Positions 1 to 64,000 of a stretch of 64,000 nt of DNA are shown here, piece after piece. The stretch is from NCBI RefSeq assembly GCF_010119205.1, contig NZ_WRXM01000001.1:806001-870000 (forward strand), written 5' to 3'. A model generated the notes under the pieces. The model had not been told where the DNA came from. It did not search any database and saw only the letters and a list, made by a program, of their open reading frames with translations. The translations under genes were made by a program, and so were the position numbers. How positions within the stretch are numbered: position 1 is the first letter of the stretch; every line of letters begins with the position of its first letter. This stretch comes from Haloarcula limicola. Its GTDB lineage: Archaea > Halobacteriota > Halobacteria > Halobacteriales > Haloarculaceae.

Positions 1-349
1 AGTTGTGGTTCGGGCATTCGAGGACGCCCACGACCACGGAGGGGCGCTCGACGCGGTGTTTCTCGACGACGTCGTAATCACGGACGATGTTGATGGACGC
101 GGCTGGCGCGATGAGCGAGAGGACGTCGACCTCGTTCTGGGAGAGCTCCCGACCCTCGACCTTCACGATGTCTTTCTTGCCCAAGCGGTCCGACGGCATG
201 TTCATCGCCACGGAGACGGACTCGCCGCTGGTGCCGTCGATACCGAGGATGGCGAGGACGTTCAGGGCCTGTCCGCCCGTGATGTGGTCGATGACGGTAC
301 CGTTCTGAATCTTCGAGACGCGGAGCTGTTGGTCGTCGTCGCCGCTCAT
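1..349 (-). CDS. pyrI: Aspartate carbamoyltransferase regulatory chain, 5' part (runs off the left edge)
   Basis: This is the regulatory subunit that binds nucleotides and holds catalytic trimers together in aspartate transcarbamoylase, the first committed step of pyrimidine synthesis. About 116 residues are in the window. They begin [22 protein letters not shown], the typical start of archaeal PyrI. The nucleotide-binding domain is complete, and the last residues in view (ECPNHN) carry the first zinc-binding cysteine (C112). The other three cysteines lie beyond the edge. The start ATG at 349 overlaps the pyrB stop by the four bases ATGA, so the two subunits are translated from one message. 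Full length is normally about 150 residues. Confidence 0.95.
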
Positions 350-1260
350 GCTTCACCTCCGAGTATCAGGTCCAGAAGCGCCATTCGAACCGGGACGCCG
401 TTGTGGGCCTGCTGGAAGTACTTCGCGTGGTCGGTCGCGTCGACGTCGTGTGCGATCTCGTCGACGCGCGGCAGCGGATGCATCACCGTCAAGTCGTCTT
501 TCGCCGATTCCAGGGTGTCGCTGTCGATCTGGTACTGGCCGGCGACCTCGCGGTATTCGCTCTCGTCGGGGAAGCGCTCGCGCTGGATGCGGGTGACGTA
601 GAGCACGTCCAGTTCGGGCAGGACTTCCTCCAACCCGGTGTGTTCGCGGACCTCGGCTCCCTCCTGGTGGAGGTCGTAGCGAACCGAGCGGGGCAGTTGC
701 AGCGATTCGGGGCTGACGAAGTGCTGGCGGGCGTCGACGTTCGTCAGGGCGTGGGCCAGCGAGTGGACCGTCCGACCGTACTTCAGGTCGCCCATGATGC
801 CGATGGTGAGGTCGTCGAACCCCGCGTTCTCCCGAATCGTGTAGAGGTCGAGCAGGGTCTGGGTCGGATGCTGACCCGCCCCGTCGCCGGCGTTGACCAG
901 CGGCACGTCGACGAACTCGCTGGCCATCTTCGCCGACCCCTCCATCGGGTGGCGGAGCACGAGCGCGTCGGCGTACCCCTCGACGACGCGGACCGTGTCG
1001 GCCAGCGACTCCCCCTTCTTGACGCTCGACGATTCGACCGAGCCCATGTCGACGATGTCGCCCCCGAGGCGCTTCATCGCCGTCATGAAGCTCATCTTCG
1101 TCCGCGTGCTCGGCTCGAAGAAGAGCATCCCGAGCAGCGTGTTCGCGTGCCGGTCCGCGAACGCCGCCGGGTCCTCGGCGATGTCGGCCGCGTGGTCGAG
1201 CACCTCCTCGATGTCGGCCCGCGACAGCTGTTTCGCGCTGATGATGTGGTCGTGCCGCAT
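346..1260 (-). CDS. pyrB: Aspartate carbamoyltransferase catalytic chain
   Basis: The 304-residue catalytic subunit transfers the carbamoyl group from carbamoyl phosphate to aspartate. The carbamoyl-phosphate loop STRT is at residues 51-54. The HPTQ motif, the RIQRERF segment of the 240s loop and MHPLPR near the C-terminus are all present. I start at MRHDHIIS rather than the in-frame codon 24 residues upstream, because a TATA-like ATTCAAGA sits about 27 bases before 1260 and the upstream residues are basic and unlike the family. The gene is followed directly by pyrI. Length and motifs are normal, and the call is secure. Confidence 0.97.
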
Positions 1261-1409
1261 CTCACTCGGAAGCGCGCCCCCGACGCTCTTGAATCTCCCG
1301 ACACGCCCCCAACGGCCACGATTTTTGACCATTTCCGCCGCCCGACGCGGCCGTCGCCGATGTGTTCGCTCGCCAAGGGTTCAAGGCCGATGCCGGAGCG
1401 AGGACCGGT

Positions 1410-2039
1410 ATGTTCGCAATCGCTGGCGGCAAAGGGGGCTGCGGGAAGACGACGACGGCGCTGGGTCTGGCTCGCGGACTCGCGACGCTCGGTGATCGCC
1501 CGCTCGTGGCCGACGCCGACCTCGACATGCCCGACCTCCATCACCGAGCGGGAGTCGACCACGCTGCCGGCGTCGCCGCCGTCGCCGGCGGTGAACGGCC
1601 GACCGCCGTCGCCGCGTCGTCGCCGCGGTTTCCGGATATCGATATCCTGCCGTGTCGAGAGAGCGACACCGCGACGGCCGCGTCGGCGTTCGAGCGACTC
1701 CACCGCTGTAACCGACCCGTCCTCCTCGACTGCCCGGCGGGGGCCAGCCCGGCCGCGGCAGCGCCGCTTCGAGCCGCCGACCGAACCGTCCTCGTCTCGA
1801 CGCCGGACGAGCAGAGCCTGCAGGACACCGCCAAGACGGCGGCGATGGCGCGCCAACTCGACGCGCCGCCCGCACTCCTCGTTCTCGTCCGCAGCGCCGG
1901 CCGCGTCGATCCCTCGCCGCTGTTCGACTGCCGGCGAGTCGTCCACGTGCCGAGACTACCATCACCGCCGCTCCGAACCGACGAATCGGCCGCTCGATAC
2001 CTGAACGGGGCGAAAATATTGTCCAAGCGGAATACTTAA
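1410..2039 (+). CDS. MinD/ParA-family P-loop ATPase
   Basis: A 209-residue deviant-Walker ATPase. Its first residues, MFAIAGGKGGCGKTTT, contain the signature-lysine P-loop (KGGCGKT) of the MinD/ParA/Mrp group, and a DADLDMPDL segment follows where the family has its switch aspartate. The protein is shorter than bacterial MinD (about 260) and lacks a recognisable C-terminal membrane-binding helix, ending in a basic tail. MinD-like proteins position cell machinery by ATP-dependent dimerisation, and several paralogues occur per haloarchaeal genome. The start is set by the P-loop position and a TATA-like GGTTCAAGG 27 bases upstream. The specific role is unknown. It is divergent from pyrB and precedes a RecA-fold gene by 29 bases. 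Confidence 0.8.
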   Translation: MFAIAGGKGGCGKTTTALGLARGLATLGDRPLVADADLDMPDLHHRAGVDHAAGVAAVAGGERPTAVAASSPRFPDIDILPCRESDTATAASAFERLHRCNRPVLLDCPAGASPAAAAPLRAADRTVLVSTPDEQSLQDTAKTAAMARQLDAPPALLVLVRSAGRVDPSPLFDCRRVVHVPRLPSPPLRTDESAARYLNGAKILSKRNT

Positions 2040-2068
2040 TCGGATGGACGTGGCTATATGCTGGTGAC

Positions 2069-2698
2069 ATGGTGAACCGGCTGCGGACGGGCATCGACGT
2101 CCTCGACAGGAAGCTCGACGGCGGGATCCCCGCCGGGAGCATCGTCGCCCTCACCGCCCAGCCGGCCAGCCAGGCGGAGCTGTTCCTCTACGAACTCACC
2201 GCCACCCGCGGCACGCTGTGGCTCTCGCTCGACCGCACCGCCGAGTCGATCGTCGCCAGCATCGAGCAGACGCCGGCCAACACCGGCGACCCGACGGTGC
2301 GACACATCTCGGGCGAGGCCCCCCTCGACAACGCCGGGAAGCTCGTCTCGGCGCTCCCCGAGACCTCGAACCTGATCGTGGACCCGCTGGACGTCCTCGA
2401 AGCGCAGGAGCCGCCCTCGCGCTTTCGCGCGTTCATGAACGACCTCCAGAACCACATCGTCAACACCGGTAGCTTGGCCATCCTCCACTGTCTGGACGGC
2501 CGGGACGTCCCGCCGCTCCGCGATACGACCGAGCACTTCGCCGACGTGGTGTTCCAGCTCAAGACCACCACCACCGGCGACGAGGTGGAGAACCGCCTCG
2601 CCGTCCCGAAGTTCCGCGCCGGTCGCGCTCCCAGCGACGTCATCAAACTCGACCTCGTCGAGGAGGTCAGCATCGACACGAGCCGGGATATCGCCTAG
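2069..2698 (+). CDS. KaiC/RecA-fold (RAD55-type) protein with degenerate P-loop
   Basis: This 209-residue protein opens with LRTGIDVLDRKLDGGIPAGSIVAL, the hallmark start of KaiC/RadB-like RecA-fold proteins. Where those proteins have GxPGSGKT, it reads TAQPASQAELF, so the P-loop lysine and following threonine are missing. The later strand NLIVDPLD keeps a Walker-B-like aspartate. Haloarchaea have a family of such proteins, often labelled HTR-like transcriptional regulators, and a non-catalytic or sensory role is likely. The gene follows the MinD-like gene with a TATA-like box (ACTTAAT) about 30 bases before ATG. Its stop is almost touched by the dispersed element that begins at 2701. Function is not known. 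Confidence 0.7.
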   Translation: MVNRLRTGIDVLDRKLDGGIPAGSIVALTAQPASQAELFLYELTATRGTLWLSLDRTAESIVASIEQTPANTGDPTVRHISGEAPLDNAGKLVSALPETSNLIVDPLDVLEAQEPPSRFRAFMNDLQNHIVNTGSLAILHCLDGRDVPPLRDTTEHFADVVFQLKTTTTGDEVENRLAVPKFRAGRAPSDVIKLDLVEEVSIDTSRDIA

Positions 2699-2700
2699 GC

Positions 2701-2910
2701 ACCACCACCTTTTTCTTCGTCGGGTTTCCTCGCGCCGCGAAGCGGCGCTGTGGGAACCACTCTCTGCTCACGGGCGCGGAGCGCCCGTTCGCATGGTCAG
2801 CGGGACCGCAGGTCCCGCTCGACTCGCAAAAACGTGGGCGAAAAAGGCCGGAAGTCGCGGCGTCGCCGCGACTTCCGGGGAAACCGCTCGCCGGTGGCGA
2901 GCGGTATGCT
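2701..2910. repeat. Hairpin-rich dispersed element, copy 1
   Basis: Five consecutive perfect hairpins sit here: GCGCCGC/GCGGCGC (2732-2748), CGGGCGC/GCGCCCG (2771-2787), GCGGGACC/GGTCCCGC (2800-2818), 15-base arms beginning CCGGAAGTCGCGG (2848-2878) and ACCGCTCGCC/GGCGAGCGGT (2883-2905). Most have 3-base loops. Between hairpins three and four lies the unpaired string CAAAAACGTGGGCGAAAAA. The same string, bounded by differently sequenced but still paired stems, recurs at 4054-4178, so this is a repeated structured element. On the minus strand the 15-bp stem is followed by CTTTTT, like an intrinsic terminator. No coding capacity was seen. Confidence 0.7.
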
Positions 2911-2929
2911 TCACCCATCAGCCTGCCTC

Positions 2930-3110
2930 CCCCGTCTTCGTGAGCGGCGCGAACGAAGGCTCGTCAGAGTCGTCCGAGGGAGCTACGCTCTCTCGTGATC
3001 CCGGAAGAGCGCACGACGCTCTTTCCGGACGACTCCGCTCTGACGGTGGGTCGCGCGACGGAGCGCGCTCCCGGCCCACCGCCCCGGCTGCCAGCAGCAC
3101 AGTTCAGACG
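2930..3110. repeat. Long palindromic block upstream of the toxin-antitoxin genes
   Basis: This non-coding stretch is made of nested inverted repeats. An outer pair, GAGTCGTCCG (about 2967) and CGGACGACTC (about 3027), encloses a perfect inner hairpin GGAAGAGCG/CGCTCTTTCC around ACGA. A further pair, CGGTGGG/CCCACCG, spans 3043-3082. The whole 2699-3159 gap therefore contains the copy 1 element, this block and the antitoxin promoter, and I see no gene in it. Haloarchaeal accessory regions often contain such GC palindromes. Whether this is part of the copy 1 element or independent cannot be told from one sequence. Confidence 0.5.
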
Positions 3111-3130
3111 AGGAACATTGAGCGAAGCGG

Positions 3131-3159
3131 TTATACGATTTCCCACTCGAAGTGGGAAT
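3131..3159 (+). promoter_or_regulatory. Antitoxin promoter with palindromic operator
   Basis: A TATA-like TTATACGA (3131-3138) lies about 26 bases before the antitoxin ATG at 3160, as expected for a leaderless archaeal message. Between box and start is a perfect inverted repeat TTCCCACT-CGA-AGTGGGAA (3140-3158). A repressor bound there would cover the transcription start. AbrB-type antitoxins generally repress their own operon, so this is the likely autoregulatory operator. Confidence 0.7.
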
Positions 3160-3444
3160 ATGACCAAGGTAGATTCGAAGGGGCGGATCGTCCTCCCGCA
3201 GGAGGTGCGAAAGCGTCTCGGCATCTCTCCGGGCTCAGAAGTCGAAGTCCGCGAAGAAGACGGGAAAGCGGTCGTCGAACCCGAAGACGACCCCGAGGAG
3301 ATTATTGACCGAATGGAGAAACTCGTCGGAGAAACGTCGGTAGAACGCGGGGAGACGACGCCGTTCGACGGCGGCGCTCGCCCGACGGCACAGAAGCACA
3401 GAGACGCGATTCGACGCGGAGCCGAGAGAAACGGCGATGAGTGA
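3160..3444 (+). CDS. AbrB/MazE-type antitoxin, DNA-binding
   Basis: A 94-residue protein with an N-terminal swapped-hairpin AbrB domain: KVDSKGRIVLPQEVRKRLGI, then a GSEVEVREEDGKAVVEP strand pair (residues 1-45). An acidic C-terminal tail is likely the toxin-binding part. In such modules the AbrB dimer binds the operator and neutralises the partner nuclease. The start at 3160 is fixed by the SpoVT/AbrB start motif and by the operator-promoter just upstream. An in-frame extension back to 2995 would be translated palindromic DNA and is rejected. The last eight bases overlap the toxin start, so the pair is translationally coupled. Confidence 0.88.
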   Translation: MTKVDSKGRIVLPQEVRKRLGISPGSEVEVREEDGKAVVEPEDDPEEIIDRMEKLVGETSVERGETTPFDGGARPTAQKHRDAIRRGAERNGDE

Positions 3445-3904
3445 CGCCGGCGGTCCGTATCTCTTCGACGTCGGTGTCATCGCGCTCGCACACACCGACG
3501 CCCCGGTTCGGGACACAGCACTCTCGTACGTTCGAGATGCCATCACCGGCGAGATCGATGCCGTGGTCCCGTATCCGGCGCTATTCGGAGCGCACACCGT
3601 CCTGACGACGTACTACGGTCGCTCGAACGAGGACGCGTCTCGGCTACTACAGAACTTCATGGACGCGAAGCGAATCCACTGGTACGGCGAGATGTCAGAG
3701 GCGGGCGTTCGAGACGGGTTCTCGCAGGCGACTGCCGCGAACGTCGGCGGCTGGGACGGATACTACGCGCAGGTCGCCGTCGAGGAGGGCGTAAACACCG
3801 TCTTGACTATCGACGACGACTTCGAGCGATTCGACGCGTTCGATACCGAGATCATCCTCTCCGCCGACGAATTTGCCGAACTGAATCGGTTTCTCGGGAG
3901 CTGA
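3437..3904 (+). CDS. PIN-domain nuclease toxin (VapC-like)
   Basis: A 155-residue PIN-fold protein paired with the AbrB antitoxin. Acidic residues that would bind metal are D11 (LFDVGVIAL), D107 (GGWDGYYAQ) and the D126-D128 run (TIDDDFERF). The glutamate usually found near residue 45-55 is not evident, since that stretch reads PYPALFGAHTVL. VapC-type toxins cut tRNA or rRNA, but the target here cannot be read from sequence. The module sits in a patch of palindromes and repeats between core genes, consistent with lateral acquisition. Whether it is catalytically active remains open because of the missing acidic position. Confidence 0.85.
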   Translation: MSDAGGPYLFDVGVIALAHTDAPVRDTALSYVRDAITGEIDAVVPYPALFGAHTVLTTYYGRSNEDASRLLQNFMDAKRIHWYGEMSEAGVRDGFSQATAANVGGWDGYYAQVAVEEGVNTVLTIDDDFERFDAFDTEIILSADEFAELNRFLGS

Positions 3905-3984
3905 GGCTCCCACCTGCCACGTTCCGCTATCCGGCCGCACCGCTCAAGTTCGCGAATAAAGCGAGAATCGGGAGTCGGCGTTAC

Positions 3985-4053
3985 TCTTCGGCGCCTTCGA
4001 TCTCGTCGACGATCTCGTCGGCGTCGACGTCGGCGTCTTCCAGCGCTTCCTCG
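3985..4053 (-). repeat. 69-bp direct repeat, outer copy of the FKBP gene 3' end
   Basis: These 69 bases are identical to 4179-4247, the last coding bases of the FKBP gene. Read on the minus strand they encode the same acidic C-terminus and then end in GAG TAA, while the intact gene ends GAA TAG. This is therefore a detached duplicate of the gene end, separated from the gene by the 125-bp element at 4054-4178. It probably represents the original gene terminus, because what follows looks like ordinary AT-containing intergenic DNA. Confidence 0.9.
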
Positions 4054-4178
4054 CGACCTTTTTCCCGCTCGGGTGGCCTGTGGCCACCACTCGCGGCAAA
4101 AACGTCGGCGAAAAAGCCCGAATCCTCACTTCGTTCGGATTCGGTGAAACCGCGCCTTCGGCGCGGTATACTGTCTAT
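4054..4178. repeat. Hairpin-rich dispersed element, copy 2, inserted at the FKBP gene end
   Basis: This copy carries three hairpins: GGTGGCC/GGCCACC (4072-4088, loop TGT), CCGAATCC/GGATTCGG (4118-4144) and ACCGCGCC/GGCGCGGT (4149-4167, loop TTC). It shares the unpaired core CAAAAACGTCGGCGAAAAAG and the flanking GAAACCG...CGGTAT with copy 1, while stem sequences differ yet stay paired. The element is flanked by 69-bp perfect direct repeats of the gene's 3' end and supplies the gene's present stop codon (TAG at 4175-4177). On the minus strand the second stem is followed by CTTTTT, which may terminate FKBP transcription. Confidence 0.75.
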
Positions 4179-5131
4179 TCTTCGGCGCCTTCGATCTCGT
4201 CGACGATCTCGTCGGCGTCGACGTCGGCGTCTTCCAGCGCTTCCTCGATGTCAGCGCCGCCGGCACCGCCCATGCCGCCCATCATGCCGCCCATTCCCAT
4301 GCCCATGCCGCCGCCGAGCTCCTCCTGGACGATGATCCGGTCGACGTCGAGCAGCTGGGTGAGCTGCTGGGCGATCTGCTGCTTGCCCATCATCCACTGC
4401 TGGTTCATCGTCAGCTGCGGCGTGGCCTCGATGTAGAGCGTGTCCTTCTCGACCTCGACGGTCTCGAACTCGGGCTCGCCCTCGTCGTCCTCGTCGGACT
4501 CGACGGGCTGCTCCTCCTCGACGGTGTCCGTCTCGAACCAGAGGTCCAGCTCCATGTCGAGCATCATCTGGATGATGCCCTGTGCCTTCTCCTCGCGGTC
4601 CGTGACTTCTTCGACGATCTCGTAGTCGTACTCGACGTCCTTACCGGCCAGCGGGTGGTTGAAGTCCACGCGGGCGCGGCCGCCGATGATCGTCTCGACG
4701 TGGCCGTGCTGGCCGTCGACGTCGACGTGCGCGCCGGGGTAGCGGTCGTCCTCCGGGATCTTGTCCTTCGAAATGGTGCGGACCTCTTCCTCGTCGTACT
4801 CGCCGAAGGCGTCGGCGGCGGCGATGGTGACGCTGCCCTCGTCGCCGACCTCCTTGCCGTAGATGTCTTCCTCGACGTCCGGGAAGATGTGGTTCTCGCC
4901 GAGGACGATAGTTCGGGGACCGAACTCCTGCTCTTCGGTGTCGATGCCGTCGTCGGCGGCGACCTCCTCGTCCGTCGTGTCCACGAGTTGCCCGTCCTCG
5001 ACGGTGCGGGCGGTGTAGGCGAGTTTGACGACGTCGCCCTCCTGCAGGCCGCTCTCGGTCTCTTCGTCGGCCGTCGCTTCTTCGGCTTCCGCTTCTACGT
5101 CTTCTGTGTCGGCCTCGGAGTCGTTGCTCAT
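4175..5131 (-). CDS. FKBP-type peptidyl-prolyl isomerase (SlyD-like, long archaeal form)
   Basis: A 318-residue cytoplasmic prolyl isomerase and chaperone. Residues 1-27 are an acidic linker. The FKBP domain starts at GDVVKLAYTARTVEDGQLVDTT and contains the IF (insert-in-flap) region with YPGAHVDVDGQHGHV and DFNHPLAGKDVEYDYEIVE. A C-terminal domain follows, with a Met/Gly-rich stretch (GGGMGMGMGGMMGGMGG) and an acidic tail. The start is fixed by a TATA-like TTCTTAAGA at 5155-5162, about 27 bases upstream, giving a leaderless message. The last 23 codons are duplicated downstream around an inserted element, and the final stop lies in that element, yet the protein end (EE) is preserved. Confidence 0.92.
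   Translation of the reverse strand: MSNDSEADTEDVEAEAEEATADEETESGLQEGDVVKLAYTARTVEDGQLVDTTDEEVAADDGIDTEEQEFGPRTIVLGENHIFPDVEEDIYGKEVGDEGSVTIAAADAFGEYDEEEVRTISKDKIPEDDRYPGAHVDVDGQHGHVETIIGGRARVDFNHPLAGKDVEYDYEIVEEVTDREEKAQGIIQMMLDMELDLWFETDTVEEEQPVESDEDDEGEPEFETVEVEKDTLYIEATPQLTMNQQWMMGKQQIAQQLTQLLDVDRIIVQEELGGGMGMGMGGMMGGMGGAGGADIEEALEDADVDADEIVDEIEGAEE
4179..4247 (-). repeat. 69-bp direct repeat, inner copy within the FKBP gene
   Basis: These are the last 23 codons of the FKBP gene, identical base for base to 3985-4053. Perfect identity over 69 bases suggests a recent event. Together the two copies bracket the copy 2 element exactly. Confidence 0.9.
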
Positions 5132-5181
5132 ACCCTGTTGGTCTGTCGTGCCACTCTTAAGAACAACGTTTCCCGTCGGAC

Positions 5182-6216
5182 CTACGCGGGGTAGTCGCTC
5201 TCCTCGAGCATCCGCGCTAACTTCTCGCGGTCGATGTTGCGCCCCGAGACCGGGATGACGACGGTCTCGCCGGCGATCTCGTCGCCGGCCCGTAGCGCGG
5301 CGGCGACGGCGGTGGCACAGGCCCCCTCGATGAGGAGCCGCTCGTCACAGAACATGCGAGCCACGCCGTCGCGGATGTCGGCCTCCGAGACGAGGCGGAA
5401 GTCGGCGAGGCCGTCCCGCAGGATGCCCATCGTCAGCGCGAACGGGACGCGGGTCGCCACGCCCTCGGCCGTCGTCTCCATCCGGTCGTGTGCTTCGAGG
5501 GTGTCCTCCGTCCACGCGCGGTACATCGCCGGAGCGGCCTCGGACTGGACGCCGACGACGTCCGCCTCCAGCAGTTCGCCGACGGTGAGCGCGTAGCCGA
5601 CCGCGGAGGTGCCGCCGCCGACGGGACAGAACACGCGGTCCACGTCCGGTAGCTCGTCGACGATCTCCAGGCCCGCGGTGCCGACGCCGGCGAGCAGTTT
5701 CGGCTCGTTACCGGAGTGCACGTAGCGCGCGCCCCGCTCGATCGCGAGTTCCTCGATGTGCTCGCGGGCGGCGTCGTAGTCGGGACCGTGCTGGATGACC
5801 TCCGCGCCGAGTCGCTCCATCGCGGCCACCTTCCCGGAGTTGGCCTCGGCGGGCACGCCGATGGTGACCGGGACGCCGAACTCCCGGCCGGCCCACGCGA
5901 TAGACTGCCCGTGGTTGCCGGAACTCGCGGTGATGAGGCCGCGCTCGCGGAACTCGGAGTCCAGCGACGCGACGAGGTTCACCCCGCCGCGGACTTTGAA
6001 CGCGCCCGTGGGGAGAGTGTCTTCCCGCTTCAGGTACACCTCGGCGTCGAGTTCGGCCGAGAGGGTCTCGCAGCGGACCAGCGGCGTCGTCGGGAGGTGC
6101 TGGCGGACGACGCGCCGCGCGCGAACGACGTCGGCCGTCGTCGGCGGCGTGAGGTCGTGATACGGGAAGACGGTCGTCTCGTCGGGGGACTCGACAGGTT
6201 CGTAGCGACCGTCCAT
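5182..6216 (-). CDS. Threonine/serine dehydratase (PLP enzyme, no ACT domain)
   Basis: A 344-residue fold-type II PLP enzyme. The PLP lysine is K74 in TGAFKVRGG, the substrate loop SSGNHGQ is at 99-105 and the phosphate-binding PVGGGTSAVG is near 198-207. These are the marks of threonine dehydratase/serine racemase relatives, which convert threonine to 2-oxobutanoate and ammonia. No C-terminal ACT regulatory domain is present, so feedback inhibition by isoleucine is not expected. This favours a catabolic type, though it might still feed isoleucine synthesis. I start at MDGRYEPVES (6216), since upstream codons are basic and shadow the neighbouring divergent gene. Confidence 0.88.
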   Translation of the reverse strand: MDGRYEPVESPDETTVFPYHDLTPPTTADVVRARRVVRQHLPTTPLVRCETLSAELDAEVYLKREDTLPTGAFKVRGGVNLVASLDSEFRERGLITASSGNHGQSIAWAGREFGVPVTIGVPAEANSGKVAAMERLGAEVIQHGPDYDAAREHIEELAIERGARYVHSGNEPKLLAGVGTAGLEIVDELPDVDRVFCPVGGGTSAVGYALTVGELLEADVVGVQSEAAPAMYRAWTEDTLEAHDRMETTAEGVATRVPFALTMGILRDGLADFRLVSEADIRDGVARMFCDERLLIEGACATAVAAALRAGDEIAGETVVIPVSGRNIDREKLARMLEESDYPA

Positions 6217-6310
6217 ACACTGTACCGGTGCGTTGGGACGGTAAAGTCTTCCCGGAGCGCGTCGCGCCGGCAACGCAACCCCTATTGACCGCCCCGACCG
6301 ACGCTGGCGC

Positions 6311-6856
6311 ATGTACGAGGTCGAAGTGAAGGTCGCCGCGGACTTAGACGCCGTCGCCGGCCGACTGGACGAACTGGGGGCCGAACGCACCGGCGACGTC
6401 CGGCAGGTCGACGTCTACTACGACGCGCCCCACCGCGACTTCGCGGAGACGGACGAGGCGCTGCGGGTCCGTCGGGAGACGCGCGACGGCGAGACGGAGA
6501 CGCGCATCACGTACAAGGGGCCGCTCGTCGAGCGCGAGTCGAAGACGCGCGAGGAGGTCGAGACCGGCGTCGCCGACGGCGAGAAGGCCGATGCGATCTT
6601 CGAACAGTTGGGATTCGAGCCCGCGGCGACCGTCCGAAAGGACCGCCGGTTCTACCGCTACGACGGCTACACGGTGACGCTCGACGCCGTCGAGGACGTC
6701 GGCGAGTTCGTCGAGGTCGAGACCGAGACGAACGAGGGCGGCGTCGAGGCGGCGCGCGAGGGCGCGTTCGAGGTACTCCGCGAACTCGGCCTCGACCCCG
6801 AGGACCAGACGCGCACGTCGTATCTCGGGCTCCTGCTCGATGATGCGGGTGAGTAA
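6311..6856 (+). CDS. CYTH-domain protein (class IV adenylate cyclase / ThTPase-like)
   Basis: A 181-residue CYTH tunnel protein. The defining ExExK motif is at residues 3-7 (EVEVK). It is followed by alternating charged strands such as LRVRRETRDGETETRITYKGP and a late YLGLLLD end. Family members cyclise ATP or hydrolyse triphosphates such as thiamine triphosphate inside a metal-dependent tunnel, and archaeal members are often labelled CyaB without proof. The gene runs divergently from the dehydratase and ends 59 bases before the SAM synthetase. The product activity is not predictable from sequence alone, although the family is clear. Confidence 0.85.
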   Translation: MYEVEVKVAADLDAVAGRLDELGAERTGDVRQVDVYYDAPHRDFAETDEALRVRRETRDGETETRITYKGPLVERESKTREEVETGVADGEKADAIFEQLGFEPAATVRKDRRFYRYDGYTVTLDAVEDVGEFVEVETETNEGGVEAAREGAFEVLRELGLDPEDQTRTSYLGLLLDDAGE

Positions 6857-6915
6857 TCTTTCGACGGCGATCGGTTCCCGTAAGTTATAGAACCCGCCGC
6901 GGCGAACGTCGGGCA

Positions 6916-8118
6916 ATGACTGACCGAAATATCCACGTCCAGCCCGAGAGCGGGTTGGCCGTCGAGGACCAGAACGTCGAAATCGTCGAGCGCAAGGGGA
7001 TCGGCCACCCCGACTCCATCTGTGACGGCGTCGCCGAGAGCGTCTCACGCGCGCTCGCCCAGACGTACCTCGACCGCGTGGGCAAAGTCCTCCACTACAA
7101 CACGGACGAGACGCAACTGGTCGCCGGCACCGCGGCCCCGGCCTACGACGGCGGCGAGGTGCTCGAACCCATCTACCTGCTCATCGTCGGCCGCGCGACC
7201 AAGGAGTACGAGGGCCAGCGCATCCCCGCCGAGAGCATCGCGCTGAAGGCCGCCCGCGAGTATCTCGACGAGCGCTTCCCGTTCCTCGACGTGGGCGGGG
7301 ACATCATCGTCGACGTGGAACTCGGCGAGGGGTCGGGCGACCTCCAGAGCGTCTTCGGCGAGGAGGGGACCGTCCCGATGGCCAACGACACCAGTTACGG
7401 CGTCGGCCACGCGCCGCTCTCCGAGACCGAACAGATCGTCTACAACACCGAGCACGGACTCACGGGCGAGTACGCCGAAGAGAACCCCGTCGTCGGCCAG
7501 GACGTGAAGGTGATGGGCAAGCGCGAGGGCGACCACATCGACGTGACCGTCGCCGTGGCGATGGTCGACGAACACGTGAGCGACCTCTACGAGTACAAGG
7601 ACGCCGTCGAGGGCGTCCGCGAGTACGTCAGCGACCTCGCTACCGAGTACACCGACCGCGACGTCACCGTCCACGTCAACACCGCCGACGACTACGACGA
7701 GGAGTCGATCTACCTCACGACGACCGGCACGAGCGCCGAGCAGGGCGACGACGGCTCCGTCGGCCGCGGCAACCGCGCCAACGGCCTCATCACGCCCAAC
7801 CGGCCGATGAGCATGGAGGCCACCTCGGGGAAGAACCCCGTCAACCACATCGGGAAGATCTACAACATCCTCTCGACGGAGATCGCCCAGTCCGTCGCCG
7901 ACGAGGTCGACGGCATCCGTCAGCTCCAGCTGCGCCTCCTCTCGCAGATCGGGTCGCCCATCGACGAGCCGCACGTCGCCGACGCCATGCTCGTCACCGA
8001 GGACGGGGTCGCCGTCGGCGACATCGAAGACGAGGTCCGCGAGGCCGTCGACGCGGAACTGGCCGACGTGACCGGCGTGACCCGGAAGGTCATCGAGGGC
8101 GACGTCTCGACGTTCTAG
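6916..8118 (+). CDS. mat: S-adenosylmethionine synthetase, archaeal type
   Basis: A 400-residue enzyme that makes SAM from methionine and ATP. It begins [11 protein letters not shown] and has the archaeal-family segments [18 protein letters not shown]-like (residues about 21-37), [19 protein letters not shown] and [14 protein letters not shown]. Archaeal MAT shares little sequence with bacterial MetK, and this gene follows the archaeal form throughout at its usual length of about 400. A TATA-like GTTATAGAA lies about 30 bases upstream of the ATG at 6916. A housekeeping role supplying methyl groups for RNA, protein and lipid modification is expected. Confidence 0.95.
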
Positions 8119-8250
8119 GTCGCCTCGCTGACCGTACCGACCGATTTTACCGAGCTTTCTCCCGCCCCCCTTTCGGTCCGCGAAATCCGTCGTCCTGTCA
8201 GGTAGTCACGGCCAGTCGATCCGCCGGCGAACCGCTCGCAGCGATCGCGT

Positions 8251-8265
8251 GTGGTGTGTCACCAC
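8251..8265. promoter_or_regulatory. Palindromic site upstream of the AhpD-like gene
   Basis: A perfect inverted repeat GTGGTG-TGT-CACCAC lies 37-51 bases before the start of the gene at 8302. It immediately precedes the sequence CATAACTACG, where a TATA box would be expected. It has the size and position of a transcription-factor operator. No regulator gene lies next to it. Confidence 0.5.
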
Positions 8266-8301
8266 ATAACTACGTTTTCGGGAGAGCGACAGAGAGACGC
8301 T

Positions 8302-8706
8302 ATGGCGACCCAAGAGTCACCGACCGACGTCGAACAGGAGATAACGGATACGTTCGGGATGGTCCCGACGCCGTTGGATTCGATCCCCGAAGACGACATG
8401 GCCGGCGAGTGGCACTTCTTCCGGAAGTACACCGTCGGAGAGAGCGAGATCCCGCCGAAGTACCGGGAGCTGATGGGACTTGCCGTCGCGGCGAACATCA
8501 AGTGTCCGTACTGCATCCACTTCCACCGCAAGGCCGCGGCGATGCACGGCGCGACCGACGAGGAACTCGAAGAGGTCGTGTCGCTCGCGAGCCTCACCTC
8601 GCGGTACAGCGCGATGATCCACGCGCTGGAGTACGACCTGGACCAGTTCAAGGACGAGGTCGCGGAGATGGCCGAACACCTCGAAGCGCAGGCCGCGGAC
8701 GACTGA
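8302..8706 (+). CDS. Carboxymuconolactone decarboxylase / AhpD-family protein
   Basis: A 134-residue all-helical CMD-fold protein. The redox motif CPYC with its following histidine is at C68, C71 and H75 (KCPYCIHFH), as in AhpD, where the cysteine pair reduces peroxiredoxin or lipoyl partners. The upstream helix with PPKYRELMGLAVAANI is typical. Alkyl-hydroperoxide defence or another thiol-based redox role is likely. Being CxxC-positive, it is more like AhpD than true decarboxylases. I start at MATQESPTD. The gene stands alone, with an inverted repeat upstream suggesting regulated expression. Confidence 0.85.
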   Translation: MATQESPTDVEQEITDTFGMVPTPLDSIPEDDMAGEWHFFRKYTVGESEIPPKYRELMGLAVAANIKCPYCIHFHRKAAAMHGATDEELEEVVSLASLTSRYSAMIHALEYDLDQFKDEVAEMAEHLEAQAADD

Positions 8707-8829
8707 GACGGCCTTGTCAGTCTCGACTGACCAGCTGCTATTTGCGAGGAGGCGGGCGGTAGAGAACGTGTGAACCGGCCGTCGCCCCGCCAACACTATC
8801 TGTCTCAAATCCATACAACTCATTGTATC

Positions 8830-8955
8830 ATGTTACCATACATCTCGCGAACTGACCGATCGGCCTTCGAGCGAGTCCGCGACGCGATACTCAACCGCGA
8901 CGACCCCGAGCGAGACGACAATCCGACAGATCCGGGAGCGCCGACGCCGGGGTGA
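8830..8955 (+). CDS. Possible 41-residue hypothetical protein
   Basis: A short open frame, MLPYISRTDRSAFERVRDAIL, then an acidic and proline-rich tail. The helix-like start, acidic composition and preceding AT-containing stretch (ATACAACTCATTGTATC) make it plausible, but no family is recognised. It could be non-coding. It is followed by 180 bases with no clear gene before the HTH-zinc ribbon gene. Confidence 0.3.
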   Translation: MLPYISRTDRSAFERVRDAILNRDDPERDDNPTDPGAPTPG

Positions 8956-9135
8956 CTGCACCGGGCGCTCTCGATAGCTCGCGGCCGTTGCAACCACGAC
9001 TCGCCGCTCGGCAGACGCGGGGACAGAGAGTTCCGCGGAGAAACGATGGGAGCGATTTCCAGCGAATCGGAGCCCGAGAGGCCCCAACGGCAACGGTCGC
9101 ACAAGACCTATTACCGTTGCTTGCCAAGTTATCGC

Positions 9136-9426
9136 ATGCGCGAGGCAAGTCGAACGACGCGCCAGCGCATCGCCGACCGATTGCGCGATGAGCCGATGGC
9201 CGCCGGGACGATCGCTCGAACGTTCGAGATACGGACCAACACCGCTCTCACACACGTCGAACACATCGCGAAGTCGCTCGACTCCACGGACGAGCAGTTG
9301 CTCGTCGCGCCGCCCGAGTGCGAGCGCTGTGGCTTCACTGACTTCGATGACCTGACGAACCGGCCGAGCCGGTGCCCGGAGTGCAAAGCCGAGAGCGTCG
9401 CCGAACCCGCCTATCGAATAGGCTGA
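9136..9426 (+). CDS. Predicted regulator: HTH domain plus C-terminal zinc ribbon (COG3357-like)
   Basis: A 96-residue protein with a winged-helix-like N-terminal half (RQRIADRLRDEPMAAGTIARTFEI, then TALTHVEHIAKSL) and a four-cysteine ribbon: C62, C65, C80 and C83 (CERCGF...RCPEC). This arrangement matches a conserved archaeal family of small predicted transcription regulators. The chosen ATG at 9136 gives the family length. The in-frame extension to 9046 has no matching pattern. The target genes are unknown, and no operon partner is on the same strand. Confidence 0.75.
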   Translation: MREASRTTRQRIADRLRDEPMAAGTIARTFEIRTNTALTHVEHIAKSLDSTDEQLLVAPPECERCGFTDFDDLTNRPSRCPECKAESVAEPAYRIG

Positions 9427-9466
9427 CGCCCAAGAGCGTCTACTGGAGCCGAATCGGCGGCCCGGT

Positions 9467-9883
9467 CTACTGACCGGAGAAGCCGATGCGCCCGCCCGAA
9501 GAGAGGTCGTGGTCGCCCGACGGTCCCCGCTTCTCGAACTCGTAGCGGTCGTCGACCAGGTAGACCTCCCCGTCTTCGACGGTCACTTCGACTTCCGCCA
9601 GCACCGCGCCCTCACAGGGACCGAAGGTGCAGGCCCCCGAGTCGGCTTCGAACGTCGCACCGTGTTTCTCACAGACCAGTTCGTCCTCGCGCATCGTCGC
9701 GCCGCTGCCCTTGTCGAGTCGGATGTCCCGCCAGTGGGGGCAGTAGTTCTCGAAGGCGACGACGCCGTCGGTCAGGCGCACGAGGATGGCTTCCTCGGTG
9801 TCGAACCCGTCGCGGACAGTAAAGAGGAGGCTGCCGTCCTCGGGCACCTCGCTGACCGCGGCGATTCGGCTCTCCTCGTCCAT
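9467..9883 (-). CDS. Rieske [2Fe-2S] domain protein
   Basis: A 138-residue soluble Rieske protein. The cluster ligands are C48-x-H50 (NYCPHW) and C71-x-x-H74 (CEKHG), spaced as in ferredoxin-type Rieske components that pass electrons to oxygenases or reductases. An extra cysteine pair, C85 and C90, follows. There is no signal or membrane segment, so it is cytoplasmic and not part of a bc1-like complex. I start at MDEESRIAAV (9883), since the longer frame adds basic residues. No oxygenase gene is adjacent, so the partner is unknown. Confidence 0.88.
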   Translation of the reverse strand: MDEESRIAAVSEVPEDGSLLFTVRDGFDTEEAILVRLTDGVVAFENYCPHWRDIRLDKGSGATMREDELVCEKHGATFEADSGACTFGPCEGAVLAEVEVTVEDGEVYLVDDRYEFEKRGPSGDHDLSSGGRIGFSGQ

Positions 9884-9996
9884 ATCGTTTCGGTGTACGC
9901 GAGTGGGTCGTTTCAACGTCCCGGTCGAGACAGGTACTGCGCGGTCGGCGCTTCTATGCGGCCAACGCTTTTCCACGCGTCCGGAGAACGGCGTGT

Positions 9997-11055
9997 ATGA
10001 GCGAGTTGGTCATCTACGGATCCTACGGCTACACGGGGAAACTCATCGTCGAAGCCGCCGTCGACCGGGGTTTCGACCCGGTGTTGGCCGGGCGGAACCG
10101 GGAGAAGATCGATCGGCAGGCGGCCGAACTCGGCTGCGAGTTCGAGGTCGTCGGACTCGACGAACCGAAGGTGCTCGATATGTTGCTCGAGGACGCGACG
10201 GCGGTCCTCCACTGCGCCGGCCCGTTCTCGCGGACGTGGGAGCCGATGGTCGACGCCTGCGTCAGGACCGGGACGCACTACCTCGACATCACCGGCGAAC
10301 TCGGCGTGTTCGAGGCCATCCACGACCGGGACGAGGAGGCCGAGGCGGCCGACGTGATGCTCTTGCCCGGCGTCGGCTTCGACGTGGTGCCGACCGATTG
10401 TCTGGCCGCCCACCTCGCCGAGCGGCTGCCCGACGCCGACGCGCTCGAACTGGCCTTCCACGCCGAGATGGGCGTCTCCCGGGGCACGGCGAAGACGATG
10501 GTCGAACACGTCGACGAGGGCGGGGCGGTCCGGCGGAACGGCCGCATCGAGCGCGTCGGACAGGCCCACCAGTCACGCACCGTCGACTTCGGCTGGGGTC
10601 ACGACGGGATGCACGCCGCCGCGATCCCGTGGGGCGACGTCTCGACGGCCTACTACACGACCGGTATCCCGAACATCACCGTCTACATGTCGATGCCCGA
10701 ACGCGCCGCTCGCCAGCAGCGCATCGCCGGGATGTTCTCGCCAGTCCTCGGCCTTCCGCCGGTGAAAGCCGGGTTGAAGTGGATCATCGAGCAGACGACC
10801 GACGGTCCGAACGCCGAGGAGCGCGCGTCCGAGCGGAGCTACGTCTGGGGGGAGGCCCGAACTGCCGACGGCGAGCGCGTCGTCAGCCGACTGCGCGGCC
10901 CGCACACCTACTCGCTGACCGCTGAGACGGCGCTCGCCGTCGCCCGTCGCGTCCTCGACGGTGAGGCACCGACCGGCTTTCAGACGCCCGCGGGCGCGTA
11001 CGGGCCGGACCTCGTGCTGGAGGTCGACGGCGTCGAACGCGAGGACGTCGTCTGA
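9997..11055 (+). CDS. Saccharopine dehydrogenase-like / trans-acting enoyl reductase family protein
   Basis: A 352-residue NAD(P)-dependent protein. The N-terminal Rossmann fold begins MSELVIYGSYGYTGKLIVE (dinucleotide loop GSYGYTG at 8-14) and continues with LAGRNREKI and CAGPFSRTWEPMVDAC. This is the pattern of saccharopine-dehydrogenase-like oxidoreductases and mycobacterial trans-acting enoyl reductases. Haloarchaea lack the lysine pathway implied by the name, so an enoyl-reductase or lipid role is as likely. It is divergent from the Rieske gene with 113 bases between them. The substrate is unknown. Confidence 0.75.
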   Translation: MSELVIYGSYGYTGKLIVEAAVDRGFDPVLAGRNREKIDRQAAELGCEFEVVGLDEPKVLDMLLEDATAVLHCAGPFSRTWEPMVDACVRTGTHYLDITGELGVFEAIHDRDEEAEAADVMLLPGVGFDVVPTDCLAAHLAERLPDADALELAFHAEMGVSRGTAKTMVEHVDEGGAVRRNGRIERVGQAHQSRTVDFGWGHDGMHAAAIPWGDVSTAYYTTGIPNITVYMSMPERAARQQRIAGMFSPVLGLPPVKAGLKWIIEQTTDGPNAEERASERSYVWGEARTADGERVVSRLRGPHTYSLTAETALAVARRVLDGEAPTGFQTPAGAYGPDLVLEVDGVEREDVV

Positions 11056-11218
11056 ACGCGCTGCGGTCGCAGTCCGAGATCGGGCTAAGTTGCCTCATTT
11101 TTGATTGGTAACGAGACAGCTCTTCGGAGCCCTCACCGGCTGCCGAAGTTCGCGCGCGCCTCGACGGCTATATCCGGACTGTTCCGATGACGTGCCAGTC
11201 TCCGAACAACTTCGTAGA

Positions 11219-11304
11219 CGTATATATTGGGAGCCTATAACATCCTTATCTTTAATGTTATGTAGTAATTCATCACGCGTTGTGGGATGCCAGTAGATCC
11301 CACA
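11219..11304 (+). promoter_or_regulatory. AT-rich amylase upstream region with inverted repeat
   Basis: A strong TATA-like GTATATATT (11219-11227) and the AT-rich TTATCTTTAATGTTATG stretch are followed by an inverted repeat, TGTGGGAT (11281-11288) and ATCCCACA (11297-11304), with an 8-base loop. The repeat is 36 bases before the amylase ATG. It could be an operator or a hairpin in the 5' leader of the message. The AT content contrasts with the flanking GC-rich coding DNA. Confidence 0.45.
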
Positions 11305-11339
11305 CGGAATGCGACTGACGACCAAGGGAAACCACGAAG

Positions 11340-12638
11340 ATGACACGACAGTTCGCAGGGGGAAGCGAGGACTTCTCCCGACGTGACGTACTCAGAGGCA
11401 TGGGCGCACTCGGCGCGGCGGCGACGGGTGCTTCACTGACGACGGGCGGCGCGCAGGCGGTGGGTTCCAGCGCGGTGTATCAGTACTACCACACCGACTG
11501 GACGCAGGTCGAGAGCGACCTCTCGACTATCGCCGCACAGGGCTACGACGCGATTCAGGTGCCGCCGGCGCAGTACAGCCGGTTAGACAGGAGCCATCAG
11601 GAGGGCGTCACCGACCCGCCGCTCGGCTACCAGCCGGTCGATCTCAAGAACTTCGACAGCGTCTTCGGCACCGAAGCGGAGTACCAGTCGATGGTGGACG
11701 AGGCCCACAATCAGGGCCTCGACGTGATTGCGGACGCCGTCGTCAACCACATGGCGGCGAACGACGACTTCCGCGGCGCGCCCGGCATCACCTTCGACGA
11801 CCTGCCGTACTTCAGCGAGCGGGATTTCCACCCGGAAGATTCGATAGACTACTCCGACCCGGAGTCCGTCGAGAACGACTGGCTCGTCGGGCTGAAAGAC
11901 CTCAAGCAGGAGTCGTCGTACGTTCGCGGGCAGATACAGGATTACGTGCAGAAGTACGCTAACCTCGGCGTCGACGGCATCCGCTGGGACGCGGTCAAAC
12001 ACGTCCCCGAGTGGTTCTTCGAGGACTACGCCAACGAGTGGGCCGACGACCTCGGCCTCTGGACAGTCGGCGAATGCCTCGACGGTTCGGTCGACTACTG
12101 CATGCAGTACGCCAATACCGGGATGTCGGTGACCGACTACCCGCTGTACTACAAGATGAAAGACGCGTTCAAGCCCTACGGCGACCTGCGAGCGCTGGAC
12201 GGGGCCGGCGTCGTCGACCAGTCGCCCTATCAGGCGCTCACATTCGTCTCGAATCACGACAGCGGCCCGCCGAAACTGGAGAAACTCGCCTACGCGTACA
12301 TCTTGACTTACGAGGGATATCCCCGCGTCTACAGCAACCGCGTCGGCGTCAGCGACGGCGACATCCAGAACCTGCTCTGGATTCGGAACAACCTCGCCGG
12401 CGGAGCGGCCTACACGCGCCACTCCTCCAGCCCGCTGTACGTCTTCGAGCGGTACAACAACCTGCTCGTCGGACTCAACCGGACGGGCAGCTGGCGCTCG
12501 GCGAACGTCTATACGTCGTGGTCGAACACGACGCTGAACGACTACACGGGCCACGCGGGCGACATCTCGACCGGCAGCGGCGGCTACACGAACGTCTCGG
12601 TCCCGCCGGAGAGTTGGGTCTGTTACGCGCCGTACTGA
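11340..12638 (+). CDS. Tat-exported alpha-amylase, GH13 family
   Basis: A 432-residue secreted starch hydrolase. A twin-arginine signal (SRRDVLRGMGALGAAATG, R14-R15) ends near the alanines at 38-42, so the enzyme is exported folded, as usual in haloarchaea. The four GH13 regions are clear: DAVVNH (132-137), GIRWDAVKH with nucleophile D217, the acid/base E245 in GECLDG, and FVSNHD with D307. A short C-terminal beta domain follows. At about 390 mature residues it is a compact single-domain amylase with no starch-binding module. It is preceded by a regulated-looking AT-rich leader and is probably monocistronic. Confidence 0.93.
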   Translation: MTRQFAGGSEDFSRRDVLRGMGALGAAATGASLTTGGAQAVGSSAVYQYYHTDWTQVESDLSTIAAQGYDAIQVPPAQYSRLDRSHQEGVTDPPLGYQPVDLKNFDSVFGTEAEYQSMVDEAHNQGLDVIADAVVNHMAANDDFRGAPGITFDDLPYFSERDFHPEDSIDYSDPESVENDWLVGLKDLKQESSYVRGQIQDYVQKYANLGVDGIRWDAVKHVPEWFFEDYANEWADDLGLWTVGECLDGSVDYCMQYANTGMSVTDYPLYYKMKDAFKPYGDLRALDGAGVVDQSPYQALTFVSNHDSGPPKLEKLAYAYILTYEGYPRVYSNRVGVSDGDIQNLLWIRNNLAGGAAYTRHSSSPLYVFERYNNLLVGLNRTGSWRSANVYTSWSNTTLNDYTGHAGDISTGSGGYTNVSVPPESWVCYAPY

Positions 12639-12660
12639 CGAGTCCGCGCTCCCGCTTTTT

Positions 12661-13533
12661 TCAGTAGTGTGCAGCCTCGATACGCTCGTCGAACAGCCGC
12701 TGGAGCAGTTTCGTCATCGGCCCGGTACCGACCTTGATGCCGTCGACGGTCGCTATCGGGCGGATCTCCCAGGTCGAGTTGGTGAGAAACGCCTCGTCCG
12801 CGTTTCGCAGGTCATCGAGCGAGTAGCGGCCCGTCTCGACCGGGAACTCCTCCTCGCGGGCCAGTTCCATCACCACGTCGCGGGTCACGCCCGGCAGGAG
12901 GTCGAGATCCGCGCCCGGCGTCCGCAGCGCGTTCTCGGCGACGAAGAAGACGTTGCTCGTCGCGCCCTCGGCGACGTTGCCGTCGATATCGCGCATCAGG
13001 CACTCGTCGGCCGGGTCGCCGCCGGCGGCCGCCCGGCGGAGTTCGAGCTTGCCGAGGATACCGTTGAGGTAGTTGTGCGTCTTCACGTCGGCCGGGACCG
13101 CCTCGCTCGGCGTCCGCCGGGTCCGAACCGTCTGGACGGCCGCCGGACCGTCCCAGGCCCGCTTCCCGTCGCGTCCGCCGCGCGGCAGTTCCTTGCAGAT
13201 GACGACGACCGTCGGGTCCACCTCGTGTCCGGGCGTGAGCTTGCCGGGCTGGACGCCGCGCGTGACCGAGACCTTGAGATACGCCTCCGAGAGGTCGTTC
13301 GCGGCGAGCGTCTCGTCGACTCGCGCTCGCAGGTCGTCGGGCACGGCGTCGGCGAAGCCGAGCGTCTCGGCGGTGTGCTGGAGGCGGTTTCGGTGCGCCT
13401 CCCACTCGAAGGGGTCGCCGCCGTAGACCCGCAGCGTCTCGAAGCCCGCGTCGCCGTACATGAACCCGCGGTCCAGCACCGATACCGTGGCGTCGTCTTC
13501 CGGGACGAGTTCGCCGTCTACGTGGTATTGCAT
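12661..13533 (-). CDS. pabC: Aminodeoxychorismate lyase / class IV aminotransferase
   Basis: A 290-residue fold-type IV PLP enzyme. The PLP lysine is K151 in VKTHNYL, and E189 in EGATSNVFF contacts the cofactor, as in aminodeoxychorismate lyase, branched-chain aminotransferase and D-amino acid transaminase. Position as the last gene of a pabB-pabA operon supports aminodeoxychorismate lyase, which releases pyruvate to give p-aminobenzoate for folate or pterin cofactors. Its start overlaps pabA by 16 bases. A branched-chain aminotransferase role cannot be excluded on sequence alone. Confidence 0.82.
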   Translation of the reverse strand: MQYHVDGELVPEDDATVSVLDRGFMYGDAGFETLRVYGGDPFEWEAHRNRLQHTAETLGFADAVPDDLRARVDETLAANDLSEAYLKVSVTRGVQPGKLTPGHEVDPTVVVICKELPRGGRDGKRAWDGPAAVQTVRTRRTPSEAVPADVKTHNYLNGILGKLELRRAAAGGDPADECLMRDIDGNVAEGATSNVFFVAENALRTPGADLDLLPGVTRDVVMELAREEEFPVETGRYSLDDLRNADEAFLTNSTWEIRPIATVDGIKVGTGPMTKLLQRLFDERIEAAHY

Positions 13534-14186
13534 GAGAGACAGAAGTTCTCGACCATCGTCTTCCCGTGGTCGGTCAGGATGCTTTCGGGGTGGAACTGGA
13601 CGCCGACGTGGGGCGCGTCGCGGTGGCGGACCGCCATCACGACGTCTTCCGCCGCGTCCTCGACGGTGTGAGCGGTCTCTTCGAGGACGTCGGGTAAGCC
13701 CTCGCGGCCGACGGCCAGCGAGTGGTACCGGCCCACCTCGACCGGGTCCGGGACGTCGGCGAAGACGCCGGTGCCGTCGTGGGTCACTTTCGAGGACTTG
13801 CCGTGGACGACGGCCTCGGCGTGGCCGACCGAGGCTCCGTTGGCCGCACACAGCGCCTGATGACCGAGACAGACGCCCAGCGTCGGGTAGCGCAGGTCGG
13901 CGAAGATCGGCATAGAGACGCCCGCGTCCTCGGGCGTCCCCGGCCCCGGCGAGACGACGATGCCGTCGGGGTCGAGGTCGCGGATCTCCGCGACGGTGAC
14001 GGCGTCGTTGCGGCGGACGATCACGTCGTCCTCGCTCCCCCCGAGTCGGCAGACGACCTCGCCGACGTACTGGACGAGGTTGTACGCGAACGAGTCGTAG
14101 TTGTCGACGACGAGGACGGTCGGTGCGAGCGCGTCGCCGGGCGTCGCGCCGCGAGCGCGCCGGTCGCCGCCGAGTCGGTCGCTCAC
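13518..14186 (-). CDS. pabA: Glutamine amidotransferase subunit of aminodeoxychorismate (or anthranilate) synthase
   Basis: A 222-residue class I glutamine amidotransferase that supplies ammonia to the chorismate-binding subunit. The catalytic triad is visible: C106 in GVCLGHQ, H199 and E201 in FHPES. The oxyanion glycines are in SPGPGTP (79-85). The first 22 residues are a haloarchaeal extension before LVVDNYDSF, the usual start. An internal start is possible, but the ATG overlapping the pabB stop by four bases fits translational coupling. Whether the complex makes aminodeoxychorismate or anthranilate depends on its partner. Confidence 0.88.
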   Translation of the reverse strand: MSDRLGGDRRARGATPGDALAPTVLVVDNYDSFAYNLVQYVGEVVCRLGGSEDDVIVRRNDAVTVAEIRDLDPDGIVVSPGPGTPEDAGVSMPIFADLRYPTLGVCLGHQALCAANGASVGHAEAVVHGKSSKVTHDGTGVFADVPDPVEVGRYHSLAVGREGLPDVLEETAHTVEDAAEDVVMAVRHRDAPHVGVQFHPESILTDHGKTMVENFCLSCNTT

Positions 14187-15655
14187 CGCGTCCCCTCCAC
14201 CGAGAAGTCCGCTCGCCGGCCGAGCGCCTCGTCGACGGCGTTGACGAGCGCTCGCCCCTTATCCAGCGTCTCGTCGTACTCGCTGTCGGGGTCCGAGTCG
14301 TGGACGACGCCCGCGCCGACCCGGAGGTGGTACTCGTCGGCGTACCGGACCAGCGTGCGGATGACGATGTTGAGTGTCGCTCGCCCGTCGAAGCCGAAGA
14401 CGCCGATAGAGCCGGTGTAGGGACCGCGGCGGGTTTCCTCCACCTCGTCGATGATATCCATCGTCCGGGGTTTGGGCGCGCCAGTGATGGTGCCGCCGGG
14501 GAACACCGCCGCGATAGCGTCTTCGAGCGTGGCGCTCGCTCGCAGTCGCCCCTCGACTTCCGAGACGAGATGCATCACCTCGGAGTAGCGGTCGACGCGG
14601 CGGTAGTCGGTCACCTCGACCGTGCCGAAGCGGCTCACCTTCCCGAGGTCGTTGCGCTCTAAGTCGACGAGCATCGCGTGTTCGGCCCGCTCCTTCTCGT
14701 CGGCCAGTAGGTCGGCCTCTAACTGGTCGTCGACCTCGGGCGTCTCCCCGCGGGGGCGGGTCCCGGCGATCGGTTCGGTGACGAGGCGGTCGCCGTCGCG
14801 GTGGAGCAGCAGTTCCGGACTGGCGCTGACGAGGTCGACGCCGGGGAACTCGACGAGCGCCGAGTAGGGGGCCGGATTCACCGTTCGAAGGGCGTCGAAC
14901 GCCTCGACGGGGTGGACCGCCGCGGGCGCGCTCAGTCGCTGTGAGACGTTCGCCTGAAAGGTGTCGCCGTCGCGGATGTACCGCTTGACCGTCCGCACGC
15001 GCTCCGCGAACGACTCGCGGGTGCAGTCGCTCTCGAACTCGGCGGCGTCCGTCTCGACCGGCGGGTCCTCGACGCTGTGGTCGCCCTTGGTGGCCTCGCG
15101 GGCGAGCTCCAGCGCGTGTCGCTTGCCGAACTCGTAGGCTCGTTCGACGGAATCGTACTCGTCGAGCCGAGGGCACGCGGTCACGGTGAGTGCGACCGGC
15201 CCGTCGCCGCGCGGCTCTTCCCACGCCGCGAGGCGGTCGTAGGTGGCGACCTGCAACTGCGGCAGCGCTCGGTCGGCGACCGCGCTCTCGGGGAGCGTCT
15301 CCAGCTCGCGGGCCACGTCGTAGGAGAGCCAGCCGATCGCCCCGCACGGATACGGAACCGAGCAGTCGCCGCGAACCAGCGTCTCGCCGTCGAGCAGTTC
15401 GCCGAGCGCCGCGAGCGTCTCGCCGTCGTCGGCACCGACCTCGAGGAAGTCCGCGGGTGCCGTCCCGAAGTACCCCCACCCCGACTGGCCGCCCGTCGTC
15501 GCCAGATAGACGCCGCCGCCGGGGTCGCGCGCCCGCCGGTAGGCGAGAAAGGGATCATCGACGGTGACGCGGGCCGCGACCGGGACCCGCGCCGCCTTCG
15601 GGGCGTCAGACGCGAGTCGCTCGAACGTGTCGCGATCCGTCTCGACCGTTGGCAT
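14183..15655 (-). CDS. pabB: Chorismate-binding subunit, aminodeoxychorismate synthase component I (or TrpE-like)
   Basis: A 490-residue chorismate-utilising enzyme. The C-terminal catalytic domain has EPIAGTRPRG, DLERNDLGKVS and GTITGAPKPRTMDIIDEVE. Aminodeoxychorismate synthase of E. coli has lysine in the first motif (PIKGT), whereas here it is alanine, as in anthranilate synthase TrpE. No tryptophan-feedback LLES motif is evident near the N-terminus. The adjacent lyase gene argues for the p-aminobenzoate route. It is first in a three-gene operon with pabA and pabC. Confidence 0.85.
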   Translation of the reverse strand: MPTVETDRDTFERLASDAPKAARVPVAARVTVDDPFLAYRRARDPGGGVYLATTGGQSGWGYFGTAPADFLEVGADDGETLAALGELLDGETLVRGDCSVPYPCGAIGWLSYDVARELETLPESAVADRALPQLQVATYDRLAAWEEPRGDGPVALTVTACPRLDEYDSVERAYEFGKRHALELAREATKGDHSVEDPPVETDAAEFESDCTRESFAERVRTVKRYIRDGDTFQANVSQRLSAPAAVHPVEAFDALRTVNPAPYSALVEFPGVDLVSASPELLLHRDGDRLVTEPIAGTRPRGETPEVDDQLEADLLADEKERAEHAMLVDLERNDLGKVSRFGTVEVTDYRRVDRYSEVMHLVSEVEGRLRASATLEDAIAAVFPGGTITGAPKPRTMDIIDEVEETRRGPYTGSIGVFGFDGRATLNIVIRTLVRYADEYHLRVGAGVVHDSDPDSEYDETLDKGRALVNAVDEALGRRADFSVEGTR

Positions 15656-15700
15656 TACCGGGGAGAAGCAGGCGGGTGGCTAACTCGTTTGCGATTCCGA

Positions 15701-16186
15701 CTAGTAGTCCTTGGCGCGCTCGATCCAGCCGTCGATCCGGCTCTCGGAGAGGTCCGTCTCCGCGGCTATCTCGGCGGCGTCCGCCGCCGCGAGGTCGCCG
15801 ACGGTGTCGATACCGAGACCGTTGAGTCGCTTCGCGTAGGCCGGGCCGATGCCCTTGATCTCGGTGACCGGGTCGTCGCTCCCCTCGCCGATCTCGGGCT
15901 CGGCCTCGGGGACCGTGGCGTCTATCGACCCGCTCTCGTCGGGCACGGTCGCGTCGGCGGCGGCCGTCTCGTCGTCGGTCGCCGCGCCCGCGTCGGTGCT
16001 CGGAGTCTCGGTCTCGCTGCCGTCCGTCACCGCAGTCTCGGTCCCCTTGACTGCGTCTTCGTCCTCAGTAGATGGTTCGCGCTCGACGGTCACGTCCACG
16101 TCGCCGGGCGACCCGGACCCGTTCCCTGACGCGGACTCCGCCCCGTCGAGCCCGAGGGCAGATTTCAGTTTCTGAAGCAGACCCAT
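15701..16186 (-). CDS. Acidic linker protein with C-terminal helix-hairpin-helix domain
   Basis: A 161-residue protein. Residues 1-12 form a short amphipathic helix (MGLLQKLKSALGL), 13-105 are low-complexity Asp/Glu/Thr/Ala, and 106-161 form a helix-hairpin-helix module: EIKGIGPAYAKRLNGLGI followed by TVGDLAAADAAEIA. Such domains contact DNA backbone or other proteins non-specifically. The same module ends the unrelated coiled-coil protein at 21263-22237. No catalytic motif is present. Its role is unknown, possibly chromatin-, repair- or scaffold-related. Confidence 0.75.
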   Translation of the reverse strand: MGLLQKLKSALGLDGAESASGNGSGSPGDVDVTVEREPSTEDEDAVKGTETAVTDGSETETPSTDAGAATDDETAAADATVPDESGSIDATVPEAEPEIGEGSDDPVTEIKGIGPAYAKRLNGLGIDTVGDLAAADAAEIAAETDLSESRIDGWIERAKDY

Positions 16187-16235
16187 GCGCGGGACTACTT
16201 TCCCCCGACACTAATCTCTTGCTGGTACGCGTCCG

Positions 16236-17033
16236 TCACAGACCCGCGCGAAGTGCGTCGTTCATCGGGTTTACGGGCGCGTCTTCGCCGGTCCAGAGCT
16301 CGAACGCCTCGACGCCCTGATACAGGAGCATCCACGCGCCGTCGATGGTCGTCGCCCCGACCTCGGCGGCGTCACGCAGGAGCCGCGTCGACAGCGGCGA
16401 GTAGACGGCGTCGAGAACGGCCAGCTCGCCGTGTAACGCCTCGGCCGGCACCGGCGTCTCGTCCTCGTCCATCCCGACGCTGGTACAGTTGACGAGGACG
16501 TCGGCGTCGGCGAGCAACTCGGCCAGTCCGGCGAGTCCGTGCCCGCTTGCGTCGGGGACCTCTCCGGCGAGGTCGCGGGCCTTCGACTCGGTTCGATTGG
16601 CGACGCGAACGCTCATGCCCTCGTCTGCGAGGCCGAACGCGACGGCCCGACCGGCTCCGCCTGCACCGACGACGACGGCCGTTCCGGAGAGGTCCACGCC
16701 GTGGTGTTCGAGCGCTCGAACGGCTCCGACGGCGTCCGTGTTGTAACCCGTCGGTGTCCCGTCACCGAAGTCGATAGTGTTGACCGCGCCGATGCGTTCG
16801 GCGAGCGGATCGGGCGAGACGGCGTCGAGCACGTCCTGTTTGAACGGGATGGTGACGTTCAGGCCCGCGACGCCGAGTCGGTCGGCCGCCTCGACGGCCG
16901 CCGCTCCCCCGTCGGCGGCGGGTTCGAATGTGACGTACTTCGCGTCGATGCCGAGCGCCTCGTAGCCCGCCTCGTGCATCGGCGGCGACAGCGAGTGCCC
17001 GACCGGGTTCCCGATGAGACCGTAGACGTCCAT
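16236..17033 (-). CDS. aroE: Shikimate dehydrogenase
   Basis: A 265-residue NADP-dependent enzyme reducing 3-dehydroshikimate to shikimate, upstream of chorismate. SLSP (14-17) binds shikimate, NVTIPFK contains catalytic K65, and GYNTD carries the paired aspartate. The NADP loop is [15 protein letters not shown] start at [17 protein letters not shown], the family N-terminus. The gene lies 50 bases beyond the helix-hairpin-helix gene on the same strand and close to the chorismate-consuming pab operon, linking supply and use of the pathway. Confidence 0.95.
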
Positions 17034-17179
17034 ACGCCTGCCAGTGCGCGCGGGACACATGAACGACACGCTCTGGGCCGGCGAGCGGCGGCGCTTCGGC
17101 GGGTTCGCTGTCGTCCTCGAACCCGCGTTCGGACGCAGTTTCGCAAGTTTTTCACGCCGACCTGTGCTGTGGACACGTA

Positions 17180-18565
17180 GTGAGTCGTCTACGTCATCCG
17201 CTGGTGCAGATCGCGGGCGCGGTCCTGTTGACCGCCGCCTGGGTCGGTGCGAGCCTCCTCGGCTACGGGATGGGCCGAGTCACGACCGTCGCGGTGAGCG
17301 GACTGGCGGTCCTCGGCGCGTCGTTCCTCCTCGCGTGGGGGGCCGAGACGGCCGAGAAAGACGTGCCGCGCGCGTTCGCGATCGCCGTGCTCGCGGTGCT
17401 CGCCGTCGCCCCCGAGTACGCCGTCGACGCGCTCTACGCGTGGAACGCCGGGGCGGGTGGCGCGACCATCGAAGCCTGTTCGCAGCTCTCGCCGGCCGCC
17501 ATCGACGCCGGCGAGACCGAGCTCGCGCGGGCCTGCCACGACGCCAACCTCGCCGTGGCGAACATGACCGGCGCGAACCGCATCCTCATCGGCGTCGGGT
17601 GGGCCGGTATCGCCCTGTTCACCGTCATGCGAGCGAGTTCGACCGCCGACCCCGCGGTCGTAAACCGGGATGGGTTCCTCAAGAGCGCGGTCCAGTTGGA
17701 CCGCGACATCGCCACGGAGATCGCCTTCCTCTTCGTGGCGACCGGGTGGGCCTTCCTCGTTCCCCTCGGCGGCGGCATCGGCGCGCTCGACACGCTGTTC
17801 CTAGTCGGCCTCTACGTACTGTACATCGGTCTCGTCCTCAAGTCCGACGTCGAGGCCCACGACCACACCGTCGGCGTTCCCGAGTACCTCCAGTCGTGGT
17901 CGATCCCGTGGCGACCGCTGTCGGTGCTGGTGCTCTTCGGCTACTCCGGGCTGATGATATTCACCGCCGTGGAACCGTTCGCACACGGACTGGAGGCGAT
18001 CGGACTGGCCAACGGCATCCCCTCGTTCTTCATGATTCAGTGGGTCGCACCGCTGGCCAGCGAGTCGCCGGAACTCATCGTCGTCGCGGTGCTGGTCAAC
18101 AAGGCGCGTTCGACCGCCGGGTTCAACGCGCTCATCTCCTCGAAGCTCAACCAGTGGACGCTCCTCATCGGGACCATCGCCGTCGTCTACTCCATCGCGT
18201 TCGGCGGCTACGGCGTCCTCCCGTTCGACGCCCGCCAGTCCGCCGAGATCTGGATCACGGCCGCCCAGTCGTTCTTCGCGCTGGCGCTCCTCTGTAACTT
18301 CGAGATCTCGCTACGGGAAGCGGTCGTCCTGTTCGTCCTGTTCATCACGCAGGTGCTGATAGAGTTCGCGCTCATCCAGGACCTGCTGGTGTTGCCGATC
18401 ACGAGCCACGACCTGCTCATCGGCTACACGGTCCTGTACGTCGCCGCCGGTCTCGGGCTGTTCTTCCTCCGGCGCGAGTCGCTGAAAGAGCTGTTCGGAC
18501 GGGCGACCGACGCGTTCCGCACCGCGATGGGACGTGAGCCGGTCCACGTGGACCAGGCCGACTGA
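17180..18565 (+). CDS. Sodium/calcium exchanger-family membrane protein
   Basis: A 461-residue integral membrane protein with about ten hydrophobic segments arranged as two related halves. Each half carries an ion-binding-like motif: [12 protein letters not shown] in the first and [16 protein letters not shown] in the second, with [10 protein letters not shown] resembling the alpha-repeat GxxN element. This is the cation/calcium antiporter layout. It likely extrudes Ca2+ or another cation against Na+ or H+. The start is a GTG at 17180, chosen because a transmembrane helix follows soon after. Its stop overlaps the dtdA start by one base (TGATG). Confidence 0.82.
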
Positions 18566-19926
18566 TGCTCGCAGTCGTCGTCTCCCGGGCCGACGAAGCG
18601 TCCGTCCACGTGGGAGAACATCTGCGAGAGACCGCCGACTGGACGGAGACGACCGACGACAGCCGCCCCGACGCCGACGGCGGCGGCACCGTCTACCGAA
18701 CCGACGAGGCGGAACTGCGCGAGTTCGACGACTGGCATCTCGAACTGGACGGCGTCGCCGAGGCGTTCGACGACCCCGACCTGCTCGTCTTCGCCTCCCG
18801 ACACGCCGGCGAGACCGACGAACTCCTGACCGCCCATCACACCGGTAACTTCGGCGAGGCGGAGTTCGGCGGCGAAGCGGGGCGGTTCGCCCGCGCGTGT
18901 CCGAACGCCCAGCGCGAAGTCGTGACCGCGCTCGCCGAACACGCGCCCGAGGGCTACGAGGTCGGCGTCGAGTGCACGCACCACGGACCGACGAGCGTCG
19001 GCGTCCCCTCGATGTTCGTCGAAGTCGGGAGCGCCGAGGCGCAGTGGCGCGACCCCGACGCGGCCCGCGCCGTCGCTCGCGCGATTCTCTCCCTGCGTGA
19101 CGTTGCGGCGGATGCGCCCCGGGAGAACGGCAGCCGTCGCCACCTCGTCGGCTTCGGCGGCGGCCACTACGCCCCGCGGTTCGAGCGCGTGATTCGGGAG
19201 ACCGACTGGGCCGTCGGCCACGTCGCCGCCGACTGGTCCCTCTCGGCCCTCGACGAGTGGGCCGAGACCGACGCCGAACGCGAGGCGGTCCTCGAACGGG
19301 CCTTCGACGCCAGCGCGGCCGACTACGCCCTGCTGGAAGCCGAGCGACCGGCCCTCGAATCGACGCTGGAGCGACTCGGCTACCGAGTCGTCGAGGAGAC
19401 GTTCGTCCGCGAGACCACCGGCGTCCCGCTCGAACTGGTCGAGGCGCTGGAGGCGGAAGTCGCGCCGGTCGAAGGCGGCCTCCGGTTCGGCGACCCGGCC
19501 ACGGCGGCCGAGCGCCGGACCGACTGGGAGGTCGTCGAACCGCCCGCGGACCTCCGCTCCGAGGCCGCCGGCATCGACGCCGAGGCGCTTCGGGAGTGGG
19601 TCGCGTCCAACGCGCTCGCGTTCGGTACCGAGCAGCGCGGCACCGTCGTCACCGGGCCGTTCGTCCTGCCGCCCGAGACGACCCGCGATTCGCTGGTGTC
19701 GGCGCTGGCCGAGATTCTCCGCCGTCGCTACGACAGCGTCGAGCGGGAGGGCGACGAGCTCGTCGCCCGCGAGGAGGCGTTCGACCCCGACCTCGCGCGC
19801 ACCACCGGCGTCCCCGAAGGCCCGAAGTTCGGAAAGCTCTCCGCGGGCGAGGCCGTCGAAGTCGACGGTGACGTAATCGAACCGGAGCGCGTCCAACGCG
19901 AACGTATACGTCGATTTACGCTGTAG
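18565..19926 (+). CDS. dtdA: D-aminoacyl-tRNA deacylase, archaeal/plant type (DTD2-like)
   Basis: This enzyme removes D-amino acids wrongly attached to tRNA. Family motifs are SRHAGETDELLTAHHTGNFGE (around residues 73-94), ECTHHGPTSVGVP and VGFGGGHYAPRF. At 453 residues it is much longer than the roughly 270-residue DtdA of many archaea. The catalytic core ends near residue 270, and the remaining part is an acidic extension of unknown role, ending GEAVEVDGDVIEPERVQ. I believe other haloarchaea share the extension. It is coupled by one-base overlap to the exchanger gene. Confidence 0.88.
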   Translation: MLAVVVSRADEASVHVGEHLRETADWTETTDDSRPDADGGGTVYRTDEAELREFDDWHLELDGVAEAFDDPDLLVFASRHAGETDELLTAHHTGNFGEAEFGGEAGRFARACPNAQREVVTALAEHAPEGYEVGVECTHHGPTSVGVPSMFVEVGSAEAQWRDPDAARAVARAILSLRDVAADAPRENGSRRHLVGFGGGHYAPRFERVIRETDWAVGHVAADWSLSALDEWAETDAEREAVLERAFDASAADYALLEAERPALESTLERLGYRVVEETFVRETTGVPLELVEALEAEVAPVEGGLRFGDPATAAERRTDWEVVEPPADLRSEAAGIDAEALREWVASNALAFGTEQRGTVVTGPFVLPPETTRDSLVSALAEILRRRYDSVEREGDELVAREEAFDPDLARTTGVPEGPKFGKLSAGEAVEVDGDVIEPERVQRERIRRFTL

Positions 19927-19942
19927 AAAATGGCCCGAAATC

Positions 19943-19983
19943 GAGGGGGAAATCGTCAGACGTGCGTCAGACTGAGGGGGAAA
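19943..19983. promoter_or_regulatory. Nested direct repeats upstream of ftsZ1
   Basis: Two pairs of direct repeats are nested: GAGGGGGAAA at 19943-19952 and 19974-19983 enclose GTCAGAC at 19955-19961 and 19966-19972. The set ends 35 bases before the ftsZ1 start codon, at the position of the basal promoter. Such tandem half-sites suggest a DNA-binding regulator of division gene expression, though this is inference from layout only. Confidence 0.45.
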
Positions 19984-20018
19984 ACTAATGAACGTCCGTC
20001 TGCAACGGGGATTTAAAT

Positions 20019-21179
20019 ATGGACTCGATTATCGACGACGCTATCGAGGAGGCCGAAGACGAACGGGACGGCGCCTCGGAGCCAGCGGCCGAGACGGAGA
20101 CGAGCCCCGGGCGAGAGGACGTGTCGACGTCCGGGACGATGACCGACGACGAACTGGCCAGCGTCGTCAAGGACTTAGAGACGAAGATCACCGTCGTCGG
20201 CTGCGGCGGTGCCGGCGGGAACACCGTCACCCGCATGATGGAGGAGGGCATTCACGGCGCGAAACTCGTCGCCGCGAACACGGACGCCCAGCACTTAGCC
20301 GACGAAGTGGAAGCCGACACGAAGATCCTCATCGGTCGCAAGCGCACCGGCGGCCGCGGCGCGGGCTCGGTCCCGAAAATCGGCGAGGAGGCCGCCCAGG
20401 AGGACCTAGAGGACATCCAGCAGTCCATCGACGGCTCCGACATGGTCTTCGTCACCGCCGGGCTCGGCGGCGGCACCGGGACCGGTTCGGCTCCCGTCGT
20501 CGCGCAGGCCGCACAGGACGCCGGCGCGCTCACGATCTCTATCGTCACGATCCCGTTCACGGCGGAGGGCGAACGCCGCCGCGCGAACGCCGACGCCGGT
20601 CTCGAACGCCTGCGGGCCGTCTCCGACACCGTCATCGTCGTCCCGAACGACCGCCTCCTCGACTACGCGCCGTCGATGCCGCTGCAGGACGCCTTCAAGA
20701 TCTGCGACCGCGTGCTGATGCGCTCGGTCAAGGGCATGACCGAACTCATCACCAAGCCCGGTCTCGTCAACGTGGACTTCGCCGACGTCCGCACCATCAT
20801 GGAGAACGGCGGCGTCGCCATGATCGGGCTGGGCGAGTCCGACAGCGAGAACAAGGCCCAGGACTCCATCCGCTCGGCGCTCCGCTCGCCGCTGCTGGAC
20901 GTGGAGTTCGACGGCGCGAACTCCGCGCTGGTCAACGTCGTCGGCGGTCCCGACATGAGTATCGAGGAGGCCGAGGGCGTCGTCGAGGAGATCTACGACC
21001 GCATCGACCCCGACGCCCGCATCATCTGGGGGGCGTCCATCAACAACGACTTCCAGGGGAAGATGGAGACGATGATCGTCGTCACCGGCGTCGAGAGCCC
21101 GCAGATATACGGCCAGAGCGAGGCCGAACAGGAGCGCGCCGCCAAGCAGATGGGCGAAGACATCGACTTCGTCGAGTAA
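20019..21179 (+). CDS. ftsZ1: Cell division protein FtsZ, type 1
   Basis: A 386-residue tubulin-superfamily GTPase that forms the division ring. The tubulin signature GGGTGTGS is at 150-157, [10 protein letters not shown] at 59-68 binds GTP, and the T7 catalytic loop NVDFAD is at 251-256. The first 50 residues are an acidic extension, as in haloarchaeal FtsZ1. The C-terminus is short, without the bacterial FtsA/ZipA-binding peptide. Proximity to secE and spt5 is typical for the FtsZ1 paralogue, which in Haloferax scaffolds ring assembly while FtsZ2 drives constriction. Confidence 0.95.
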
Positions 21180-21262
21180 TCCGGTCGAAGCCGGTCGTCG
21201 CGGACTTTCTCCCGAAAAGAGCTGTGAAAGCGAGGTCGACGCGCCCTTACGCTACGAGACCG

Positions 21263-22237
21263 TCAGGCCTGTGACTGAGCGCTGTTGATCCAGTCGCTGG
21301 CGCGGTCCTCCGCGACCTCGGCCGCGTCGGCGACCGTTCCCGCATCGGTGCTGGCGAGGTCGCCGATCGATTCGACGCCGACCTCCCGGAGCCGGTCGGC
21401 GTACGTCTCACCGAGTCCCTCGACGGTCTCGAGTTCCGTCCCGTGGTCGGCAGAATCCCCTCTCGCGTCCGCGTTGTCGCCTCCGGATAGCTGCTGTTGG
21501 GCCTGTTCGGCGACTTCCTCGACAGCCCGGTCGGCGTTCTCCGTGACCTCCTCGGCGGTCTCCTGCGCGTGCTGTGCCGTCTCTTCGGCAGTCTCCTGAA
21601 CGTTCCGGGTTGTCTCTTCGGCGGTCTCCTGAACGTTCTCGGAGACCGACTCGGCGGCCCGAACGCTCTCGACGGCGTCTTCCTGGGTCCGGCGCTGGGC
21701 GCTGAGGACCGCGGAGACGGTCTCGGAGACGAGCTCTCGCTGTGACTCGCTGAGGTCCTCGAACGTCTCGTCGAACTCGGATTCGAACTCGTCCCAGGCG
21801 TCGTTTTGCGTGTCCTCGAAGTCCTCGAACTGGTCGTTGACGGCGTCGCGGAACTGCTCGCCGTCGAGGGAGCTCTCGACGGCGTCGAGCTGATCGTTGA
21901 ACAGTTTGCGGACGACCTCCGCGTTCTGCTCGTACTGCGCGTCGAGGACCTCCTGGGTCAGCTCGGCGTTCTCCGCGAACTGGGCGTCGAGCTTCGAACG
22001 GACCTCGTCGGCGTCCATCGACGACTCGAACGCGTCGAGCTGCGCGTTGAAGAGCTGTTGGAGGAGTTCGGTCCCCTGTTGCTGGGCGGAGCGCTGAGCG
22101 CTGATGCTGTTCTCCATGAACGCCTCCATCGCGTTCTGCTGGAGCTGGAGGCTCTGCTGGAAGAGTTCCTGCGTCTGCTGGATAGTCTCGCGTTGCATCT
22201 GGAAAGCGGCTTCGAAAGGCGAGGTTGCTTTTGACAT
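21263..22237 (-). CDS. Phasin-like amphipathic coiled-coil protein with C-terminal helix-hairpin-helix
   Basis: A 324-residue protein in three parts. Residues 1-110 are Gln-rich helices with a repeated unit ending LLQQLFNAQLDAFESSMD and VRKLFNDQLDAVESSLD. Residues 165-255 are a long helix with tandem NVQETAEET/HAQETAEEV units of about 11 residues, as in apolipoprotein- or phasin-like surface-coating helices. Residues 272-324 are a helix-hairpin-helix module (TVEGLGETYADRL). There is no signal or membrane segment. A role coating a granule, membrane or nucleoid is possible. It sits convergent to ftsZ1, between it and secE. Confidence 0.7.
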   Translation of the reverse strand: MSKATSPFEAAFQMQRETIQQTQELFQQSLQLQQNAMEAFMENSISAQRSAQQQGTELLQQLFNAQLDAFESSMDADEVRSKLDAQFAENAELTQEVLDAQYEQNAEVVRKLFNDQLDAVESSLDGEQFRDAVNDQFEDFEDTQNDAWDEFESEFDETFEDLSESQRELVSETVSAVLSAQRRTQEDAVESVRAAESVSENVQETAEETTRNVQETAEETAQHAQETAEEVTENADRAVEEVAEQAQQQLSGGDNADARGDSADHGTELETVEGLGETYADRLREVGVESIGDLASTDAGTVADAAEVAEDRASDWINSAQSQA

Positions 22238-22544
22238 TGTTGGAGATGGATGTGACGTCACGCGATCCCGAAGCGCATACGGGTGCGACACCAAGTTCGC
22301 GTTCAGACGGAAGGGCGGATTTCGAATAAACCTTTTGCAGGTTCTAAATGGTGGCAATTACCAATTGATGGCAGAATCAGACATTTCCCGCCACGTCCTC
22401 GGATAGTTGCTTCTGCACCGGTATTTTCGGCCGCGTGCGCCGACTGTGGTATCACGTTACGTCGCGCAAGTTCGCCCGAAGCGTTCAGGATAGCGAGATC
22501 GCCGAGGCGGTCGCGCTCGTGGTCGCTCTCTTCGACCGGCGACC

Positions 22545-22556
22545 ACAATATAGAAA
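22545..22556 (+). promoter_or_regulatory. Promoter of secE-spt5
   Basis: ACAATATAGAAA is a clear TATA-type element about 30 bases before the secE ATG at 22581. The rest of the 343-base gap (22238-22580) holds a long leader for the coiled-coil gene, with a minus-strand TATA-like GGTTTATTC near 22325 and a small palindrome CAATT-ACC-AATTG near 22355. I see no further gene or RNA in it. Confidence 0.6.
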
Positions 22557-22580
22557 AGCCAGCGGGGGATACCACCCGCT

Positions 22581-22760
22581 ATGGACGTCCCGTACGACCT
22601 CACCTCCTACGTTCGCGTACTCAAACTGGCGAGTACGCCCTCCTGGGAGGAGTTCTCGCAAATCGCAAAGATCGCCGGTGCCGGTATCATGCTGGTCGGA
22701 CTGCTCGGGTTCGTCATCTTCGCGGTGATGACGTTCGTCCCCGGAAGCAAGCCGGTGTAA
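22581..22760 (+). CDS. secE: Protein translocase subunit SecE (Sss1/Sec61-gamma type)
   Basis: A 59-residue tail-anchored subunit of the SecYEG channel. An amphipathic N-terminal helix ([21 protein letters not shown]) lies on the membrane. A single transmembrane helix, about residues 32-53 ([19 protein letters not shown]), clamps SecY. It is identified by size, the conserved TPSWEEF segment and the position four bases before spt5, an arrangement conserved across archaea. The stop codon is TAA at 22758-22760. Confidence 0.93.
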
Positions 22761-22764
22761 ACAG

Positions 22765-23202
22765 ATGGGTATCTACGCTGTCAAGACCACGGCGAGTCAG
22801 GAACGCACCGTCGCGGAGATGATCATCAACCGCGAGGAACCGGACATTCACGCGGCGCTGGCCCCGGATTCGCTGACCAGCTACGTGATGGTCGAGGCCG
22901 AGGACGCCGCCGTCTTCGACCGCATCTTGGACGAGATTCCCCACGCCAACGGTATCGTGCAGGGCGAGTCCTCCATCGCGGAGGTCGAGCACTTCCTCTC
23001 GCCGAAACCCGACGTCGAGGGGATCGCCGAGGGGGACATCGTCGAACTCATCGCCGGCCCGTTCAAGGGCGAGAAGGCGCAGGTCCAGCGCATCGACGAG
23101 GGGAAGGACCAGGTCACCGTCGAACTGTACGAGGCGACGGTCCCGATTCCGGTGACGGTCCGCGGCGACCAGATCCGGGTGTTGGATAGCGAAGAGCGAT
23201 AA
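22765..23202 (+). CDS. spt5: Transcription elongation factor Spt5 (NusG)
   Basis: A 145-residue protein with the NGN domain at 1-85 ([20 protein letters not shown], then [19 protein letters not shown]) and a KOW domain at about 90-145 ([23 protein letters not shown]). It bridges the RNA polymerase clamp to keep elongation processive and links transcription to translation. The length is the usual archaeal one and it partners with Spt4. It shares the secE message, being only four bases downstream. Confidence 0.95.
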
Positions 23203-23318
23203 GCCGGCCCCCCAGCGGCGGAGCCGTTCAGTTCTCCGCCGACGAGTTAGAAGGCTCAAAATACGATCGAACTGTTCTGAGCATTTAAGCGGGAACCGTT
23301 CGACGGTGCGGCTACACG

Positions 23319-24281
23319 ATGCCTGCCCTCCAGACGAACGGACTGACGAAGCGATTCGGCGACGTCGTCGCCGTCGACGACCTCGACCTGACCGTCGAGT
23401 CGGGCGAGGTGTTCGGCTTCCTCGGCCCGAACGGGGCCGGGAAGTCGACGACCATCAACCTCCTGCTGGACTTCATCCGCCCCACCGAGGGAAGCGTCGA
23501 AGTGCTCGGGATCGACGCGCAGGCCGACCCCGAGGCGATCAGGCGGCGGGTCGGCGTCCTCCCGGAGGGGTACGGCTTCGACGACCCGCTGCTCGGTCGG
23601 GAGTACCTCGAATGGGCCATCGGGACGAAGGGAGCCGACGACGACCCCGACGAACTGCTCTCGCTCGTGGGCCTCGAAGACGACGCCGACCGTCTCGCGG
23701 GCGACTACTCGAAGGGGATGCAACAGCGCCTCGCGTTCGCCATCGCGCTGGCCGGCGACCCGGACCTGTTGATCCTCGACGAGCCGTCGACCGGCCTCGA
23801 CCCCAACGGCATCCGGCGGATGCGCGAGGTCGTCCGCGACCGGGCGGCCGACGGGACGACGGTCTTCTTCTCCAGTCACATCCTCTCGGAGGTCGAGGCG
23901 GTCTGTGACCGCGTCGGCGTGATGAATCGGGGGGAACTCGTCGCCGTCGACAGCATCGACGGCCTCCGGGACAGCGCCGGCGGTCACGCCACCGTTGAGC
24001 TCGAATGCGCGACGCCGCCGACGGGCCTCGGCGTCGAGTCGCTCTCGGGCGTCGAACGCGCGACGGTCGAAGACCGGACGCTCGTCGTCCGGTGTTCGGA
24101 GCCGAGCGCGAAGGTGGACGTGGTCACGCACGTCGCCGAGCGCGCCGCCGTCGAGGACATCCTCTCGGAGACCGTTCCCCTCGAAACGCTGTTCAACGAG
24201 CTGACCGGCGGCGGCCGCGACGGCGGCGAGGCGGCGACGGCGGACGAGGCGACGGACGACCCGGCGGAGGCGCTCCAGTGA
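23319..24281 (+). CDS. ABC transporter ATP-binding protein
   Basis: A 320-residue ABC ATPase of the ABC-2 exporter type. The Walker A is GPNGAGKST (about 40-48), the signature is YSKGMQQR and the Walker B is LLILDEPSTGLDP, followed by the H-loop segment FFSSHILSEV. A roughly 90-residue C-terminal tail follows the ATPase core. It is the first gene of a three-gene operon with a permease (GTGA overlap) and a small membrane protein. The substrate is unknown. A TATA-like CATTTAAGC precedes the ATG by about 30 bases. Confidence 0.9.
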   Translation: MPALQTNGLTKRFGDVVAVDDLDLTVESGEVFGFLGPNGAGKSTTINLLLDFIRPTEGSVEVLGIDAQADPEAIRRRVGVLPEGYGFDDPLLGREYLEWAIGTKGADDDPDELLSLVGLEDDADRLAGDYSKGMQQRLAFAIALAGDPDLLILDEPSTGLDPNGIRRMREVVRDRAADGTTVFFSSHILSEVEAVCDRVGVMNRGELVAVDSIDGLRDSAGGHATVELECATPPTGLGVESLSGVERATVEDRTLVVRCSEPSAKVDVVTHVAERAAVEDILSETVPLETLFNELTGGGRDGGEAATADEATDDPAEALQ

Positions 24282-25129
24282 GCGCCCTCGACGTCGCGCG
24301 GAAGGACTTCAAGGGGGCGCGCCGCTCGCGGTCGCTGTGGACCGTCGCGACCCTGTTGGGAGCGGTCACCGCGCTGATCGCCTTCGGGTATCAGGGGTAT
24401 CAGCTCTCCCCGAGAGAGACGGTCGTACGGCTGTTCTCGACGATGGGGCTGCTGCTCGCGATGTTGCTCCCCGTCGTCGCGCTCGTCGCCAGTTACATGG
24501 CCATCGCCGGCGAGCGAGAGAGCGGCGGCGTGAAGTTCTTGCTCGGCCTGCCGAACACGCGCCGCGACGTGTTCCTCGGGAAGCTCCTCAGCCGGCTCGC
24601 GGTCGTCGCCGCGGGCGTGACGTTCATGTTCGCGACGGCCAGCGCCGTCGCCGTCGCCCGCCACGGCGTGCTCCCGGCCGGCGTCGTCGTCGGAATGCTC
24701 GCTATCTCGCTCGCCTACGCCGCCGTGTTCGTCGCCATCGCCGTCGCGCTCTCCTCGGCGCTCGCCGAGCGGAGCCGCGCCATCGCCGCCGCCATCGGGT
24801 CGTACTTTCTGCTCGTCATCCTCTACGTGGTCCCCGGCATCGGCGTCTCGACCGTCGCGCAGTGGGTCCACACCACGATGCTCGGGGCCGAGCCGAACCT
24901 CGACCTCTACAACGCGGTGACGTACACGAGTCCCTTCATCGCCTATCGGAAGGCGGTGAACCTCGTGCTGCCGGCGGGGATGGAACAGCGGGTCCTCCAG
25001 CGGGCCGGCGAGAACAGCGAGCTGCCGGCGTACCTCGGCGACGAGGTGGCGCTCGCGGTGTTCGCCGTCTGGCTCGTCGTCCCGCTGGCGATCGGCTACC
25101 TGCGGTTCGAGGGGGCCGATTTAGAATGA
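24278..25129 (+). CDS. ABC-2 type transporter permease
   Basis: A 283-residue permease with six hydrophobic segments. It begins VSALDVARKDFKGARRSRSLW, the cytoplasmic start typical of ABC-2/NatB-type permeases, and has the ERESGGVKFLLGLPNTRRDVFLGK loop between helices 2 and 3. The start is a GTG at 24278 overlapping the ATPase stop (GTGA), which gives the family N-terminus. Longer in-frame extensions lie inside the ATPase gene and are rejected. It works with the upstream ATPase, and the direction and substrate are unknown. Confidence 0.85.
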   Translation: MSALDVARKDFKGARRSRSLWTVATLLGAVTALIAFGYQGYQLSPRETVVRLFSTMGLLLAMLLPVVALVASYMAIAGERESGGVKFLLGLPNTRRDVFLGKLLSRLAVVAAGVTFMFATASAVAVARHGVLPAGVVVGMLAISLAYAAVFVAIAVALSSALAERSRAIAAAIGSYFLLVILYVVPGIGVSTVAQWVHTTMLGAEPNLDLYNAVTYTSPFIAYRKAVNLVLPAGMEQRVLQRAGENSELPAYLGDEVALAVFAVWLVVPLAIGYLRFEGADLE

Positions 25130-25752
25130 ACCGGCGCGATACGCTCGGGAACGCGCTGCTCGTACTGGGCGTCGTCGCCCTGATCGGCCCGGCGTTGTTT
25201 CCCGTCCAGCCGGTCTTGTACCACGATACGGGCGACGGGAGCCCGGCGAACGAGTCACAGCTCCGCGAACAGGGCTATCGCATCGTCGCCTACGAGAACC
25301 TCTCCGAGCGGGGACAGCGGCTGTACGTCGAGACGCTCCGGGCCGGCGGCGAATACACGGTCCCGGTCGGCGAGGGCGCGCCCGAGTTCTCCTATCCCGA
25401 CTCGGAGCGGCTCGGCGAGATGGAGGACTACGACGAGCGCCGTCGGCTGACGACAGTGGTCATCGAGCGGCCGCCCGAGGCGGGTCTCCCGCCGGCGGAC
25501 GAACCGCTCCGGGCGGCGGAGTACTCCCTTCGCCGGGAGCGACGCGAGCGGAACGAAGAGGGAGAGCGAGTCGAGACGCCCAGCGAGGCCGCCGTCGAAG
25601 AGCGGCAGCGAGCCATCGCTCGCTACGACCTCGTGACGACGCGGACGGATAAACCGCCGCTGACGGCGACGCCACAGCTCCTCCGAATCGTACCGGCGCT
25701 GCTCGGCATCTTCGCGATCGGAACGGGCGGATACCTCCGGTCGTCGCCCTGA
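25126..25752 (+). CDS. Membrane-anchored hypothetical protein of the ABC operon
   Basis: A 208-residue protein with a transmembrane helix at each end: residues about 9-28 (GNALLVLGVVALIGPALFP) and about 185-205 (RIVPALLGIFAIGTGGYL). Between them is an acidic, charged, probably extracellular domain rich in Arg and Glu. The ATG overlaps the permease stop (ATGA), so it is part of the transporter operon and may be an accessory or substrate-handling subunit. No known family is recognised. Confidence 0.75.
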   Translation: MNRRDTLGNALLVLGVVALIGPALFPVQPVLYHDTGDGSPANESQLREQGYRIVAYENLSERGQRLYVETLRAGGEYTVPVGEGAPEFSYPDSERLGEMEDYDERRRLTTVVIERPPEAGLPPADEPLRAAEYSLRRERRERNEEGERVETPSEAAVEERQRAIARYDLVTTRTDKPPLTATPQLLRIVPALLGIFAIGTGGYLRSSP

Positions 25753-25832
25753 CACCGGCGCGTCGCTTTCGGACAGTCGGATACGATCTCAATCAGGCGT
25801 CAGCGATATGCGGCAGAACGTGCCCAGTCGGC

Positions 25833-26123
25833 TCACCCTTCTAACCGCTCGATGATCTCGTTCATGTCTGCGGTCGACTCGACGGACTCCTTGACGTTCT
25901 CGCGCCGGCGGACTTCCGCGGCGGAGGCGTCGTAGGCGCGGACGTACTCGGCCCGCGAGTGTTCGTCGAACGCGTGTTTGATGGCGAAGTAGCCGTCGGG
26001 GACGACGGTCCCGCACACCTTACAGGAGACGCGGTCGTGTTCGGTCGACTGATGGACGATGAGATCCTCGACGCGGTCGAACCGGCTGTCGTCGCCCGCG
26101 ATAGCGCACTCCCAGCGTGACAT
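25833..26123 (-). CDS. Small zinc-finger-like haloarchaeal protein
   Basis: A 96-residue protein beginning MSRWECAIAGDDSRFDRVEDL. Candidate metal ligands are the CKVC pair (about C34 and C37) with histidines in IKHAFDEH (about 46 and 51), a C2H2-like layout. Further His residues lie in VHQSTEHD. The second half is a charged helix. It resembles a haloarchaea-specific conserved family, but I assign no function. It is convergent with the ABC operon. A start upstream at 26333 would overlap the divergent PHP gene and is rejected. Confidence 0.7.
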   Translation of the reverse strand: MSRWECAIAGDDSRFDRVEDLIVHQSTEHDRVSCKVCGTVVPDGYFAIKHAFDEHSRAEYVRAYDASAAEVRRRENVKESVESTADMNEIIERLEG

Positions 26124-26220
26124 TGCAGAGGGGGAGGCGGGCCTCGGACAAAAGCGTTCGCCACCGTCGAGGCTGTTTCGAATAGAAACCTCTAATGGGA
26201 CCACCGAGATAACGAAAGCC

Positions 26221-26982
26221 GTGACGAGCGAGGGGTTCAACGTCGATCCACACGTCAAAGTGCTGGACGAGTCCGTCGTCCAGCGGGCGAGAGAGCGGGG
26301 ACTCGACGCCCTCGTGTACGCTCCGCACTTCACGCGACTGTCGGAGATCCGCGCTCGGGCCGAGCGGTTCTCCGACGACGACCTCCGGGTCTATCCGGCC
26401 CGAGAGCTGTTCACCGGGACGTGGCAGCGACGACGACACGTCCTCGCGGTCGGGCTGGAAGAGCAGGTGCCGGACTTTCTCACTCTCGACGGAACGATGG
26501 CGGAACTGCGACGGCAGGAAGCCGCCGTGTTGGTTCCTCATCCCGGGTTTCTGAGCGTGAGCCTCGGCATCAGCGAACTGGAGACGTACAGGAACACCAT
26601 CGACGCGATCGAGACGTACAACACGAAGTTCCTGCCACATCACACCCGACGAGCGGAGCGGTTCGCCCGCGAGACGGATCTGCCGACGTTCGCCTCCTCG
26701 TACGCGCACCGCACCGGGAGCATCGGCGAGGTCCACGTGTCGTTCGACCGCTCGTTCGACGACGCCGAGGCGTTCGCGGCGGCGCTTCGGGACGGCGAAC
26801 CGCGCCGTATCGTCCACCGCGACGGCGTGTCCCACACCGGCCGTCGGATGCTGGAGTTCGCCCACTTGGGGTACGAGAACAGCTGGGAGAAGTTCGACCG
26901 GGTGATGTTACAGGGGACTGCGCCGACCCACCCCGACCACGTCGCTTACGATGGGCAGTTCGACGACGTGAAGGTGTACTAG
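26221..26982 (+). CDS. PHP-domain-associated metal-dependent phosphoesterase-like protein
   Basis: A 253-residue protein. The chosen GTG start gives TSEGFNVDPHVKVLDESVV, where D9 and H11 correspond to the DxH metal ligands of PHP phosphoesterases. Later ligand-like motifs are VYAPHFTRLSEI, VPHPGF and LPHHTRRAERF, and SSYAHRTGSIGEVHV follows. Haloarchaea carry several PHP proteins of unknown substrate. The stop overlaps the convergent DUF457 gene's stop by four bases. A longer start at 26059 runs through the opposite-strand zinc-finger gene and is unlikely. Confidence 0.78.
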   Translation: MTSEGFNVDPHVKVLDESVVQRARERGLDALVYAPHFTRLSEIRARAERFSDDDLRVYPARELFTGTWQRRRHVLAVGLEEQVPDFLTLDGTMAELRRQEAAVLVPHPGFLSVSLGISELETYRNTIDAIETYNTKFLPHHTRRAERFARETDLPTFASSYAHRTGSIGEVHVSFDRSFDDAEAFAAALRDGEPRRIVHRDGVSHTGRRMLEFAHLGYENSWEKFDRVMLQGTAPTHPDHVAYDGQFDDVKVY

Positions 26983-27485
26983 GCGATCAATGCCGTGTTC
27001 TCGGCGAGCAGCCGCGTGATCCCCGGCGGGAGATACTGCGGGAGGACGTAGACGAGGACGGCGACGCCCGCGAGTTCGAGAGCGGTGATGACGACGGTGA
27101 CGACCTCGGCGTACTCACTCGACGTGGTGACCCCCGACGGGAAGCCGAACTCCTCGTCCCAGAACGGGTAAAACAGCGCGATCCCGCGCCGAGATCCGAA
27201 CATGTCGAGGACGTAGTGCGTCAGCACGCCGAGCCACACCCACTGGAGGTTGCCGCCGTGGTATATCGGATGGGCGACGAAGACGAGGAGCACCGGGAGG
27301 TTGTGGAGCGTCTTCCGGTGTCTGCCGAAGGCCGTGTCGACGTCGGGGAACAGCGCGCCGAGCACGACCGGGAGGAACACCTCGGCGATGGTCGCGAACG
27401 TCGAGACGTCGCCGGACGGGTCGAGGACGTATCCCAGTCCGATGCTCAGGAGGACGGCGTTCAGGACGTGCCCGCGTTTGTTCAT
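26979..27485 (-). CDS. DUF457-family membrane metal-dependent hydrolase-like protein
   Basis: A 168-residue protein with four hydrophobic helices. Conserved polar positions of the family are embedded in them: GHVLNA (H6), GALFPDVDTAFGRHRKTLHNL, THYVLDMFGSRRG and ALFYPFW. The DUF457/YdjM group is predicted to be membrane hydrolases with metal ligands His and Asp. The function is undetermined. Transcription is convergent with the PHP gene, and the two stop codons share four bases, leaving no terminator between them. Confidence 0.8.
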   Translation of the reverse strand: MNKRGHVLNAVLLSIGLGYVLDPSGDVSTFATIAEVFLPVVLGALFPDVDTAFGRHRKTLHNLPVLLVFVAHPIYHGGNLQWVWLGVLTHYVLDMFGSRRGIALFYPFWDEEFGFPSGVTTSSEYAEVVTVVITALELAGVAVLVYVLPQYLPPGITRLLAENTALIA

Positions 27486-27522
27486 CTACACGGGCGGACG
27501 CTGTGGCTCCCGAAAGGCTTTA

Positions 27523-28035
27523 CTACTCCTCCTGTACCGCCGCCAACAGGTCTGAGAGGGCCCGTCCGGCGATGCGCTCTTTCACCTCGGCTCGGTCGCC
27601 CTCGAACTCGTAATGAGAGACCGCGCAGTCGGAGTCGCCGGACTCCCAGGGCGCAGCGTGCGCGACGGCGATGTACACCGTCCCGACGGGCGTCTCGGGC
27701 GATCCGCCGGTCGGTCCGGCGACGCCCGTCGTGGCGACACCCCAGTCGGTGCCGGCGGTGTCCCTGACGGCGCGAGCCATCTCGTCGGCGACCGGTTCCG
27801 AGACAGCCCCGTGGGCGTCGAGCGCCTCTCGGGAGACGGCGAGCAGTTCCTGCTTTGCGTCGTAGGAGTACGACACCACCGACCGGTCGAAGTAGTCGCT
27901 GGACCCCGGCACGTCGGTCAGCAGCGATCCGACGAGGCCGCCGGTGCAGGACTCTGCGACGGCGACGGTCTCGTTCCGTTCGCGGAGCGCCTCGCCGACG
28001 CGCGCTTCGACCGGCGTCTCGCTGTCCTCGGTCAT
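27523..28035 (-). CDS. CinA C-terminal-family nicotinamide-nucleotide amidase
   Basis: A 170-residue stand-alone PncC domain. Signature segments are VAVAESCTGGLVGSLLTDVPGSS (about 24-46), SYSYDAKQELLAV, AVSEPVADEMARAVR and GVAGPTGGSPETPVGTVYIAV. The bacterial family deamidates nicotinamide mononucleotide, recycling it into NAD. The N-terminal MoCF-like domain of long CinA proteins is absent, as in many archaea. It is on the same strand as the DUF457 gene, 37 bases upstream, possibly co-transcribed. Confidence 0.88.
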   Translation of the reverse strand: MTEDSETPVEARVGEALRERNETVAVAESCTGGLVGSLLTDVPGSSDYFDRSVVSYSYDAKQELLAVSREALDAHGAVSEPVADEMARAVRDTAGTDWGVATTGVAGPTGGSPETPVGTVYIAVAHAAPWESGDSDCAVSHYEFEGDRAEVKERIAGRALSDLLAAVQEE

Positions 28036-28115
28036 ATCTCGGGATTGACGGCAGGGCGGGATAAGCGTTCAGTTGCCGGCCCCGAACCTATCCGTGTGGC
28101 CGCCCAATCGATCGT

Positions 28116-28259
28116 ATGGCCTACCAGACGACGATCGGCTGGTCGCTCATCTCCTCGGGAATCGTCACGCTCGTGCTCGGATTCCTCCCCGGGTCGGACC
28201 TCACGTGGGGTATCACGCTGCTGGTGCTGGGCGCGATAACGCTCTACATTCGGCAGTGA
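28116..28259 (+). CDS. Small two-helix membrane protein
   Basis: A 47-residue hydrophobic protein: MAYQTTIGWSLISSGIVTLV, then LGFLPGSDLTWGITLLVLGAITLYIRQ. Two transmembrane helices are joined by a short PGSD turn. Codon use is normal for the genome and the frame is closed by TGA at 28257-28259. The length and composition resemble many small haloarchaeal membrane proteins of unknown function. It lies in the divergent gap between the CinA-like and aminotransferase genes. Confidence 0.6.
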   Translation: MAYQTTIGWSLISSGIVTLVLGFLPGSDLTWGITLLVLGAITLYIRQ

Positions 28260-28329
28260 CCGGCCGGTAACTGCATCGAACCTCCTCGCTAACGGAAAGA
28301 CAGACGGTCTCGGGGCTCCCACCGCCGGT

Positions 28330-29448
28330 ATGGACTACGAGACGCCGCAGTTCTTCCGGGTGATGCAGTACGCCGCCCGGGCCGATCGGGACGTGGTCGA
28401 CATGGTCTCGGGCAACCCCGATTGGGACCCGCCCGAGGGCCTCCGCGACGGCCTCCGGGACTACGCCGAGGCCGAGCCGACCGAGTTTCAGTACCCGCCC
28501 AGCGTCGGCCTACGGGAACTCCGCGAGGAGATCGCCGCCCGCCGAGACGTGGCCGTAGAGCGCGTAATCGTCACGAACGGCGCGGGCGAGGCCAACCACC
28601 TCGCCATGACCGGCGGTCTCGACCACTTCGACGGCGACGAAGTCCTGCTCGCCGACCCCGTCTACCCCTACTACGCCGGGCGAGCGAACTTCCTCGGTGC
28701 GACGACGAGATTCGTCCCCGTCGACGACGACGGCCGACTCGACCCGGCGGCCGTGCGGGCCGCGGCGAGCGAGGAGACGAGCGTCCTCGTCGTCAACTCG
28801 CCGAACAACCCGACCGGCGCGGTGTACGACGCCGACGCGATGGCCGAGTTCGCCGCCATCGCCGAGGCGAACGACGCCCTGCTCGTGAGCGACGAGGTGT
28901 ACGACCACTTCGACTACTCCGGGCGGTTCGGGTCCGCGCTCGAAGCGGACTCGCCGAACGTCGTCGCCACGAACTCCTTCTCGAAGTCGCTGGCCATCAC
29001 CGGCTTCCGCGTCGGGTACGCGGTCTTCCCGCCGGAGGGCGGTCCGAACGGCGACCTGCTAGAGCGGGCTCGCACCCGCCACATGCTGACGAACGTCGCC
29101 GGGAGTCGGCCCGCACAGTGCGCCGTCTCGCGGGCGTTGAAGACCACCTCGCCCGAGTACTACGCCGACTGCCGCCGCCGGCTCGAACGCCGAATCGACC
29201 GCTTCTGCGGGGCGCTCGACGAGGCGGGCGCGGAGTTCAACCGGCCCGACGGCGGCTTCTACGTGATGGCGCGCTTCCCGGACTTCCCGGGGAGTTTCGA
29301 GAACGTCTACGAACTCATCGACGAGGCGGGCGTCGGCGGGATGCCCGGCGAGGCGTTCGGGGATTCCCGGGCCGACTGGATCCGCTTCGCGCTGGTGACC
29401 CCGCGCGTGGACGAAGCGGCCGAGCGGCTGGCCGACTTCTTCGGCTGA
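28330..29448 (+). CDS. Class I/II pyridoxal-phosphate aminotransferase
   Basis: A 372-residue fold-type I aminotransferase. The PLP lysine is K219 in NSFSKSLAITGFRVGY, with NSPNNPTGAVYD (156-167) and SDEVYDHF (187-194) supplying the asparagine, aspartate and tyrosine that hold the cofactor. The closest general type is aspartate or aromatic aminotransferase of the AspC/PatA clade, but the amino acid specificity is not evident. It appears monocistronic and is convergent with the ABC exporter that follows. Confidence 0.88.
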   Translation: MDYETPQFFRVMQYAARADRDVVDMVSGNPDWDPPEGLRDGLRDYAEAEPTEFQYPPSVGLRELREEIAARRDVAVERVIVTNGAGEANHLAMTGGLDHFDGDEVLLADPVYPYYAGRANFLGATTRFVPVDDDGRLDPAAVRAAASEETSVLVVNSPNNPTGAVYDADAMAEFAAIAEANDALLVSDEVYDHFDYSGRFGSALEADSPNVVATNSFSKSLAITGFRVGYAVFPPEGGPNGDLLERARTRHMLTNVAGSRPAQCAVSRALKTTSPEYYADCRRRLERRIDRFCGALDEAGAEFNRPDGGFYVMARFPDFPGSFENVYELIDEAGVGGMPGEAFGDSRADWIRFALVTPRVDEAAERLADFFG

Positions 29449-30237
29449 TTACACCGCCTCGACGCGGCGGAACAGCGCTGCGCCGAGGGCGACGGTGACG
29501 GCGGCGGCGACGACCATCGCGCCGAAGTCCGCGACCAGCGCCCGCTCGGAGTAGCCGACGAGCGCTCCGCGAAGCCCGTCGACGCCGTAGGTCAGGGGGT
29601 TGAGATAGCCGACGAGCCTGAGCGGGAGCGGGAGATTGGAGAGGGGGTAGAACGCCCCGGAGAGGAACGCCAGCGGAAACAGCGCGAAGTTGACGATGAG
29701 GTTGTACCCCTGCGTGTCCTTGAACTGCGAGGCGATGGCGAGCCCCAGACCGATGAACGTCGCGGCGACGAGGACGAGGAAGGAAACGGCGACGAGCACA
29801 CCCGCGAGCGACGCCGGCCGAAAGCCCAGCGGGATCGCCAGCACGAGGATGAGCAGCGCCTGCAACATCGTCGTCGTCGCGCCGCCGGCGATGCGCCCGA
29901 CGACGATGGCGGTGCGGCTCACCGGCGCGACCAGGATCTCCTTGAGGAAGCCGACTTCGCGGTCCGATAGCACCGCCAGCCCCGTGAAGGAGGCGGAGAA
30001 CAGCATCGTGAACCCCAGTATGCCGGGCACGAGGTATTCGAGATACGAGAGCGACGACGGGACGGAGCCGAAGCGGGCGTCGCTGAACCCGAAGCCGAAG
30101 AAGACGAGGATGAAGAACGGCCCCAGGAGGAGGCCGACGACGCGGCTTTTGGCCCGCCAGAAACGCACGATATCGCGCTTCCAGAGGCCGTAGACGGCGA
30201 CGGCGTCCCGTCGGAGTCGGCCGCCGTCCTCAGTCAT
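29449..30237 (-). CDS. ABC-2 type transporter permease (DrrB-like)
   Basis: A 262-residue six-helix permease. It has the LSDREVGFLKEILVAPVSRTAIVVGRIAGG loop and the FPLAFLSGAFYPLSNLPLPLR segment typical of ABC-2 drug or polysaccharide exporters. I start at the ATG encoding MTEDGGRLRR (30237). A GTG three codons upstream is possible. Either way it overlaps the stop of the ATPase gene, so the two are co-translated. It is second in a two-gene exporter operon downstream of no other gene on this strand. Confidence 0.87.
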   Translation of the reverse strand: MTEDGGRLRRDAVAVYGLWKRDIVRFWRAKSRVVGLLLGPFFILVFFGFGFSDARFGSVPSSLSYLEYLVPGILGFTMLFSASFTGLAVLSDREVGFLKEILVAPVSRTAIVVGRIAGGATTTMLQALLILVLAIPLGFRPASLAGVLVAVSFLVLVAATFIGLGLAIASQFKDTQGYNLIVNFALFPLAFLSGAFYPLSNLPLPLRLVGYLNPLTYGVDGLRGALVGYSERALVADFGAMVVAAAVTVALGAALFRRVEAV

Positions 30238-31228
30238 CGTCGTCACCGCCCGTCCCGGCGCTCGCGGCTGCGGCGGGAGGGCCGCCTGTCGAGTCCGCCG
30301 CTTCCTCGACGGTGCGGCCGGTCAGCGAGAGGAACACCCGTTCTAAGGTCGGTCGGTCGACGGAGACCGTACTGACGGCGGCCGCGTCGCTGGCGGCGGT
30401 GACCAGCGCCGCGACCCGCCGCTCGCCGTCGTCGACGCCCACGTCCACGCCATCGCCGGACACTGTCACCGAGCGGACCCACGGTTCGTCGGGGACGGCC
30501 CGCTCGACGGCCGCCGGGTCGTCGGTGCCGATACGGACGACGTCGCCACCCAGCGAGTCCTTCAGCGCGTCGGGCGCGTCGAGCGCGACCACGCTTCCGT
30601 CGTCGACGATGGCGACCCGGTCACAGAGCGCGTCGGCCTCCTCCATGTAGTGAGTCGTCAGGACGACGGTGACGCCGGCTTCGCGGTTCAAGCGATCGAT
30701 GTACTCTCGCACCGTCTTTCGCGTCCCCGCGTCGAGGCCGACGGTCGGTTCGTCCAGAAAGAGCACGTCGGGTTCGTGGAGTAGGCCGCGGGCGAGTTCC
30801 AGCCGTCGGGCCATCCCTCCGGAGTACTCGCCGACCGGCTTGTCCGCGTCGTCGGCGAGATCGACCAGTTCGAGGACCATCGCCGTCCGCTCCCGTCTAC
30901 GCTCCGTTCGGATGCCGTACAGTCGCGCGTGAAACCGCAGGTTCTCCGCGCCCGTCAGTTCCTCGTCGAGCGCCGGTTCCTGGAAGACGGCGCCGATGCT
31001 CGCCCGGACGCCGCCGGGGTCGGCCGACACGTCGCGGCCGGCGACCCGCGCGGTCCCCGAACTCGGTCTCAGAAGCGTACAGAGCGTGTTCACGAGCGTC
31101 GACTTGCCCGCGCCGTTCGGTCCCAACAGCCCGAGAATCTCCCCCTCGGCGACCTCGAAGGAGACGTCGTCGACGGCGACGAGGTCGCCGTAGCGCCGCG
31201 TCAGTCCCTCCACCTCGATGGCGTTCAT
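30230..31228 (-). CDS. ABC transporter ATP-binding protein (daunorubicin-resistance type)
   Basis: A 332-residue ATPase with Walker A GPNGAGKST, signature YSGGMARRLELARGL, Walker B VLFLDEPTVGLD and H-loop TTHYMEEAD. The C-terminal part includes the DrrA-type region ending LERVFLSLTGR, then an acidic Ala/Gly tail. DrrAB-like exporters remove drugs or lipids. The start at ATG 31228 encodes MNAIEVEGLTRRYGD. A GTG one codon earlier is the alternative. It is 60 bases downstream of the methylaspartate-cycle operon start region but on its own promoter or read-through. Confidence 0.9.
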   Translation of the reverse strand: MNAIEVEGLTRRYGDLVAVDDVSFEVAEGEILGLLGPNGAGKSTLVNTLCTLLRPSSGTARVAGRDVSADPGGVRASIGAVFQEPALDEELTGAENLRFHARLYGIRTERRRERTAMVLELVDLADDADKPVGEYSGGMARRLELARGLLHEPDVLFLDEPTVGLDAGTRKTVREYIDRLNREAGVTVVLTTHYMEEADALCDRVAIVDDGSVVALDAPDALKDSLGGDVVRIGTDDPAAVERAVPDEPWVRSVTVSGDGVDVGVDDGERRVAALVTAASDAAAVSTVSVDRPTLERVFLSLTGRTVEEAADSTGGPPAAAASAGTGGDDDD

Positions 31229-31288
31229 CACCGGCCGAAGGGGCCGGACGGGCTTGAGGTTGGTCCCGACGAGCGCGCTGACGCGAAC

Positions 31289-32335
31289 TCAGTTGAAGAT
31301 CAGTTCCACGTCGAGCGCCCGCGACAACAGCGCGTCGTCGTAGTGCTCTCCGGTCTGTTCGGGGTGGGTTTCGTCGATGGCCCGCACTTTCTGGACGGTG
31401 TTGGCGAAGTTCTTGTAGGTCGCCTCGTCGACCATCTGGCCGTCGACGACGACGGCTCCCGTGCCCTCACGCTTGGCGTCGTTGAACGCCTCGATCTTCG
31501 AGAGGTCGCGGTCCAGCTCCTCGCCGCTGGGCATGTGGACGCGGTTGGCCTGTGCGGTCTGTTTGGGATGGAGCGACCACGAGCCGTCGATGCCGATGGT
31601 CGCCTCGTGTTCGACCTGGTCGGCGTACCCCTCGGCGTTGTAGTAGGTGACGCCCGCCCGCTCGTGGAACAGCTGGTCGAACGGGCCGCCGATGGAGACG
31701 ATGCCCGCGGCGCTCGTCTCGTTCGAGAGGGCTTCGAGCAGGCTGTCCCACCGAGGCCGCTCGCCGTGCAGGGCGCGGCCACCCAGTTCTGCCGTGTAGT
31801 CGACCGGGCCGAAGACGATGCCGGACAGCCGGGAGTCGGCGGCGAACTGACAGATCTCGCGCAGGTCCGAGCGGGCCGCGGCGGTTTCGAGGATGATCGC
31901 CATCTCCAGTGTGCCGTCCGCCAAGCCCGCCTCGCGCTCGGCGTCGGCGAGCACGCCGGCGGCGTCGCGCACGTCGTCGAGGCGGCCGACCTTCGGGAAG
32001 ACGAACCCGTCGAGGTGCTCGCCCACCTCGCTCGCGAGTCGGCGGACCTGCTCGGTGCCGCGCTCTCTGAACTGCTCGCCGTCGTAGGCCCACTCGACGC
32101 GCGGGAGGATCTCCCCGGCGAAGTCGGGCGCGTGGTCGGGCAGTCGGTCGGCGATGTTCTCGACGGCCTCGTCTTTCATCGACGGCGCGGTGCCGTCCTC
32201 GATGTCGGGAATCAGCCAGTCGGGGGTCTGGAACCCCTCGCTGGTCAGGCCCGAATCGAGGAACTTCGCGCTGTCGTCTCGCGGAACGGCGGCCGGTGCG
32301 GTCTGGAACGTGCGGCAGAGTCGTGTGTCGGTCAT
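31289..32335 (-). CDS. mcl: Beta-methylmalyl-CoA lyase (CitE/HpcH family)
   Basis: A 348-residue TIM-barrel CoA lyase that splits methylmalyl-CoA into glyoxylate and propionyl-CoA, the last step of the methylaspartate cycle. Family motifs are PDIEDGTAPSMKDEA (metal-binding Glu/Asp), FVFPKVGRLDD, MAIILETAAA and GIVFGPVDYTAELGG, with DGSWSLHPKQ near the end. Compared with citrate lyase beta subunits it is longer, as in haloarchaeal Mcl. It is the last gene of the mutS-mutE-mal-mch-mcl operon, overlapping mch by ATGA. Confidence 0.92.
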   Translation of the reverse strand: MTDTRLCRTFQTAPAAVPRDDSAKFLDSGLTSEGFQTPDWLIPDIEDGTAPSMKDEAVENIADRLPDHAPDFAGEILPRVEWAYDGEQFRERGTEQVRRLASEVGEHLDGFVFPKVGRLDDVRDAAGVLADAEREAGLADGTLEMAIILETAAARSDLREICQFAADSRLSGIVFGPVDYTAELGGRALHGERPRWDSLLEALSNETSAAGIVSIGGPFDQLFHERAGVTYYNAEGYADQVEHEATIGIDGSWSLHPKQTAQANRVHMPSGEELDRDLSKIEAFNDAKREGTGAVVVDGQMVDEATYKNFANTVQKVRAIDETHPEQTGEHYDDALLSRALDVELIFN

Positions 32336-33420
32336 TGCTGTCGCTGAATGAGGGCGGTTCGCCGGCCCGAGTAGACCGGGGTGCTGTCCTGATTGAACGC
32401 GACGTGCTCGAACGTCACCGCGCCCGCGCGGTCGGGGCCCGCGTCGGGGTCGCAGTCGAGGACGCGGGTGAACCCGTAGATCGTGTCGCCGAGCGTGACG
32501 AACGAGTGGAATCGCTCGTCCTCGAACCGGCGCTCGCGGTAGGTCGCCTCGTCCGACCGGGCGTGCGCGAGCGCGATGGAGCGCGTCACGTCTCCGTAGG
32601 CGACGATGTCGCCCGACGGCGAGTCGGCCATCTCGTCGCGGTTGTGGTGCTGGCGGGCGGTGTTGAGCGTCGAAAGCGGCAGGCCCGCGACGAGCTGGTC
32701 GTCCATCGTCCGCCCGCGCTCATGGCGGTAGGCGACGGCGGCGTCCTCCGCCTCGGCGCGTTCGAGAGCGGTGCTGAAGTCCTCGAAGCGCGCGCCGTCG
32801 GGCGCGAGCAGCGTCTCGGGCAGGTCGGGCGTCTCGGGGTCGACCCCGTCTCCGTCGGCCATCGAACCGCCGCCGTCGGTGGCGGCGGGCTCGCGCCGCG
32901 GGATCATGTTCGTCCGTTCGTAGGAGACGAGTCGGTCGCCCGTTTCGCGGTCTCGACCTTCCGTCTCCCACGTCACGATGCCGTAGGTCGGCCGCGACGA
33001 CGATGTACGCGTGTCGACCACGCGGGAGGTGACGGCCAGCTCGGTACCCGGGTAGGCCGGTCGGTGGAACTCGACGTCCGTGCGTCCGAGAAAGTAGCCG
33101 CCCTTCTCAGAGAGGTCCTCGACGGTGATCCCCATCACGCAGGCGAGCAGGTAGTCCGGGTGGACCGGCACGCCGTCGAAGCCGCGTTCGCGGGCGGCGT
33201 CGCTCCGCCAATAGGCTGGATCGTGGTTCAGCGTCTGTCCCATCCACCCCTCGCTGCCGTGCTGTGAGAGGCGCAGGCCGGGGTCGTGACTGAGTTCGTC
33301 GCCCTCCGCGAAGAATTCGAAGTAGTTCCCCTTCTCGCGGGTCTCGGCGCGGTCGAGGAGCGCGTCGAACGTGTCCTCGTCCGAGCAATCGAGCGCCTCG
33401 GGGTCGCTCCAGTCAGTCAT
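32332..33420 (-). CDS. mch: Mesaconyl-CoA hydratase (double MaoC domain)
   Basis: A 362-residue hot-dog-fold hydratase that adds water to mesaconyl-CoA (C1-CoA form), giving beta-methylmalyl-CoA. The N-terminal half has the FEFFAEGDELSHDPG start and the first MaoC-like unit to about residue 170. The second unit includes LPLSTLNTARQHHNRDEMADSPSGDIVAYGDVTRS. The genomic order, with methylaspartate ammonia-lyase upstream and methylmalyl-CoA lyase downstream, fixes the assignment. Overlaps with both neighbours point to tight co-translation. Confidence 0.92.
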   Translation of the reverse strand: MTDWSDPEALDCSDEDTFDALLDRAETREKGNYFEFFAEGDELSHDPGLRLSQHGSEGWMGQTLNHDPAYWRSDAARERGFDGVPVHPDYLLACVMGITVEDLSEKGGYFLGRTDVEFHRPAYPGTELAVTSRVVDTRTSSSRPTYGIVTWETEGRDRETGDRLVSYERTNMIPRREPAATDGGGSMADGDGVDPETPDLPETLLAPDGARFEDFSTALERAEAEDAAVAYRHERGRTMDDQLVAGLPLSTLNTARQHHNRDEMADSPSGDIVAYGDVTRSIALAHARSDEATYRERRFEDERFHSFVTLGDTIYGFTRVLDCDPDAGPDRAGAVTFEHVAFNQDSTPVYSGRRTALIQRQQ

Positions 33421-34684
33421 CGGCTTGCACCCCCTGTCGGCCGCCCTGACGGCGACTCAGCATCCGGCGCATCTCGTTGGTGACGACCATGAACCCCTCG
33501 TCGAAGCCCATGCCGGGCTTTGCCAGCACCTGCGCGGCGTCGGTGGCCAGCGCGACGTGGGCGCAGGCCCGCGCCGAGGTGACCGTCTCGTTGCAGGTGC
33601 CGCCCAGGTACGCGCGGGTGTCGGTGCCGTCGCAGTACAGCACCGCCTCCGCCGAGCGCTGGACGCCGCCGAGGTCCGGCGTCTTCACCTGCACCACGTC
33701 GGCCGCGCCCGCGTCGACGAACGCCCGCACGTCCTCGAAGGTGTTGCACCACTCGTCGGCGACGATTTCGACGGCGACGCCGGCGTCTCGGAGGCCCTCG
33801 CGCAGTTCGGCCATCTGCTCTATCTGTTCGGCGCGGCCGCCGGCGTCCATCGGCCCCTCGACTTGGAGGGGGTAGGGCGCGGCGGCCTCCCGCAGCGTCT
33901 CGAAGTAGTCCGTGACCTCGCGCCGGTCGTACGGCGGGCCGAACACCTTCCCGAGGATGCCGTAGACGTCGACGTGGAACCGCGGCGCGTACTCCTCGGG
34001 GCCGAGTTCCCCCGCTCGGTCCGAGAGCCACGCGAGGTACTCGCGCAGACCCTCGCCGCCCTCGCCGACCTTCTCGACGCTGTTGAACAGGCCGTGGGGG
34101 AGGACGGGGACGCCCTTGATGAGCATCTTCTCGGCGTTGCTCCGGCGCTCGTCGCCCGACTGGCCGAACACCGGGACGGGCGAGGTAGCCGGGTCTGTGT
34201 CGTAGGCCGCCGAGAGAACGTCGGTCGGCGTCTGCCCGCGGGCGCGGGCGGCGGCGTTCAGCAGCGCCTGTGAGACGCCGTAGCGGACCGCCGTGTGCAG
34301 ACGGTCGCCGCCGGAGCGCTCGGGGTCGATCGCCTCCAGCGTCTCCGCGTTCTCGCGGAACAGCGTGGCGTCCCGGCCCCGGAGCGCGTCGGCGACGACG
34401 CCCTCCACGACCGGGCGGTACGTCTCGGCACGAAAGAGCGGGTCCCGACCGCCCGCGCCGGAGTACTGCACCGCCGCGCAGTCGCCCGTGACGACGGTGC
34501 CGTCGGCGAGTTCGAGTTCGACGATGAGCGACTCGCCGGCCTCGCGGACCCGGTCGAATCCCTCCGTCACCGGCGGCCCATCGTAGTCGAAGCCCCGCTG
34601 GGTCGCGCCGTCCTTGATGGCGCGCTGGTCGTCGAAGAAGAACCCCGAGACGCCCGGAACGGCCCGAATCTCCTCAATCCGCAT
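33413..34684 (-). CDS. mal: Methylaspartate ammonia-lyase
   Basis: A 423-residue enolase-superfamily enzyme that removes ammonia from (2S,3S)-3-methylaspartate to yield mesaconate. The N-terminal capping domain starts MRIEEIRAVPGVSGFFFDDQ. The barrel has DVYGILGK, QVEGPMDAG with metal-binding Glu, VADEWCNTFEDVRAF with the Asp/Glu pair, and VQVKTPDLGG carrying the catalytic lysine. The ATG at 34684 is used here. An in-frame GTG three codons upstream is possible. It overlaps mutE by 11 bases and mch by 8. Confidence 0.95.
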   Translation of the reverse strand: MRIEEIRAVPGVSGFFFDDQRAIKDGATQRGFDYDGPPVTEGFDRVREAGESLIVELELADGTVVTGDCAAVQYSGAGGRDPLFRAETYRPVVEGVVADALRGRDATLFRENAETLEAIDPERSGGDRLHTAVRYGVSQALLNAAARARGQTPTDVLSAAYDTDPATSPVPVFGQSGDERRSNAEKMLIKGVPVLPHGLFNSVEKVGEGGEGLREYLAWLSDRAGELGPEEYAPRFHVDVYGILGKVFGPPYDRREVTDYFETLREAAAPYPLQVEGPMDAGGRAEQIEQMAELREGLRDAGVAVEIVADEWCNTFEDVRAFVDAGAADVVQVKTPDLGGVQRSAEAVLYCDGTDTRAYLGGTCNETVTSARACAHVALATDAAQVLAKPGMGFDEGFMVVTNEMRRMLSRRQGGRQGVQADD

Positions 34685-36128
34685 CGCTGGCACCTCCCCG
34701 CTTCCCGGTCGGGCGACCGATGAGTTTCCCGTCGCTGATGGCGTCCACGTCGTCGGCGACCATCCGGAACGACTGGTCGCGTCCCTCCGTGCGGGCGCGT
34801 TCGCCCAGTCGGGCCTTGTGCGTCTCCTTGATGTCGTCGGGCAGGGCGAGGTCCGCGAACTCGAAGATGCGGACGCGGCCGTCGTCGTCCCGCGCCGGGA
34901 GGACCGCCCCGGCGGCGGCGTCGCTCGGCGCGAACGGCACGTCGAGGTCGCCGGTCTCGAACGCTCGGACGACGCCGCTCGCCACGTCGCCGTCGCCGGC
35001 CTCGAAGACGGCGTCCATCAGCGCGCGGGTCGCCCGTTCGATGAGCCGCTGTTCGTCGCCGATACCGCCGAGATCGATGTCTTGCTCTATCATCATATCG
35101 ATGAGCTGTCTCGTCGTGCGCAGACCGGAGGCGTTGGCCTCCTTCGTCGGGACCCCCTGGAACTCCTGCGGGGACTTCGTGATGACCTTATCGGGCTTGG
35201 CGACGGCCGCCGTCGCGCCGCCGAGGCTGATGACGCCGTTGGCGCGGGCCTCGTCGGGCGGGAACCCGCCCATCCACTCGTGGAAGACCGTCGTGACAGT
35301 GACCGCGTCGGGGAGGTACTCCTCGCCGAGTTTCCGGAGCGCGCGCAGGGCCGCCACGTCCTGCACGAGGTTGCCGACCTGTCCGTAACCGAGCGTCAGC
35401 GAACGCACGCCCTGCGTGGCGGCGAGTTGCCCCTCGACGAGCATCACCGCGATGGCGATACACGGCGGGACGAGCGTCCCGGTCAGCGGGCCGAACGGCT
35501 CGCGGTTTATCGTGACGCCCCGTTCGGTGTAGGCCCCGCAGAGCCGGTCCACGAACTGCCAGTGTTCGATGGTCGTCGCGAGGTCGTGGCGCTTCGTGTA
35601 GGGGATGTTGTACGAGATCGGGCCGCCCTCGAAGGACTGGAACCCGCCGGCGAGGGTGACCATCGCCAGCAGGCGCGCGTCGGGCGTGCCGTGGCGCACT
35701 TCGATGGGGGCGTCGAGCGCGCGAACGAGCCGGCGGCAGTCCTCGACGCCGTGGTTCACCGCGGGAAAGCCGTTGAGCTCGTCGGTCTCGCTGTTCCGGG
35801 AGGCCGCCAGCCCCTCCTCGGCCTTCTCGTACTCGTTGTCCCGCGTGTAGGAGTCGATGGTCGTCGGGAGGAGGTCCGCCGCGCCCTCGTCCTGCAGGTA
35901 GCGCAGGAGCGAGATCTGGTCCTCCAGGCAGGGGACGCCGGCGCGCGGTTGGAGCAGCGGCCGGTCGGCGGACTCGAGGACCGTCGCGAACTGCTTCGCG
36001 GCCGGAAGGGACTCGTGGAAACTGATCGCTTCCTCGAAGTCGACTTCCCGGCCGGTGGGCCACTCGTCGCGGAGGTCGTTTGCGATGCGCTGTAGCTGGT
36101 CGGTGGAGAGCTTGCTGTCTGTCGGCAT
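34674..36128 (-). CDS. mutE: Glutamate mutase (methylaspartate mutase) subunit E
   Basis: The 484-residue catalytic TIM-barrel subunit of coenzyme-B12-dependent glutamate mutase, which rearranges L-glutamate to 3-methylaspartate. Recognisable segments are QPRAGVPCLEDQISLLRYLQDEGAADLLPTT-like (about 77-106), ETDELNGFPAVNHGVEDCRRLV and PISYNIPYTKRHDL. The B12 domain is on the separate S subunit upstream, as in Clostridium and haloarchaea. It is three bases downstream of mutS and overlaps mal. Confidence 0.95.
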   Translation of the reverse strand: MPTDSKLSTDQLQRIANDLRDEWPTGREVDFEEAISFHESLPAAKQFATVLESADRPLLQPRAGVPCLEDQISLLRYLQDEGAADLLPTTIDSYTRDNEYEKAEEGLAASRNSETDELNGFPAVNHGVEDCRRLVRALDAPIEVRHGTPDARLLAMVTLAGGFQSFEGGPISYNIPYTKRHDLATTIEHWQFVDRLCGAYTERGVTINREPFGPLTGTLVPPCIAIAVMLVEGQLAATQGVRSLTLGYGQVGNLVQDVAALRALRKLGEEYLPDAVTVTTVFHEWMGGFPPDEARANGVISLGGATAAVAKPDKVITKSPQEFQGVPTKEANASGLRTTRQLIDMMIEQDIDLGGIGDEQRLIERATRALMDAVFEAGDGDVASGVVRAFETGDLDVPFAPSDAAAGAVLPARDDDGRVRIFEFADLALPDDIKETHKARLGERARTEGRDQSFRMVADDVDAISDGKLIGRPTGKRGGASDAD

Positions 36129-36131
36129 GGA

Positions 36132-36572
36132 TTACCCGTCGACTCTGACCCGCTCGGCCTCCGTCGTCGTGAGCTGGAGGTCCTGTCGGAGCGCCGCGAT
36201 GGCCTCCTCCGGGTCCGTTTCGGCGTCGAAGACTCGGTCGAAACCCATCTCGCGGAAGGTCTCGCGCGTGGTCTCGAAGTCGTCCTGTCCGACGGCGAGG
36301 TTTCCGCCGACGTAGGTCCACACGTCGAGGCCCGCCGCCTCGAGCCGCTCGTGGAACCCCTCACAGTCCTGCCGGGCGTGCCCGTACAGCGACGAGACCA
36401 GTACAGCCTCGGCGTCGTGAGCTTTCGCCGCTTCGACGAACTCGGCCTGTGAGGTCTGGACGCCGAGGTTTTCGACCTCGAAGCCAGCGGCCGAGAGCGC
36501 CTGCTCGAGAATCGTGATACCGACGACGTGTGCGTCGGAGCCAATCACGCCGAGGATGACGGTCCGGGGCAT
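36132..36572 (-). CDS. mutS: Glutamate mutase subunit S (B12-binding)
   Basis: A 146-residue Rossmann-like cobalamin-binding subunit. The base-off/His-on motif DxHxxG is present as SDAHVVG (about residues 12-18), with H15 ligating cobalt. VLVSSLYGHARQD and YVGGNLAVGQDDF match the S subunit throughout. This is not the mismatch-repair MutS. It is first in the leftward operon and has a TATA-like box (TATAAAGT read on + at 36600) about 28 bases upstream, giving a short or absent leader. Confidence 0.95.
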   Translation of the reverse strand: MPRTVILGVIGSDAHVVGITILEQALSAAGFEVENLGVQTSQAEFVEAAKAHDAEAVLVSSLYGHARQDCEGFHERLEAAGLDVWTYVGGNLAVGQDDFETTRETFREMGFDRVFDAETDPEEAIAALRQDLQLTTTEAERVRVDG

Positions 36573-36595
36573 GTACCAGTGACGACTCGTGGCAT

Positions 36596-36672
36596 GTGTA
36601 TAAAGTTAATGGTCTTTCATGATAATACGGCCTTATACAATTTATAATGATTTATCACCAGAGTTTATCACC
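36596..36672. promoter_or_regulatory. Divergent promoter region of mutS and mct with TTTATCACC repeats
   Basis: This AT-rich gap drives both arms of the methylaspartate cycle. The leftward TATA-like TATAAAG (about 36600) serves mutS. The rightward box TTTATC at 36664, about 28 bases before the mct ATG, is itself part of a direct repeat TTTATCACC at 36652-36660 and 36664-36672, a 12-base period. Such paired sites suggest a common regulator acting on both transcripts, for example in response to acetate. The regulator is not encoded in the window as far as I can tell. Confidence 0.6.
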
Positions 36673-36693
36673 CCGCCTCGCGTCCCTCCTCAC

Positions 36694-37884
36694 ATGGGTG
36701 CGCTTGCCGACCTGCGCGTGTTAGACCTCACACAGGTCCTGTCCGGACCGTACTGCACGATGCTGCTCGCGGACATGGGCGCGGACGTGGTAAAGATCGA
36801 GCGACCGGGCGGCGACATGATCCGGTCGAACCCGCCGTTCGTGGCGGACGCCGACGAGGAGGCCTACGGCGGCTACTTCCAGAGCGTCAACCGCGGCAAG
36901 CGCTCCCTCGAACTGGATCTGCGGACCGACGAGGACCGCGAGGCGTTCCTCTCGCTGGTCGAGCGGGCCGACGTGGTCGTCGAGAACTTCAAGGCCGGCA
37001 CGATGGAGAAGTTCGACTGCGGCTACGAGACGCTGCGGGAGCGCAACCCGCAGCTCATCTACTCCTCCATCCGCGGCTTCGGCGACCCGCGTACGGGCGA
37101 GACCCACCGGCAGGGCCAACCCTCCTTCGACCTCATCGCGCAGGCGCTGGGCGGCGTGATGGAGATCACCGGCCCGGAGGACGGCCCGCCGACGAAAGTG
37201 GGACCCGGCGTCGGCGACATCTTCACCGCCGCGCTCAACGCCGTCGGGATCCTCGCCGCGGTCCACCACCGCGAGCGCACCGGCGAGGGCCAGTACGTCG
37301 ACACCGCGATGTACGACGCGATGGTCTCGCTCGCCGAGCGGTCGGTCTATCAGTACTCCTGCGACGGCGACGCGCCGACCAGACAGGGCAACTCCCACCC
37401 GACGCTGTTCCCCTACGACGCGTTCCGTGCCGCCGACGGCCACGTCGTCGTCGCGGCGTTCAACGACCGCCACTGGCGCGCGCTCTGTGACGCGATGGAC
37501 CGGCCCGACCTCGCGGCCGACTACGCCGACGCGAACGCGCGTCGCGCCGACCGCGAGTCACTGCGCGAGGAGATCGCGAACTGGACCCGCGAACACGACA
37601 CCGACACCATCCTCGAACTGCTCGACGGGCGCGTCCCGGCCGCGCCGGTGCAGGACGCCAGCGAAGTGTTCGAAGACCCACACGCCCGTGCCCGCGAGAT
37701 GCTCGCCGATGTCTCCCAACCGGGGGCCGACGACGAGATGACCGTCGCCGGCAGCCCGATCAAGATGACCGAGACGATGCCGCGGCCCCGCGGCCGCGCG
37801 CCGCTGCTGGACGAACACCGCGAGGAACTGCTGGGCGAGGCCGACTCCGCGAGCGACCGGCGAACCGCCGAGAGCGACGACTGA
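36694..37884 (+). CDS. mct: Succinyl-CoA:mesaconate CoA-transferase (class III)
   Basis: A 396-residue CaiB/Frc-type CoA-transferase that moves CoA from succinyl-CoA to mesaconate, linking ammonia-lyase and hydratase steps. The N-terminus LRVLDLTQVLSGPYCTMLLADMGADVVKIE is typical, and the catalytic aspartate is D146 in PSFDLIAQALGG. Assignment to mesaconate rests on its place in a complete methylaspartate-cycle cluster. The start at MGALADLR follows a TATA box by 28 bases. The alternative start at 36619 would translate the promoter and is rejected. Confidence 0.92.
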   Translation: MGALADLRVLDLTQVLSGPYCTMLLADMGADVVKIERPGGDMIRSNPPFVADADEEAYGGYFQSVNRGKRSLELDLRTDEDREAFLSLVERADVVVENFKAGTMEKFDCGYETLRERNPQLIYSSIRGFGDPRTGETHRQGQPSFDLIAQALGGVMEITGPEDGPPTKVGPGVGDIFTAALNAVGILAAVHHRERTGEGQYVDTAMYDAMVSLAERSVYQYSCDGDAPTRQGNSHPTLFPYDAFRAADGHVVVAAFNDRHWRALCDAMDRPDLAADYADANARRADRESLREEIANWTREHDTDTILELLDGRVPAAPVQDASEVFEDPHARAREMLADVSQPGADDEMTVAGSPIKMTETMPRPRGRAPLLDEHREELLGEADSASDRRTAESDD

Positions 37885-37969
37885 GTGAGAGGCCACTCAC
37901 GGGAACGCCACCCGCGACGAAACCGGGTTTTCGACTTGATGAACGGTCCACCCGTTTCGGCCGGTGAAA

Positions 37970-38100
37970 CAGTGGGTGGGTGGGAATGAAAGGGGCCGCT
38001 CGCTCCGGGAAGACGGCCGACGCAAGGACCACAACGAGCGGAGCGAGTGAGGACCACAGCGAGGCCCTCGACTGGAGCGAGCGGGGGCTTTCTGGTTCTA
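37970..38100 (+). repeat. Structured intergenic repeat / candidate small RNA element
   Basis: Between mct and the helicase gene lies a GC-rich element running from GGTGGGTGGGAATGAAAGGGG to CGGGGGCTTTCTGG. It contains a perfect 9-bp inverted repeat CTCGCTCCG (37999-38007) and CGGAGCGAG (38039-38047), GGCCG/CGGCC (37994-38018), and a direct repeat AGGACCACA at 38025 and 38050. GAAAG near the 5' end can pair with CTTTC at the 3' end. I recall similar 'GTGGGAxTGAAAGGGGC ... GGGGCTTTCTGG' elements scattered in other haloarchaeal genomes, but could not check. No coding frame fits. Confidence 0.5.
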
Positions 38101-38184
38101 TATACAGTCACCAATTCTGACAGAGCAGAGAACTGCTGCTATAAACCCGGCGGTTCAAATAGGGGGACGACCAACCACGGTTCG

Positions 38185-40629
38185 ATGCGGGACACGGCCT
38201 CGACCGGCGGCGAAGTCTGGCGGGAGTACTTCGGCTTCGACGAGCCGTACGCGAACCAGGCCGACGCGATCGAGCGCGCCGTCGAGGCCGGGAAGTCGCG
38301 CGGCTTTCTGGCGATGGAGGGGCCCTGCGGGACGGGGAAGACGATGGCGGCGCTGACCGCCGGGGCCCACCTCGTCCGGGACACCGACCTCTACGAGCGG
38401 ATGGTCGTCGTCACGCCGGTCAAACAGCAGCTCAAACAGTTCGTCGACGACCTGCGGACGCTCAACGCGGGGCTGGACGACCCGCTCGACGGCATCTCCC
38501 TGGTCGGCAAGCGAGACCTCTGTCCGTACGGTCGGGAGGGGAAGTTCCCCGCCGACGTGGGGACCCACGACCGCTGTGAGGACTTACGGGAGGCGACGGC
38601 GCGACTGGTCGAGGACGACGGCCGGTCGAGTGGCGGGGCGGTCGCCGACGCCGCTATCCGGAACGAGGTCGACGACGAGGACCAGTGGTGGGACCCGCGG
38701 AAGGGTCAGGACCTCGCGGCCGCGGCACGGCCCGACGCCACCGCCCAGACCACCATCGGCGAGGACACGCTGAGCACCGCGGGCGCGGCGTCGCCGTACC
38801 GGCCCGAGCAACCGACCGCGCCGGAGTCGATGAGCGAGAGCGACGACCCGCCGCTGTACTGCCCCTTCGAGGCCGACTGGTACGCGCGGAACAAGGGGTC
38901 TCCCGTGGACTTCTCGGCGGGACCGGAGAACGTCGTCACGCTGGAGAACTACCTCCCGGCGGCCGTCGAGCGGGGGACCTGCCCGCACCGGGTGATGAGC
39001 GTCATGCTGGAGCGGGCGGACGTGATCGTCGGCAACTACAATCACCTGTTCGACCCCGGCTCCCGACCGCTGCTGTCCTCGATCCTGGACGAGGACACGT
39101 TCGTCGTCGTGGACGAGGCCCACCGCCTCGAAGAGCGAGTTCGGGACCTGCTCTCGGACAGGCTCGGCAAGCAGACCATCGTGCAGGCGCGCAACGACTG
39201 CAACCTGCTGGTCCAGCGCGCCCAGCAGTCGGCCGACCACAAGAAGCAGGTCCGAGAGGTGCTGTCAGCCCGCGAGGTCCCGCTGGAGGCGGTCGACCAC
39301 GCGCGGAAGTTCTACGACGACCTCCAGCGGTGGCTGGACGACCGCGTGGAGTCGTATCTCGACGCCGAACACGAAGGCTGGCGCGCGAACCCCGCCGTCC
39401 TCCCTGAGCGGGACCGCGAGATCCCGCTGCGGGACCCCGATACCGTCGAGCAAGACGAACTGACGGAGTGGGCCGAGGAGAAGGGCTACGACGGGCAGCT
39501 GTGGCGCTCGCTGGCGAAGGTCGGCGCGGCCGTCGAGGACGCCATCGACCAACTGGGGTTGACCCGTCAGCCGGTCTGTGCCGCCGTCGGCGTCGTCGCG
39601 GGCCAGTGGTGGGAGTGGGACCACTCGACGTTCCTGCGCGAGATCGAACTCGAACACTCGCCCGCCGAGAACCGGAGCACGGACGCCGACTACGAGGCCG
39701 TCTACACGCCGGGACTGCTCTGTTACAACTGCATGCCGGCGACGGCGCTTCGGGACGTCTTCGACGAGTTGGGCGGGGGCGTGCTGATGAGCGCGACGCT
39801 CGAACCCCTCGACGTGTTCACGCGCGTCTCGGGCCTCGACGCGCTGGCGGAGACGGACGACGGCGACGGCGGTGACGACCTGACTCGGTCGGTCCGTTCG
39901 GCGACCTACGACCTGCCGTTCCCGCCGGAGAACCGCGCGTCGTATCTCGTGGACTGCCGGCCCTTCACGGCCCGTAACCGCGGCGACCCCGAGGACATGA
40001 AGCCCATCGGCGAGAACTGGAACCCCACGCGCGACGAGTACGCCCAAGCGCTCCGAGCGCTCGCTCGCTCGCCGGGCAACGTGCTGATCGCGATGCCGAA
40101 CTACCGCGAAGCGCGCTGGGCCGGTGCCTACCTCGGAGAAGCCGTCGAGAAACCCGTCGTCGTCGACGAGGCCTCCAGCAACGAGGAGACCGAGCGGCGC
40201 AAGCAGTCGTTCTTCCGCGGCGAGGGGAAGGTCCTCGTCACCTCGACGCGGGGAACGCTGACTGAGGGCGTCGACTACGACGGCGCGAAACTCTCGACCT
40301 GCGCCGTCGTCGGCGTCCCCCTCGTCAACATCGGCTCGCCGCGGATCAGAGCGGTCCAGCGGGCCTACGGGGATTCGTTCGGCGAGGAGAACGCCTTCGA
40401 GTACGCGCTGACGGTGCCCGCGGTCAGGCGCGCTCGGCAGGCTATCGGCCGCGTCATCCGCGGCAGCGAGGAGGTCGGCGTGCGCGCGTTCGTCGGCCGA
40501 CGGTACGCGCCCGACGCGCGCCACTCGGTCTACCCGTTCCTCCCGACCGGAGAACGCGAGGAGTTCACCCGGATGACCCCCGATTTCCTCGCGGGGCAAC
40601 TGGACGCGTTCTGGGGAAAACGCGACTGA
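38185..40629 (+). CDS. XPD/Rad3-like superfamily 2 DNA helicase
   Basis: An 814-residue ATP-dependent DNA helicase. The Walker A is GPCGTGKT (46-53) and the DEAH box is at 310-313 (VVDEAHRLEE). C-terminal motor motifs include FRGEGKVLVTSTRGTLTEGVDY and RRARQAIGRVIRG. Four cysteines C113, C131, C226 and C266 occupy the place of the XPD [4Fe-4S] domain, but with a long acidic insertion between the second and third. The role is probably repair or recombination. A TATA-like TTCAAATAG lies about 30 bases before the ATG. The in-frame extension to 38047 crosses the repeat element and is rejected. Confidence 0.88.
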   Translation: MRDTASTGGEVWREYFGFDEPYANQADAIERAVEAGKSRGFLAMEGPCGTGKTMAALTAGAHLVRDTDLYERMVVVTPVKQQLKQFVDDLRTLNAGLDDPLDGISLVGKRDLCPYGREGKFPADVGTHDRCEDLREATARLVEDDGRSSGGAVADAAIRNEVDDEDQWWDPRKGQDLAAAARPDATAQTTIGEDTLSTAGAASPYRPEQPTAPESMSESDDPPLYCPFEADWYARNKGSPVDFSAGPENVVTLENYLPAAVERGTCPHRVMSVMLERADVIVGNYNHLFDPGSRPLLSSILDEDTFVVVDEAHRLEERVRDLLSDRLGKQTIVQARNDCNLLVQRAQQSADHKKQVREVLSAREVPLEAVDHARKFYDDLQRWLDDRVESYLDAEHEGWRANPAVLPERDREIPLRDPDTVEQDELTEWAEEKGYDGQLWRSLAKVGAAVEDAIDQLGLTRQPVCAAVGVVAGQWWEWDHSTFLREIELEHSPAENRSTDADYEAVYTPGLLCYNCMPATALRDVFDELGGGVLMSATLEPLDVFTRVSGLDALAETDDGDGGDDLTRSVRSATYDLPFPPENRASYLVDCRPFTARNRGDPEDMKPIGENWNPTRDEYAQALRALARSPGNVLIAMPNYREARWAGAYLGEAVEKPVVVDEASSNEETERRKQSFFRGEGKVLVTSTRGTLTEGVDYDGAKLSTCAVVGVPLVNIGSPRIRAVQRAYGDSFGEENAFEYALTVPAVRRARQAIGRVIRGSEEVGVRAFVGRRYAPDARHSVYPFLPTGEREEFTRMTPDFLAGQLDAFWGKRD

Positions 40630-40719
40630 CGGCGGCCAGTTCGTCTGAAACGGATTATTAACCGGAGTTTTTCATCGGTAACAAAAAGACTATACAGTAT
40701 CGTCAGAGAGTTCCATGAG

Positions 40720-40881
40720 ATGCCCGAGTGTCAGAACTGCGGTGAGTTCGTAACTGAGCAGTACGTGCGGGTCTTTACACCGGAATCTTACGAGGCAGCC
40801 GGGCCTCGGGTTTGCCCGAACTGCGAGGACAAGTTACGTGACGGAGCCGACGTGCGCGAAGCGCGCTCCTCTCGACAGTAA
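40720..40881 (+). CDS. 53-residue zinc-ribbon protein (DUF7563-like)
   Basis: A tiny protein, MPECQNCGEFVTEQYVRVF, a short loop, then RVCPNCEDKLRDGADVREAR. Two CxxC pairs (C4/C7 and C32/C35) make a four-cysteine zinc site. Haloarchaeal genomes contain a conserved family of such roughly 50-residue proteins, which I believe is DUF7563. Their role is unknown, with regulation or RNA/protein binding suggested. A TATA-like ACTATACAG about 28 bases upstream implies a leaderless message. It precedes the Get3-like gene by 81 bases. Confidence 0.8.
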   Translation: MPECQNCGEFVTEQYVRVFTPESYEAAGPRVCPNCEDKLRDGADVREARSSRQ

Positions 40882-40962
40882 CGCTGTCGCTGACGCGGTT
40901 CAGCCGACAGTCCCCGTCGCGGTTTTCGGGAAGTACACAAGGCCGGAGGCGTAGCCTCGGGT

Positions 40963-42060
40963 ATGAACGACATCGACGTCGAGCCGGTCGAGGAGATAGA
41001 CGCACCGACAGGCGTAGACGCGCCCGATTACGTCCTCTACGGCGGGAAAGGCGGCGTCGGCAAGACGACCTGCGCCGCGGCGACGGCGCTCGCCTCCGCG
41101 CGCGACGGGACGGCGACGCTCGTCGTCTCGACGGACCCGGCCCACTCGCTGTCGGACACGCTGGAGACGGAGATCCCGGCCGAACCGACGCGCATCCGCG
41201 ACGATATCCCGCTGTACGCCGCCGAGATCGACCCCGAGGCCGCGATGGGCGAGGGCCCCCTCGGGATGGAAGACGACGCGCTCGGCGGTCTCGGCGGGAT
41301 GCTCGGCGGCGAGAACAGCCCGCTCGGTGGGGGCGGTAGCGGCGGACCGGGCGCGGGCACCGCCGGAGACGACCCCATCGGCGGCGAGGACGGTCTGCTG
41401 GGCGGGTCGATGCCCGGCGCGGACGAGGCCGCGGCGATGCGGCTCCTCCTCGATTACGTCGACGACCCCCGGTTCGACCGCGTCGTCATCGACACCGCGC
41501 CGACCGGCCACACGCTCCGCCTGCTGGAACTCCCCGAGACGATGGACTCGATGGTCGGGAAGATCCTCCAACTTCGCGAGCGCTTCTCGGGGATGATGGG
41601 GAACCTCACCGGGATGTTCGGCGGGAGCGACGACGAGGTCGACCCGGAGGAGGGAATCGAGGACTTGCGGGAGCTGAGCGACCGCATCGAGCACTTACGC
41701 GGCATCTTACGCGATCCGGCGAAGACCGACTTCCGCATCGTGATGGTGCCCGAGGAGCTCTCCGTAGTCGAGTCCGAGCGACTGCTCGGCCAGCTGAACG
41801 AGTTCGGCATCCCGGTCGGCACCGTCGTCGTCAACCGCGTGATGCAGGACCCGAGCGAGGTGCTCGGCCGCGACGTGGGAATCGCCGGACCGAACCACGA
41901 CGACTGCGAGTTCTGCGCCCGCCGCTGGCAGGTCCAGCAGGACGCGCTCGCCCGTTCGCAGGACCTGTTTCGCGGCCACGAGGTGCGCCGCGTCCCGCTG
42001 TTCGCGGAAGAGGTCCACGGCGAGCGACTGTTAGCCGTCGTCGCCGCCTGTCTGGATTGA
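40963..42060 (+). CDS. Get3/ArsA-family ATPase
   Basis: A 365-residue single-domain ATPase. The deviant Walker A GGKGGVGKTT is at 27-36, switch I is DPAHSLSD and the A-loop-like DTAPTGHTLRLLELP follows. C315 and C318 (CEFC) form the CxxC that binds zinc at the Get3 dimer interface, favouring a Get3-type tail-anchored-protein chaperone over arsenite export. Residues about 95-150 are a Gly/acidic insertion, followed by Met-rich helices (RERFSGMMGNLTGMFGG) that could form the hydrophobic groove. Only one ATPase domain is present, unlike bacterial ArsA. Confidence 0.87.
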   Translation: MNDIDVEPVEEIDAPTGVDAPDYVLYGGKGGVGKTTCAAATALASARDGTATLVVSTDPAHSLSDTLETEIPAEPTRIRDDIPLYAAEIDPEAAMGEGPLGMEDDALGGLGGMLGGENSPLGGGGSGGPGAGTAGDDPIGGEDGLLGGSMPGADEAAAMRLLLDYVDDPRFDRVVIDTAPTGHTLRLLELPETMDSMVGKILQLRERFSGMMGNLTGMFGGSDDEVDPEEGIEDLRELSDRIEHLRGILRDPAKTDFRIVMVPEELSVVESERLLGQLNEFGIPVGTVVVNRVMQDPSEVLGRDVGIAGPNHDDCEFCARRWQVQQDALARSQDLFRGHEVRRVPLFAEEVHGERLLAVVAACLD

Positions 42061-42079
42061 TACGAATTGTTGTAGCCGT

Positions 42080-42119
42080 TTACCGGTAATCGTCGTACCG
42101 GAGTCGACGATACCGGTAA
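42080..42119. terminator. Strong hairpin between convergent genes
   Basis: TTACCGGTAATCGTCG (42080-42095) pairs with CGACGATACCGGTAA (42105-42119) with one bulged base, and the helix is extended by outer GTAG/CTAC. The hairpin lies between the convergent ends of the Get3-like and SDR genes. It may act as a bidirectional terminator or 3'-end stabiliser for both messages. There is no long T-run, so true intrinsic termination is uncertain. Confidence 0.55.
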
Positions 42120-42142
42120 GAGACTACGACGATCCGTATGAG

Positions 42143-42976
42143 TTACTCGATCAGCCGCCGCACCAGCGACAGTCCAGCGTCGCGCCACCTCGCGGGAAGG
42201 TGGCGAGCCAGCAGGAGGTACTTCGCGCTCTCGCCGACCGGATAGCGCGGCTCGGGGTCGCTCGCGTTCGCCGCGTCCCGAATCGTGAGCGCGACGGCTC
42301 CCGGCGTGACGGAGAGCGCGTCCTGTACGCCGGCCAGTCGCGAGTCCTCCTGTGCCCGGTAGAGCCAGTCGTACGCGCCCGTGTGTTCCGGGTCGTCTCG
42401 CACGTCGTCCTCCCCTTCGACCGCCGAATCGATCCCTCGCCGGACGGGACCGGGCTCGACCAGCACCACGTCCACGTCGAACTCGGACGCCTCGACGCGG
42501 AGCGCGTCGCTCAGCCCTTCGAGTCCGAACTTCGAGGCGGCGAACCCGCCCTGCCCCGGCATCGAGAGTCGGCCGGCGACGCTGGAGACGTTGACTATCG
42601 TCCCGTTCTCCCGGGCGCGCATGTGCGGGAGGACCGCCCGAATCATCCGGTGCGGGCCCAGCAGGTTCACGTCGAGTCCAGCCTCGAAGTCGGCCGTCGA
42701 GACGTCCTCGACGGCTCCGAAGTGCGCCGACCTCGCGGCGTTGACCAGGCAGTCGATCCGCCCCTCCTCGGCGACCACGTCCTCGACGACCCGCGTGCAC
42801 TCGCGGGCGTTCGTCACGTCGAGTTCGGCGGTCTCGCAGCCGTCGTCCGCGAGGGCCGCCACGTCCGCTTCCTCGCGCGCGGTCGCCCACACGATCCAGT
42901 CGTCGTCCAGAAAGGCCTCGGCGGCCGCTCGACCGATGCCCGAGGCCGCGCCAGTGATCAGCACCGTCTTACCCAT
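42143..42976 (-). CDS. Short-chain dehydrogenase-like protein lacking the catalytic tyrosine
   Basis: A 277-residue Rossmann-fold SDR. The nucleotide loop TGAASGIG is at 8-15, and the catalytic serine region NVSSVAG is at 129-135. The tyrosine of YxxxK is replaced by F145 (GGFAASKFG, K149 kept), and the NNAG motif reads NAAR. It may therefore not be a normal dehydrogenase. A binding, regulatory or altered-mechanism role is possible. The tail after residue 215 is a haloarchaeal extension. It is convergent with the Get3-like gene. Confidence 0.85.
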   Translation of the reverse strand: MGKTVLITGAASGIGRAAAEAFLDDDWIVWATAREEADVAALADDGCETAELDVTNARECTRVVEDVVAEEGRIDCLVNAARSAHFGAVEDVSTADFEAGLDVNLLGPHRMIRAVLPHMRARENGTIVNVSSVAGRLSMPGQGGFAASKFGLEGLSDALRVEASEFDVDVVLVEPGPVRRGIDSAVEGEDDVRDDPEHTGAYDWLYRAQEDSRLAGVQDALSVTPGAVALTIRDAANASDPEPRYPVGESAKYLLLARHLPARWRDAGLSLVRRLIE

Positions 42977-43033
42977 GAACGGTCGGACACGCGCCGGACA
43001 ATTAAGCCCACCCGCTTGCGTCTCGCCGGCCGG

Positions 43034-43849
43034 CTATATCTCGGCTTTGACGTCGTCGGCGTACTTATCGGCCAGCCGCGTCGGTTCCGGGAGCTTGTAG
43101 CCGCCGGCGGTCGCCGACACGAGGTCCGCGGCCGTCTCCGCGCTCACGCGGTGGCCGGGACTGACGATGAGGGGATTGACGTGCTGTTTCGAGGATTCAT
43201 ACTGCCGCGTCTGGACGGCGTGACCGATGAGGGTGCCCGCCGCGGCGGTCTCGACCTCAGCGTCGGCCTCGATGGGAACGCGCGCGCCGGTCGGCAACTT
43301 GCGGTCGAGGGACTCTCGTGGCGTGCCACAGAGCAGGTTCTTGGCGACGCCGACGGTCGGCACGTCCAGCGTCACGCCGACGTGCGTCGCCAGTCCGGCC
43401 TCCCGATAGTGGATGCGCCCGCTCCCGTCGACGAAGACGACGTCCGGGTCGCTGTCGAGTTCGGCGAAGGCCGAGAGGATGGCGCTGCCCTCGCGAAACG
43501 AGAGGAGTCCCGGAACGTACGGTATCTCGGCCGGTTCGACGGCGTAGACCCGTTCGACCACCTCGCGGCCGCGCAGGACGACGACGGCCGAGACGGCTCG
43601 GTCGCCGACGAACGCCTGATCGACGCCGGCGACGAGCGGTCGGTCCGCGGGGGCGTCCTCGCCATCGCCCGCCGCCCCGAGCTCGCCGAGCGTCGCCTGT
43701 TCGGCCGGCCCGTCGAGAGTGACGGCGTCCGGATCGAAGTCGTGGTCGTCCTCGAACACCGCCGTCGCCGCGATCTCGCGCTGGAGGTCCTCCATCTCCG
43801 CGGTCGAGAGCGACGGGTCCGGGACGAACGTCGAGTTGACGACCTCCAT
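43034..43849 (-). CDS. nfi: Endonuclease V
   Basis: A 271-residue repair nuclease that cuts one base 3' to deaminated bases such as inosine in DNA (or RNA in some lineages). Catalytic residues are D77 (AGVDQAF), E120 (PGLLSFREG), D141 and H147 (FVDGSGRIH). Y111 in PYVPG is the wedge tyrosine that separates strands. The usual DGxGxxHPR reads DGSGRIHYR, a mild variation. The first 65 residues are an acidic haloarchaeal extension. It follows the rhomboid gene with one base between stop and start, so the two form an operon. Confidence 0.92.
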   Translation of the reverse strand: MEVVNSTFVPDPSLSTAEMEDLQREIAATAVFEDDHDFDPDAVTLDGPAEQATLGELGAAGDGEDAPADRPLVAGVDQAFVGDRAVSAVVVLRGREVVERVYAVEPAEIPYVPGLLSFREGSAILSAFAELDSDPDVVFVDGSGRIHYREAGLATHVGVTLDVPTVGVAKNLLCGTPRESLDRKLPTGARVPIEADAEVETAAAGTLIGHAVQTRQYESSKQHVNPLIVSPGHRVSAETAADLVSATAGGYKLPEPTRLADKYADDVKAEI

Positions 43850-43850
43850 G

Positions 43851-44798
43851 TCAGAAGGGACCGCGACCCCCGGGGCCGCCCGGGCCGCCTGGACCGCCCG
43901 GGCCGCCGCCACCGCCGCGACCGAACTGGAGCTGGCCGGGTATCCGCGCGCGGTCCTTGACCTTCTTGCCGTACCACAGACCGATTCCGAGGCCGATGAG
44001 GTGTGCGGTGTGGGCGATGTTTCCGCCGAGCAGCCCCGCCGCGCCGGGCGAGAGCGACCCGAAGACACTCAGTAGCAGATAGAAGCCGGTGATCGCCCAG
44101 ATGGGGACCGGGATCAGGAAGTAGAGGTAGACGCGCAGGTCGGGCTTCAGCACCGTCAGGAAGCCCAGGATGGCGAGTGCGGCCCCGCTGGCACCGAGGA
44201 CGCCGTAACCGCCCCCGCTCTGGACCATCTGCAGGCCGATCTGGCCGAGTCCGGCGAGCATCCCCGAGGCGAGGAAGAAGATGGCGTACTTCTTCGAGCC
44301 GAGCTGCTGCTCGACGAGTTGGCCGAAGAAGTAGATGATGATGCCGTTGCCGAGGATGTGATAGAACGAGAAGGGCTGGTGGGAGAAGACCGAGGTCACC
44401 CACGTCCAGACGTACTCCGGGTGGTCGGGACTGAGGACGAACAGCGTCTGGAACAGCTGACTTCCGACCCCGAGCAGGACGATATGTTCGAGCGCGAAGA
44501 CGATCGCCATGACGGTCAGGAACAGGTAGGTGACGTTCCCGCGGAAGTAGCCGAGCACGCCACCGGGGCCCGTGTCCAGGCCGACGCGGCTGGCCATTCC
44601 GCCGCTCTGGTTCCCGCCGCTACTCGTCACGCTGTCGTCGAACCCGCTGTCGAACACGCCGCTCGGGTCGTTCCAGTCGTTCAACCCGGGGCAGTCGTGG
44701 GCCTCCGGTAAGCGATGCTCGCCACAGTAGGTGCCGCCGCAGTGCCCACACTGGTAGGGCATGTTCTCCTCCTTGCCACAGGCGTCGCACTCCGACAT
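43851..44798 (-). CDS. Rhomboid-family intramembrane serine protease with N-terminal AN1 zinc finger
   Basis: A 315-residue protein. Residues 1-40 form an AN1-type zinc finger: C4, C7, C17, C20, C25, H28, H34 and C36. Six hydrophobic helices follow from about residue 88. The catalytic serine is S204 in GASGA and the histidine is H266 in IAHTAHLIGL, with HILGN in helix 2. A Gly/Pro repeat tail (GGPGGPGG) ends the protein. Rhomboids cleave transmembrane helices within the lipid bilayer. The zinc finger, facing the cytoplasm, may select substrates. Overlap-like spacing couples it to endonuclease V. Confidence 0.92.
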   Translation of the reverse strand: MSECDACGKEENMPYQCGHCGGTYCGEHRLPEAHDCPGLNDWNDPSGVFDSGFDDSVTSSGGNQSGGMASRVGLDTGPGGVLGYFRGNVTYLFLTVMAIVFALEHIVLLGVGSQLFQTLFVLSPDHPEYVWTWVTSVFSHQPFSFYHILGNGIIIYFFGQLVEQQLGSKKYAIFFLASGMLAGLGQIGLQMVQSGGGYGVLGASGAALAILGFLTVLKPDLRVYLYFLIPVPIWAITGFYLLLSVFGSLSPGAAGLLGGNIAHTAHLIGLGIGLWYGKKVKDRARIPGQLQFGRGGGGGPGGPGGPGGPGGRGPF

Positions 44799-44878
44799 TG
44801 CCCTCACTTAGAGAGGGTCGTGCAAATGGATTGTGTTTATCCGGCCCCGCGAGCGGAAAAACGGTCGTCGCGCGGGAG

Positions 44879-45652
44879 CTACTCGCCGGCGTCCGGACGG
44901 TCGTCAGTCACGCGGAGGACCCCGATCCACGCGGGCGCGCCGTCGTACTCGACGTCGCCGCCCGACACCTCGACGGTGAGACGCTCGCCGTCGGCCCGGA
45001 CGCCGGTGAACGTCGAATCGAACGACTCCAGGTCGCCCTCGCCGGACTCGCGCTGTCCGGAGAACCAGTCTTGGTCGTCCGTCGCGGTGATGCGCGCCGG
45101 CGACTCGCCCATGAGCTCGCACTGCTCGTAGCCGAACATCTCCGCGAGCTTCTGGTTCACGTAGGCGAACTCGCGGTCCTGGACGATGCAGACGCCGGCG
45201 ATCTCCTGTTCGACCAGCCGCTGGTACCACGAGAGGGCGTTCCAGAACTGCTCCTCGGTCCGGGACTGGGAGACGGCGTTCTCGACGCGGTTGGCCAGCA
45301 CTTCGTACTGGTCGGTGCCGGTCTCCTTCTGCATGTAATCGGTGACCCCCGCGGCGATGGCGTCGCTGGCGATCTCCTCGCTGCCCTGCCCGGTAAAGAG
45401 GATGAAGGGCACGTCGGTATACCGCTCGCGCACGATTTCGAGGAACTCCAGCCCGTCCATGTTGGGCATCTGGTAGTCGCTGACGATGCAGTCGATGCGG
45501 CTCTCGCGCAGGTGGTCCATCGCCGCGACGGCGCTCGTCTCGGTGACGACCGTGAAGTCGTCGTTGATGCGCTCGAGAAAGGTCTGGAGCAACTCGCCGA
45601 TCTGCGGGTCGTCGTCGACGTGGAGGACGCGGATTCCCTGCGTGTCCTGCAT
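44879..45652 (-). CDS. Response regulator receiver plus PAS domain protein
   Basis: A 257-residue signalling protein. The receiver domain (1-120) has the acidic pair D13/D14, phospho-acceptor D59 (IVSDYQMPNMDG), T in LFTGQGSEE and K in YMQKETG. A PAS domain (about 140-250) follows, with NALSWYQRLVEQEIAGVCIVQDREFAYVNQKLAEMFGY. There is no histidine kinase or DNA-binding output, so it probably signals by protein contacts. I start at MQDTQGIRVLHVDDD. An upstream ATG at 45814 adds an Arg/Ser-rich stretch unlike a receiver N-terminus but cannot be excluded. Confidence 0.82.
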   Translation of the reverse strand: MQDTQGIRVLHVDDDPQIGELLQTFLERINDDFTVVTETSAVAAMDHLRESRIDCIVSDYQMPNMDGLEFLEIVRERYTDVPFILFTGQGSEEIASDAIAAGVTDYMQKETGTDQYEVLANRVENAVSQSRTEEQFWNALSWYQRLVEQEIAGVCIVQDREFAYVNQKLAEMFGYEQCELMGESPARITATDDQDWFSGQRESGEGDLESFDSTFTGVRADGERLTVEVSGGDVEYDGAPAWIGVLRVTDDRPDAGE

Positions 45653-46268
45653 CTTCGCCAGCGGGACCGGTACCTCCGCGTACGAGTCGTCCGCCGACCC
45701 CGACGACTGCGTGCGGATGAACGGAACGCTGCGGTTCGACGCGCGCCGGCTCCCCCGAATCGAACTCCGCGACAGTTCGACAGTCTCGGCCGGAAACGCG
45801 GAACTACCGTCCATCGTCAACCCCCGTTCCCACCGCCGATGTCGACGCGATTTCCTTGCTTTCCAAACGTGACCGAAATATTTCACGATGGCGACTCGAC
45901 CCGCTCCCGCGGGGGGTCTGATACGTCGACCGCGAGAAGGGGCGTCTCGTGTGTTCGTGGCTGGCCATCTGTACTGAACTCTGCACGTCTATACGACGGC
46001 GGCCCACAAAACGATACTGATAGTGTCGGTAGTCACCAACTAACGAATACAGAGAGCGGGGTGAGGACGAATATCGCCAGCAGGGACTGAGATGGCCACG
46101 AGATAGGGGGCGGTCGTGCTGTGAAGCGTTAGGTCGCCTGCTCGTCCGAACGGGTTCGGGTCGTTCCGCTAGCTAAGCGTATATTATTCAATACTTTATC
46201 TCGATTAATATATGTAAGAACACTTCAGAAATATTTAATATCCAACCGTCAGATACTATGATTGTATC
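45653..46268. other. 616-base intergenic region ahead of the low-GC island
   Basis: The left part (45653-45814) may be the 5' end of the receiver-PAS gene if its longer start is used. The middle contains GTGAAATATTTC-type AT patches (about 45874) and GC-rich stretches with stops in all frames. From about 46170 the sequence becomes AT-rich (TATATTATTCAATACTTTATC, ATTAATATATG). It ends with a strong TATA element for the small gene at 46269. I see no RNA gene or coding frame I would defend in the middle. Confidence 0.5.
46228..46242 (+). promoter_or_regulatory. Strong promoter for the 43-residue membrane peptide gene
   Basis: AAATATTTAATATCC is one of the best TATA boxes in the window. It lies about 27-35 bases before the ATG at 46269, implying a leaderless, probably abundant transcript. 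Confidence 0.65.
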
Positions 46269-46400
46269 ATGTCCGATACTACGATGACGGAGTTCCTCTC
46301 GGAACACCCACGAATGGCCGGCGCACTGTTCACGATCCTCCTCCTGCTCACGCAGGCTGGAAATGCGGCTGCGCGCGGAGCAGCGATTAGTGGTCCGTAA
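46269..46400 (+). CDS. 43-residue hydrophobic peptide (small membrane or secreted protein)
   Basis: MSDTTMTEFLSEHPRMAGAL, then FTILLLLTQAGNAAARGAAISGP. A polar N-terminus precedes one hydrophobic stretch, residues about 17-32, with an Ala-rich end. I recall a haloarchaeal family of roughly 40-50-residue peptides with the same plan (ENPRMTGVLFTLLVLLSQAGSAAAG-like), possibly DUF7503. The function is unknown. The strong promoter argues it is expressed. It faces the CHAT-protease gene convergently, 77 bases away, within a low-GC patch. Confidence 0.72.
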   Translation: MSDTTMTEFLSEHPRMAGALFTILLLLTQAGNAAARGAAISGP

Positions 46401-46477
46401 TACCGGAATCAAAAACTGTAGTACTTAGCGTACCGCCGTAAATAACGATAGAACGCCCGTTCAAACAGAGCCGGTTC

Positions 46478-48553
46478 TCAGAATAAATCGTCTAGTTGCA
46501 GCGATCTGCTCCAGTAGAGACTACCATTAATCCGTACTGGCCCTTCTTCTAATTGAAGGAATCTCTGTAGTTCCTGCTTTGGTACCTGAAATTTCCCAGT
46601 CATTCCTGATGCTAAAAAGTAATCTTCGCTGCCATCAATAAATGGCATAAAGATAGTGCCTAATCCACGTTGGTCGGTGGTATACGTCGTCATCTTGACC
46701 TTGAACGCACTATCTTTCGCGCTAACTTCGAGAAGATTTGGTGAACCGTTGGCCGACTGCGTCACCGTAATCCCCCCATCTCCAACGACGATGTACTGCC
46801 CGCCGAGGATGCTCTCGTCGCGGGCGATCGTGAGCGCCGCGCGGAGCGGGAACCCGCAGTTGAGCAGGCGGGCGACGGTCTCGCCGATCTTGACCGCGCC
46901 GTCGTTGAGCACCTCGTTGAGGGTGACGATGCCGCCGATGGCACCGCCGTCGATGAGACCGAGTCCCTGCTGGTAGGAGCTACAGGCGTTCAGGAGGAAG
47001 GTGTCGACGCCGACGCCGTCGAGCGTCCGGACGTCGAGCGCGCCGTCCTCGCAGGTGAAGCCGTCGGCGTCGATGTGACCGATGTAGTGGAAGAAGTCGT
47101 TCTGCTCGGCCAGCGTCTCGGCCAGTTCGTCCCTCGTCAGATTCTCGCGGACGGTGATGTCGAAGGGCAGGTCCTCGCGGTTGCCGTACACCTCGTCGGC
47201 GATCTGGCGCTCCTGGGCCATCCGGGCGTCGTTCTGGACGACGGTGATGGAGATGTCGCCGTCGGTGGCCTCCCGGTCGAGGCGGTTCCGGAACGCCTCG
47301 GGGGTGAGCTTGCTCGCGCCGATGGGGACGCCGTCGCCGATCCAGGCCTGTTCGAGCGTCGACTCGGACTGCGGTTCGACGTAGTCGGTCTGGACGGCGG
47401 CGGGCTCGGCGCTGGCGGCTCGCGTGAAGTCCGACGAGCGGGTGAACTCCTGTTCGACGCTGGCTGTCACGCTGGTCTGTGTCCGCTGGTGGGGCTGGTG
47501 CGTGCGGACGATAGCGAGGTCGTCGACGACGAACGGCAACTGCTCGGCGTTTCGGGCCACCGGGTCGACGTGGGCGGTCAAGCGCCACTCCGGGATGTGC
47601 TCCTCGACGACATCGTAGGGCACGGTCAGGTATTCGGCGACCTGTTCGGCGAGCGGTCGGTGATACAGCGTCTCGAAGTCGAGGTCGACGTACGGCTCGA
47701 CCGCGCGGCGCTCGTGGAGGTCGATCTCGTAGTAGCCCTCCGTCCGAGTGAGACAGTCGAGGAAGAACAACTGCTTGAGCACCCGCTCGACCTCGCGTTC
47801 GTAGCCGTCGGGGCCGGTCAGCGCGTACTCGAAGCCGTCGTCCGTCGTCAGTCGGGGGGACGGCCCCGGCCGAATCGACGCGCCGAGGTAGTACGCGAGC
47901 GGCGCGGCGACGAATATCGAGGGGAGGTCCGGCGGGAGTTCGAGGCGGACGCCGGTGTCCGGGCGCTCGACGCCCGAGGGAATGTCGAGGCTGTCGCCCA
48001 GTTCCAGCGCCGGCGGGTGACCGCGGAGCGTCGGATAGGAGCGCTCGGGGTCGGTCGTCTTCAGCGCGGAGCCGAACGTCTCGACGGCGGCCATCATGTC
48101 CAGCGGGTCCTCGGTCGTGGTCACCGTCGCCGCGGGGCGGTCGTGACGCGAACGCGCGCCGACGCGCACCTCGGTCGGCTCGCCGAAGTCGATGCGGGTC
48201 TGCTCCATGTCGACGCTGACTTCGAACGCCGCGTCGGCGCGGAGATACGTCTTGATGCGCGTACAGAGGTCGATGCTGTAGGAACCGTCGGGAACCGTCT
48301 CCGCCTCGAACTGCTTGACCTCCGCGACCATGTTCCCCCCGACGTCGCGGACGTAGACCGGGACGACGGTCGGGAGGACGATCTCGCTCGTCCGGACGGC
48401 GACGGCCGACCCGACCGGGAAGTGGAAGGCGTCGACGTCGACCGGCGTCGGCGAGACGGGCGAGGGCGTGTGGAGTCGGTAGCGCTGGCGCTCGATCCGA
48501 TCGATGATCTCGATCCCCGGCCTGTCGTCGAGCGTGGTGAACGTCAGCGTCAT
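46478..48553 (-). CDS. CHAT-domain (caspase-like) protease-family protein
   Basis: A 691-residue protein. The C-terminal third is a CHAT domain: catalytic histidine H493 in FFHYIGHIDADGF and cysteine C524 in FLLNACSSYQQG, with TLDGVGVDTF, GGIVTLNEVLNDGA and YIVVGDGG around them. Residues 1-380 are a haloarchaea-type region without recognised domain, rich in beta strands and acidic residues. CHAT proteins are caspase relatives that cleave partner proteins in cell-death, gasdermin and CRISPR-linked systems. The last 95 or so residues are encoded by visibly AT-richer DNA. The substrate is unknown. Confidence 0.82.
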   Translation of the reverse strand: MTLTFTTLDDRPGIEIIDRIERQRYRLHTPSPVSPTPVDVDAFHFPVGSAVAVRTSEIVLPTVVPVYVRDVGGNMVAEVKQFEAETVPDGSYSIDLCTRIKTYLRADAAFEVSVDMEQTRIDFGEPTEVRVGARSRHDRPAATVTTTEDPLDMMAAVETFGSALKTTDPERSYPTLRGHPPALELGDSLDIPSGVERPDTGVRLELPPDLPSIFVAAPLAYYLGASIRPGPSPRLTTDDGFEYALTGPDGYEREVERVLKQLFFLDCLTRTEGYYEIDLHERRAVEPYVDLDFETLYHRPLAEQVAEYLTVPYDVVEEHIPEWRLTAHVDPVARNAEQLPFVVDDLAIVRTHQPHQRTQTSVTASVEQEFTRSSDFTRAASAEPAAVQTDYVEPQSESTLEQAWIGDGVPIGASKLTPEAFRNRLDREATDGDISITVVQNDARMAQERQIADEVYGNREDLPFDITVRENLTRDELAETLAEQNDFFHYIGHIDADGFTCEDGALDVRTLDGVGVDTFLLNACSSYQQGLGLIDGGAIGGIVTLNEVLNDGAVKIGETVARLLNCGFPLRAALTIARDESILGGQYIVVGDGGITVTQSANGSPNLLEVSAKDSAFKVKMTTYTTDQRGLGTIFMPFIDGSEDYFLASGMTGKFQVPKQELQRFLQLEEGPVRINGSLYWSRSLQLDDLF

Positions 48554-48577
48554 TTATTTAGTGCCTACCGAACTCCC

Positions 48578-48602
48578 AGTAGTTGGTACGTACCGAACTA
48601 CT
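48578..48602. promoter_or_regulatory. 25-bp nested palindrome upstream of the CHAT gene
   Basis: Arms AGTAGTT (48578-48584) and AACTACT (48596-48602) enclose a perfect inner palindrome, GGTACGTACC (48585-48594). It lies 25 bases before the CHAT start, at the expected transcription start and TATA position, and 82 bases before the divergent DUF5788 gene. A related GGTACATACCGAA stands before the ferredoxin gene at 62407. A specific DNA-binding regulator is likely. Confidence 0.55.
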
Positions 48603-48683
48603 AGCAGAGAAGACGAAAAAGTTACCGGCGGTTATGCCGGTTGAGCGAAGCGGGTAAGACCCCGCGGGTCGAAAGCGCGGACA

Positions 48684-49136
48684 GTGCAAGAGTTCGAGCG
48701 CAAACAGCTCTTAGAGCGCATCGAACGGGAGGGCGCGACCGTCGGTGCCGAGATCCCCGACGAGATCACCGTCCAGGGAGAGGACATCGACCTGCGGTCG
48801 TTCGTCTTCGAGATCAAGCGCCGGGACACCGTCCCGGCCGGAGAGCGAGAGCGCGTCGAGCAGGCGAAGCGGAATCTGCGGCGCGAGCGCATCGAGCGCA
48901 AGGAACGCATCGAGGACGGCGGAGTGAGCTACGAGGAGGGCGAGGCGCTGGCCGAGGCCGTCATCGGCATCGACCGGGCGCTGAACGCGCTCGAACAGCT
49001 CGGTCCCGCGAACCTCGAACAGGAGGCGAAGACGCAGGAGACCGCCGACCAGAAGCGCTGGATGAAGTTCCTGCGGAAGGCGCTGGGTCACGAGGACGCC
49101 GATTCCGGCACGGGTCGTGCCGGGCGAGGGAGATAA
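48684..49136 (+). CDS. DUF5788-family haloarchaeal protein
   Basis: A 150-residue, mostly helical and highly charged protein: MQEFERKQLLERIEREGATV, LRSFVFEIKRRDTVPAGERERVEQAKRNL, then KERIEDGGVSYEEGEALAEAVIGIDRALNALEQL. It matches a conserved haloarchaea-specific family, which I believe is DUF5788, of unknown role. The start is a GTG at 48684. It precedes polX by one base, TAA-C-ATG, so a link to DNA repair is suggested by context. Confidence 0.75.
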   Translation: MQEFERKQLLERIEREGATVGAEIPDEITVQGEDIDLRSFVFEIKRRDTVPAGERERVEQAKRNLRRERIERKERIEDGGVSYEEGEALAEAVIGIDRALNALEQLGPANLEQEAKTQETADQKRWMKFLRKALGHEDADSGTGRAGRGR

Positions 49137-49137
49137 C

Positions 49138-50880
49138 ATGAGCCAGAACGACGAAATCGCCAGCCGACTGGAGGAGTTCGCCGACCTGCTGGAGGCACGG
49201 GGCGTCGAGTACAAACCTCGGACCTACCGGCGCGCGGCCGAGAACATCCGCGAGTACCCCGCCGCCGTCGAGGGGCTCGCCGCGGAGGGCGAAGAGGCCG
49301 TCGGCGAGATCGACGGCGTGGGCGACGCCATCTCCACGAAGGTCGTCGAGTACTTCGAGACGGGGGAAATCGAGGAACTCGAAGAGCTCCGCGCGGAGCT
49401 ACCCGTCGAGATGGAAGCCCTGACGGCGGTCGAGGGCGTCGGTCCGAAGACGGTCGGGACGCTGTACGAGGCGCTCGGCATCACGACGCTCGACGAACTG
49501 GAAGCCGCCGCCGAAGCGGGCGAGATACGGGCGGTCGAAGGGTTCGGCGAGAAGACCGAGCAGAACATCCTCGACAACGTCGACTTCGCGCGCGAGGCCC
49601 ACGAGCGGGCGCTGCTCGGCGAGGCCCGACCCTACGGCGAGCGCATCGAGGCGTACATGAGCGACGTCTCCGGCGTCGAGAAGTGCGCGCTGGGCGGCTC
49701 GATCCGGCGCTGGAAGCCGACCATCGGCGACGTGGACGTGCTCGTGGGCAGCGACGCCGAGGGGGAGGTCGTCGAGGCGTTCACCGACTGGCCGGAGGTC
49801 GACCGGGTCATCGAATCGGGCGAGACGAAGGCGAGCGTCTACGCGGGCGACGACGACGTCCGCGTGGACCTGCGTATCGTCGTTCCCGAGGAGTTCGGCG
49901 CGGCCCTGCAGTACTTCACCGGGAGCAAGGACCACAACGTCGCGGTCCGTAACCGCGCCATCGAGCGGAATCTGAAGGTCAACGAGTACGGGGTTTTCGA
50001 CGTCTCCGGCGTCGAGGACGACGACCAGCGGGCGGGCGAGCGAGTCGCCGGCGAGACCGAGGAGAGCGTCTACGAGGCCCTCGACATGGCGTGGATGGCC
50101 CCGGAGCTACGGGAGAACCGCGGCGAAGTGGAGGCCGCGGCGAACGACGACCTCCCGGACCTGCTGGAGACGGACGACGTTCGCGGCGACCTCCACACGC
50201 ACACGGAGTGGTCCGACGGGGGACACACCATCGAGGAGATGGTCGAGGGAGCCGAAGCGTTCGGCCACGACTACATCGCTATCTCGGATCACGCGACGGG
50301 ACCGGGGATGGTCGGCGGCGTCGGCGTCTCCGACGAGGAACTTCGCGAGCAACTGGAAGAAATTGAGGCCGTCGCCGCCGAAGCGGACATCGACGTATTC
50401 AGCGGTGTCGAAGCCAACATCGCCGAGGACGGGGATATCTCCGTCGCCGACGACCTCCTGGCCGACCTCGACTGTGTGGTCGCCTCGCCGCACGCCGCCC
50501 TCGACGGCGACGGGACCGACCGGCTCGTCGCGGCCGCCGAGCATCCCGAGGTGAACGCCATCGGTCACCCGACGGGGCGCTATCTGAACCGACGGCCGGG
50601 ACTCGATCTCGACGTCGAGCGCCTCGCTGAGGTGGCCGCCGAGAACGGGACCGCCTTGGAGGTCAACGCGAGCCCCGCCCGGTTGGACCTCTCGGGGGCG
50701 GCGGTCAAGCAGGCCGTCGAGGCCGGGGCGACCATCGTCATCGACACGGACGCTCACAGCCCCGGTAACTTCGAGCAGGTCCGCTACGGCGTCCACACGG
50801 CCCGTCGCGGCTGGGCCGAGGCCGCCGACGTTCTCAACACGCGGGACACCGAAGGCGTCCGGGAGTTCCTCGATGCGTGA
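49138..50880 (+). CDS. polX: Family X DNA polymerase with PHP exonuclease domain
   Basis: A 580-residue PolX. Residues 1-150 hold the 8-kDa-like and helix-hairpin-helix units (EIDGVGDAISTKVVEYF, VEGVGPKTVGTLYEAL, VEGFGEKTEQNIL). The nucleotidyltransferase core has GGSIRRWKPTIGDVDVLV with metal ligands D198 and D200. The PHP domain begins at D351-LHTHTEWSDGG and continues with SDHATGP and NASPARLDLSG. Such enzymes fill short gaps in base-excision repair, and the PHP part is a 3'-5' exonuclease or AP-processing unit. It overlaps the Mut7-C gene by eight bases. Confidence 0.95.
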   Translation: MSQNDEIASRLEEFADLLEARGVEYKPRTYRRAAENIREYPAAVEGLAAEGEEAVGEIDGVGDAISTKVVEYFETGEIEELEELRAELPVEMEALTAVEGVGPKTVGTLYEALGITTLDELEAAAEAGEIRAVEGFGEKTEQNILDNVDFAREAHERALLGEARPYGERIEAYMSDVSGVEKCALGGSIRRWKPTIGDVDVLVGSDAEGEVVEAFTDWPEVDRVIESGETKASVYAGDDDVRVDLRIVVPEEFGAALQYFTGSKDHNVAVRNRAIERNLKVNEYGVFDVSGVEDDDQRAGERVAGETEESVYEALDMAWMAPELRENRGEVEAAANDDLPDLLETDDVRGDLHTHTEWSDGGHTIEEMVEGAEAFGHDYIAISDHATGPGMVGGVGVSDEELREQLEEIEAVAAEADIDVFSGVEANIAEDGDISVADDLLADLDCVVASPHAALDGDGTDRLVAAAEHPEVNAIGHPTGRYLNRRPGLDLDVERLAEVAAENGTALEVNASPARLDLSGAAVKQAVEAGATIVIDTDAHSPGNFEQVRYGVHTARRGWAEAADVLNTRDTEGVREFLDA

Positions 50881-51337
50881 GGCGAGCGAGCGGGACCCGC
50901 TCTTGCTCGACGTGATGCTCGGGAAACTGGCGTCCTATCTCCGGATGTGCGGCTACGACGCCGCCTACGCGCTGGACCGCGACGCCGAGGACGACGATGC
51001 GATGCTCGCGCTCGCCCACACCGAGGGCCGCCGCCTCGTGACCCGCGACGAGGGGCTGGCAAGGCAGGCACCGAACGCGGTGTTGCTCACCGAGCGCGAG
51101 GTCGAGGCGCAGCTGCGGGAACTGGCCGCGGCCGGGTTCGAGCTCGAGCTGACCGAGGAGCCGGCCCGCTGTGGCACCTGCAACGCGCCCGTCGAGCGCG
51201 TCGACCGGACCGAGCCGACTCCCGACTACGCGCCCGATCCAGCCGAGGAGTCGGTCTGGCGGTGTCGGGACTGTGGCCAGCACTTCTGGCGCGGCAGCCA
51301 CTGGGACGACGTGGCCGACACCGTCGCCGATCTGTAG
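50873..51337 (+). CDS. Mut7-C RNase-like (DUF82) protein with zinc ribbon
   Basis: A 154-residue protein. The PIN-like Mut7-C fold starts LLLDVMLGKLASYLRMCGYD (first Asp of the active site in LDVMLG), followed by TRDEGLARQ. The C-terminal zinc ribbon uses CGTCNAPV (about 100-107) and CRDCGQHFWRGSHW (about 130-143). Family members are putative RNases related to the C. elegans Mut-7 C-terminus. Co-translation with polX may be only positional, so a DNA repair role should not be assumed. Confidence 0.88.
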   Translation: MREASERDPLLLDVMLGKLASYLRMCGYDAAYALDRDAEDDDAMLALAHTEGRRLVTRDEGLARQAPNAVLLTEREVEAQLRELAAAGFELELTEEPARCGTCNAPVERVDRTEPTPDYAPDPAEESVWRCRDCGQHFWRGSHWDDVADTVADL

Positions 51338-51363
51338 TCGGCGGCGCTCGACGCCGCCGGCCG

Positions 51364-51831
51364 TCATCGCAGTCCGGAGAGCCCGTCGGTCACGTTCGAC
51401 TGCCGGCGCGCCTCGAAGCCGTAGCAGAGGCGATCTGAGACGAGTTCGTAGGCGGTTATCGCCGTCTCCAGCGTCGAGGCGTCGGACGGGTGAAGCAGGC
51501 GCGGCGGCGACTCCTTCCGCCGGTCGAGCAGGCCCGAGACGAGGCGGCCAAGCGACGAGCCCGCGTCGTCGCGGCGGGTCGGCCACGAGAACAGCAGTTC
51601 GCAGGCGGCCTCGTCGGCGACGACGCCCGATAGCTGCTCGTGGGGATACCAGCGGCTCTCGCCGCCCGAGCGGCCGAGCCACAGCCCCTCGGTCGTGATC
51701 TCGATGCCGACGTCGCCGACGGTCCACGACGCGAGCGCGCCGTGGGGAAAGAGCTCGGTACAGGGGACCTCGGAGACCGCCTCGCGAATCGCCGCCTTCA
51801 GGTCGTCGTCGGGGTCGTCGACCGCGCGCAC
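51364..51831 (-). pseudogene. C-terminal part of a conserved hypothetical gene split by an in-frame stop
   Basis: An open stretch of 155 codons from a GTG at 51831, encoding RAVDDPDDDLKAAIREAVSEV and ending RRQSNVTDGLSGLR. Upstream it continues in the same frame without gap through RYYSVPRKAA to a TGA at 51862-51864, which ends the frame 51862-52233. The two parts therefore look like one protein of about 290 residues interrupted by a single stop. It may still be translated from the GTG. No family is recognised. The protein looks soluble. Confidence 0.7.
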
Positions 51832-51861
51832 CGCCGCCTTCCGCGGGACGGAGTAGTAGCG

Positions 51862-52233
51862 TCACTCGTCGCCGTCGACGACCGCGATCCGGTAGATTCC
51901 CTGCGAGCGCCAGAGCGGGACCTCGTCGGTCGGCGAAACCGCGAGCGCACCCAGCAACCGCTCGCGGTCGGTCGGCCCCGCGCGAACGATCGGTGGCTCG
52001 CCTCCGAGCGCGCGACCCTCGACGCGGTCTAACCGACCGAGGGCGGTCGCGACGGACGGCGCGCCCTGCTTCAGCAGGCGGGGATACACCGCGAGTTCGA
52101 CGGCCATTCCGGCGTCGAGGCAGGCCCCGAGGACGGCGTTCTCGGCGCGGACCCACGCGTCGGGCGGGGCGGGGTCCCGGTTGGTCACCAGTCGGTGGGT
52201 GGTGGTGCGGTAACTGCGTTCGGGCGGCTGCAC
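51862..52233 (-). pseudogene. N-terminal part of the split conserved hypothetical gene
   Basis: 123 residues from a GTG at 52233: MQPPERSYRTTTHRLVTNRD, AENAVLGACLDAGMAVELAVYPRLLKQG, ending GIYRIAVVDGDE before TGA. The frame continues beyond the stop with clearly coding sequence (RYYSVPRKAAVRAVDD). TGA could have arisen from TGG or CGA by one change, or be a sequencing error. The function is unknown. It is on the strand opposite polX, downstream of the MacB-like operon. Confidence 0.7.
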
Positions 52234-52272
52234 GGCCGAAAACTGGACCGGGAGCGGTCAAAAACGCGCCGG

Positions 52273-53412
52273 TCAGCCCCGGAGCGCCTCGACCGGCGGC
52301 TCCCACGCCGCGCGGTAGGCGGGGTAGAGCCCGCCGACCAGCGCGACGAGGACGCCGAAGGCGAACGCGCCGAGGGGGACGGCGGCGTTGCCGGGCAGCA
52401 ACACCGCCCACAGCGGGAGTTCGGTCTGCGTGGCCGTGACGACGACGGCGGCGGTGCCGAGAATCGCACCGATGGCACCGCCGACGACCCCCAACAGCGC
52501 CGCCTCCACGAGCAGCGTTCGGAGGACCTGCCGCCGGTGGACGCCGACCGCGCGGAGGACGCCGATCTCGCCCCGCCGCTCGGAGACGGACATCAGCATC
52601 ACGTTGAAGATGCTGACGCCGGCGACGACCAGCGAGACGCCGGCCACGGCGAGCAAGAAACCGTTCAGCAGGTCGAAGAACTCCGCGATCTGGTCGAGGA
52701 CGCTCGTCAGCGAGAAGACGCTGACCCGCTCCTGCCTCGCGTTCAGCCGCCGTTCGACGCCGTCGGCGACGGCCCGCGCGTCGGCCGCCGAGTCCGCCCG
52801 GACGACCACCTGCGAGAAGCCCGGCGCGGCGAACTCGCGGGGCGGGAGGATCACCGCCGAATCCGGCTGGAGCGGCGAGATGCTCTGGACCTCGGGGAGG
52901 ACGCTCACGACGCGGTACTCGTTCTCCTCGACGGTTATCGTGCTGCCCACCCGCAGCGAGAGGTCCGCGGCGAGGTCGGCACCGACGATGGCTCCCTGCC
53001 GGTGAAACGCCGGGACGGCGTCGCTTCCGTTACCGAACAGCGCCCGCGGGCTGTCGGTACCGTACACCTGCGCGACGGTCTGTGCGCCGTTCGCGCGCAC
53101 CGACCCGCCGGTGGCCTTCAGCGGGACGACGGTCCCGCGCCCGTCCGCCGCCCGCCGGACCGCCGCGAGGTCGCGCGCGTCCAGCGATTCCCGGTCGCTG
53201 TCCGAGGACGGGCTGACGATGACCTGATCGCCCAGGCCGCCGAGCTCCTCCGTCGCGGCGGCGCTCAGCGCGTTCCCGAGCAGGCCGAGCGTGACGACGG
53301 CGAACACGCCGATGACGATGCCCAGCGCCGCGAGCGCCGCCCGCAGGCGCTGGCGCGAGAGGTTCCGCGTCGCCAGCGACAGCGCCGGAAACCGCCGGCC
53401 GTTCCTACCCAC
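52273..53412 (-). CDS. MacB/FtsX-like ABC transporter permease
   Basis: A 379-residue permease with one N-terminal helix (LRAALAALGIVIGVFAVVTLGLLG, about 22-46), a large extracellular MacB-core domain (50-245) and three C-terminal helices. ERRGEIGVLRAVGVHRRQVLRTLLVEA is the cytoplasmic coupling loop. MacB/LolCDE-type permeases act mechanically on extracellular substrates rather than moving them through a channel. The start is a GTG at 53412 overlapping the ATPase stop by eight bases. It is third in an operon with an ATPase and a surface CARDB-like protein. Confidence 0.9.
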   Translation of the reverse strand: MGRNGRRFPALSLATRNLSRQRLRAALAALGIVIGVFAVVTLGLLGNALSAAATEELGGLGDQVIVSPSSDSDRESLDARDLAAVRRAADGRGTVVPLKATGGSVRANGAQTVAQVYGTDSPRALFGNGSDAVPAFHRQGAIVGADLAADLSLRVGSTITVEENEYRVVSVLPEVQSISPLQPDSAVILPPREFAAPGFSQVVVRADSAADARAVADGVERRLNARQERVSVFSLTSVLDQIAEFFDLLNGFLLAVAGVSLVVAGVSIFNVMLMSVSERRGEIGVLRAVGVHRRQVLRTLLVEAALLGVVGGAIGAILGTAAVVVTATQTELPLWAVLLPGNAAVPLGAFAFGVLVALVGGLYPAYRAAWEPPVEALRG

Positions 53413-54100
53413 GGCGAATCACCCCGTCGACGAGTTCGACGGTGCGGTCGGCGTACTCGGTGACGAGGTCGTCGTGCGTGACCGCGACGACGCCGACGTC
53501 GTCCTCGTCGGTGATGCGCCGGAACTCTTCGAGGATGTTCCGGCCCGTCTCGCGGTCCAGGTTGCCCGTCGGCTCGTCGGCCAGCAGGACCGACGGCTCG
53601 TTTATCAGCGCGCGAGCGATGGCGACGCGCTGTTTCTGCCCGCCCGATAGCTCGTCGGGCGTGTGGTCCAGTCGGTCGCCCAGTCCCATCCGCTCCAACA
53701 GGTCGCGCGCCCGGTCGGTGGCGTCACCAGGCAGGAACGCCGTCGGCAACCGGACGTTCTCCAGCGCGGTCAGCGTCGGCAGGAGGTGGAACTCCTGGAA
53801 GACGAACCCCAGCGACTCCCGACGGGCGTCGGTGCGCTGGGCCTCGGTCAGCCCCGTCGTCGGCTTCCCGTCGAGTTCGACCCGCCCGCTCGTGGGCTCG
53901 TCCAGCAGCCCGAGGACGTTGAGCATCGTGCTCTTGCCGCTGCCGCTCGGGCCGACGACGGCGACGACTTCCCCGCGGGCGACGGCGAAGTCGACGTGCG
54001 AGAGCGCGACCACCACGCCACCGCCGCCGCTGTCGTAGCGCTTGCTCACGTCGACGAGGCGGAGCGGCGGGGCCGGTTCGAGGCCGTTTTTGGGCCTCAT
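53405..54100 (-). CDS. ABC transporter ATP-binding protein (LolD/MacB type)
   Basis: A 231-residue ATPase with Walker A GPSGSGKST, Q-loop FVFQEFHLLPTLTALENV, signature LSGGQKQRVAIARAL, Walker B VLLADEPTGNLD and H-loop VVAVTHDDLV. The EFHLLP and TGNLD details are typical for LolD/MacB/FtsE-like ATPases that pair with FtsX-fold permeases. ATG overlaps the stop of the upstream surface-protein gene (ATGA) and its own stop overlaps the permease, so all three are made together. Confidence 0.92.
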   Translation of the reverse strand: MRPKNGLEPAPPLRLVDVSKRYDSGGGGVVVALSHVDFAVARGEVVAVVGPSGSGKSTMLNVLGLLDEPTSGRVELDGKPTTGLTEAQRTDARRESLGFVFQEFHLLPTLTALENVRLPTAFLPGDATDRARDLLERMGLGDRLDHTPDELSGGQKQRVAIARALINEPSVLLADEPTGNLDRETGRNILEEFRRITDEDDVGVVAVTHDDLVTEYADRTVELVDGVIRRG

Positions 54101-55674
54101 CGGCCCCGTAACCGGCGGACGAACAGCGCGAGAGCGACGGTAAGCACCAGCGCGATCGCCGCCGCGAGGGCGATACCGAGCGTCTGCCAGTCTCGACCGT
54201 CGCTCTGCTCCTCGGGCGGCAGCGGGACCTGCACGGTGTCGGTGACGCGGTCCCCGCCGACGGCGTAGTCGAGGCGGACCGTCACCGCCGTCGCGTTCGC
54301 CGTATCGGCCCGCGCCGTCAGTTCGAACGGTGCGAACTCGCTGCCGGCGACGGTGCCCACGAAGTAGTCGCGCTGGGGGTACGCCGGCCGGACGTGCTCC
54401 GTCGGTTCGACGGCGACGACGGCGCTCGTCACCTCGCCGTCGCCGGTGTTGGCGAGGTTGCCGTCCACGGTCACTCGGCCGCCTTCGGTGACCGAGACGT
54501 CGAGTCCGGTGACGGTGGCGTCGCCGCGGGCGACGCGGTAGTCGTAGACGGCCGCGCTCTCGGCTCGCCGGTCCGGCGCGTCGTATCCGGCGACGAACCG
54601 AACGCCGTCGGCGGCCGGAACGGTCGAGAGGTCCACCGTGACCGTCGCCGACTCGCCCGGCGCGAGCGCGTCGGCGACGACGATTCGCCCGATCGACTCC
54701 AGCGTCTCGCCCTCCGTCGTCTCACCGGCGAGGACCACCCGTTCGACCGGCGCGTTGCCGAAGTTGGTCACGGTCACGTCGACCAGCGACTCGCCCTCTT
54801 CCTCGCTTTCGCTCGATTGGGGTCGCAGCGCGCCGCCGTCACCGCCGCCTAGCAGCCCCGATAGTCCGCCGGTCACCTGCGCGGCGTCGTCGGTCTGCGC
54901 TCGCCGGACGCGAACGCCCACGTCGGTCGAGAGCGGCGCGACCGGGACTGTCCGCGTCGCCGTCGCCGTCCGTTCGACCCCCGTGGCCGTCGTGTACGTC
55001 GCCGTCAGTTCGAGCGGCGTCTCACCGGGTGAAGCGGCCCGAACCGAGAAGTTCCGCGTCGCGGACCCGCCGGCGGCCAGCGTCGGGATAGCGCGCCGCG
55101 TGCGCTCGCCGGTCTCGGGGTTCGTCACCCGCAGTTCGATGCCTCGGAGCGGTGCCGTCGTCGGGTTCGAGACGACGGCCTGAATCGGTGTGTCCGCGCC
55201 GGCCACGAGGCCCTCGGTCCGGAGTTCGACCTGCGGCCGCCCGCGCTCGACCCCGACCGCCAGCGGTCGGGCCGCCCGCGCTTGCTCGCCGTCGCTGTCG
55301 GTACCGACGGCGACGATCCTGAGATCGTAGGACCGGGATTCGTCGACGGTGAAGGTGACCGGGACCGTCAGCGTCTCGCCGGGCGAGAGACGGCCGAGGT
55401 CTGTGGCCGCTCCGAGGACTTCACCCGTCTCCTCGTCGCGGACGATCACCTCCTCTACGGTCAGCGGGGTGTCGCTGCCCGCCGAGAGCCGAACCGTCGT
55501 CTCGGCGGTTATCGGCGCGCCCGCGGTCGGCGTCGCGGGCGTGACGGTCGCGTCCGTCAGCGCGAGGCGAGCGTCGGCCGCGACGACCGGGCCGACGGCG
55601 ACGACGGCGACGACGGTGAGCGCCCCCAAGAGGGAGAGGGCGACGGCGACCGTGAGGCGGGAGCGCGAAATCAC
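54097..55674 (-). CDS. Membrane-anchored surface protein with CARDB-like repeats (COG1361-like)
   Basis: A 525-residue extracellular protein: an N-terminal signal or anchor (VALSLLGALTVVAVVAVGPVVA, about 11-32), then tandem beta-sandwich units with LSPGETLTVPVTFTVDE, LAAGGSATRNFSV and LAPGESATVTVDL, the pattern of CARDB/NEW3 domains. It ends in a C-terminal helix (LGIALAAAIALVLTVALALF) and RRLRGR. It is encoded from GTG 55674 as first gene of the ABC operon, so it probably captures or presents the transporter's substrate, or shapes the cell surface. Confidence 0.85.
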   Translation of the reverse strand: MISRSRLTVAVALSLLGALTVVAVVAVGPVVAADARLALTDATVTPATPTAGAPITAETTVRLSAGSDTPLTVEEVIVRDEETGEVLGAATDLGRLSPGETLTVPVTFTVDESRSYDLRIVAVGTDSDGEQARAARPLAVGVERGRPQVELRTEGLVAGADTPIQAVVSNPTTAPLRGIELRVTNPETGERTRRAIPTLAAGGSATRNFSVRAASPGETPLELTATYTTATGVERTATATRTVPVAPLSTDVGVRVRRAQTDDAAQVTGGLSGLLGGGDGGALRPQSSESEEEGESLVDVTVTNFGNAPVERVVLAGETTEGETLESIGRIVVADALAPGESATVTVDLSTVPAADGVRFVAGYDAPDRRAESAAVYDYRVARGDATVTGLDVSVTEGGRVTVDGNLANTGDGEVTSAVVAVEPTEHVRPAYPQRDYFVGTVAGSEFAPFELTARADTANATAVTVRLDYAVGGDRVTDTVQVPLPPEEQSDGRDWQTLGIALAAAIALVLTVALALFVRRLRGR

Positions 55675-55774
55675 TATCTGTGGGGCTACGGGTTCGAGCG
55701 GTCAAATATCGTTCGCCGGGCGCGATTGACCGACTCCAGAACGCTTGTAACACCGCTGGCGCTATGTGCGGGCA

Positions 55775-56254
55775 ATGACCCTCTCGGAGGAGGCCCGCGA
55801 GCGACTCGCGGACATCGTCGAGCGCCAGCCGACGAAGAACGGCGAGTTGCAGGAACTGTGGGACATGGACAGCGGCAGCGAGGTCCACCAGTACCTCGAA
55901 TCCGAACTGAAGGAGTACTACTACCGCAACGAGGACAGCCTCATCTGTGCGACGCCGGAAGCGACCGCGCTGATAGACGGCGAGGACTCCGACCGCGTCC
56001 AGACCATCGCGGTCACGCCGTTGCAGGCCGCCATCGTCGAGGTCATCGCCGGTCCCGACGAGGAGAGCCAGAGCGTCGTCTCCGTGTTGCACGCCCTGCG
56101 CGAGGCCGGCGAGGAATCCGACGTCGACGAGGTCCGCTCGGCGCTTCGGAGCCTCGCCGATAAGGGCATCGTCGAGACGGTCCAGAAGACGGTGCCGACC
56201 TTTCGGCTGGCCGTCGAGCGCGAGGACGTCGACGTCGAAGTGCTCGACTCGTAG
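55775..56254 (+). CDS. DUF5797-family haloarchaeal protein (predicted winged helix)
   Basis: A 159-residue protein: MTLSEEARERLADIVERQPT, then KNGELQELWDMDSGSEVHQYLESELKEYYYRNEDSLICATPEA, and a second half with VLHALREAGEESDVDEVRSALRSLADKGIVETV. Both halves resemble winged-helix units, suggesting DNA binding. It matches a conserved haloarchaeal family, which I believe is DUF5797. Partner genes or targets are unknown. The start at 55775 gives the family N-terminus. It is convergent with the DUF5787 gene, end to end. Confidence 0.78.
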   Translation: MTLSEEARERLADIVERQPTKNGELQELWDMDSGSEVHQYLESELKEYYYRNEDSLICATPEATALIDGEDSDRVQTIAVTPLQAAIVEVIAGPDEESQSVVSVLHALREAGEESDVDEVRSALRSLADKGIVETVQKTVPTFRLAVEREDVDVEVLDS

Positions 56255-57286
56255 TCACTTCTCCGCGAGCCCCGGCCGGGACCGACGGCGACGCCGATCG
56301 AGCAAGCGCTTGATCGCCGCGCCGGGACCGCCCTCGATGGGCCACCCGCGCGTGCGCCAGACCGGCGGTTCCGGCTCGTACTCGTGACAGGACCCGCGAC
56401 ACTCTTTCTGCGTGGGCAGTCGCTCTTTGGCCGCACAGTGAGGGTAGACGCCGGTTTCGTCGGCCCGCAACCGGAAGTGCCGACAGTCCGGACGCATCGT
56501 CTCCGCGTAGGCGCGCCAGCCGCGCTCGTACGCTCGCTCGGCGATCGCCAGTCGCTTCTCGGCCTTCCAGTCGGGGTCGGCGTACTCGAAGCGGGCGGCG
56601 CTGGCGTCGTCGGTCGGCCGGTCGAGGATGCGAGTTCCGGGGTCGGAAACGGCGAGCGTGCGCGGCTGCCACACCGGGTCGGCGGTGCCGCGCTCGGCGT
56701 CGACGGTCAGGACGCCCGCGGCGGCGGGAAAATCGGAGAGCAGTATCGGCTCGATGCGCTCGCCCGTCGCCGCCGTCGCCACCCACACCTCGTCCGCCAG
56801 CCCCAGCGCCACGTCGCGTTCGAGCTGGTCCGCGAGGTCGCGGGCGGCGCTCGCCGAGAGGTCGGGCTTGTTCTCGATCGCGACGATGCGGCGGAGCCAG
56901 TCGGGATACTCGCGACGGCGGCGAATCTCGATGCGGTTGCCCCGCTTTCGCGTCTCCAACGCGTCCCGGTCGGCGGCCTCGTGGATGGACTCGCGGACGT
57001 ACCGCCACGGATAGCCGGGGTCCGGCAGCGCGTCGCGGTAGAACTGCCAGTCCGCCGGGGCGTGTCGCAGGACGTGCAAGAGGTCCGAATCGAACGCCGT
57101 CGCTCCGAACTCGGCCCGTCGGCGCAGCCCGTCGGGGTCGCATTCGAGAATCAGCGTGTCCCAGCGGCGGTACTTCGTCCCCAGCTGGCGGGCGACGAAC
57201 ACCGCCGAGTCGTCCCGGGCGGGCGACCACTCGCGCTCTGCCCACTGGCAGACACAGAGTTCGAATGCGAACTCGCTTGCCGTCAC
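56255..57286 (-). CDS. DUF5787-family protein, possible Fe-S PD-(D/E)XK nuclease
   Basis: A 343-residue haloarchaeal protein. YPDWLRRIVAIENKPDL (127-143) has a PD...ExK arrangement, with D129, E138 and K140, as in restriction-fold nucleases. Cysteines near both ends, C11/C13 (LCVCQWAERE) and C268, C284, C296 and C300, recall the [4Fe-4S] staple of Cas4/AddB-type nucleases. I believe this is DUF5787. The nuclease reading is my inference. The start is a GTG at 57286. The final Arg-rich tail suggests nucleic-acid contact. It directly abuts the convergent DUF5797 gene. Confidence 0.7.
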   Translation of the reverse strand: MTASEFAFELCVCQWAEREWSPARDDSAVFVARQLGTKYRRWDTLILECDPDGLRRRAEFGATAFDSDLLHVLRHAPADWQFYRDALPDPGYPWRYVRESIHEAADRDALETRKRGNRIEIRRRREYPDWLRRIVAIENKPDLSASAARDLADQLERDVALGLADEVWVATAATGERIEPILLSDFPAAAGVLTVDAERGTADPVWQPRTLAVSDPGTRILDRPTDDASAARFEYADPDWKAEKRLAIAERAYERGWRAYAETMRPDCRHFRLRADETGVYPHCAAKERLPTQKECRGSCHEYEPEPPVWRTRGWPIEGGPGAAIKRLLDRRRRRSRPGLAEK

Positions 57287-57338
57287 ACACTAACGAATCA
57301 GGTCTGGAGTATTATACTCCCCGGCGTGACGGCCGAAG

Positions 57339-57758
57339 TTAGCTGTTGAGCACGCTGCCGAGCGCCCCGCCGATAGTATACCCGATCGGCGACATGAAGA
57401 TGAGGCCGACGATATTCGTGAGCGCCCCCAGCCCCGCGAGCATGGCCATACCGCCGGCCGCGTCGGGGTTGCTTCCGCCCATGCTCATGATGCCACCGAG
57501 GACGAACGACCCCGGAATGTAGATCAGGTTGAACGCGACGGCGGCGATCATCCCCGTCACCAGCGCGAACTTGATAGCTGTTTTCGTGTCTTCGATGGTC
57601 GTGAACACGGCCACGACGGCCGCTCCGAGGAGGATCTCCTTGAAGAAGGGGACGAAGCGCACCAGATTGAGAATCGGTACGAAGCCGGTCACCAGCAGGA
57701 CGACGAAAATTGACGCCGTCGCCTTCTTGAATTCAGACTCGTCGAACCCGAATATCAT
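57339..57758 (-). CDS. Four-helix membrane protein, unknown function
   Basis: A 139-residue protein with hydrophobic segments at about 13-35, 43-55, 65-90 and 103-135, and a short soluble start (MIFGFDESEFKKATA). Gly/Met-rich loops (GGIMSMGGSNPDAAGG) separate the last helices. No family is recognised. The upstream region is AT-rich, with TATTTAAG read on + at 57785 about 28 bases before the start, so the message is probably leaderless. Confidence 0.75.
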   Translation of the reverse strand: MIFGFDESEFKKATASIFVVLLVTGFVPILNLVRFVPFFKEILLGAAVVAVFTTIEDTKTAIKFALVTGMIAAVAFNLIYIPGSFVLGGIMSMGGSNPDAAGGMAMLAGLGALTNIVGLIFMSPIGYTIGGALGSVLNS

Positions 57759-57909
57759 AGTTCGGGTACCGTTATTCGAACGAGCTATTTAAGATTATCT
57801 TTAAATATTTTCGCCAAGTTATTCGTACCGTGGCTACTCCCCGAACGCCGCGTCCGCTCACAGTCGGGACTGGTGGCGCGCAGTTCGCCCCGGAACAGCC
57901 GACGTTCTC

Positions 57910-58344
57910 CTACTCCTCTTCGTCCTCCAGTCGCTCGTCCAAGAACTCGTGAGCGTCCTCCAGGATCTCCCGGGGGCCGTCCTGCGTGACGGTGTTGACC
58001 GCCTGTTCGTAGTCGCGCCACTGCAGGTCACGGTGTTCCGTCGATAGCTCTGCGGACGCTTCGAAGGACTTGGCGACGAACAGGTGGACCGTCTTGTGGA
58101 TGGTGTTGCCGTTCGCTTCGAACACGTAGTCGTAGTCTTTGCGGAAACCGTCTAAGAGCCGGAAATCGCCGATTCCGGCCTCCTCTTTCACTTCGCGTAT
58201 GGCGGTCTGCTGGAGTTCCTCGTCGCCCTCGACGCCGCCCTTGGGGAATTCCCAATCGCCGGGTCGGCTCTTGAGCAGGAGGTACTCCCGCCGGCCACGC
58301 GTATCGCGAAAGAGGATGGCTCCCGCGCTCGTGGCCTCTATCAT
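57910..58344 (-). CDS. Nudix hydrolase (Ap4A-hydrolase-like)
   Basis: A 144-residue Nudix protein. The Nudix box GGVEGDEELQQTAIREVKEEAG is at residues 36-57, with metal-binding E51, E54 and E55. The preceding SRPGDWEFPKGG matches diadenosine tetraphosphatase-type enzymes. It likely hydrolyses dinucleoside polyphosphates or other nucleoside diphosphate derivatives. A TATA-like CTTAAG (about 58368) lies 26 bases before the ATG, implying a leaderless message. Confidence 0.92.
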   Translation of the reverse strand: MIEATSAGAILFRDTRGRREYLLLKSRPGDWEFPKGGVEGDEELQQTAIREVKEEAGIGDFRLLDGFRKDYDYVFEANGNTIHKTVHLFVAKSFEASAELSTEHRDLQWRDYEQAVNTVTQDGPREILEDAHEFLDERLEDEEE

Positions 58345-58548
58345 TACGATAGGTTACTGCATGGGTACTTAAGAGAATATCGGAGACTGCGCGACGGCGG
58401 CTCTCGTCGCCGAAGTCAGGCTGTACGCCCGGAGACTGCTTGAGGGGGCCGTTTCGCCGAAGCGACGGTCGTACACGATAGTCCCTCCCCGTCGGGTCGA
58501 ACGCGAAGCGGAGAGCCTTTTAGCGCTCGCCGGCGAGACTCTCCAGAG

Positions 58549-58881
58549 ATGCCGTTCGTCACGACCCTGACACTCACGAGTGGGGACCGCCACCGCCTCG
58601 ACGACGTCGTGGCGGACATCAAAGACCGCGCCGAACGGAAAGGCGTCGAACTCAAGGGACCGCACCCGAAGCAACCGACGGAACTGCGCGTTCCGCAGTC
58701 GAAGACGCTCGGTCCGGACGGCGGCCGCTTCGAGCCGTGGAACTACACCGTCTACACGCGCACCATCGAGATCGTCGGCTACGAGGACTTCGCCCGCGAC
58801 GTGACCGAGGATTCGTTCCCGCCGGGCGTCCACGTCGAGGCCGGCATCGAGCAGCGCACGCAGGTCGGTAGCGGATCGTAA
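58549..58881 (+). CDS. uS10-like ribosomal protein paralogue
   Basis: A 110-residue protein with the S10 fold: TLTLTSGDRHRLDDVVADIKDRAERKGVELKGPHPKQPTE (residues 6-45) and YTVYTRTIEIVGYEDFARDV. The archaeal ribosomal S10 is normally encoded next to elongation factor 1-alpha, so this copy is a paralogue, likely of the uS10/mL48 group kept in haloarchaea. Its function is unknown. A TATA-like CTTTTAGC sits about 30 bases upstream. Confidence 0.8.
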   Translation: MPFVTTLTLTSGDRHRLDDVVADIKDRAERKGVELKGPHPKQPTELRVPQSKTLGPDGGRFEPWNYTVYTRTIEIVGYEDFARDVTEDSFPPGVHVEAGIEQRTQVGSGS

Positions 58882-58955
58882 GCCGCCGCGTTCGTCCCGA
58901 CGCGAGCCGCGCCGGACGAGACGCCTTATAAGTTCTCGGAGCACCTCTCGCCCGT

Positions 58956-60224
58956 ATGGACCAGGACCGACACGAGCGTCTCGTCGGCTTTCGGCGGGAC
59001 CTCCATCGCTATCCCGAACCCGCGTGGTGTGAGTTCTACACGACGAGTCGCGTCGTCGAGGAAGTCGAGCGAATCGGCGTCGACCGGCTGCGCCTCGGCC
59101 CGGAGATACTGGACGGCGACGCCCGGATGGCCCTCCCCGACGAGTCGGTACTGGCGGAGTGGCACGAGCGAGCGCGCGAAGCGGGGGCGCGCGAGGACGT
59201 CCTCGACGCCTGTGCCGGCGGCTACACGGGCGCGCTGGCGACCATCGAGCGCGGCGAGGGGCCGACTGTCGCGCTCCGGGTCGATATCGACGCGCTCCCG
59301 ATCACCGAGTCCGAGGGGGTCACGCACGCGCCGGCCGACGCCGGGTTCCGCTCGGCCAACGAGGGGTACATGCATGCCTGCGGCCACGACGCCCACGCGA
59401 CCATCGGTATCGGCGTCCTCGAAGCGGTCGCCGAGAGCGACTTCTCGGGGACCTTCCACGTCCTCTTTCAACCGGCCGAGGAGGTCATCGGCGGCGCGAA
59501 GGCCGTCGTCGAGAGCGGCGTCTTAGACGACGTGGACCGCCTGCTCGCGGTTCACATCGGGCTGGACCACCCGACCGGCGAGATCGTCGCCGGCGTCGGG
59601 GGGTTCCTCGCGGTGCGGCAGTTCGAGGCGACGTTTTCCGGCGAATCGGCTCACGCCGGCGGCCATCCGGCACAGGGCCGGGACGCGGTGCAGGCGCTGG
59701 CGACGGCCGTCCAGAATCTCCACGCCATCCGGCGGCACGGCGAGGGCGACACCCGAATCAACACCGGCGTCGTCGAGGGCGGGACCGCGACGAACATCGT
59801 CCCGGAGTCGGCCCGCATCGAGGGGGAGGTCCGCGGCGAGACCACCCATCTGAAGGAGTACATGAGCGAGCGCGCCGACACGGTGGTCGAGCACGCCGCG
59901 AAGATGCACGACTGCGAGTCGAGCGTCGAGACGACGGCCGAAGCGCCCAGCGCCGAGAGCGACGCGGAACTGGCCGACGTGGTCTACGCCGCCGCGGGCG
60001 AGACCACCGGCGTCGATTCGCGCCTCCGCAGCGCCGAACTCGGCGGCAGCGAGGACGCCACCTACCTGATGGACCGCGTCCAGCGCCGCGGCGGGCTGGC
60101 CACGTTCGTCGGCGTCGGCACCGACCACCCCGGCGGCCACCACACGCCCACCTTCGACGTGGACGAGCGGTCGCTCGCCATCGGTATCGAGACGCTCGCC
60201 GACGCGATCACTCGGCTGGACTGA
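58956..60224 (+). CDS. M20D-family amidohydrolase / metallopeptidase
   Basis: A 422-residue zinc-dependent amidohydrolase. RRDLHRYPEPAW at the start, ALRVDIDALPI, HACGHDAHATIG (metal His/Asp), FQPAEEVIGGAKAVVESG and the dimerisation domain with AHAGGHPAQGRDAV identify the M20D group, which includes N-acyl-amino acid, indole-acetyl-amino acid and aminobenzoyl-glutamate hydrolases. The late HPGGHHTPTFDVDE supplies the last metal ligand. Its exact substrate is unknown. A TATA box TTATAAG is 28 bases upstream, giving a leaderless message. Confidence 0.9.
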   Translation: MDQDRHERLVGFRRDLHRYPEPAWCEFYTTSRVVEEVERIGVDRLRLGPEILDGDARMALPDESVLAEWHERAREAGAREDVLDACAGGYTGALATIERGEGPTVALRVDIDALPITESEGVTHAPADAGFRSANEGYMHACGHDAHATIGIGVLEAVAESDFSGTFHVLFQPAEEVIGGAKAVVESGVLDDVDRLLAVHIGLDHPTGEIVAGVGGFLAVRQFEATFSGESAHAGGHPAQGRDAVQALATAVQNLHAIRRHGEGDTRINTGVVEGGTATNIVPESARIEGEVRGETTHLKEYMSERADTVVEHAAKMHDCESSVETTAEAPSAESDAELADVVYAAAGETTGVDSRLRSAELGGSEDATYLMDRVQRRGGLATFVGVGTDHPGGHHTPTFDVDERSLAIGIETLADAITRLD

Positions 60225-60245
60225 ATCGCCGAGACGGGGCAATCC

Positions 60246-60734
60246 TCAGACTTGCGGCCCGGTCCAGCGGGCCAGCCGAACGGTCTGACCGTTGGTCGGC
60301 GACGCCCACCGAACGGTCACCGTCGCCGCCGAGAGGTCCAGATTCGCGACGCTCACGACCGTCGAGCCGTCGAGCGTGACCTGCTGTCCGGCGCTGACGG
60401 ACGACCCGGGGCCGAAGGCGGGGAACGCGTCGAACCCGTACTCCCCGTTCGGGTCTGACGACGCCGACGCGCCGCTGACGACGAGCGAGACGTCGCCCGC
60501 GGTCAGCGTGTCGCCGCTGGCGTGACGTATCGAAAGCGAGTCCGACCCCCCGACGTCGCGGTCGTAGTCGAAATCGAACGCGGTCTGTGGCGTCCGCCCC
60601 TTCGAGTCCTCGCCGATGCCGTACGCGAGCATCGCCGTCGTCGCCGCCAGCAACAGCGCGATCGCGACGAGCAGGACGACGCCGACGACTGGCGAAACCG
60701 CTCTGTTCCGCGTGTCGTACGTCGCTCCTGTCAT
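60246..60734 (-). CDS. Archaeal type IV pilin-like protein
   Basis: A 162-residue secreted pilin. The class III signal region is RAVSPVVGVVLLVAIALLLAATTAML (about 11-36), the conserved archaeal pilin N-terminal domain cleaved by PibD before the hydrophobic helix. The remainder is a small beta-rich acidic head domain with Ser/Thr/Gly content, ending TVRLARWTGPQV. Such pilins serve adhesion or surface filaments. It is convergent with the M20 gene. No assembly ATPase or PilC gene lies in the window. Confidence 0.88.
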   Translation of the reverse strand: MTGATYDTRNRAVSPVVGVVLLVAIALLLAATTAMLAYGIGEDSKGRTPQTAFDFDYDRDVGGSDSLSIRHASGDTLTAGDVSLVVSGASASSDPNGEYGFDAFPAFGPGSSVSAGQQVTLDGSTVVSVANLDLSAATVTVRWASPTNGQTVRLARWTGPQV

Positions 60735-60911
60735 CGTGAACCCCTCGCACCCGCAGGTGGCAGAACGGATCGGTCGATGCGTCACATCGCTGCCCCTGAC
60801 CCCGACGGCACTGTCCGCCCCCACGCCCAGTGCGATTGGTCGTGATTTCGTCGGTATAGAGAATAAACGTTCGGACGCTATCGGAAGCCGTTTTTCGGCG
60901 CGGCGGCCGGC

Positions 60912-62285
60912 TCAGTACTTCGCTTCCGCGTCGGTGACCTCGTAGATGTCGTCCATGATGGCGTCGCGTTCGCGCTGCCACGCCGCGAAGCCGCCGGGGT
61001 CGCTCGGGTAGCGCTCGTAGTGGTCGAGCAGTCGGTCGGCGAGGTTCTTCGTCTGGTAGAGGTCGTAGATGGTCCCCCAGTGGCCGAAGCTCTTCATCGC
61101 CATCTTGACCTTCAGCCCGAAACTGACGCTCGTCGAGCCGCCGTACAGCGCCTCGGCGAGTTTCTCGCCCGGGAGCGCCGCCAGCAAGCCCATCAAGTCG
61201 TCCACGTCGTAGGCCGTCGTGAAGATGTTGTAGACGTCCAAGGCGGCGTAGCGCGCGCCGAAGTGGTCCATCACGTCGACGTTGTACTCCCAGAGCGCGC
61301 TCTCGTCGCCGGTGCGGCCGTCCTCGATTGCCTCGATGGCCTGCTCGGCGGCGTACTTCCCGGCGTAGGCCGCGCCCGCGATGCCGCCGCCGGTGGTCGG
61401 GTTGACGTGGCCCGCCGCGTCGCCGACGGCCATGAAGCCGGGTGCGACCGCCGAGTCGTAGGGCCGCCGGGTCGGGAGCGCCGCGCCGAGTTTGTCCTGC
61501 ACTTCCGCGCCCCGGAACTCCTCGCGGTTCCGGAGGTCGGCTTTCAGGTCGTCGACCAGTTCCATCGGCTCCTCGTTCATCTGGAAGCCGAGTCCGGCGT
61601 TGATCTCGGTCTCGGTGCGGGGGAAGTACCAGAGGTAGCCCGCCGACCGTTCGGTGGGCTTGAACACCAGCGCGTCGTCCCACTCGACCGGTTCGTCCAC
61701 CTCGATGATCTCCCGGTAAGCCGAGCAGAACTGCGAGTACCGGACGTTCGTATCGAACGTGGCGTCCTCTAGCTCCGTCTTGTCCTGCAGCAGCGAGAGC
61801 GCGCCGGCCGCGTCGACGACGATGTCGGCCTCGTAGGTGGTAGGGTCGCCTTTCCGGACGGCTCTCACGCCGGTCACCTCGCCGTCGTCCGACTGGATCA
61901 CGTCCTGGACGACGGTGTCGTAGTGGAACTCCGCGCCGGCGTCCTCCGCGCCGGCGATGAGACAGCGGCCGTACTCCCAGCGGTCGATGACGGCGAGTTC
62001 GCCCGGCACTGGGATCTCCAAGACGGTGTCTTCCTGTGGAATCTCGAAGCGCCCGTGGTCGACGCCCGTGTTCGTGAAGGCCGGTTCGAGCCGGGACTTC
62101 GGGATGGCCTCCGGGAAGTCGCTGGCTCCCTTCAGCGCGTCCCCGCAGGCGATGTGGCCCGCCTCCTCGGCGTCCTTGCGCTCGACGACGACGACGTCGT
62201 AGCCGGCGTCGGCGACCGTCGCGGCCGCGTAACACCCCGACGTCCCCGCCCCGACGACGGCCACGTCGCATTGGTGTGTGGTCAT
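60912..62285 (-). CDS. Geranylgeranyl reductase family FAD enzyme
   Basis: A 457-residue flavoprotein of the digeranylgeranylglycerophospholipid reductase group, which saturates isoprenoid chains of archaeal membrane lipids or quinones. The FAD site VVGAGTSGCYAA is at 10-21, VVVERKD follows, and GHIACGDALKGASDFPE, VDAAGALS and AVGDAAGHVNPTTGGGIAGA complete the family pattern. At 457 residues it is slightly longer than the 400-residue norm. It is divergent from a ferredoxin gene that could donate electrons. Confidence 0.9.
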   Translation of the reverse strand: MTTHQCDVAVVGAGTSGCYAAATVADAGYDVVVVERKDAEEAGHIACGDALKGASDFPEAIPKSRLEPAFTNTGVDHGRFEIPQEDTVLEIPVPGELAVIDRWEYGRCLIAGAEDAGAEFHYDTVVQDVIQSDDGEVTGVRAVRKGDPTTYEADIVVDAAGALSLLQDKTELEDATFDTNVRYSQFCSAYREIIEVDEPVEWDDALVFKPTERSAGYLWYFPRTETEINAGLGFQMNEEPMELVDDLKADLRNREEFRGAEVQDKLGAALPTRRPYDSAVAPGFMAVGDAAGHVNPTTGGGIAGAAYAGKYAAEQAIEAIEDGRTGDESALWEYNVDVMDHFGARYAALDVYNIFTTAYDVDDLMGLLAALPGEKLAEALYGGSTSVSFGLKVKMAMKSFGHWGTIYDLYQTKNLADRLLDHYERYPSDPGGFAAWQRERDAIMDDIYEVTDAEAKY

Positions 62286-62380
62286 GCACCCTCGTCTTCA
62301 CCCCAGAGAGAAAATCGTTCCGACTGGCGGAACCGGTCGGTATCGCCGGGTCACGGCGGAATACGGACTGTCGTAGGTCA

Positions 62381-62420
62381 TTTCGGTATTGTACCGCCAC
62401 GGGAATGGTACATACCGAAA
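62381..62420. promoter_or_regulatory. Inverted repeat between geranylgeranyl reductase and ferredoxin genes
   Basis: TTTCGGTATTGTACC (62381-62395) is inverted at 62407-62420 (GGTACATACCGAAA), with one extra base in the left arm and an 11-base spacer. It lies in the divergent intergenic region, upstream of the ferredoxin TATA-like GTATAAAG (62434), and is probably an operator. Confidence 0.55.
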
Positions 62421-62476
62421 AACGGCGACAACAGTCCGTATAAAGAGTTTTCCCGAGGGGTTTCGAACGCCGACGT

Positions 62477-62806
62477 ATGACCGACTACACCGTCGAGTTC
62501 GTGGGGACGGGCGAGGAGATCACCGTCTCCGAGAAGGAGACCATCCTCTCGCGCTGTATCGAGGAGGGAATCGCACAGGAGTACTCCTGTCGCGTGGGGA
62601 TGTGCCTCGCCTGTTCGGCCGAGATCGTCGAGGGCGAGGTGACCCAACCCGCCGCGCGCGGACTCACCGAGCGAGAGCGCGAGGACTTCGCACTGACCTG
62701 TATGGCCCGTCCCGCGTCGGATCTGCGCCTCGACCGGGGGAAGTACCCGCCGAGCATCGAAGCGGACGCCGCGGTCGGAGACGACGCGGCCGCGGCCGAC
62801 GACTGA
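62477..62806 (+). CDS. [2Fe-2S] ferredoxin
   Basis: A 109-residue plant-type ferredoxin. Cluster ligands are C38, C43, C46 (SCRVGMCLAC) and C75 (ALTCMA), the standard CxxxxCxxC...C spacing. It lacks the long N-terminal acidic insertion of the major haloarchaeal ferredoxin (about 128 residues), so it is a second type. Its divergent neighbour is geranylgeranyl reductase, an enzyme class that can use reduced ferredoxin, so a shared role in lipid saturation is plausible. An acidic Ala/Asp tail ends the protein. Confidence 0.92.
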   Translation: MTDYTVEFVGTGEEITVSEKETILSRCIEEGIAQEYSCRVGMCLACSAEIVEGEVTQPAARGLTEREREDFALTCMARPASDLRLDRGKYPPSIEADAAVGDDAAAADD

Positions 62807-62992
62807 AACTCGGATACGAGTTGTCAGTCCCGTAATTTTCGGTTAGAAAGGGCTTTAGTCTATTTTGCCCTCTCTTAGGCCTCAGTTTGGATGGCTAACA
62901 GGAAGGACAGACCCTATATGCACGTGGTCCCTATAGTGGGATGACAGCAGCGTCAGCGGACGGCCGTCGACGATTGACACACGCTCCCAACC

Positions 62993-63595
62993 ATGACCAG
63001 CCGCGTATACAGACTCCACTCGACGCTAGAACTGCCACTGGAAGATACATACGACTTTTTCGAGGATCCCGATCTGCCCGAGGAAATCGAGAGTATCGAC
63101 ATCACCCGCCGGAACAACACGCTCATCGTCAGCGCCGTCGCCACCGACGAGAGCATGAGCAAGTACACGCCGACGGCCCAGCTCAAGGCCAGCGTCACCG
63201 AGAACCGGGTGTACGAGGAGGACCCCGACGAGATGGGGCCGCCCGGTGCCGCAAGCACCGGGTCGACGGGCGGCGGCCCGCAGTGGGGCGCGCTCGAAGA
63301 GGAAGAGGAGGAGATCGAATCGGAACTCGTCGAGTACGCCTGCTTCAAGGGCGACCGCGAGACGGTCCTCCAGAACACGGCGCTCCAGTACGCCATGTTC
63401 GAGGTCCTCTGTGAGGTCGCGAAAGTCGCCGAGAAGGGGACGCTGACCGCTATCGCCTCGGTCGACGACGAGCTCGAAGCGATCCGTATCGTCGACGGCG
63501 AGGAGCGCCCGGCCTCCATCAACGTCGTCGAGGACCCCGCCGAGGACGAGGAAGCCGACGGCATCAACTGGCGGGACAACGAGTTCATCAGCTAA
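62993..63595 (+). CDS. Conserved haloarchaeal hypothetical protein (DUF7110-like)
   Basis: A 200-residue acidic protein: MTSRVYRLHSTLELPLEDTY, DFFEDPDLPEEIESIDITRRNNTLIVSAVA, then a Gly/Glu-rich linker (about 90-110) and LVEYACFKGDRETVLQNTALQYAMFEVLCEVAK. I believe it belongs to a haloarchaea-only family (DUF7110), but this is from memory. There is no catalytic motif or membrane segment. TATA-like CTATATG and CTATAG elements lie 50-80 bases upstream. Confidence 0.72.
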   Translation: MTSRVYRLHSTLELPLEDTYDFFEDPDLPEEIESIDITRRNNTLIVSAVATDESMSKYTPTAQLKASVTENRVYEEDPDEMGPPGAASTGSTGGGPQWGALEEEEEEIESELVEYACFKGDRETVLQNTALQYAMFEVLCEVAKVAEKGTLTAIASVDDELEAIRIVDGEERPASINVVEDPAEDEEADGINWRDNEFIS

Positions 63596-63611
63596 TTCTG
63601 CTGCCGCGGTT

Positions 63612-64000
63612 TCAGACGTTCGCTAGCTCCCGGCCAGCCACCCGCTCGGCGATTTCGAGGGTGATCGTCGCCTCGACGTAGGCCGCGACGAGGATCATCG
63701 CGGCGGCGACGGCGACCAGCCACCCCGCCTCGCGGAAATCGCGTTCGGTCACCAGTTCGTCTTCGAGGCCGCGGAGGTAGCGCACGGTCAGCCGCGCGAA
63801 GCGGAGCCCCACGGCGGCGACGATGAGCAGCGCCGGAATTTCTATGACGCCGTGGGGAACGATGAGCGCGGCGACGACGGTCGGCTCGACCTGCTGGACC
63901 GCGAGACCGACGACGGCACCGATGAGAAGCCCGTTCAGGACGAGCGCCAGGACGGTGACGATGCCGAGCGAGACAGCCCCGAGCAGCATCACGAACATCG
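63612..64000 (-). CDS. SpoIIM-family membrane protein, C-terminal part (runs off the right edge)
   Basis: The C-terminal 129 or so residues of a stage II sporulation protein M-like (DUF95) membrane protein. FVMLLGAVSLGIVTVLALVLNGLLIGAVVG, VPHGVIEIPALLIVAAVGLRF and the final helix LVAVAAAMILVAAYVEATI are typical, with three or four helices in view. The methionine at 63998 is probably internal, since the family is about 190-330 residues. Archaeal members are of unknown function, perhaps membrane remodelling or transport. Confidence 0.82.
   Translation of the reverse strand, partial: MFVMLLGAVSLGIVTVLALVLNGLLIGAVVGLAVQQVEPTVVAALIVPHGVIEIPALLIVAAVGLRFARLTVRYLRGLEDELVTERDFREAGWLVAVAAAMILVAAYVEATITLEIAERVAGRELANV

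Follow-up and report, generated by a model that had tools for sequence, protein, structure and literature searches.

The closest counterparts found in the literature for the element analyzed here are the small mobile repeats SMR-A/B of Haloquadratum walsbyi, the movement of which has been called enigmatic (PMC3119063); no description of a family of its type was found beyond these SMRs. SMR-A/B are haloarchaeal, non-coding repeats of about 80–110 bp with prominent inverted terminal repeats and no known transposase (PMC3119063), and in these respects they resemble the family described here, which we call the E family. However, SMRs do not duplicate their target and reside mainly in IS605-type elements and PATEs (PMC3119063), whereas members of the E family are associated with duplications of 25–275 bp and occur at gene 3' ends. 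Thus, the E family shares with the SMRs the character of a short non-coding repeat with prominent inverted ends, but not the absence of a target duplication, given that 78 of 144 copies are followed by a gene-end copy, S'.

The second point of comparison is transcription termination. In Haloferax, a T5C sequence caused about 95% of the transcripts to terminate (PMC7237163). Haloarchaeal T5C terminators (PMC7237163) and E units are alike in that CTTTTTC is present on both strands directly at gene ends, together with hairpins, whereas mobility and gene-end duplication are not known for ordinary terminators and are both seen for E units.

REP/REPIN palindromes and the IS200/IS605-derived PATEs are likewise short extragenic palindromes with conserved mismatches. 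They are thought to need a Y1 transposase and, to our knowledge, do not duplicate their target, whereas the E family does so, and its source genome contains no Y1 transposase. MITEs, too, are short, non-coding and dispersed, with inverted ends, and copy a short target of fixed length. SINE/LINE-type retroelements show the same combination of a fixed 3' end, a variable 5' end and a variable target duplication, but no reverse transcriptase (RT) was found in the genomes carrying E. Finally, integrative elements in the 3' ends of tRNA and protein genes also duplicate and restore the gene end around the insert; they differ in encoding an integrase and using one target core, whereas the E unit comprises about 125 bp and occurs in many unrelated targets. 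We know of no mobile element that leaves such gene-end copies beside itself, and we file the E family as non-autonomous small mobile repeats with an unusual habit of duplicating gene ends.

The locus at the center of this analysis lies in a stretch of 64,000 nt from Haloarcula limicola (contig NZ_WRXM01000001.1, positions 806,001 to 870,000), hereafter the window. We propose that a 125-bp segment at the end of an FKBP-type gene is a non-coding, hairpin-rich mobile terminator of the Haloarculaceae that was inserted by a template switch of host replication or repair, with release upon completion of the palindrome. We assign this reading a probability of roughly one half; that an insertion with a long duplication took place as such is highly probable.

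Duplication of the FKBP gene end

The FKBP gene (Table 1) contains the Pfam domains FKBP26_IF (3.2e-09) and FKBP_C (2e-05), and orthologs were found in the searched Haloarcula-type genomes. Its last codons are present twice. Positions 3985–4053 and 4179–4247 are identical over 69 bp, the slightly longer segments 3982–4053 and 4176–4247 (72 bp) differ by one mismatch, at a start-to-start spacing of 194, and exactly 125 bp (4054–4178) separate the two copies. Comparison of coordinates and sequences thus confirms the base-perfect duplication bracketing the element that had been described in the initial annotation. The live gene ends with GAA TAG and the outer copy with GAG TAA; the TAG lies on the insert side and was therefore correctly assigned to the element.

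Table 1. Features of the FKBP locus (positions in the window)
Feature	Position	Strand	Remarks
FKBP-type peptidyl-prolyl isomerase gene, live copy	4175..5131	(-)	ORF 5131->4175, 318 aa; stop TAG 4175–4177
Inner (live) copy S of the gene end	4176..4247	(-)	4179–4247 equals outer copy, base for base
125-bp insert, putative mobile terminator unit	4054..4178	(-)	left leader plus palindromic core E; without counterpart at FKBP in G041 and other relatives
Leader hairpin 1, ACCGCGCC-GAA-GGCGCGGT	4149..4167	(-)	RNA fold
Leader hairpin 2, CGAATCCG...	4118..4144	(-)	RNA fold
CTTTTTCGC, T5C-type termination signal ahead of E	4108..4116	(-)	conserved before E
Palindromic core E, CGACGTTTTT...AAAAAGGTCG, 54 bp	4054..4107	(-)	fixed right end at 4054; opposite strand reads CGACCTTTTTC
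Outer copy S', the displaced original end GAG TAA	3982..4053	(-)	TAA = 3981–3983
Original FKBP 3' flank, now beyond S'	3951..3980	(-)	homologous to G041 flank, by inspection of sequences

In the closest relative found (G041), the FKBP gene is 98% identical and uninterrupted, ending with GAAGAGTAA followed by CGCGGCTCCCGATTCTCGATTTTTCGC; the outer copy in the window ends with the same GAAGAGTAA, followed by CGCCGACTCCCGATTCTCGCTTTATTCGC. Because the G041 gene runs from GAG TAA straight into the outer-copy flank, the insert and the duplication are new in the lineage of the window. The outer copy and its flank are thus the original gene end, as the initial annotation had supposed. The uninterrupted gene ending with GAG TAA that it proposed to look for in a close relative is present in G041, and the element-free relatives end with GAG TAA, in agreement with the claimed insertion at a gene end. 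The FKBP sites of G045 and G046 are also empty. In G013 and G020, a related element lies about 90 bp farther downstream of FKBP, without a duplication, and the element is absent from the other Haloarcula FKBP ends. None of the searched relatives carries E directly at the FKBP stop, and a tandem duplication lacking the element, which had been named as counterevidence, was seen in none of the relatives examined. In the flank, the T5C-type ATTTTTC of G041 reads TTTATTC in the window, as would be expected if the displaced terminator were out of use.

The two FKBP copies have common variants that are absent from G041, yet they differ from each other at 1 of 72 bp; therefore, the duplication arose locally, after the split from G041. 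These shared variants, as well as the absence of E directly at the FKBP stop in the searched relatives, argue against the capture of a foreign allele, in which a piece consisting of gene tail, terminator and E would have recombined within the gene tail, with the E end joined non-homologously and the native tail left as a remnant. At FKBP, the lineage-specific variants common to both copies point to local duplication, which is why we prefer the template switch.

In 464 kb of the source genome, 12 near repeats were detected in total. The FKBP end is the only duplication of a protein-gene end among them; three loci are arrays at tRNA 3' ends, and the others are short or of low complexity. This control and the repeat comparison rule out a chance repeat or low complexity as the cause of the duplication, and an assembly error at this single locus is made unlikely by the family-wide pattern described below.

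The window also contains, at positions 3160–3904 (+), a gene for a MazE/AbrB-type antitoxin and, after it, a gene for a 155-aa protein that matches no Pfam family; the two may form a toxin pair of the PIN type, and the FKBP end flanked by E is convergent to them.

The insert as a putative terminator

The 125-bp insert forms three stacked hairpins in the RNA fold (z = −7.0 versus shuffled sequence). It most closely resembles a G041 E unit (87% over 119 bp, 53/54 in the core), and since that unit sits at a different locus, the units move between loci. No near-identical source copy of the insert remains in the source genome. The two strands of E units carry CTTTTTC and CSACCTTTTTC, respectively, and at the FKBP gene end a T5C signal is present on the transcribed strand; sequence and position together suggest that the unit acts as a bidirectional terminator.

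The E family

E is an imperfect palindrome of 50–73 bp (CSACGTTTTT...AAAAAGGTSG). The outer stem is closed in the folds of all 141 distinct E sequences, and the terminal base pair covaries, with C..G in 113, G..C in 27 and a mismatch in 1 (140/141). The front half of E is present in 17 copies in the source genome, and the full core, searched with a strict pattern that misses degenerate copies in one genome per species, is found genus-wide, with up to 20 copies per genome, and the family reaches other Haloarculaceae. The reversed E pattern, used as a control, gave no matches. There was also no Rfam match over E or the leaders in 10 loci, ruling out a known RNA family.

The gene-end duplication, which the initial annotation had suggested looking for at other copies, recurs: S' follows directly after E in 78 of the 144 distinct copies, starting 1–10 bp past the right end. 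When the flanks were swapped between copies, such a match occurred in only 1 of 427 pairs, and with loci fetched as orthologs of flanked ones excluded, 71 of 135 copies have S'. For the source genome the value is 7 of 19, including one case in which the duplication is located between two tandem elements rather than at a gene end. S' has a length of 25–275 bp (median 61) and a median identity of 95%; duplications this long and variable rule out an ordinary MITE, which would make a short one. The same pattern was observed in Halomicrobium, Halorientalis and an unclassified halobacterium.

At three loci (L012, L018, L114), a second hairpin element (GAGCGGGACC..GGTCCCGCTGACCATGCGAACGGGCGC..GCGCCCGTGAGCAGAG) is nested inside E at GAG^TGG, reminiscent of SMRs, which insert into palindromes.

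Junctions, polarity and age of the copies

The right end of the E unit is fixed. On the other side, 0 to about 110 bp separate the left copy from E, apart from one outlier. With genes near the targets called by a simple codon-usage script, 58 of the 60 distinct targets have their E-side junction inside a gene, which reads toward E in 54; the mirrored arrangement never occurs among the 60. At L009, L101, L173, L220 and L244, apparently one gene in several species, the gene start is copied instead of the end, and tandem arrays of S plus E are present in G008 and G014. The insertion point has no preferred reading frame (20/16/21), the start positions of S have no common core across targets, and no clear microhomology was found at the right junctions of 48 targets. 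A loosely conserved NNGC is present between AAAAAGGTSG and the start of the gene copy in these 48 targets.

In about half of the targets, the homology between the copies stops at the stop codon; in eight it extends beyond, sometimes up to E. Mismatches become more frequent toward the stop codon; with three misaligned cases set aside, most of them are synonymous. Copy identity that stops at the stop codon, not in the flank, is not predicted by a simple target duplication.

Several of these features would suit classical transposition, in which a transposase or recombinase making widely staggered nicks generates genuine target-site duplications that are long and vary in length: E has a fixed right end, the palindromic ends have covarying terminal pairs, true empty sites exist (at FKBP and at the aminopeptidase and purM-like genes discussed below), and the same target position is used in different species. 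Nevertheless, the strict orientation relative to genes speaks against it, and we know of no transposase that makes variable duplications of 25–275 bp. In addition, the Y1 transposase domain (Y1_Tnp, PF01797) is absent from the source genome G000 and from the carriers G003, G004, G007 and G014, which rules out a Y1/IS200 route for the source genome. Taken together, we regard transposition of this kind as distinctly improbable. SINE-like retrotransposition, here by target-primed reverse transcription of a structured terminator RNA, also classically leaves what is seen in this family: a 3' end that is fixed, a 5' end that varies and long target duplications of variable length. However, a search for the RT domain RVT_1 (PF00078) found it in 0 of 31 genomes, while 3 of 14 reference genomes gave positive controls; the route is largely refuted by this result, could be revived only by an RT outside PF00078, and has a very slim chance of being correct.

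Copies with and without S' differ in several respects. The fuller leader with two hairpins is present in 33 of 45 copies without S' versus 9 of 60 with S', and a convergent gene has its stop codon only 0–4 bp away in 27 of 66 unflanked versus 0 of 78 flanked copies. Among the 11 of 16 G041 copies that fit a fuller E pattern, counterparts in the window genome exist for 5 of 9 unflanked and 0 of 2 flanked copies, so that flanked copies look young and unflanked copies old. Copies lacking a flanking duplication had been named in the initial annotation as evidence against its proposal. They do occur (66/144), but by this comparison of G041 with the window genome they appear to be the older ones.

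At an orthologous site in G041 (L316) and G000 (L005), E and the leader hairpins differ in the sequences of their arms. It seems that copies exchange hairpins without changing their position.

Other target loci

For an aminopeptidase gene, G011 has the empty site and G015 the filled one, in which S' runs into a flank of the G011 type. For a purM-like gene, the insertion is present in G000 but missing from G041; G045 has one at nearly the same junction, and the site is empty in G014, G022 and G046. At an ileS/valS-type gene, the same junction is common to G000, G002 and G004. Such recurrent junctions mean either that the same site is hit repeatedly or that old insertions are often lost cleanly via recombination between S and S'.

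The shared junctions and the patchy presence would also be compatible with a site-specific integrative element of gene 3' ends, of which E would be a shrunken remnant, with circles of tail plus E that are lost and re-enter via S/S'. A duplicated and restored gene end is the pattern left by integrases, and the same genome contains arrays at tRNA 3' ends. Yet the target genes are many and unrelated, the start positions share no core, and the insert of only some 50–180 bp shows no coding capacity; we judge this origin very unlikely.

In G002 and G004, the live tail of the ileS/valS-type gene, with its flank, resembles G016, and the outer copy corresponds to the genus-typical allele. That the two tails belong to different allele groups, that the flank of the live tail matches G016, that the mostly synonymous mismatches increase toward the stop codon, and that homology ends there are what the allele capture introduced above would leave behind. 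However, later allele replacement and gene conversion leave the same signs, and capture alone does not explain the fixed right end. In view also of the FKBP copies, we consider capture unlikely. The rising, mostly synonymous mismatches and the foreign tail would fit allele exchange or gene conversion at some insertions. As to the hint at end capture or replication slippage in the initial annotation, either may apply: the FKBP copies were duplicated locally, and the live ileS/valS-type tail looks foreign.

Possible mechanism and implications

In the template switch that we favor, replication or repair synthesis would leave the gene end and then copy a resident E unit; the nascent strand would be released on completing the palindrome, and synthesis would resume farther upstream within that gene, either on the same chromosome or on its sister, so that the tail is copied twice. 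Insertions would be tolerated because the protein is kept whole by the duplicated tail or by a stop codon in the leader, and because a terminator comes with the unit. Older copies would have lost S' and would remain as bidirectional terminators. Several observations tell against this mechanism: pure slippage leaves the strict orientation unexplained, the right junctions show no clear microhomology, the copies usually cease to match at the stop codon, the live ileS/valS-type tail of G002 and G004 resembles that of G016, and the source genome retains no near-identical source copy.

A broader possibility, which we put forward tentatively and consider somewhat doubtful, is a class of mobile elements without transposase or RT, in which the palindrome itself would induce host replication to change templates, copy it and resume upstream, each jump duplicating and preserving a gene end and adding a terminator. 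Mobility of this kind would show how a compact archaeal genome rebuilds gene ends and transcription terminators while its genes stay intact, and would amount to a way of moving, transposase-free or otherwise, that leaves a clear and readable signature. It would also explain orphan gene-end fragments in haloarchaea to annotators, and it opens the long-standing question of the movement of small mobile repeats in haloarchaea to direct tests.

Further hairpin elements at gene ends

Another gene-end hairpin element, with the loop CGACCAGCGGGAG or similar, is present at L108, L110, L111, L114 and L124 (tails of ileS/valS-type genes) and at L145 and L152. The loop-CGACCAGCGGGAG element alters the C-termini in several species, for example to ..EADQREASEQASGD.

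At L063:17068-17525, L067:17018-17335 and L073:18910-19375 (G000:C1), tRNA genes are followed by repeats of their 3' halves that alternate with hairpin spacers. These look like arrays of mini integrative elements; the spacers at the tRNA-Lys gene and in L073 include an inverted T-arm.

Follow-up and report, generated by a model that had tools for sequence, protein, structure and literature searches.

Several described groups of proteins stand close to the family analysed here. Cas4 and AddB possess a PD-(D/E)XK core, and the AddB helicase-nucleases carry a helicase-like region in the same chain. FEN1 is a known client of PCNA. The MmcB-type repair proteins and SPO1766 (3dnx), which we take to be itself a member of the MmcB family, are short chains, of 146 residues for 3dnx and 149-192 residues for the viral MmcB rows. 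XisH and the type IIS enzyme PaqCI are connected, according to their entry titles, with recombination control and restriction, respectively. For NucS/EndoMS and XPF, the parts consulted of one publication describe an interaction with PCNA that is needed for specificity and activity (PMC7776575).

The window, i.e. the whole stretch of 64,000 nucleotides of Haloarcula limicola DNA that was analysed, contains a gene of the family DUF5787, one of two paralogues referred to below as copy A (the window gene) and copy B. By fold, DUF5787 is closest to the MmcB-type proteins and SPO1766 (Z 11.8 over 142 residues), but these chains are short and DUF5787 has no MmcB-like Pfam row. Its core aligns with XisH and PaqCI over 109-154 residues (Z 8.7-10.5), although domain context and role differ. 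The likeness to Cas4 and AddB consists of (i) the PD-(D/E)XK core, (ii) a cysteine near the first helix and (iii) cysteines behind the core, whereas the differences relate to the number of cysteines (five), their spacing, the loss of C13 in some copies B, the inserted winged helix and, for AddB, the missing helicase domain. Copy B resembles the PCNA-docked archaeal nucleases NucS/EndoMS, XPF and FEN1 in combining a predicted nuclease core with a C-terminal PIP motif; copy A, which has no such motif, does not. DUF5787 is an addition to the known PD-(D/E)XK superfamily, and the features tested do not identify it as Cas4 or AddB. The best explanation, with a probability of about 0.6, is that DUF5787 represents a haloarchaeal pair of PD-(D/E)XK DNA-maintenance endonucleases, one of them tethered to PCNA, with cleavage, residue roles, PCNA binding, metal and substrate all being proposed.

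The DUF5787 gene and its family

56255..57286, minus strand: DUF5787 gene, copy A; 343 aa, GTG start, 81-row alignment A1; predicted PD-(D/E)XK endonuclease

The reading frame assigned to DUF5787 in the first-pass annotation of this DNA is a real gene. In the Pfam scan the window protein matches PF19100 with an E value of 5.4e-118 and 394.1 bits (residues 31-305, profile positions 2-278 of 278), the curated cut-off being 25 bits, and it is a full-length member of a family to which Pfam assigns no function. NCBIfam holds no model for the protein, and the Pfam scan detected no helicase domain within its 343 residues. A sequence search of the PDB with the single protein returned three weak rows, all unrelated, and the search with the DUF5787 profile gave no match. 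Among 81 DUF5787 members scanned with Pfam up to E 1, no PD-(D/E)XK family reached a useful E value, PDDEXK_7 being matched in 1/81 (E 0.07), and the MmcB-like family gave no row up to the same threshold. The literature search yielded no paper that mentions DUF5787 by name and none recognised as dealing with these proteins; the accessible part of a review on replication and repair in Haloferax contains no word starting with "DUF".

Predicted fold

AlphaFold2 was run on alignment A1 (copy A), and the best of five models was used (pLDDT 79.5, pTM 0.79). The other four models reached 54-57, and since only one of the five is good, the model has to be read with caution. Its main elements are the following:

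57230..57274, minus strand: helix alpha1, residues 5-19 (DSSP H5-19), holding E9 and, as the N-terminal cysteine, C13 (both invariant, 81/81 each)
57140..57166, minus strand: strand beta2, residues 41-49 (E41-49), with D43 (81/81; 172/172 in copies A and B)
56903..57106, minus strand: inserted winged-helix module, residues 61-128 (H67-75, H83-86, H94-106, E110-115, E118-123)
56867..56896, minus strand: strand beta3 with the ExK motif E138-N139-K140, residues 131-140 (E131-139; 81/81)
56804..56854, minus strand: helix alpha2, residues 145-161 (H145-161), with Q154 and D158 (81/81)

A further strand (E28-36) lies between alpha1 and beta2 of copy A, while alpha2 is followed by a strand (E166-172) and then by a tail with a helix (H238-255) and a hairpin at 271-284. 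By this model DUF5787 is predicted to adopt the PD-(D/E)XK core, alpha-beta-beta-beta-alpha-beta, and to carry the winged helix as an insert that separates the two catalytic strands, of which one bears D43 and the other E138 and K140. The family would thereby offer a clear-cut example of a DNA-binding module placed between two catalytic PD-(D/E)XK strands.

The restriction fold, for which the first-pass annotation had proposed to check such a model, is present in the prediction. The best VIA-align match is 3dnx (Z 11.8, 142 aligned, rmsd 4.6), followed by two PaqCI entries among 8em1 and 8epx (Z 10.5, 154 aligned, rmsd 3.8; Z 9.4, 136 aligned, rmsd 3.5), two XisH entries among 2okf and 2inb (Z 8.9, 110 aligned, rmsd 2.7; Z 8.7, 109 aligned, rmsd 2.6) and AF2093 (Z 8.4, 107 aligned, rmsd 2.8). 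Residues 61-126 gave many VIA matches to winged helices of the MarR/ArsR type, with Z up to 8.6. Foldseek against the PDB produced no row at E <= 0.001; PaqCI ranked first (probability 0.25), followed mostly by winged helices. In the Foldseek search of viral models, ranks 1, 3 and 6 went to entries bearing the name of MmcB-type repair proteins, at probabilities of 0.96-1.00 and E values of 1.3e-3 to 2.3e-2. Cas4 and AddB are absent from the best 50 VIA-align rows, which were restricted to chains ranked by Foldseek, so that this absence proves nothing. Of the original proposal of a Cas4/AddB-like nuclease, the nuclease half is retained, on the fold and on E138 and K140 (81/81), and the Cas4/AddB half cannot be kept in the form given.

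Active-site residues

The residues that never change in the 81 orthologues of A1 are E9, C13, R40, D43, T44, E138, N139, K140, D142, Q154, D158, C268, C284, C296 and C300. When the set is extended to 135 rows of copy A and 37 of copy B, D43, E138, Q154 and D158 are each present in 172/172, and K140 in 171/172, the sole exception being an asparagine in the copy B of locus L227 (genome G114). The ExK motif of that protein reads E-N-N, the only lysine-less row of the 172, and the protein may be inactive or the reading a sequencing error.

The pattern first read as PD...ExK comprised D129, E138 and K140. Conservation bears out E138 and K140, found in 81/81 orthologues, and not D129, whose column contains D in 60 orthologues, E in 8, A in 6, N in 5, G in 1 and S in 1. 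Since D129 varies in this way, it is not the catalytic Asp; it is also located just before beta3, at the far end from E138 and K140, and it was ruled out for this role. The catalytic Asp is probably D43, the proposed metal-binding residue. In the model D43 is placed where the second strand begins and E138 and K140 where the third ends, and these residues are taken as neighbours because the strand ends adjoin in the antiparallel hairpin of the AlphaFold prediction. The arrangement characteristic of PD-(D/E)XK enzymes, in which beta2 carries an Asp at its beginning and beta3 ends in (D/E)xK, would be provided by D43, E138 and K140.

Conserved cysteines and the putative metal site

56387..56485, minus strand: four-cysteine tail C268-X15-C284-X11-C296-X3-C300, each cysteine 81/81 in A1 and 172/172 in copies A and B; putative metal-binding site

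An iron-sulphur staple of the Cas4/AddB kind, formed by C11 or C13 with C284, C296 and C300, had been suggested in the first-pass annotation. C13, C284, C296 and C300 are indeed kept in 81/81 orthologues; C11, which is a cysteine in 6/81 only, was rejected as a conserved cysteine, and C268 (81/81) had been overlooked. C13 is present in 135/135 copy-A and 34/37 copy-B rows, and in the remaining three copies B (L129, L216 and L224) it is replaced by S or A while all four C-terminal cysteines are kept.

Haloarchaeal Cas4 rows, aligned without L144 and L158 because the starts of these two appeared misplaced, contain a cysteine close to the N-terminus and C-X2-C-X5-C towards the C-terminus, from which the DUF5787 spacing, C-X15-C-X11-C-X3-C, differs; the Cas4 pattern of an N-terminal cysteine with C-X2-C-X5-C behind the core was not found in DUF5787. 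When the A+B alignment was compared with Cas4 (PF01930) by hhalign, the probability was 0.1% (E 0.47), and a Cas4 identity by profile was rejected on this value. Cas_Cas4 gave no Pfam row up to E 1 among the 81 DUF5787 members, and no PF01930 match was found in the genome from which the window derives. What survives of the staple proposal is the conservation of the cysteines; the spacing, the Cas4 profile and the behaviour of C13 in copy B speak against it.

An enzyme of the Cas4/AddB type, in which C13 and three C-terminal cysteines would hold one [4Fe-4S] cluster stapling the nuclease domain for end resection, is considered unlikely. Its cysteine count already disagrees, as a staple needs four and DUF5787 conserves five, and to this are added the unlike spacing, the profile comparison, the lack of a helicase domain and the three copies B in which C13 is missing while the other four cysteines stay. 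It draws on the position of C13 on alpha1, comparable to the early N-terminal cysteine of the haloarchaeal Cas4 rows, on the location of the remaining cysteines C-terminal to the core in the model, and on the presence of C13 in every copy-A row and in most copy-B rows. Since C13 is kept in 135/135 copy-A rows, an iron staple may exist in copy A specifically, judging from the alignment.

A site built by the tail alone, with zinc or an iron-sulphur cluster, is favoured because L129, L216 and L224 lose C13 and keep the other four cysteines. The corresponding explanation is a variant of the best one and differs from it at the metal site alone: DUF5787 would be a PD-(D/E)XK protein with an all-C-terminal site C268/C284/C296/C300, most likely for zinc, and C13 would be a mere core residue. 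The chance of this is put at slightly below even. The four cysteines are found in 172/172 rows although C13 is not invariant, and C268 and C284 flank the predicted hairpin, but the tail modelled alone is poor (pLDDT 69, pTM 0.49) and has no PDB match at Z >= 2. Weak matches to DUF7140 occur in 29/81 members (best E 0.0034; residues 268-290 of the window protein) and agree with a self-contained tail, DUF7140 being, however, itself of unknown function; the retention of C13 throughout copy A also counts against this variant.

Distribution and two paralogues

In the order sample, DUF5787 is present in 284/293 Halobacteriales genomes and in 253/255 of those of good quality. The nine genomes without it (four of family f38, four of family f41, and G134) are mostly small, and G134 also has no DUF5797. 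Of the 284, only seven (G398, G404, G406, G421, G435, G436 and G500) encode fewer than two copies. In the phylum sample 81/392 genomes match, among the matches listed, which do not include the weakest; 80 of them exceed the cut-off and all of these belong to the order, and the one outside is weak. The search for relatives outside Halobacteriales returned a single weak row, in G227 (E 2.9e-4), with lower matches in G134 and G003. The G227 row is taken as probable chance; it covers the C-terminal part of the model only, in a long frame overlapped by other open frames, and its translated stretch contains no recognisable ExK or cysteine pattern. Viral contigs gave 29 pattern hits, with no DUF5787 relative among them.

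The second copy of the same genome (copy B) is located outside the window, at G000:C2:801432-802211, and is 33% identical to copy A. Its reading frame (L113:5322-6275, minus strand, 318 aa) ends in RRRRQSGLDRFG, a tail of the PCNA-binding type. Copies were assigned to A or B by the best tblastn score. The copy-B rows represent part of the second copies, 17 from one fetch of 20 regions and 20/20 from another; in the first fetch L122 and L127 turned out to be copy A, and L132 came from a wrongly guessed contig. As L002 repeats L113, copy B is counted as 37 rows and not 38. Among the copy-A rows, 135 in all, 126 tails are distinct. In a tree of 40 of the 135 copy-A rows and the 37 copy-B rows, A and B form separate clades joined by one branch with a support of 100/100, the bootstrap not having settled. 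According to their sequences, A and B are two ancient clades.

PCNA-type motif of copy B

The consensus of the PIP motif is given, in the parts consulted of PMC2737543, as QxxI/L/MxxFF/Y, usually at the extreme terminus, and the PIP motifs of Haloferax polymerases deviate in the last aromatic residue, according to excerpts of the same paper and of PMC3504372. Within the last 30 residues, a PIP-like Q..[LIVM]..[FYW] was identified in 37/37 distinct tails of copy B, which span seven families of the order, and in 0/135 copy-A rows; the window copy A has no QxxI/L/MxxF(F/Y) at its extreme terminus. The copy-B tails mostly read QSGLDRF or QAGLDRF, with a variable last aromatic position, and the FEN1 tails used as a positive control read QTGLDRWT, or near it, in 20/20 haloarchaeal rows.

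The background was estimated with the last 12 residues, with [LIM] in the central position, and with open reading frames of at least 150 aa from the fetched loci that passed a GC3 filter, one not passed by some of the copy-B genes. The 674 filtered frames gave 15 motif matches, 14 of which are copy B. The terminal motif of copy B is of the PCNA-binding (PIP) type, and copy B would be expected to bind the clamp. The fifteenth match is an apparent D12-class DNA adenine methyltransferase, identified by reading its sequence (L127:7230-8267, plus strand); it lies beside a copy-A gene, has the PIP-like end QTGLGEFSE, and may act on the clamp.

Proposed mechanism

Three lines of evidence converge on genome-maintenance DNA nucleases: the fold predicted for copy A, the invariant residues of the proposed metal site, and the PIP motif in the sequences of its sister, copy B. 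DUF5787 would be a metal-dependent DNA endonuclease special to haloarchaea, with two ancient paralogues. Its active site would consist of D43, E138 and K140, with E9 from alpha1 and Q154 from alpha2; the inserted winged helix would grip duplex DNA beside it, and a structural metal, either zinc or an iron-sulphur cluster, would be bound by the C-terminal cysteines. Copy B would dock on PCNA through the PIP motif at its C-terminus and cut aberrant or branched DNA at sites of replication or repair, as NucS/EndoMS or XPF, and copy A, the window gene, would act as the clamp-independent sister.

A wider and more tentative proposal is that the two near-universal paralogues, each with a core split by a winged helix and a metal-bound cysteine tail, form a genome-maintenance nuclease system of their own. 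Copy B would then work on PCNA at forks or lesions with copy A as its clamp-independent partner, and the pair would fill a repair or replication step to which no haloarchaeal enzyme has been assigned. A near-universal, unstudied pair of predicted nucleases in genetically tractable archaea would join the PCNA-docked FEN1, XPF and NucS. Given the invariant catalytic residues and the PIP motif, the question can be tested in laboratory strains of Haloferax volcanii.

Gene neighbourhoods

55766..56254, plus strand: DUF5797 gene (PF19110, E 3e-72), tail to tail with DUF5787; the two stop codons adjoin at 56254/56255
49117-50880: PolX-type gene with thumb, HHH and PHP domains, about 5.4 kb from DUF5787 with other genes between

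The neighbour described earlier as lying end to end with DUF5787 is confirmed as the convergent DUF5797 gene. The nearness to polX holds loosely, given the distance of about 5.4 kb, and is not a general feature, a PolX relative being found in the flanks of 20/80 related loci only. One flank of DUF5787 encodes a hydrophobic protein of 139 aa that has no Pfam family, a NUDIX protein, an S10-like protein and an M20 peptidase, the other a CARDB protein and genes of the ABC exporter type; a Mut7-C RNase gene lies at about 5 kb. In the 80 copy-A loci, with flanks of up to 5 kb and some shorter, the neighbours are a convergent DUF5797 (71), NUDIX (62), S10-like (61), M20 (56), Mut7-C (21) and PolX (20) genes.

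DUF5797 occurs in 32/196 genomes of the phylum, every one belonging to the order; several of these carry it well away from DUF5787, and the adjacency is broken in several genomes of family f4 and in G180. An operon logic drawn from the adjacency (71/80) was rejected on these exceptions; the relatedness of the genomes alone can account for the linkage.

The 37 copy-B loci contain genes of the aIF2-gamma type (22), the RNA polymerase E' type (20) and the metallo-beta-lactamase type (18), named from Pfam rows or read off the sequence. The frequent position of copy B beside translation and RNA polymerase-type genes, like the structure lists filled mostly with winged-helix matches, would suit a non-catalytic or RNA-directed protein, whose fold binds nucleic acid as a winged-helix regulator or RNA-processing factor and cuts no DNA. 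Such a role is quite improbable: the proposed metal-site residues, which binding alone does not require, are invariant bar one row, and the PCNA-type motif of copy B points to DNA. For the nuclease pair preferred here, neither the copy-A nor the copy-B neighbourhood indicates a pathway, and there is no repair operon.

Two minor observations concern the window itself. At 48684-51337 (plus strand), a DUF5788 gene overlaps the start of the PolX-type gene and is followed by the Mut7-C RNase gene, a possible repair cluster. Near DUF5787, positions 58549-58881 (plus strand) encode a stand-alone S10-family protein of 110 aa, which is kept in 61/80 loci.
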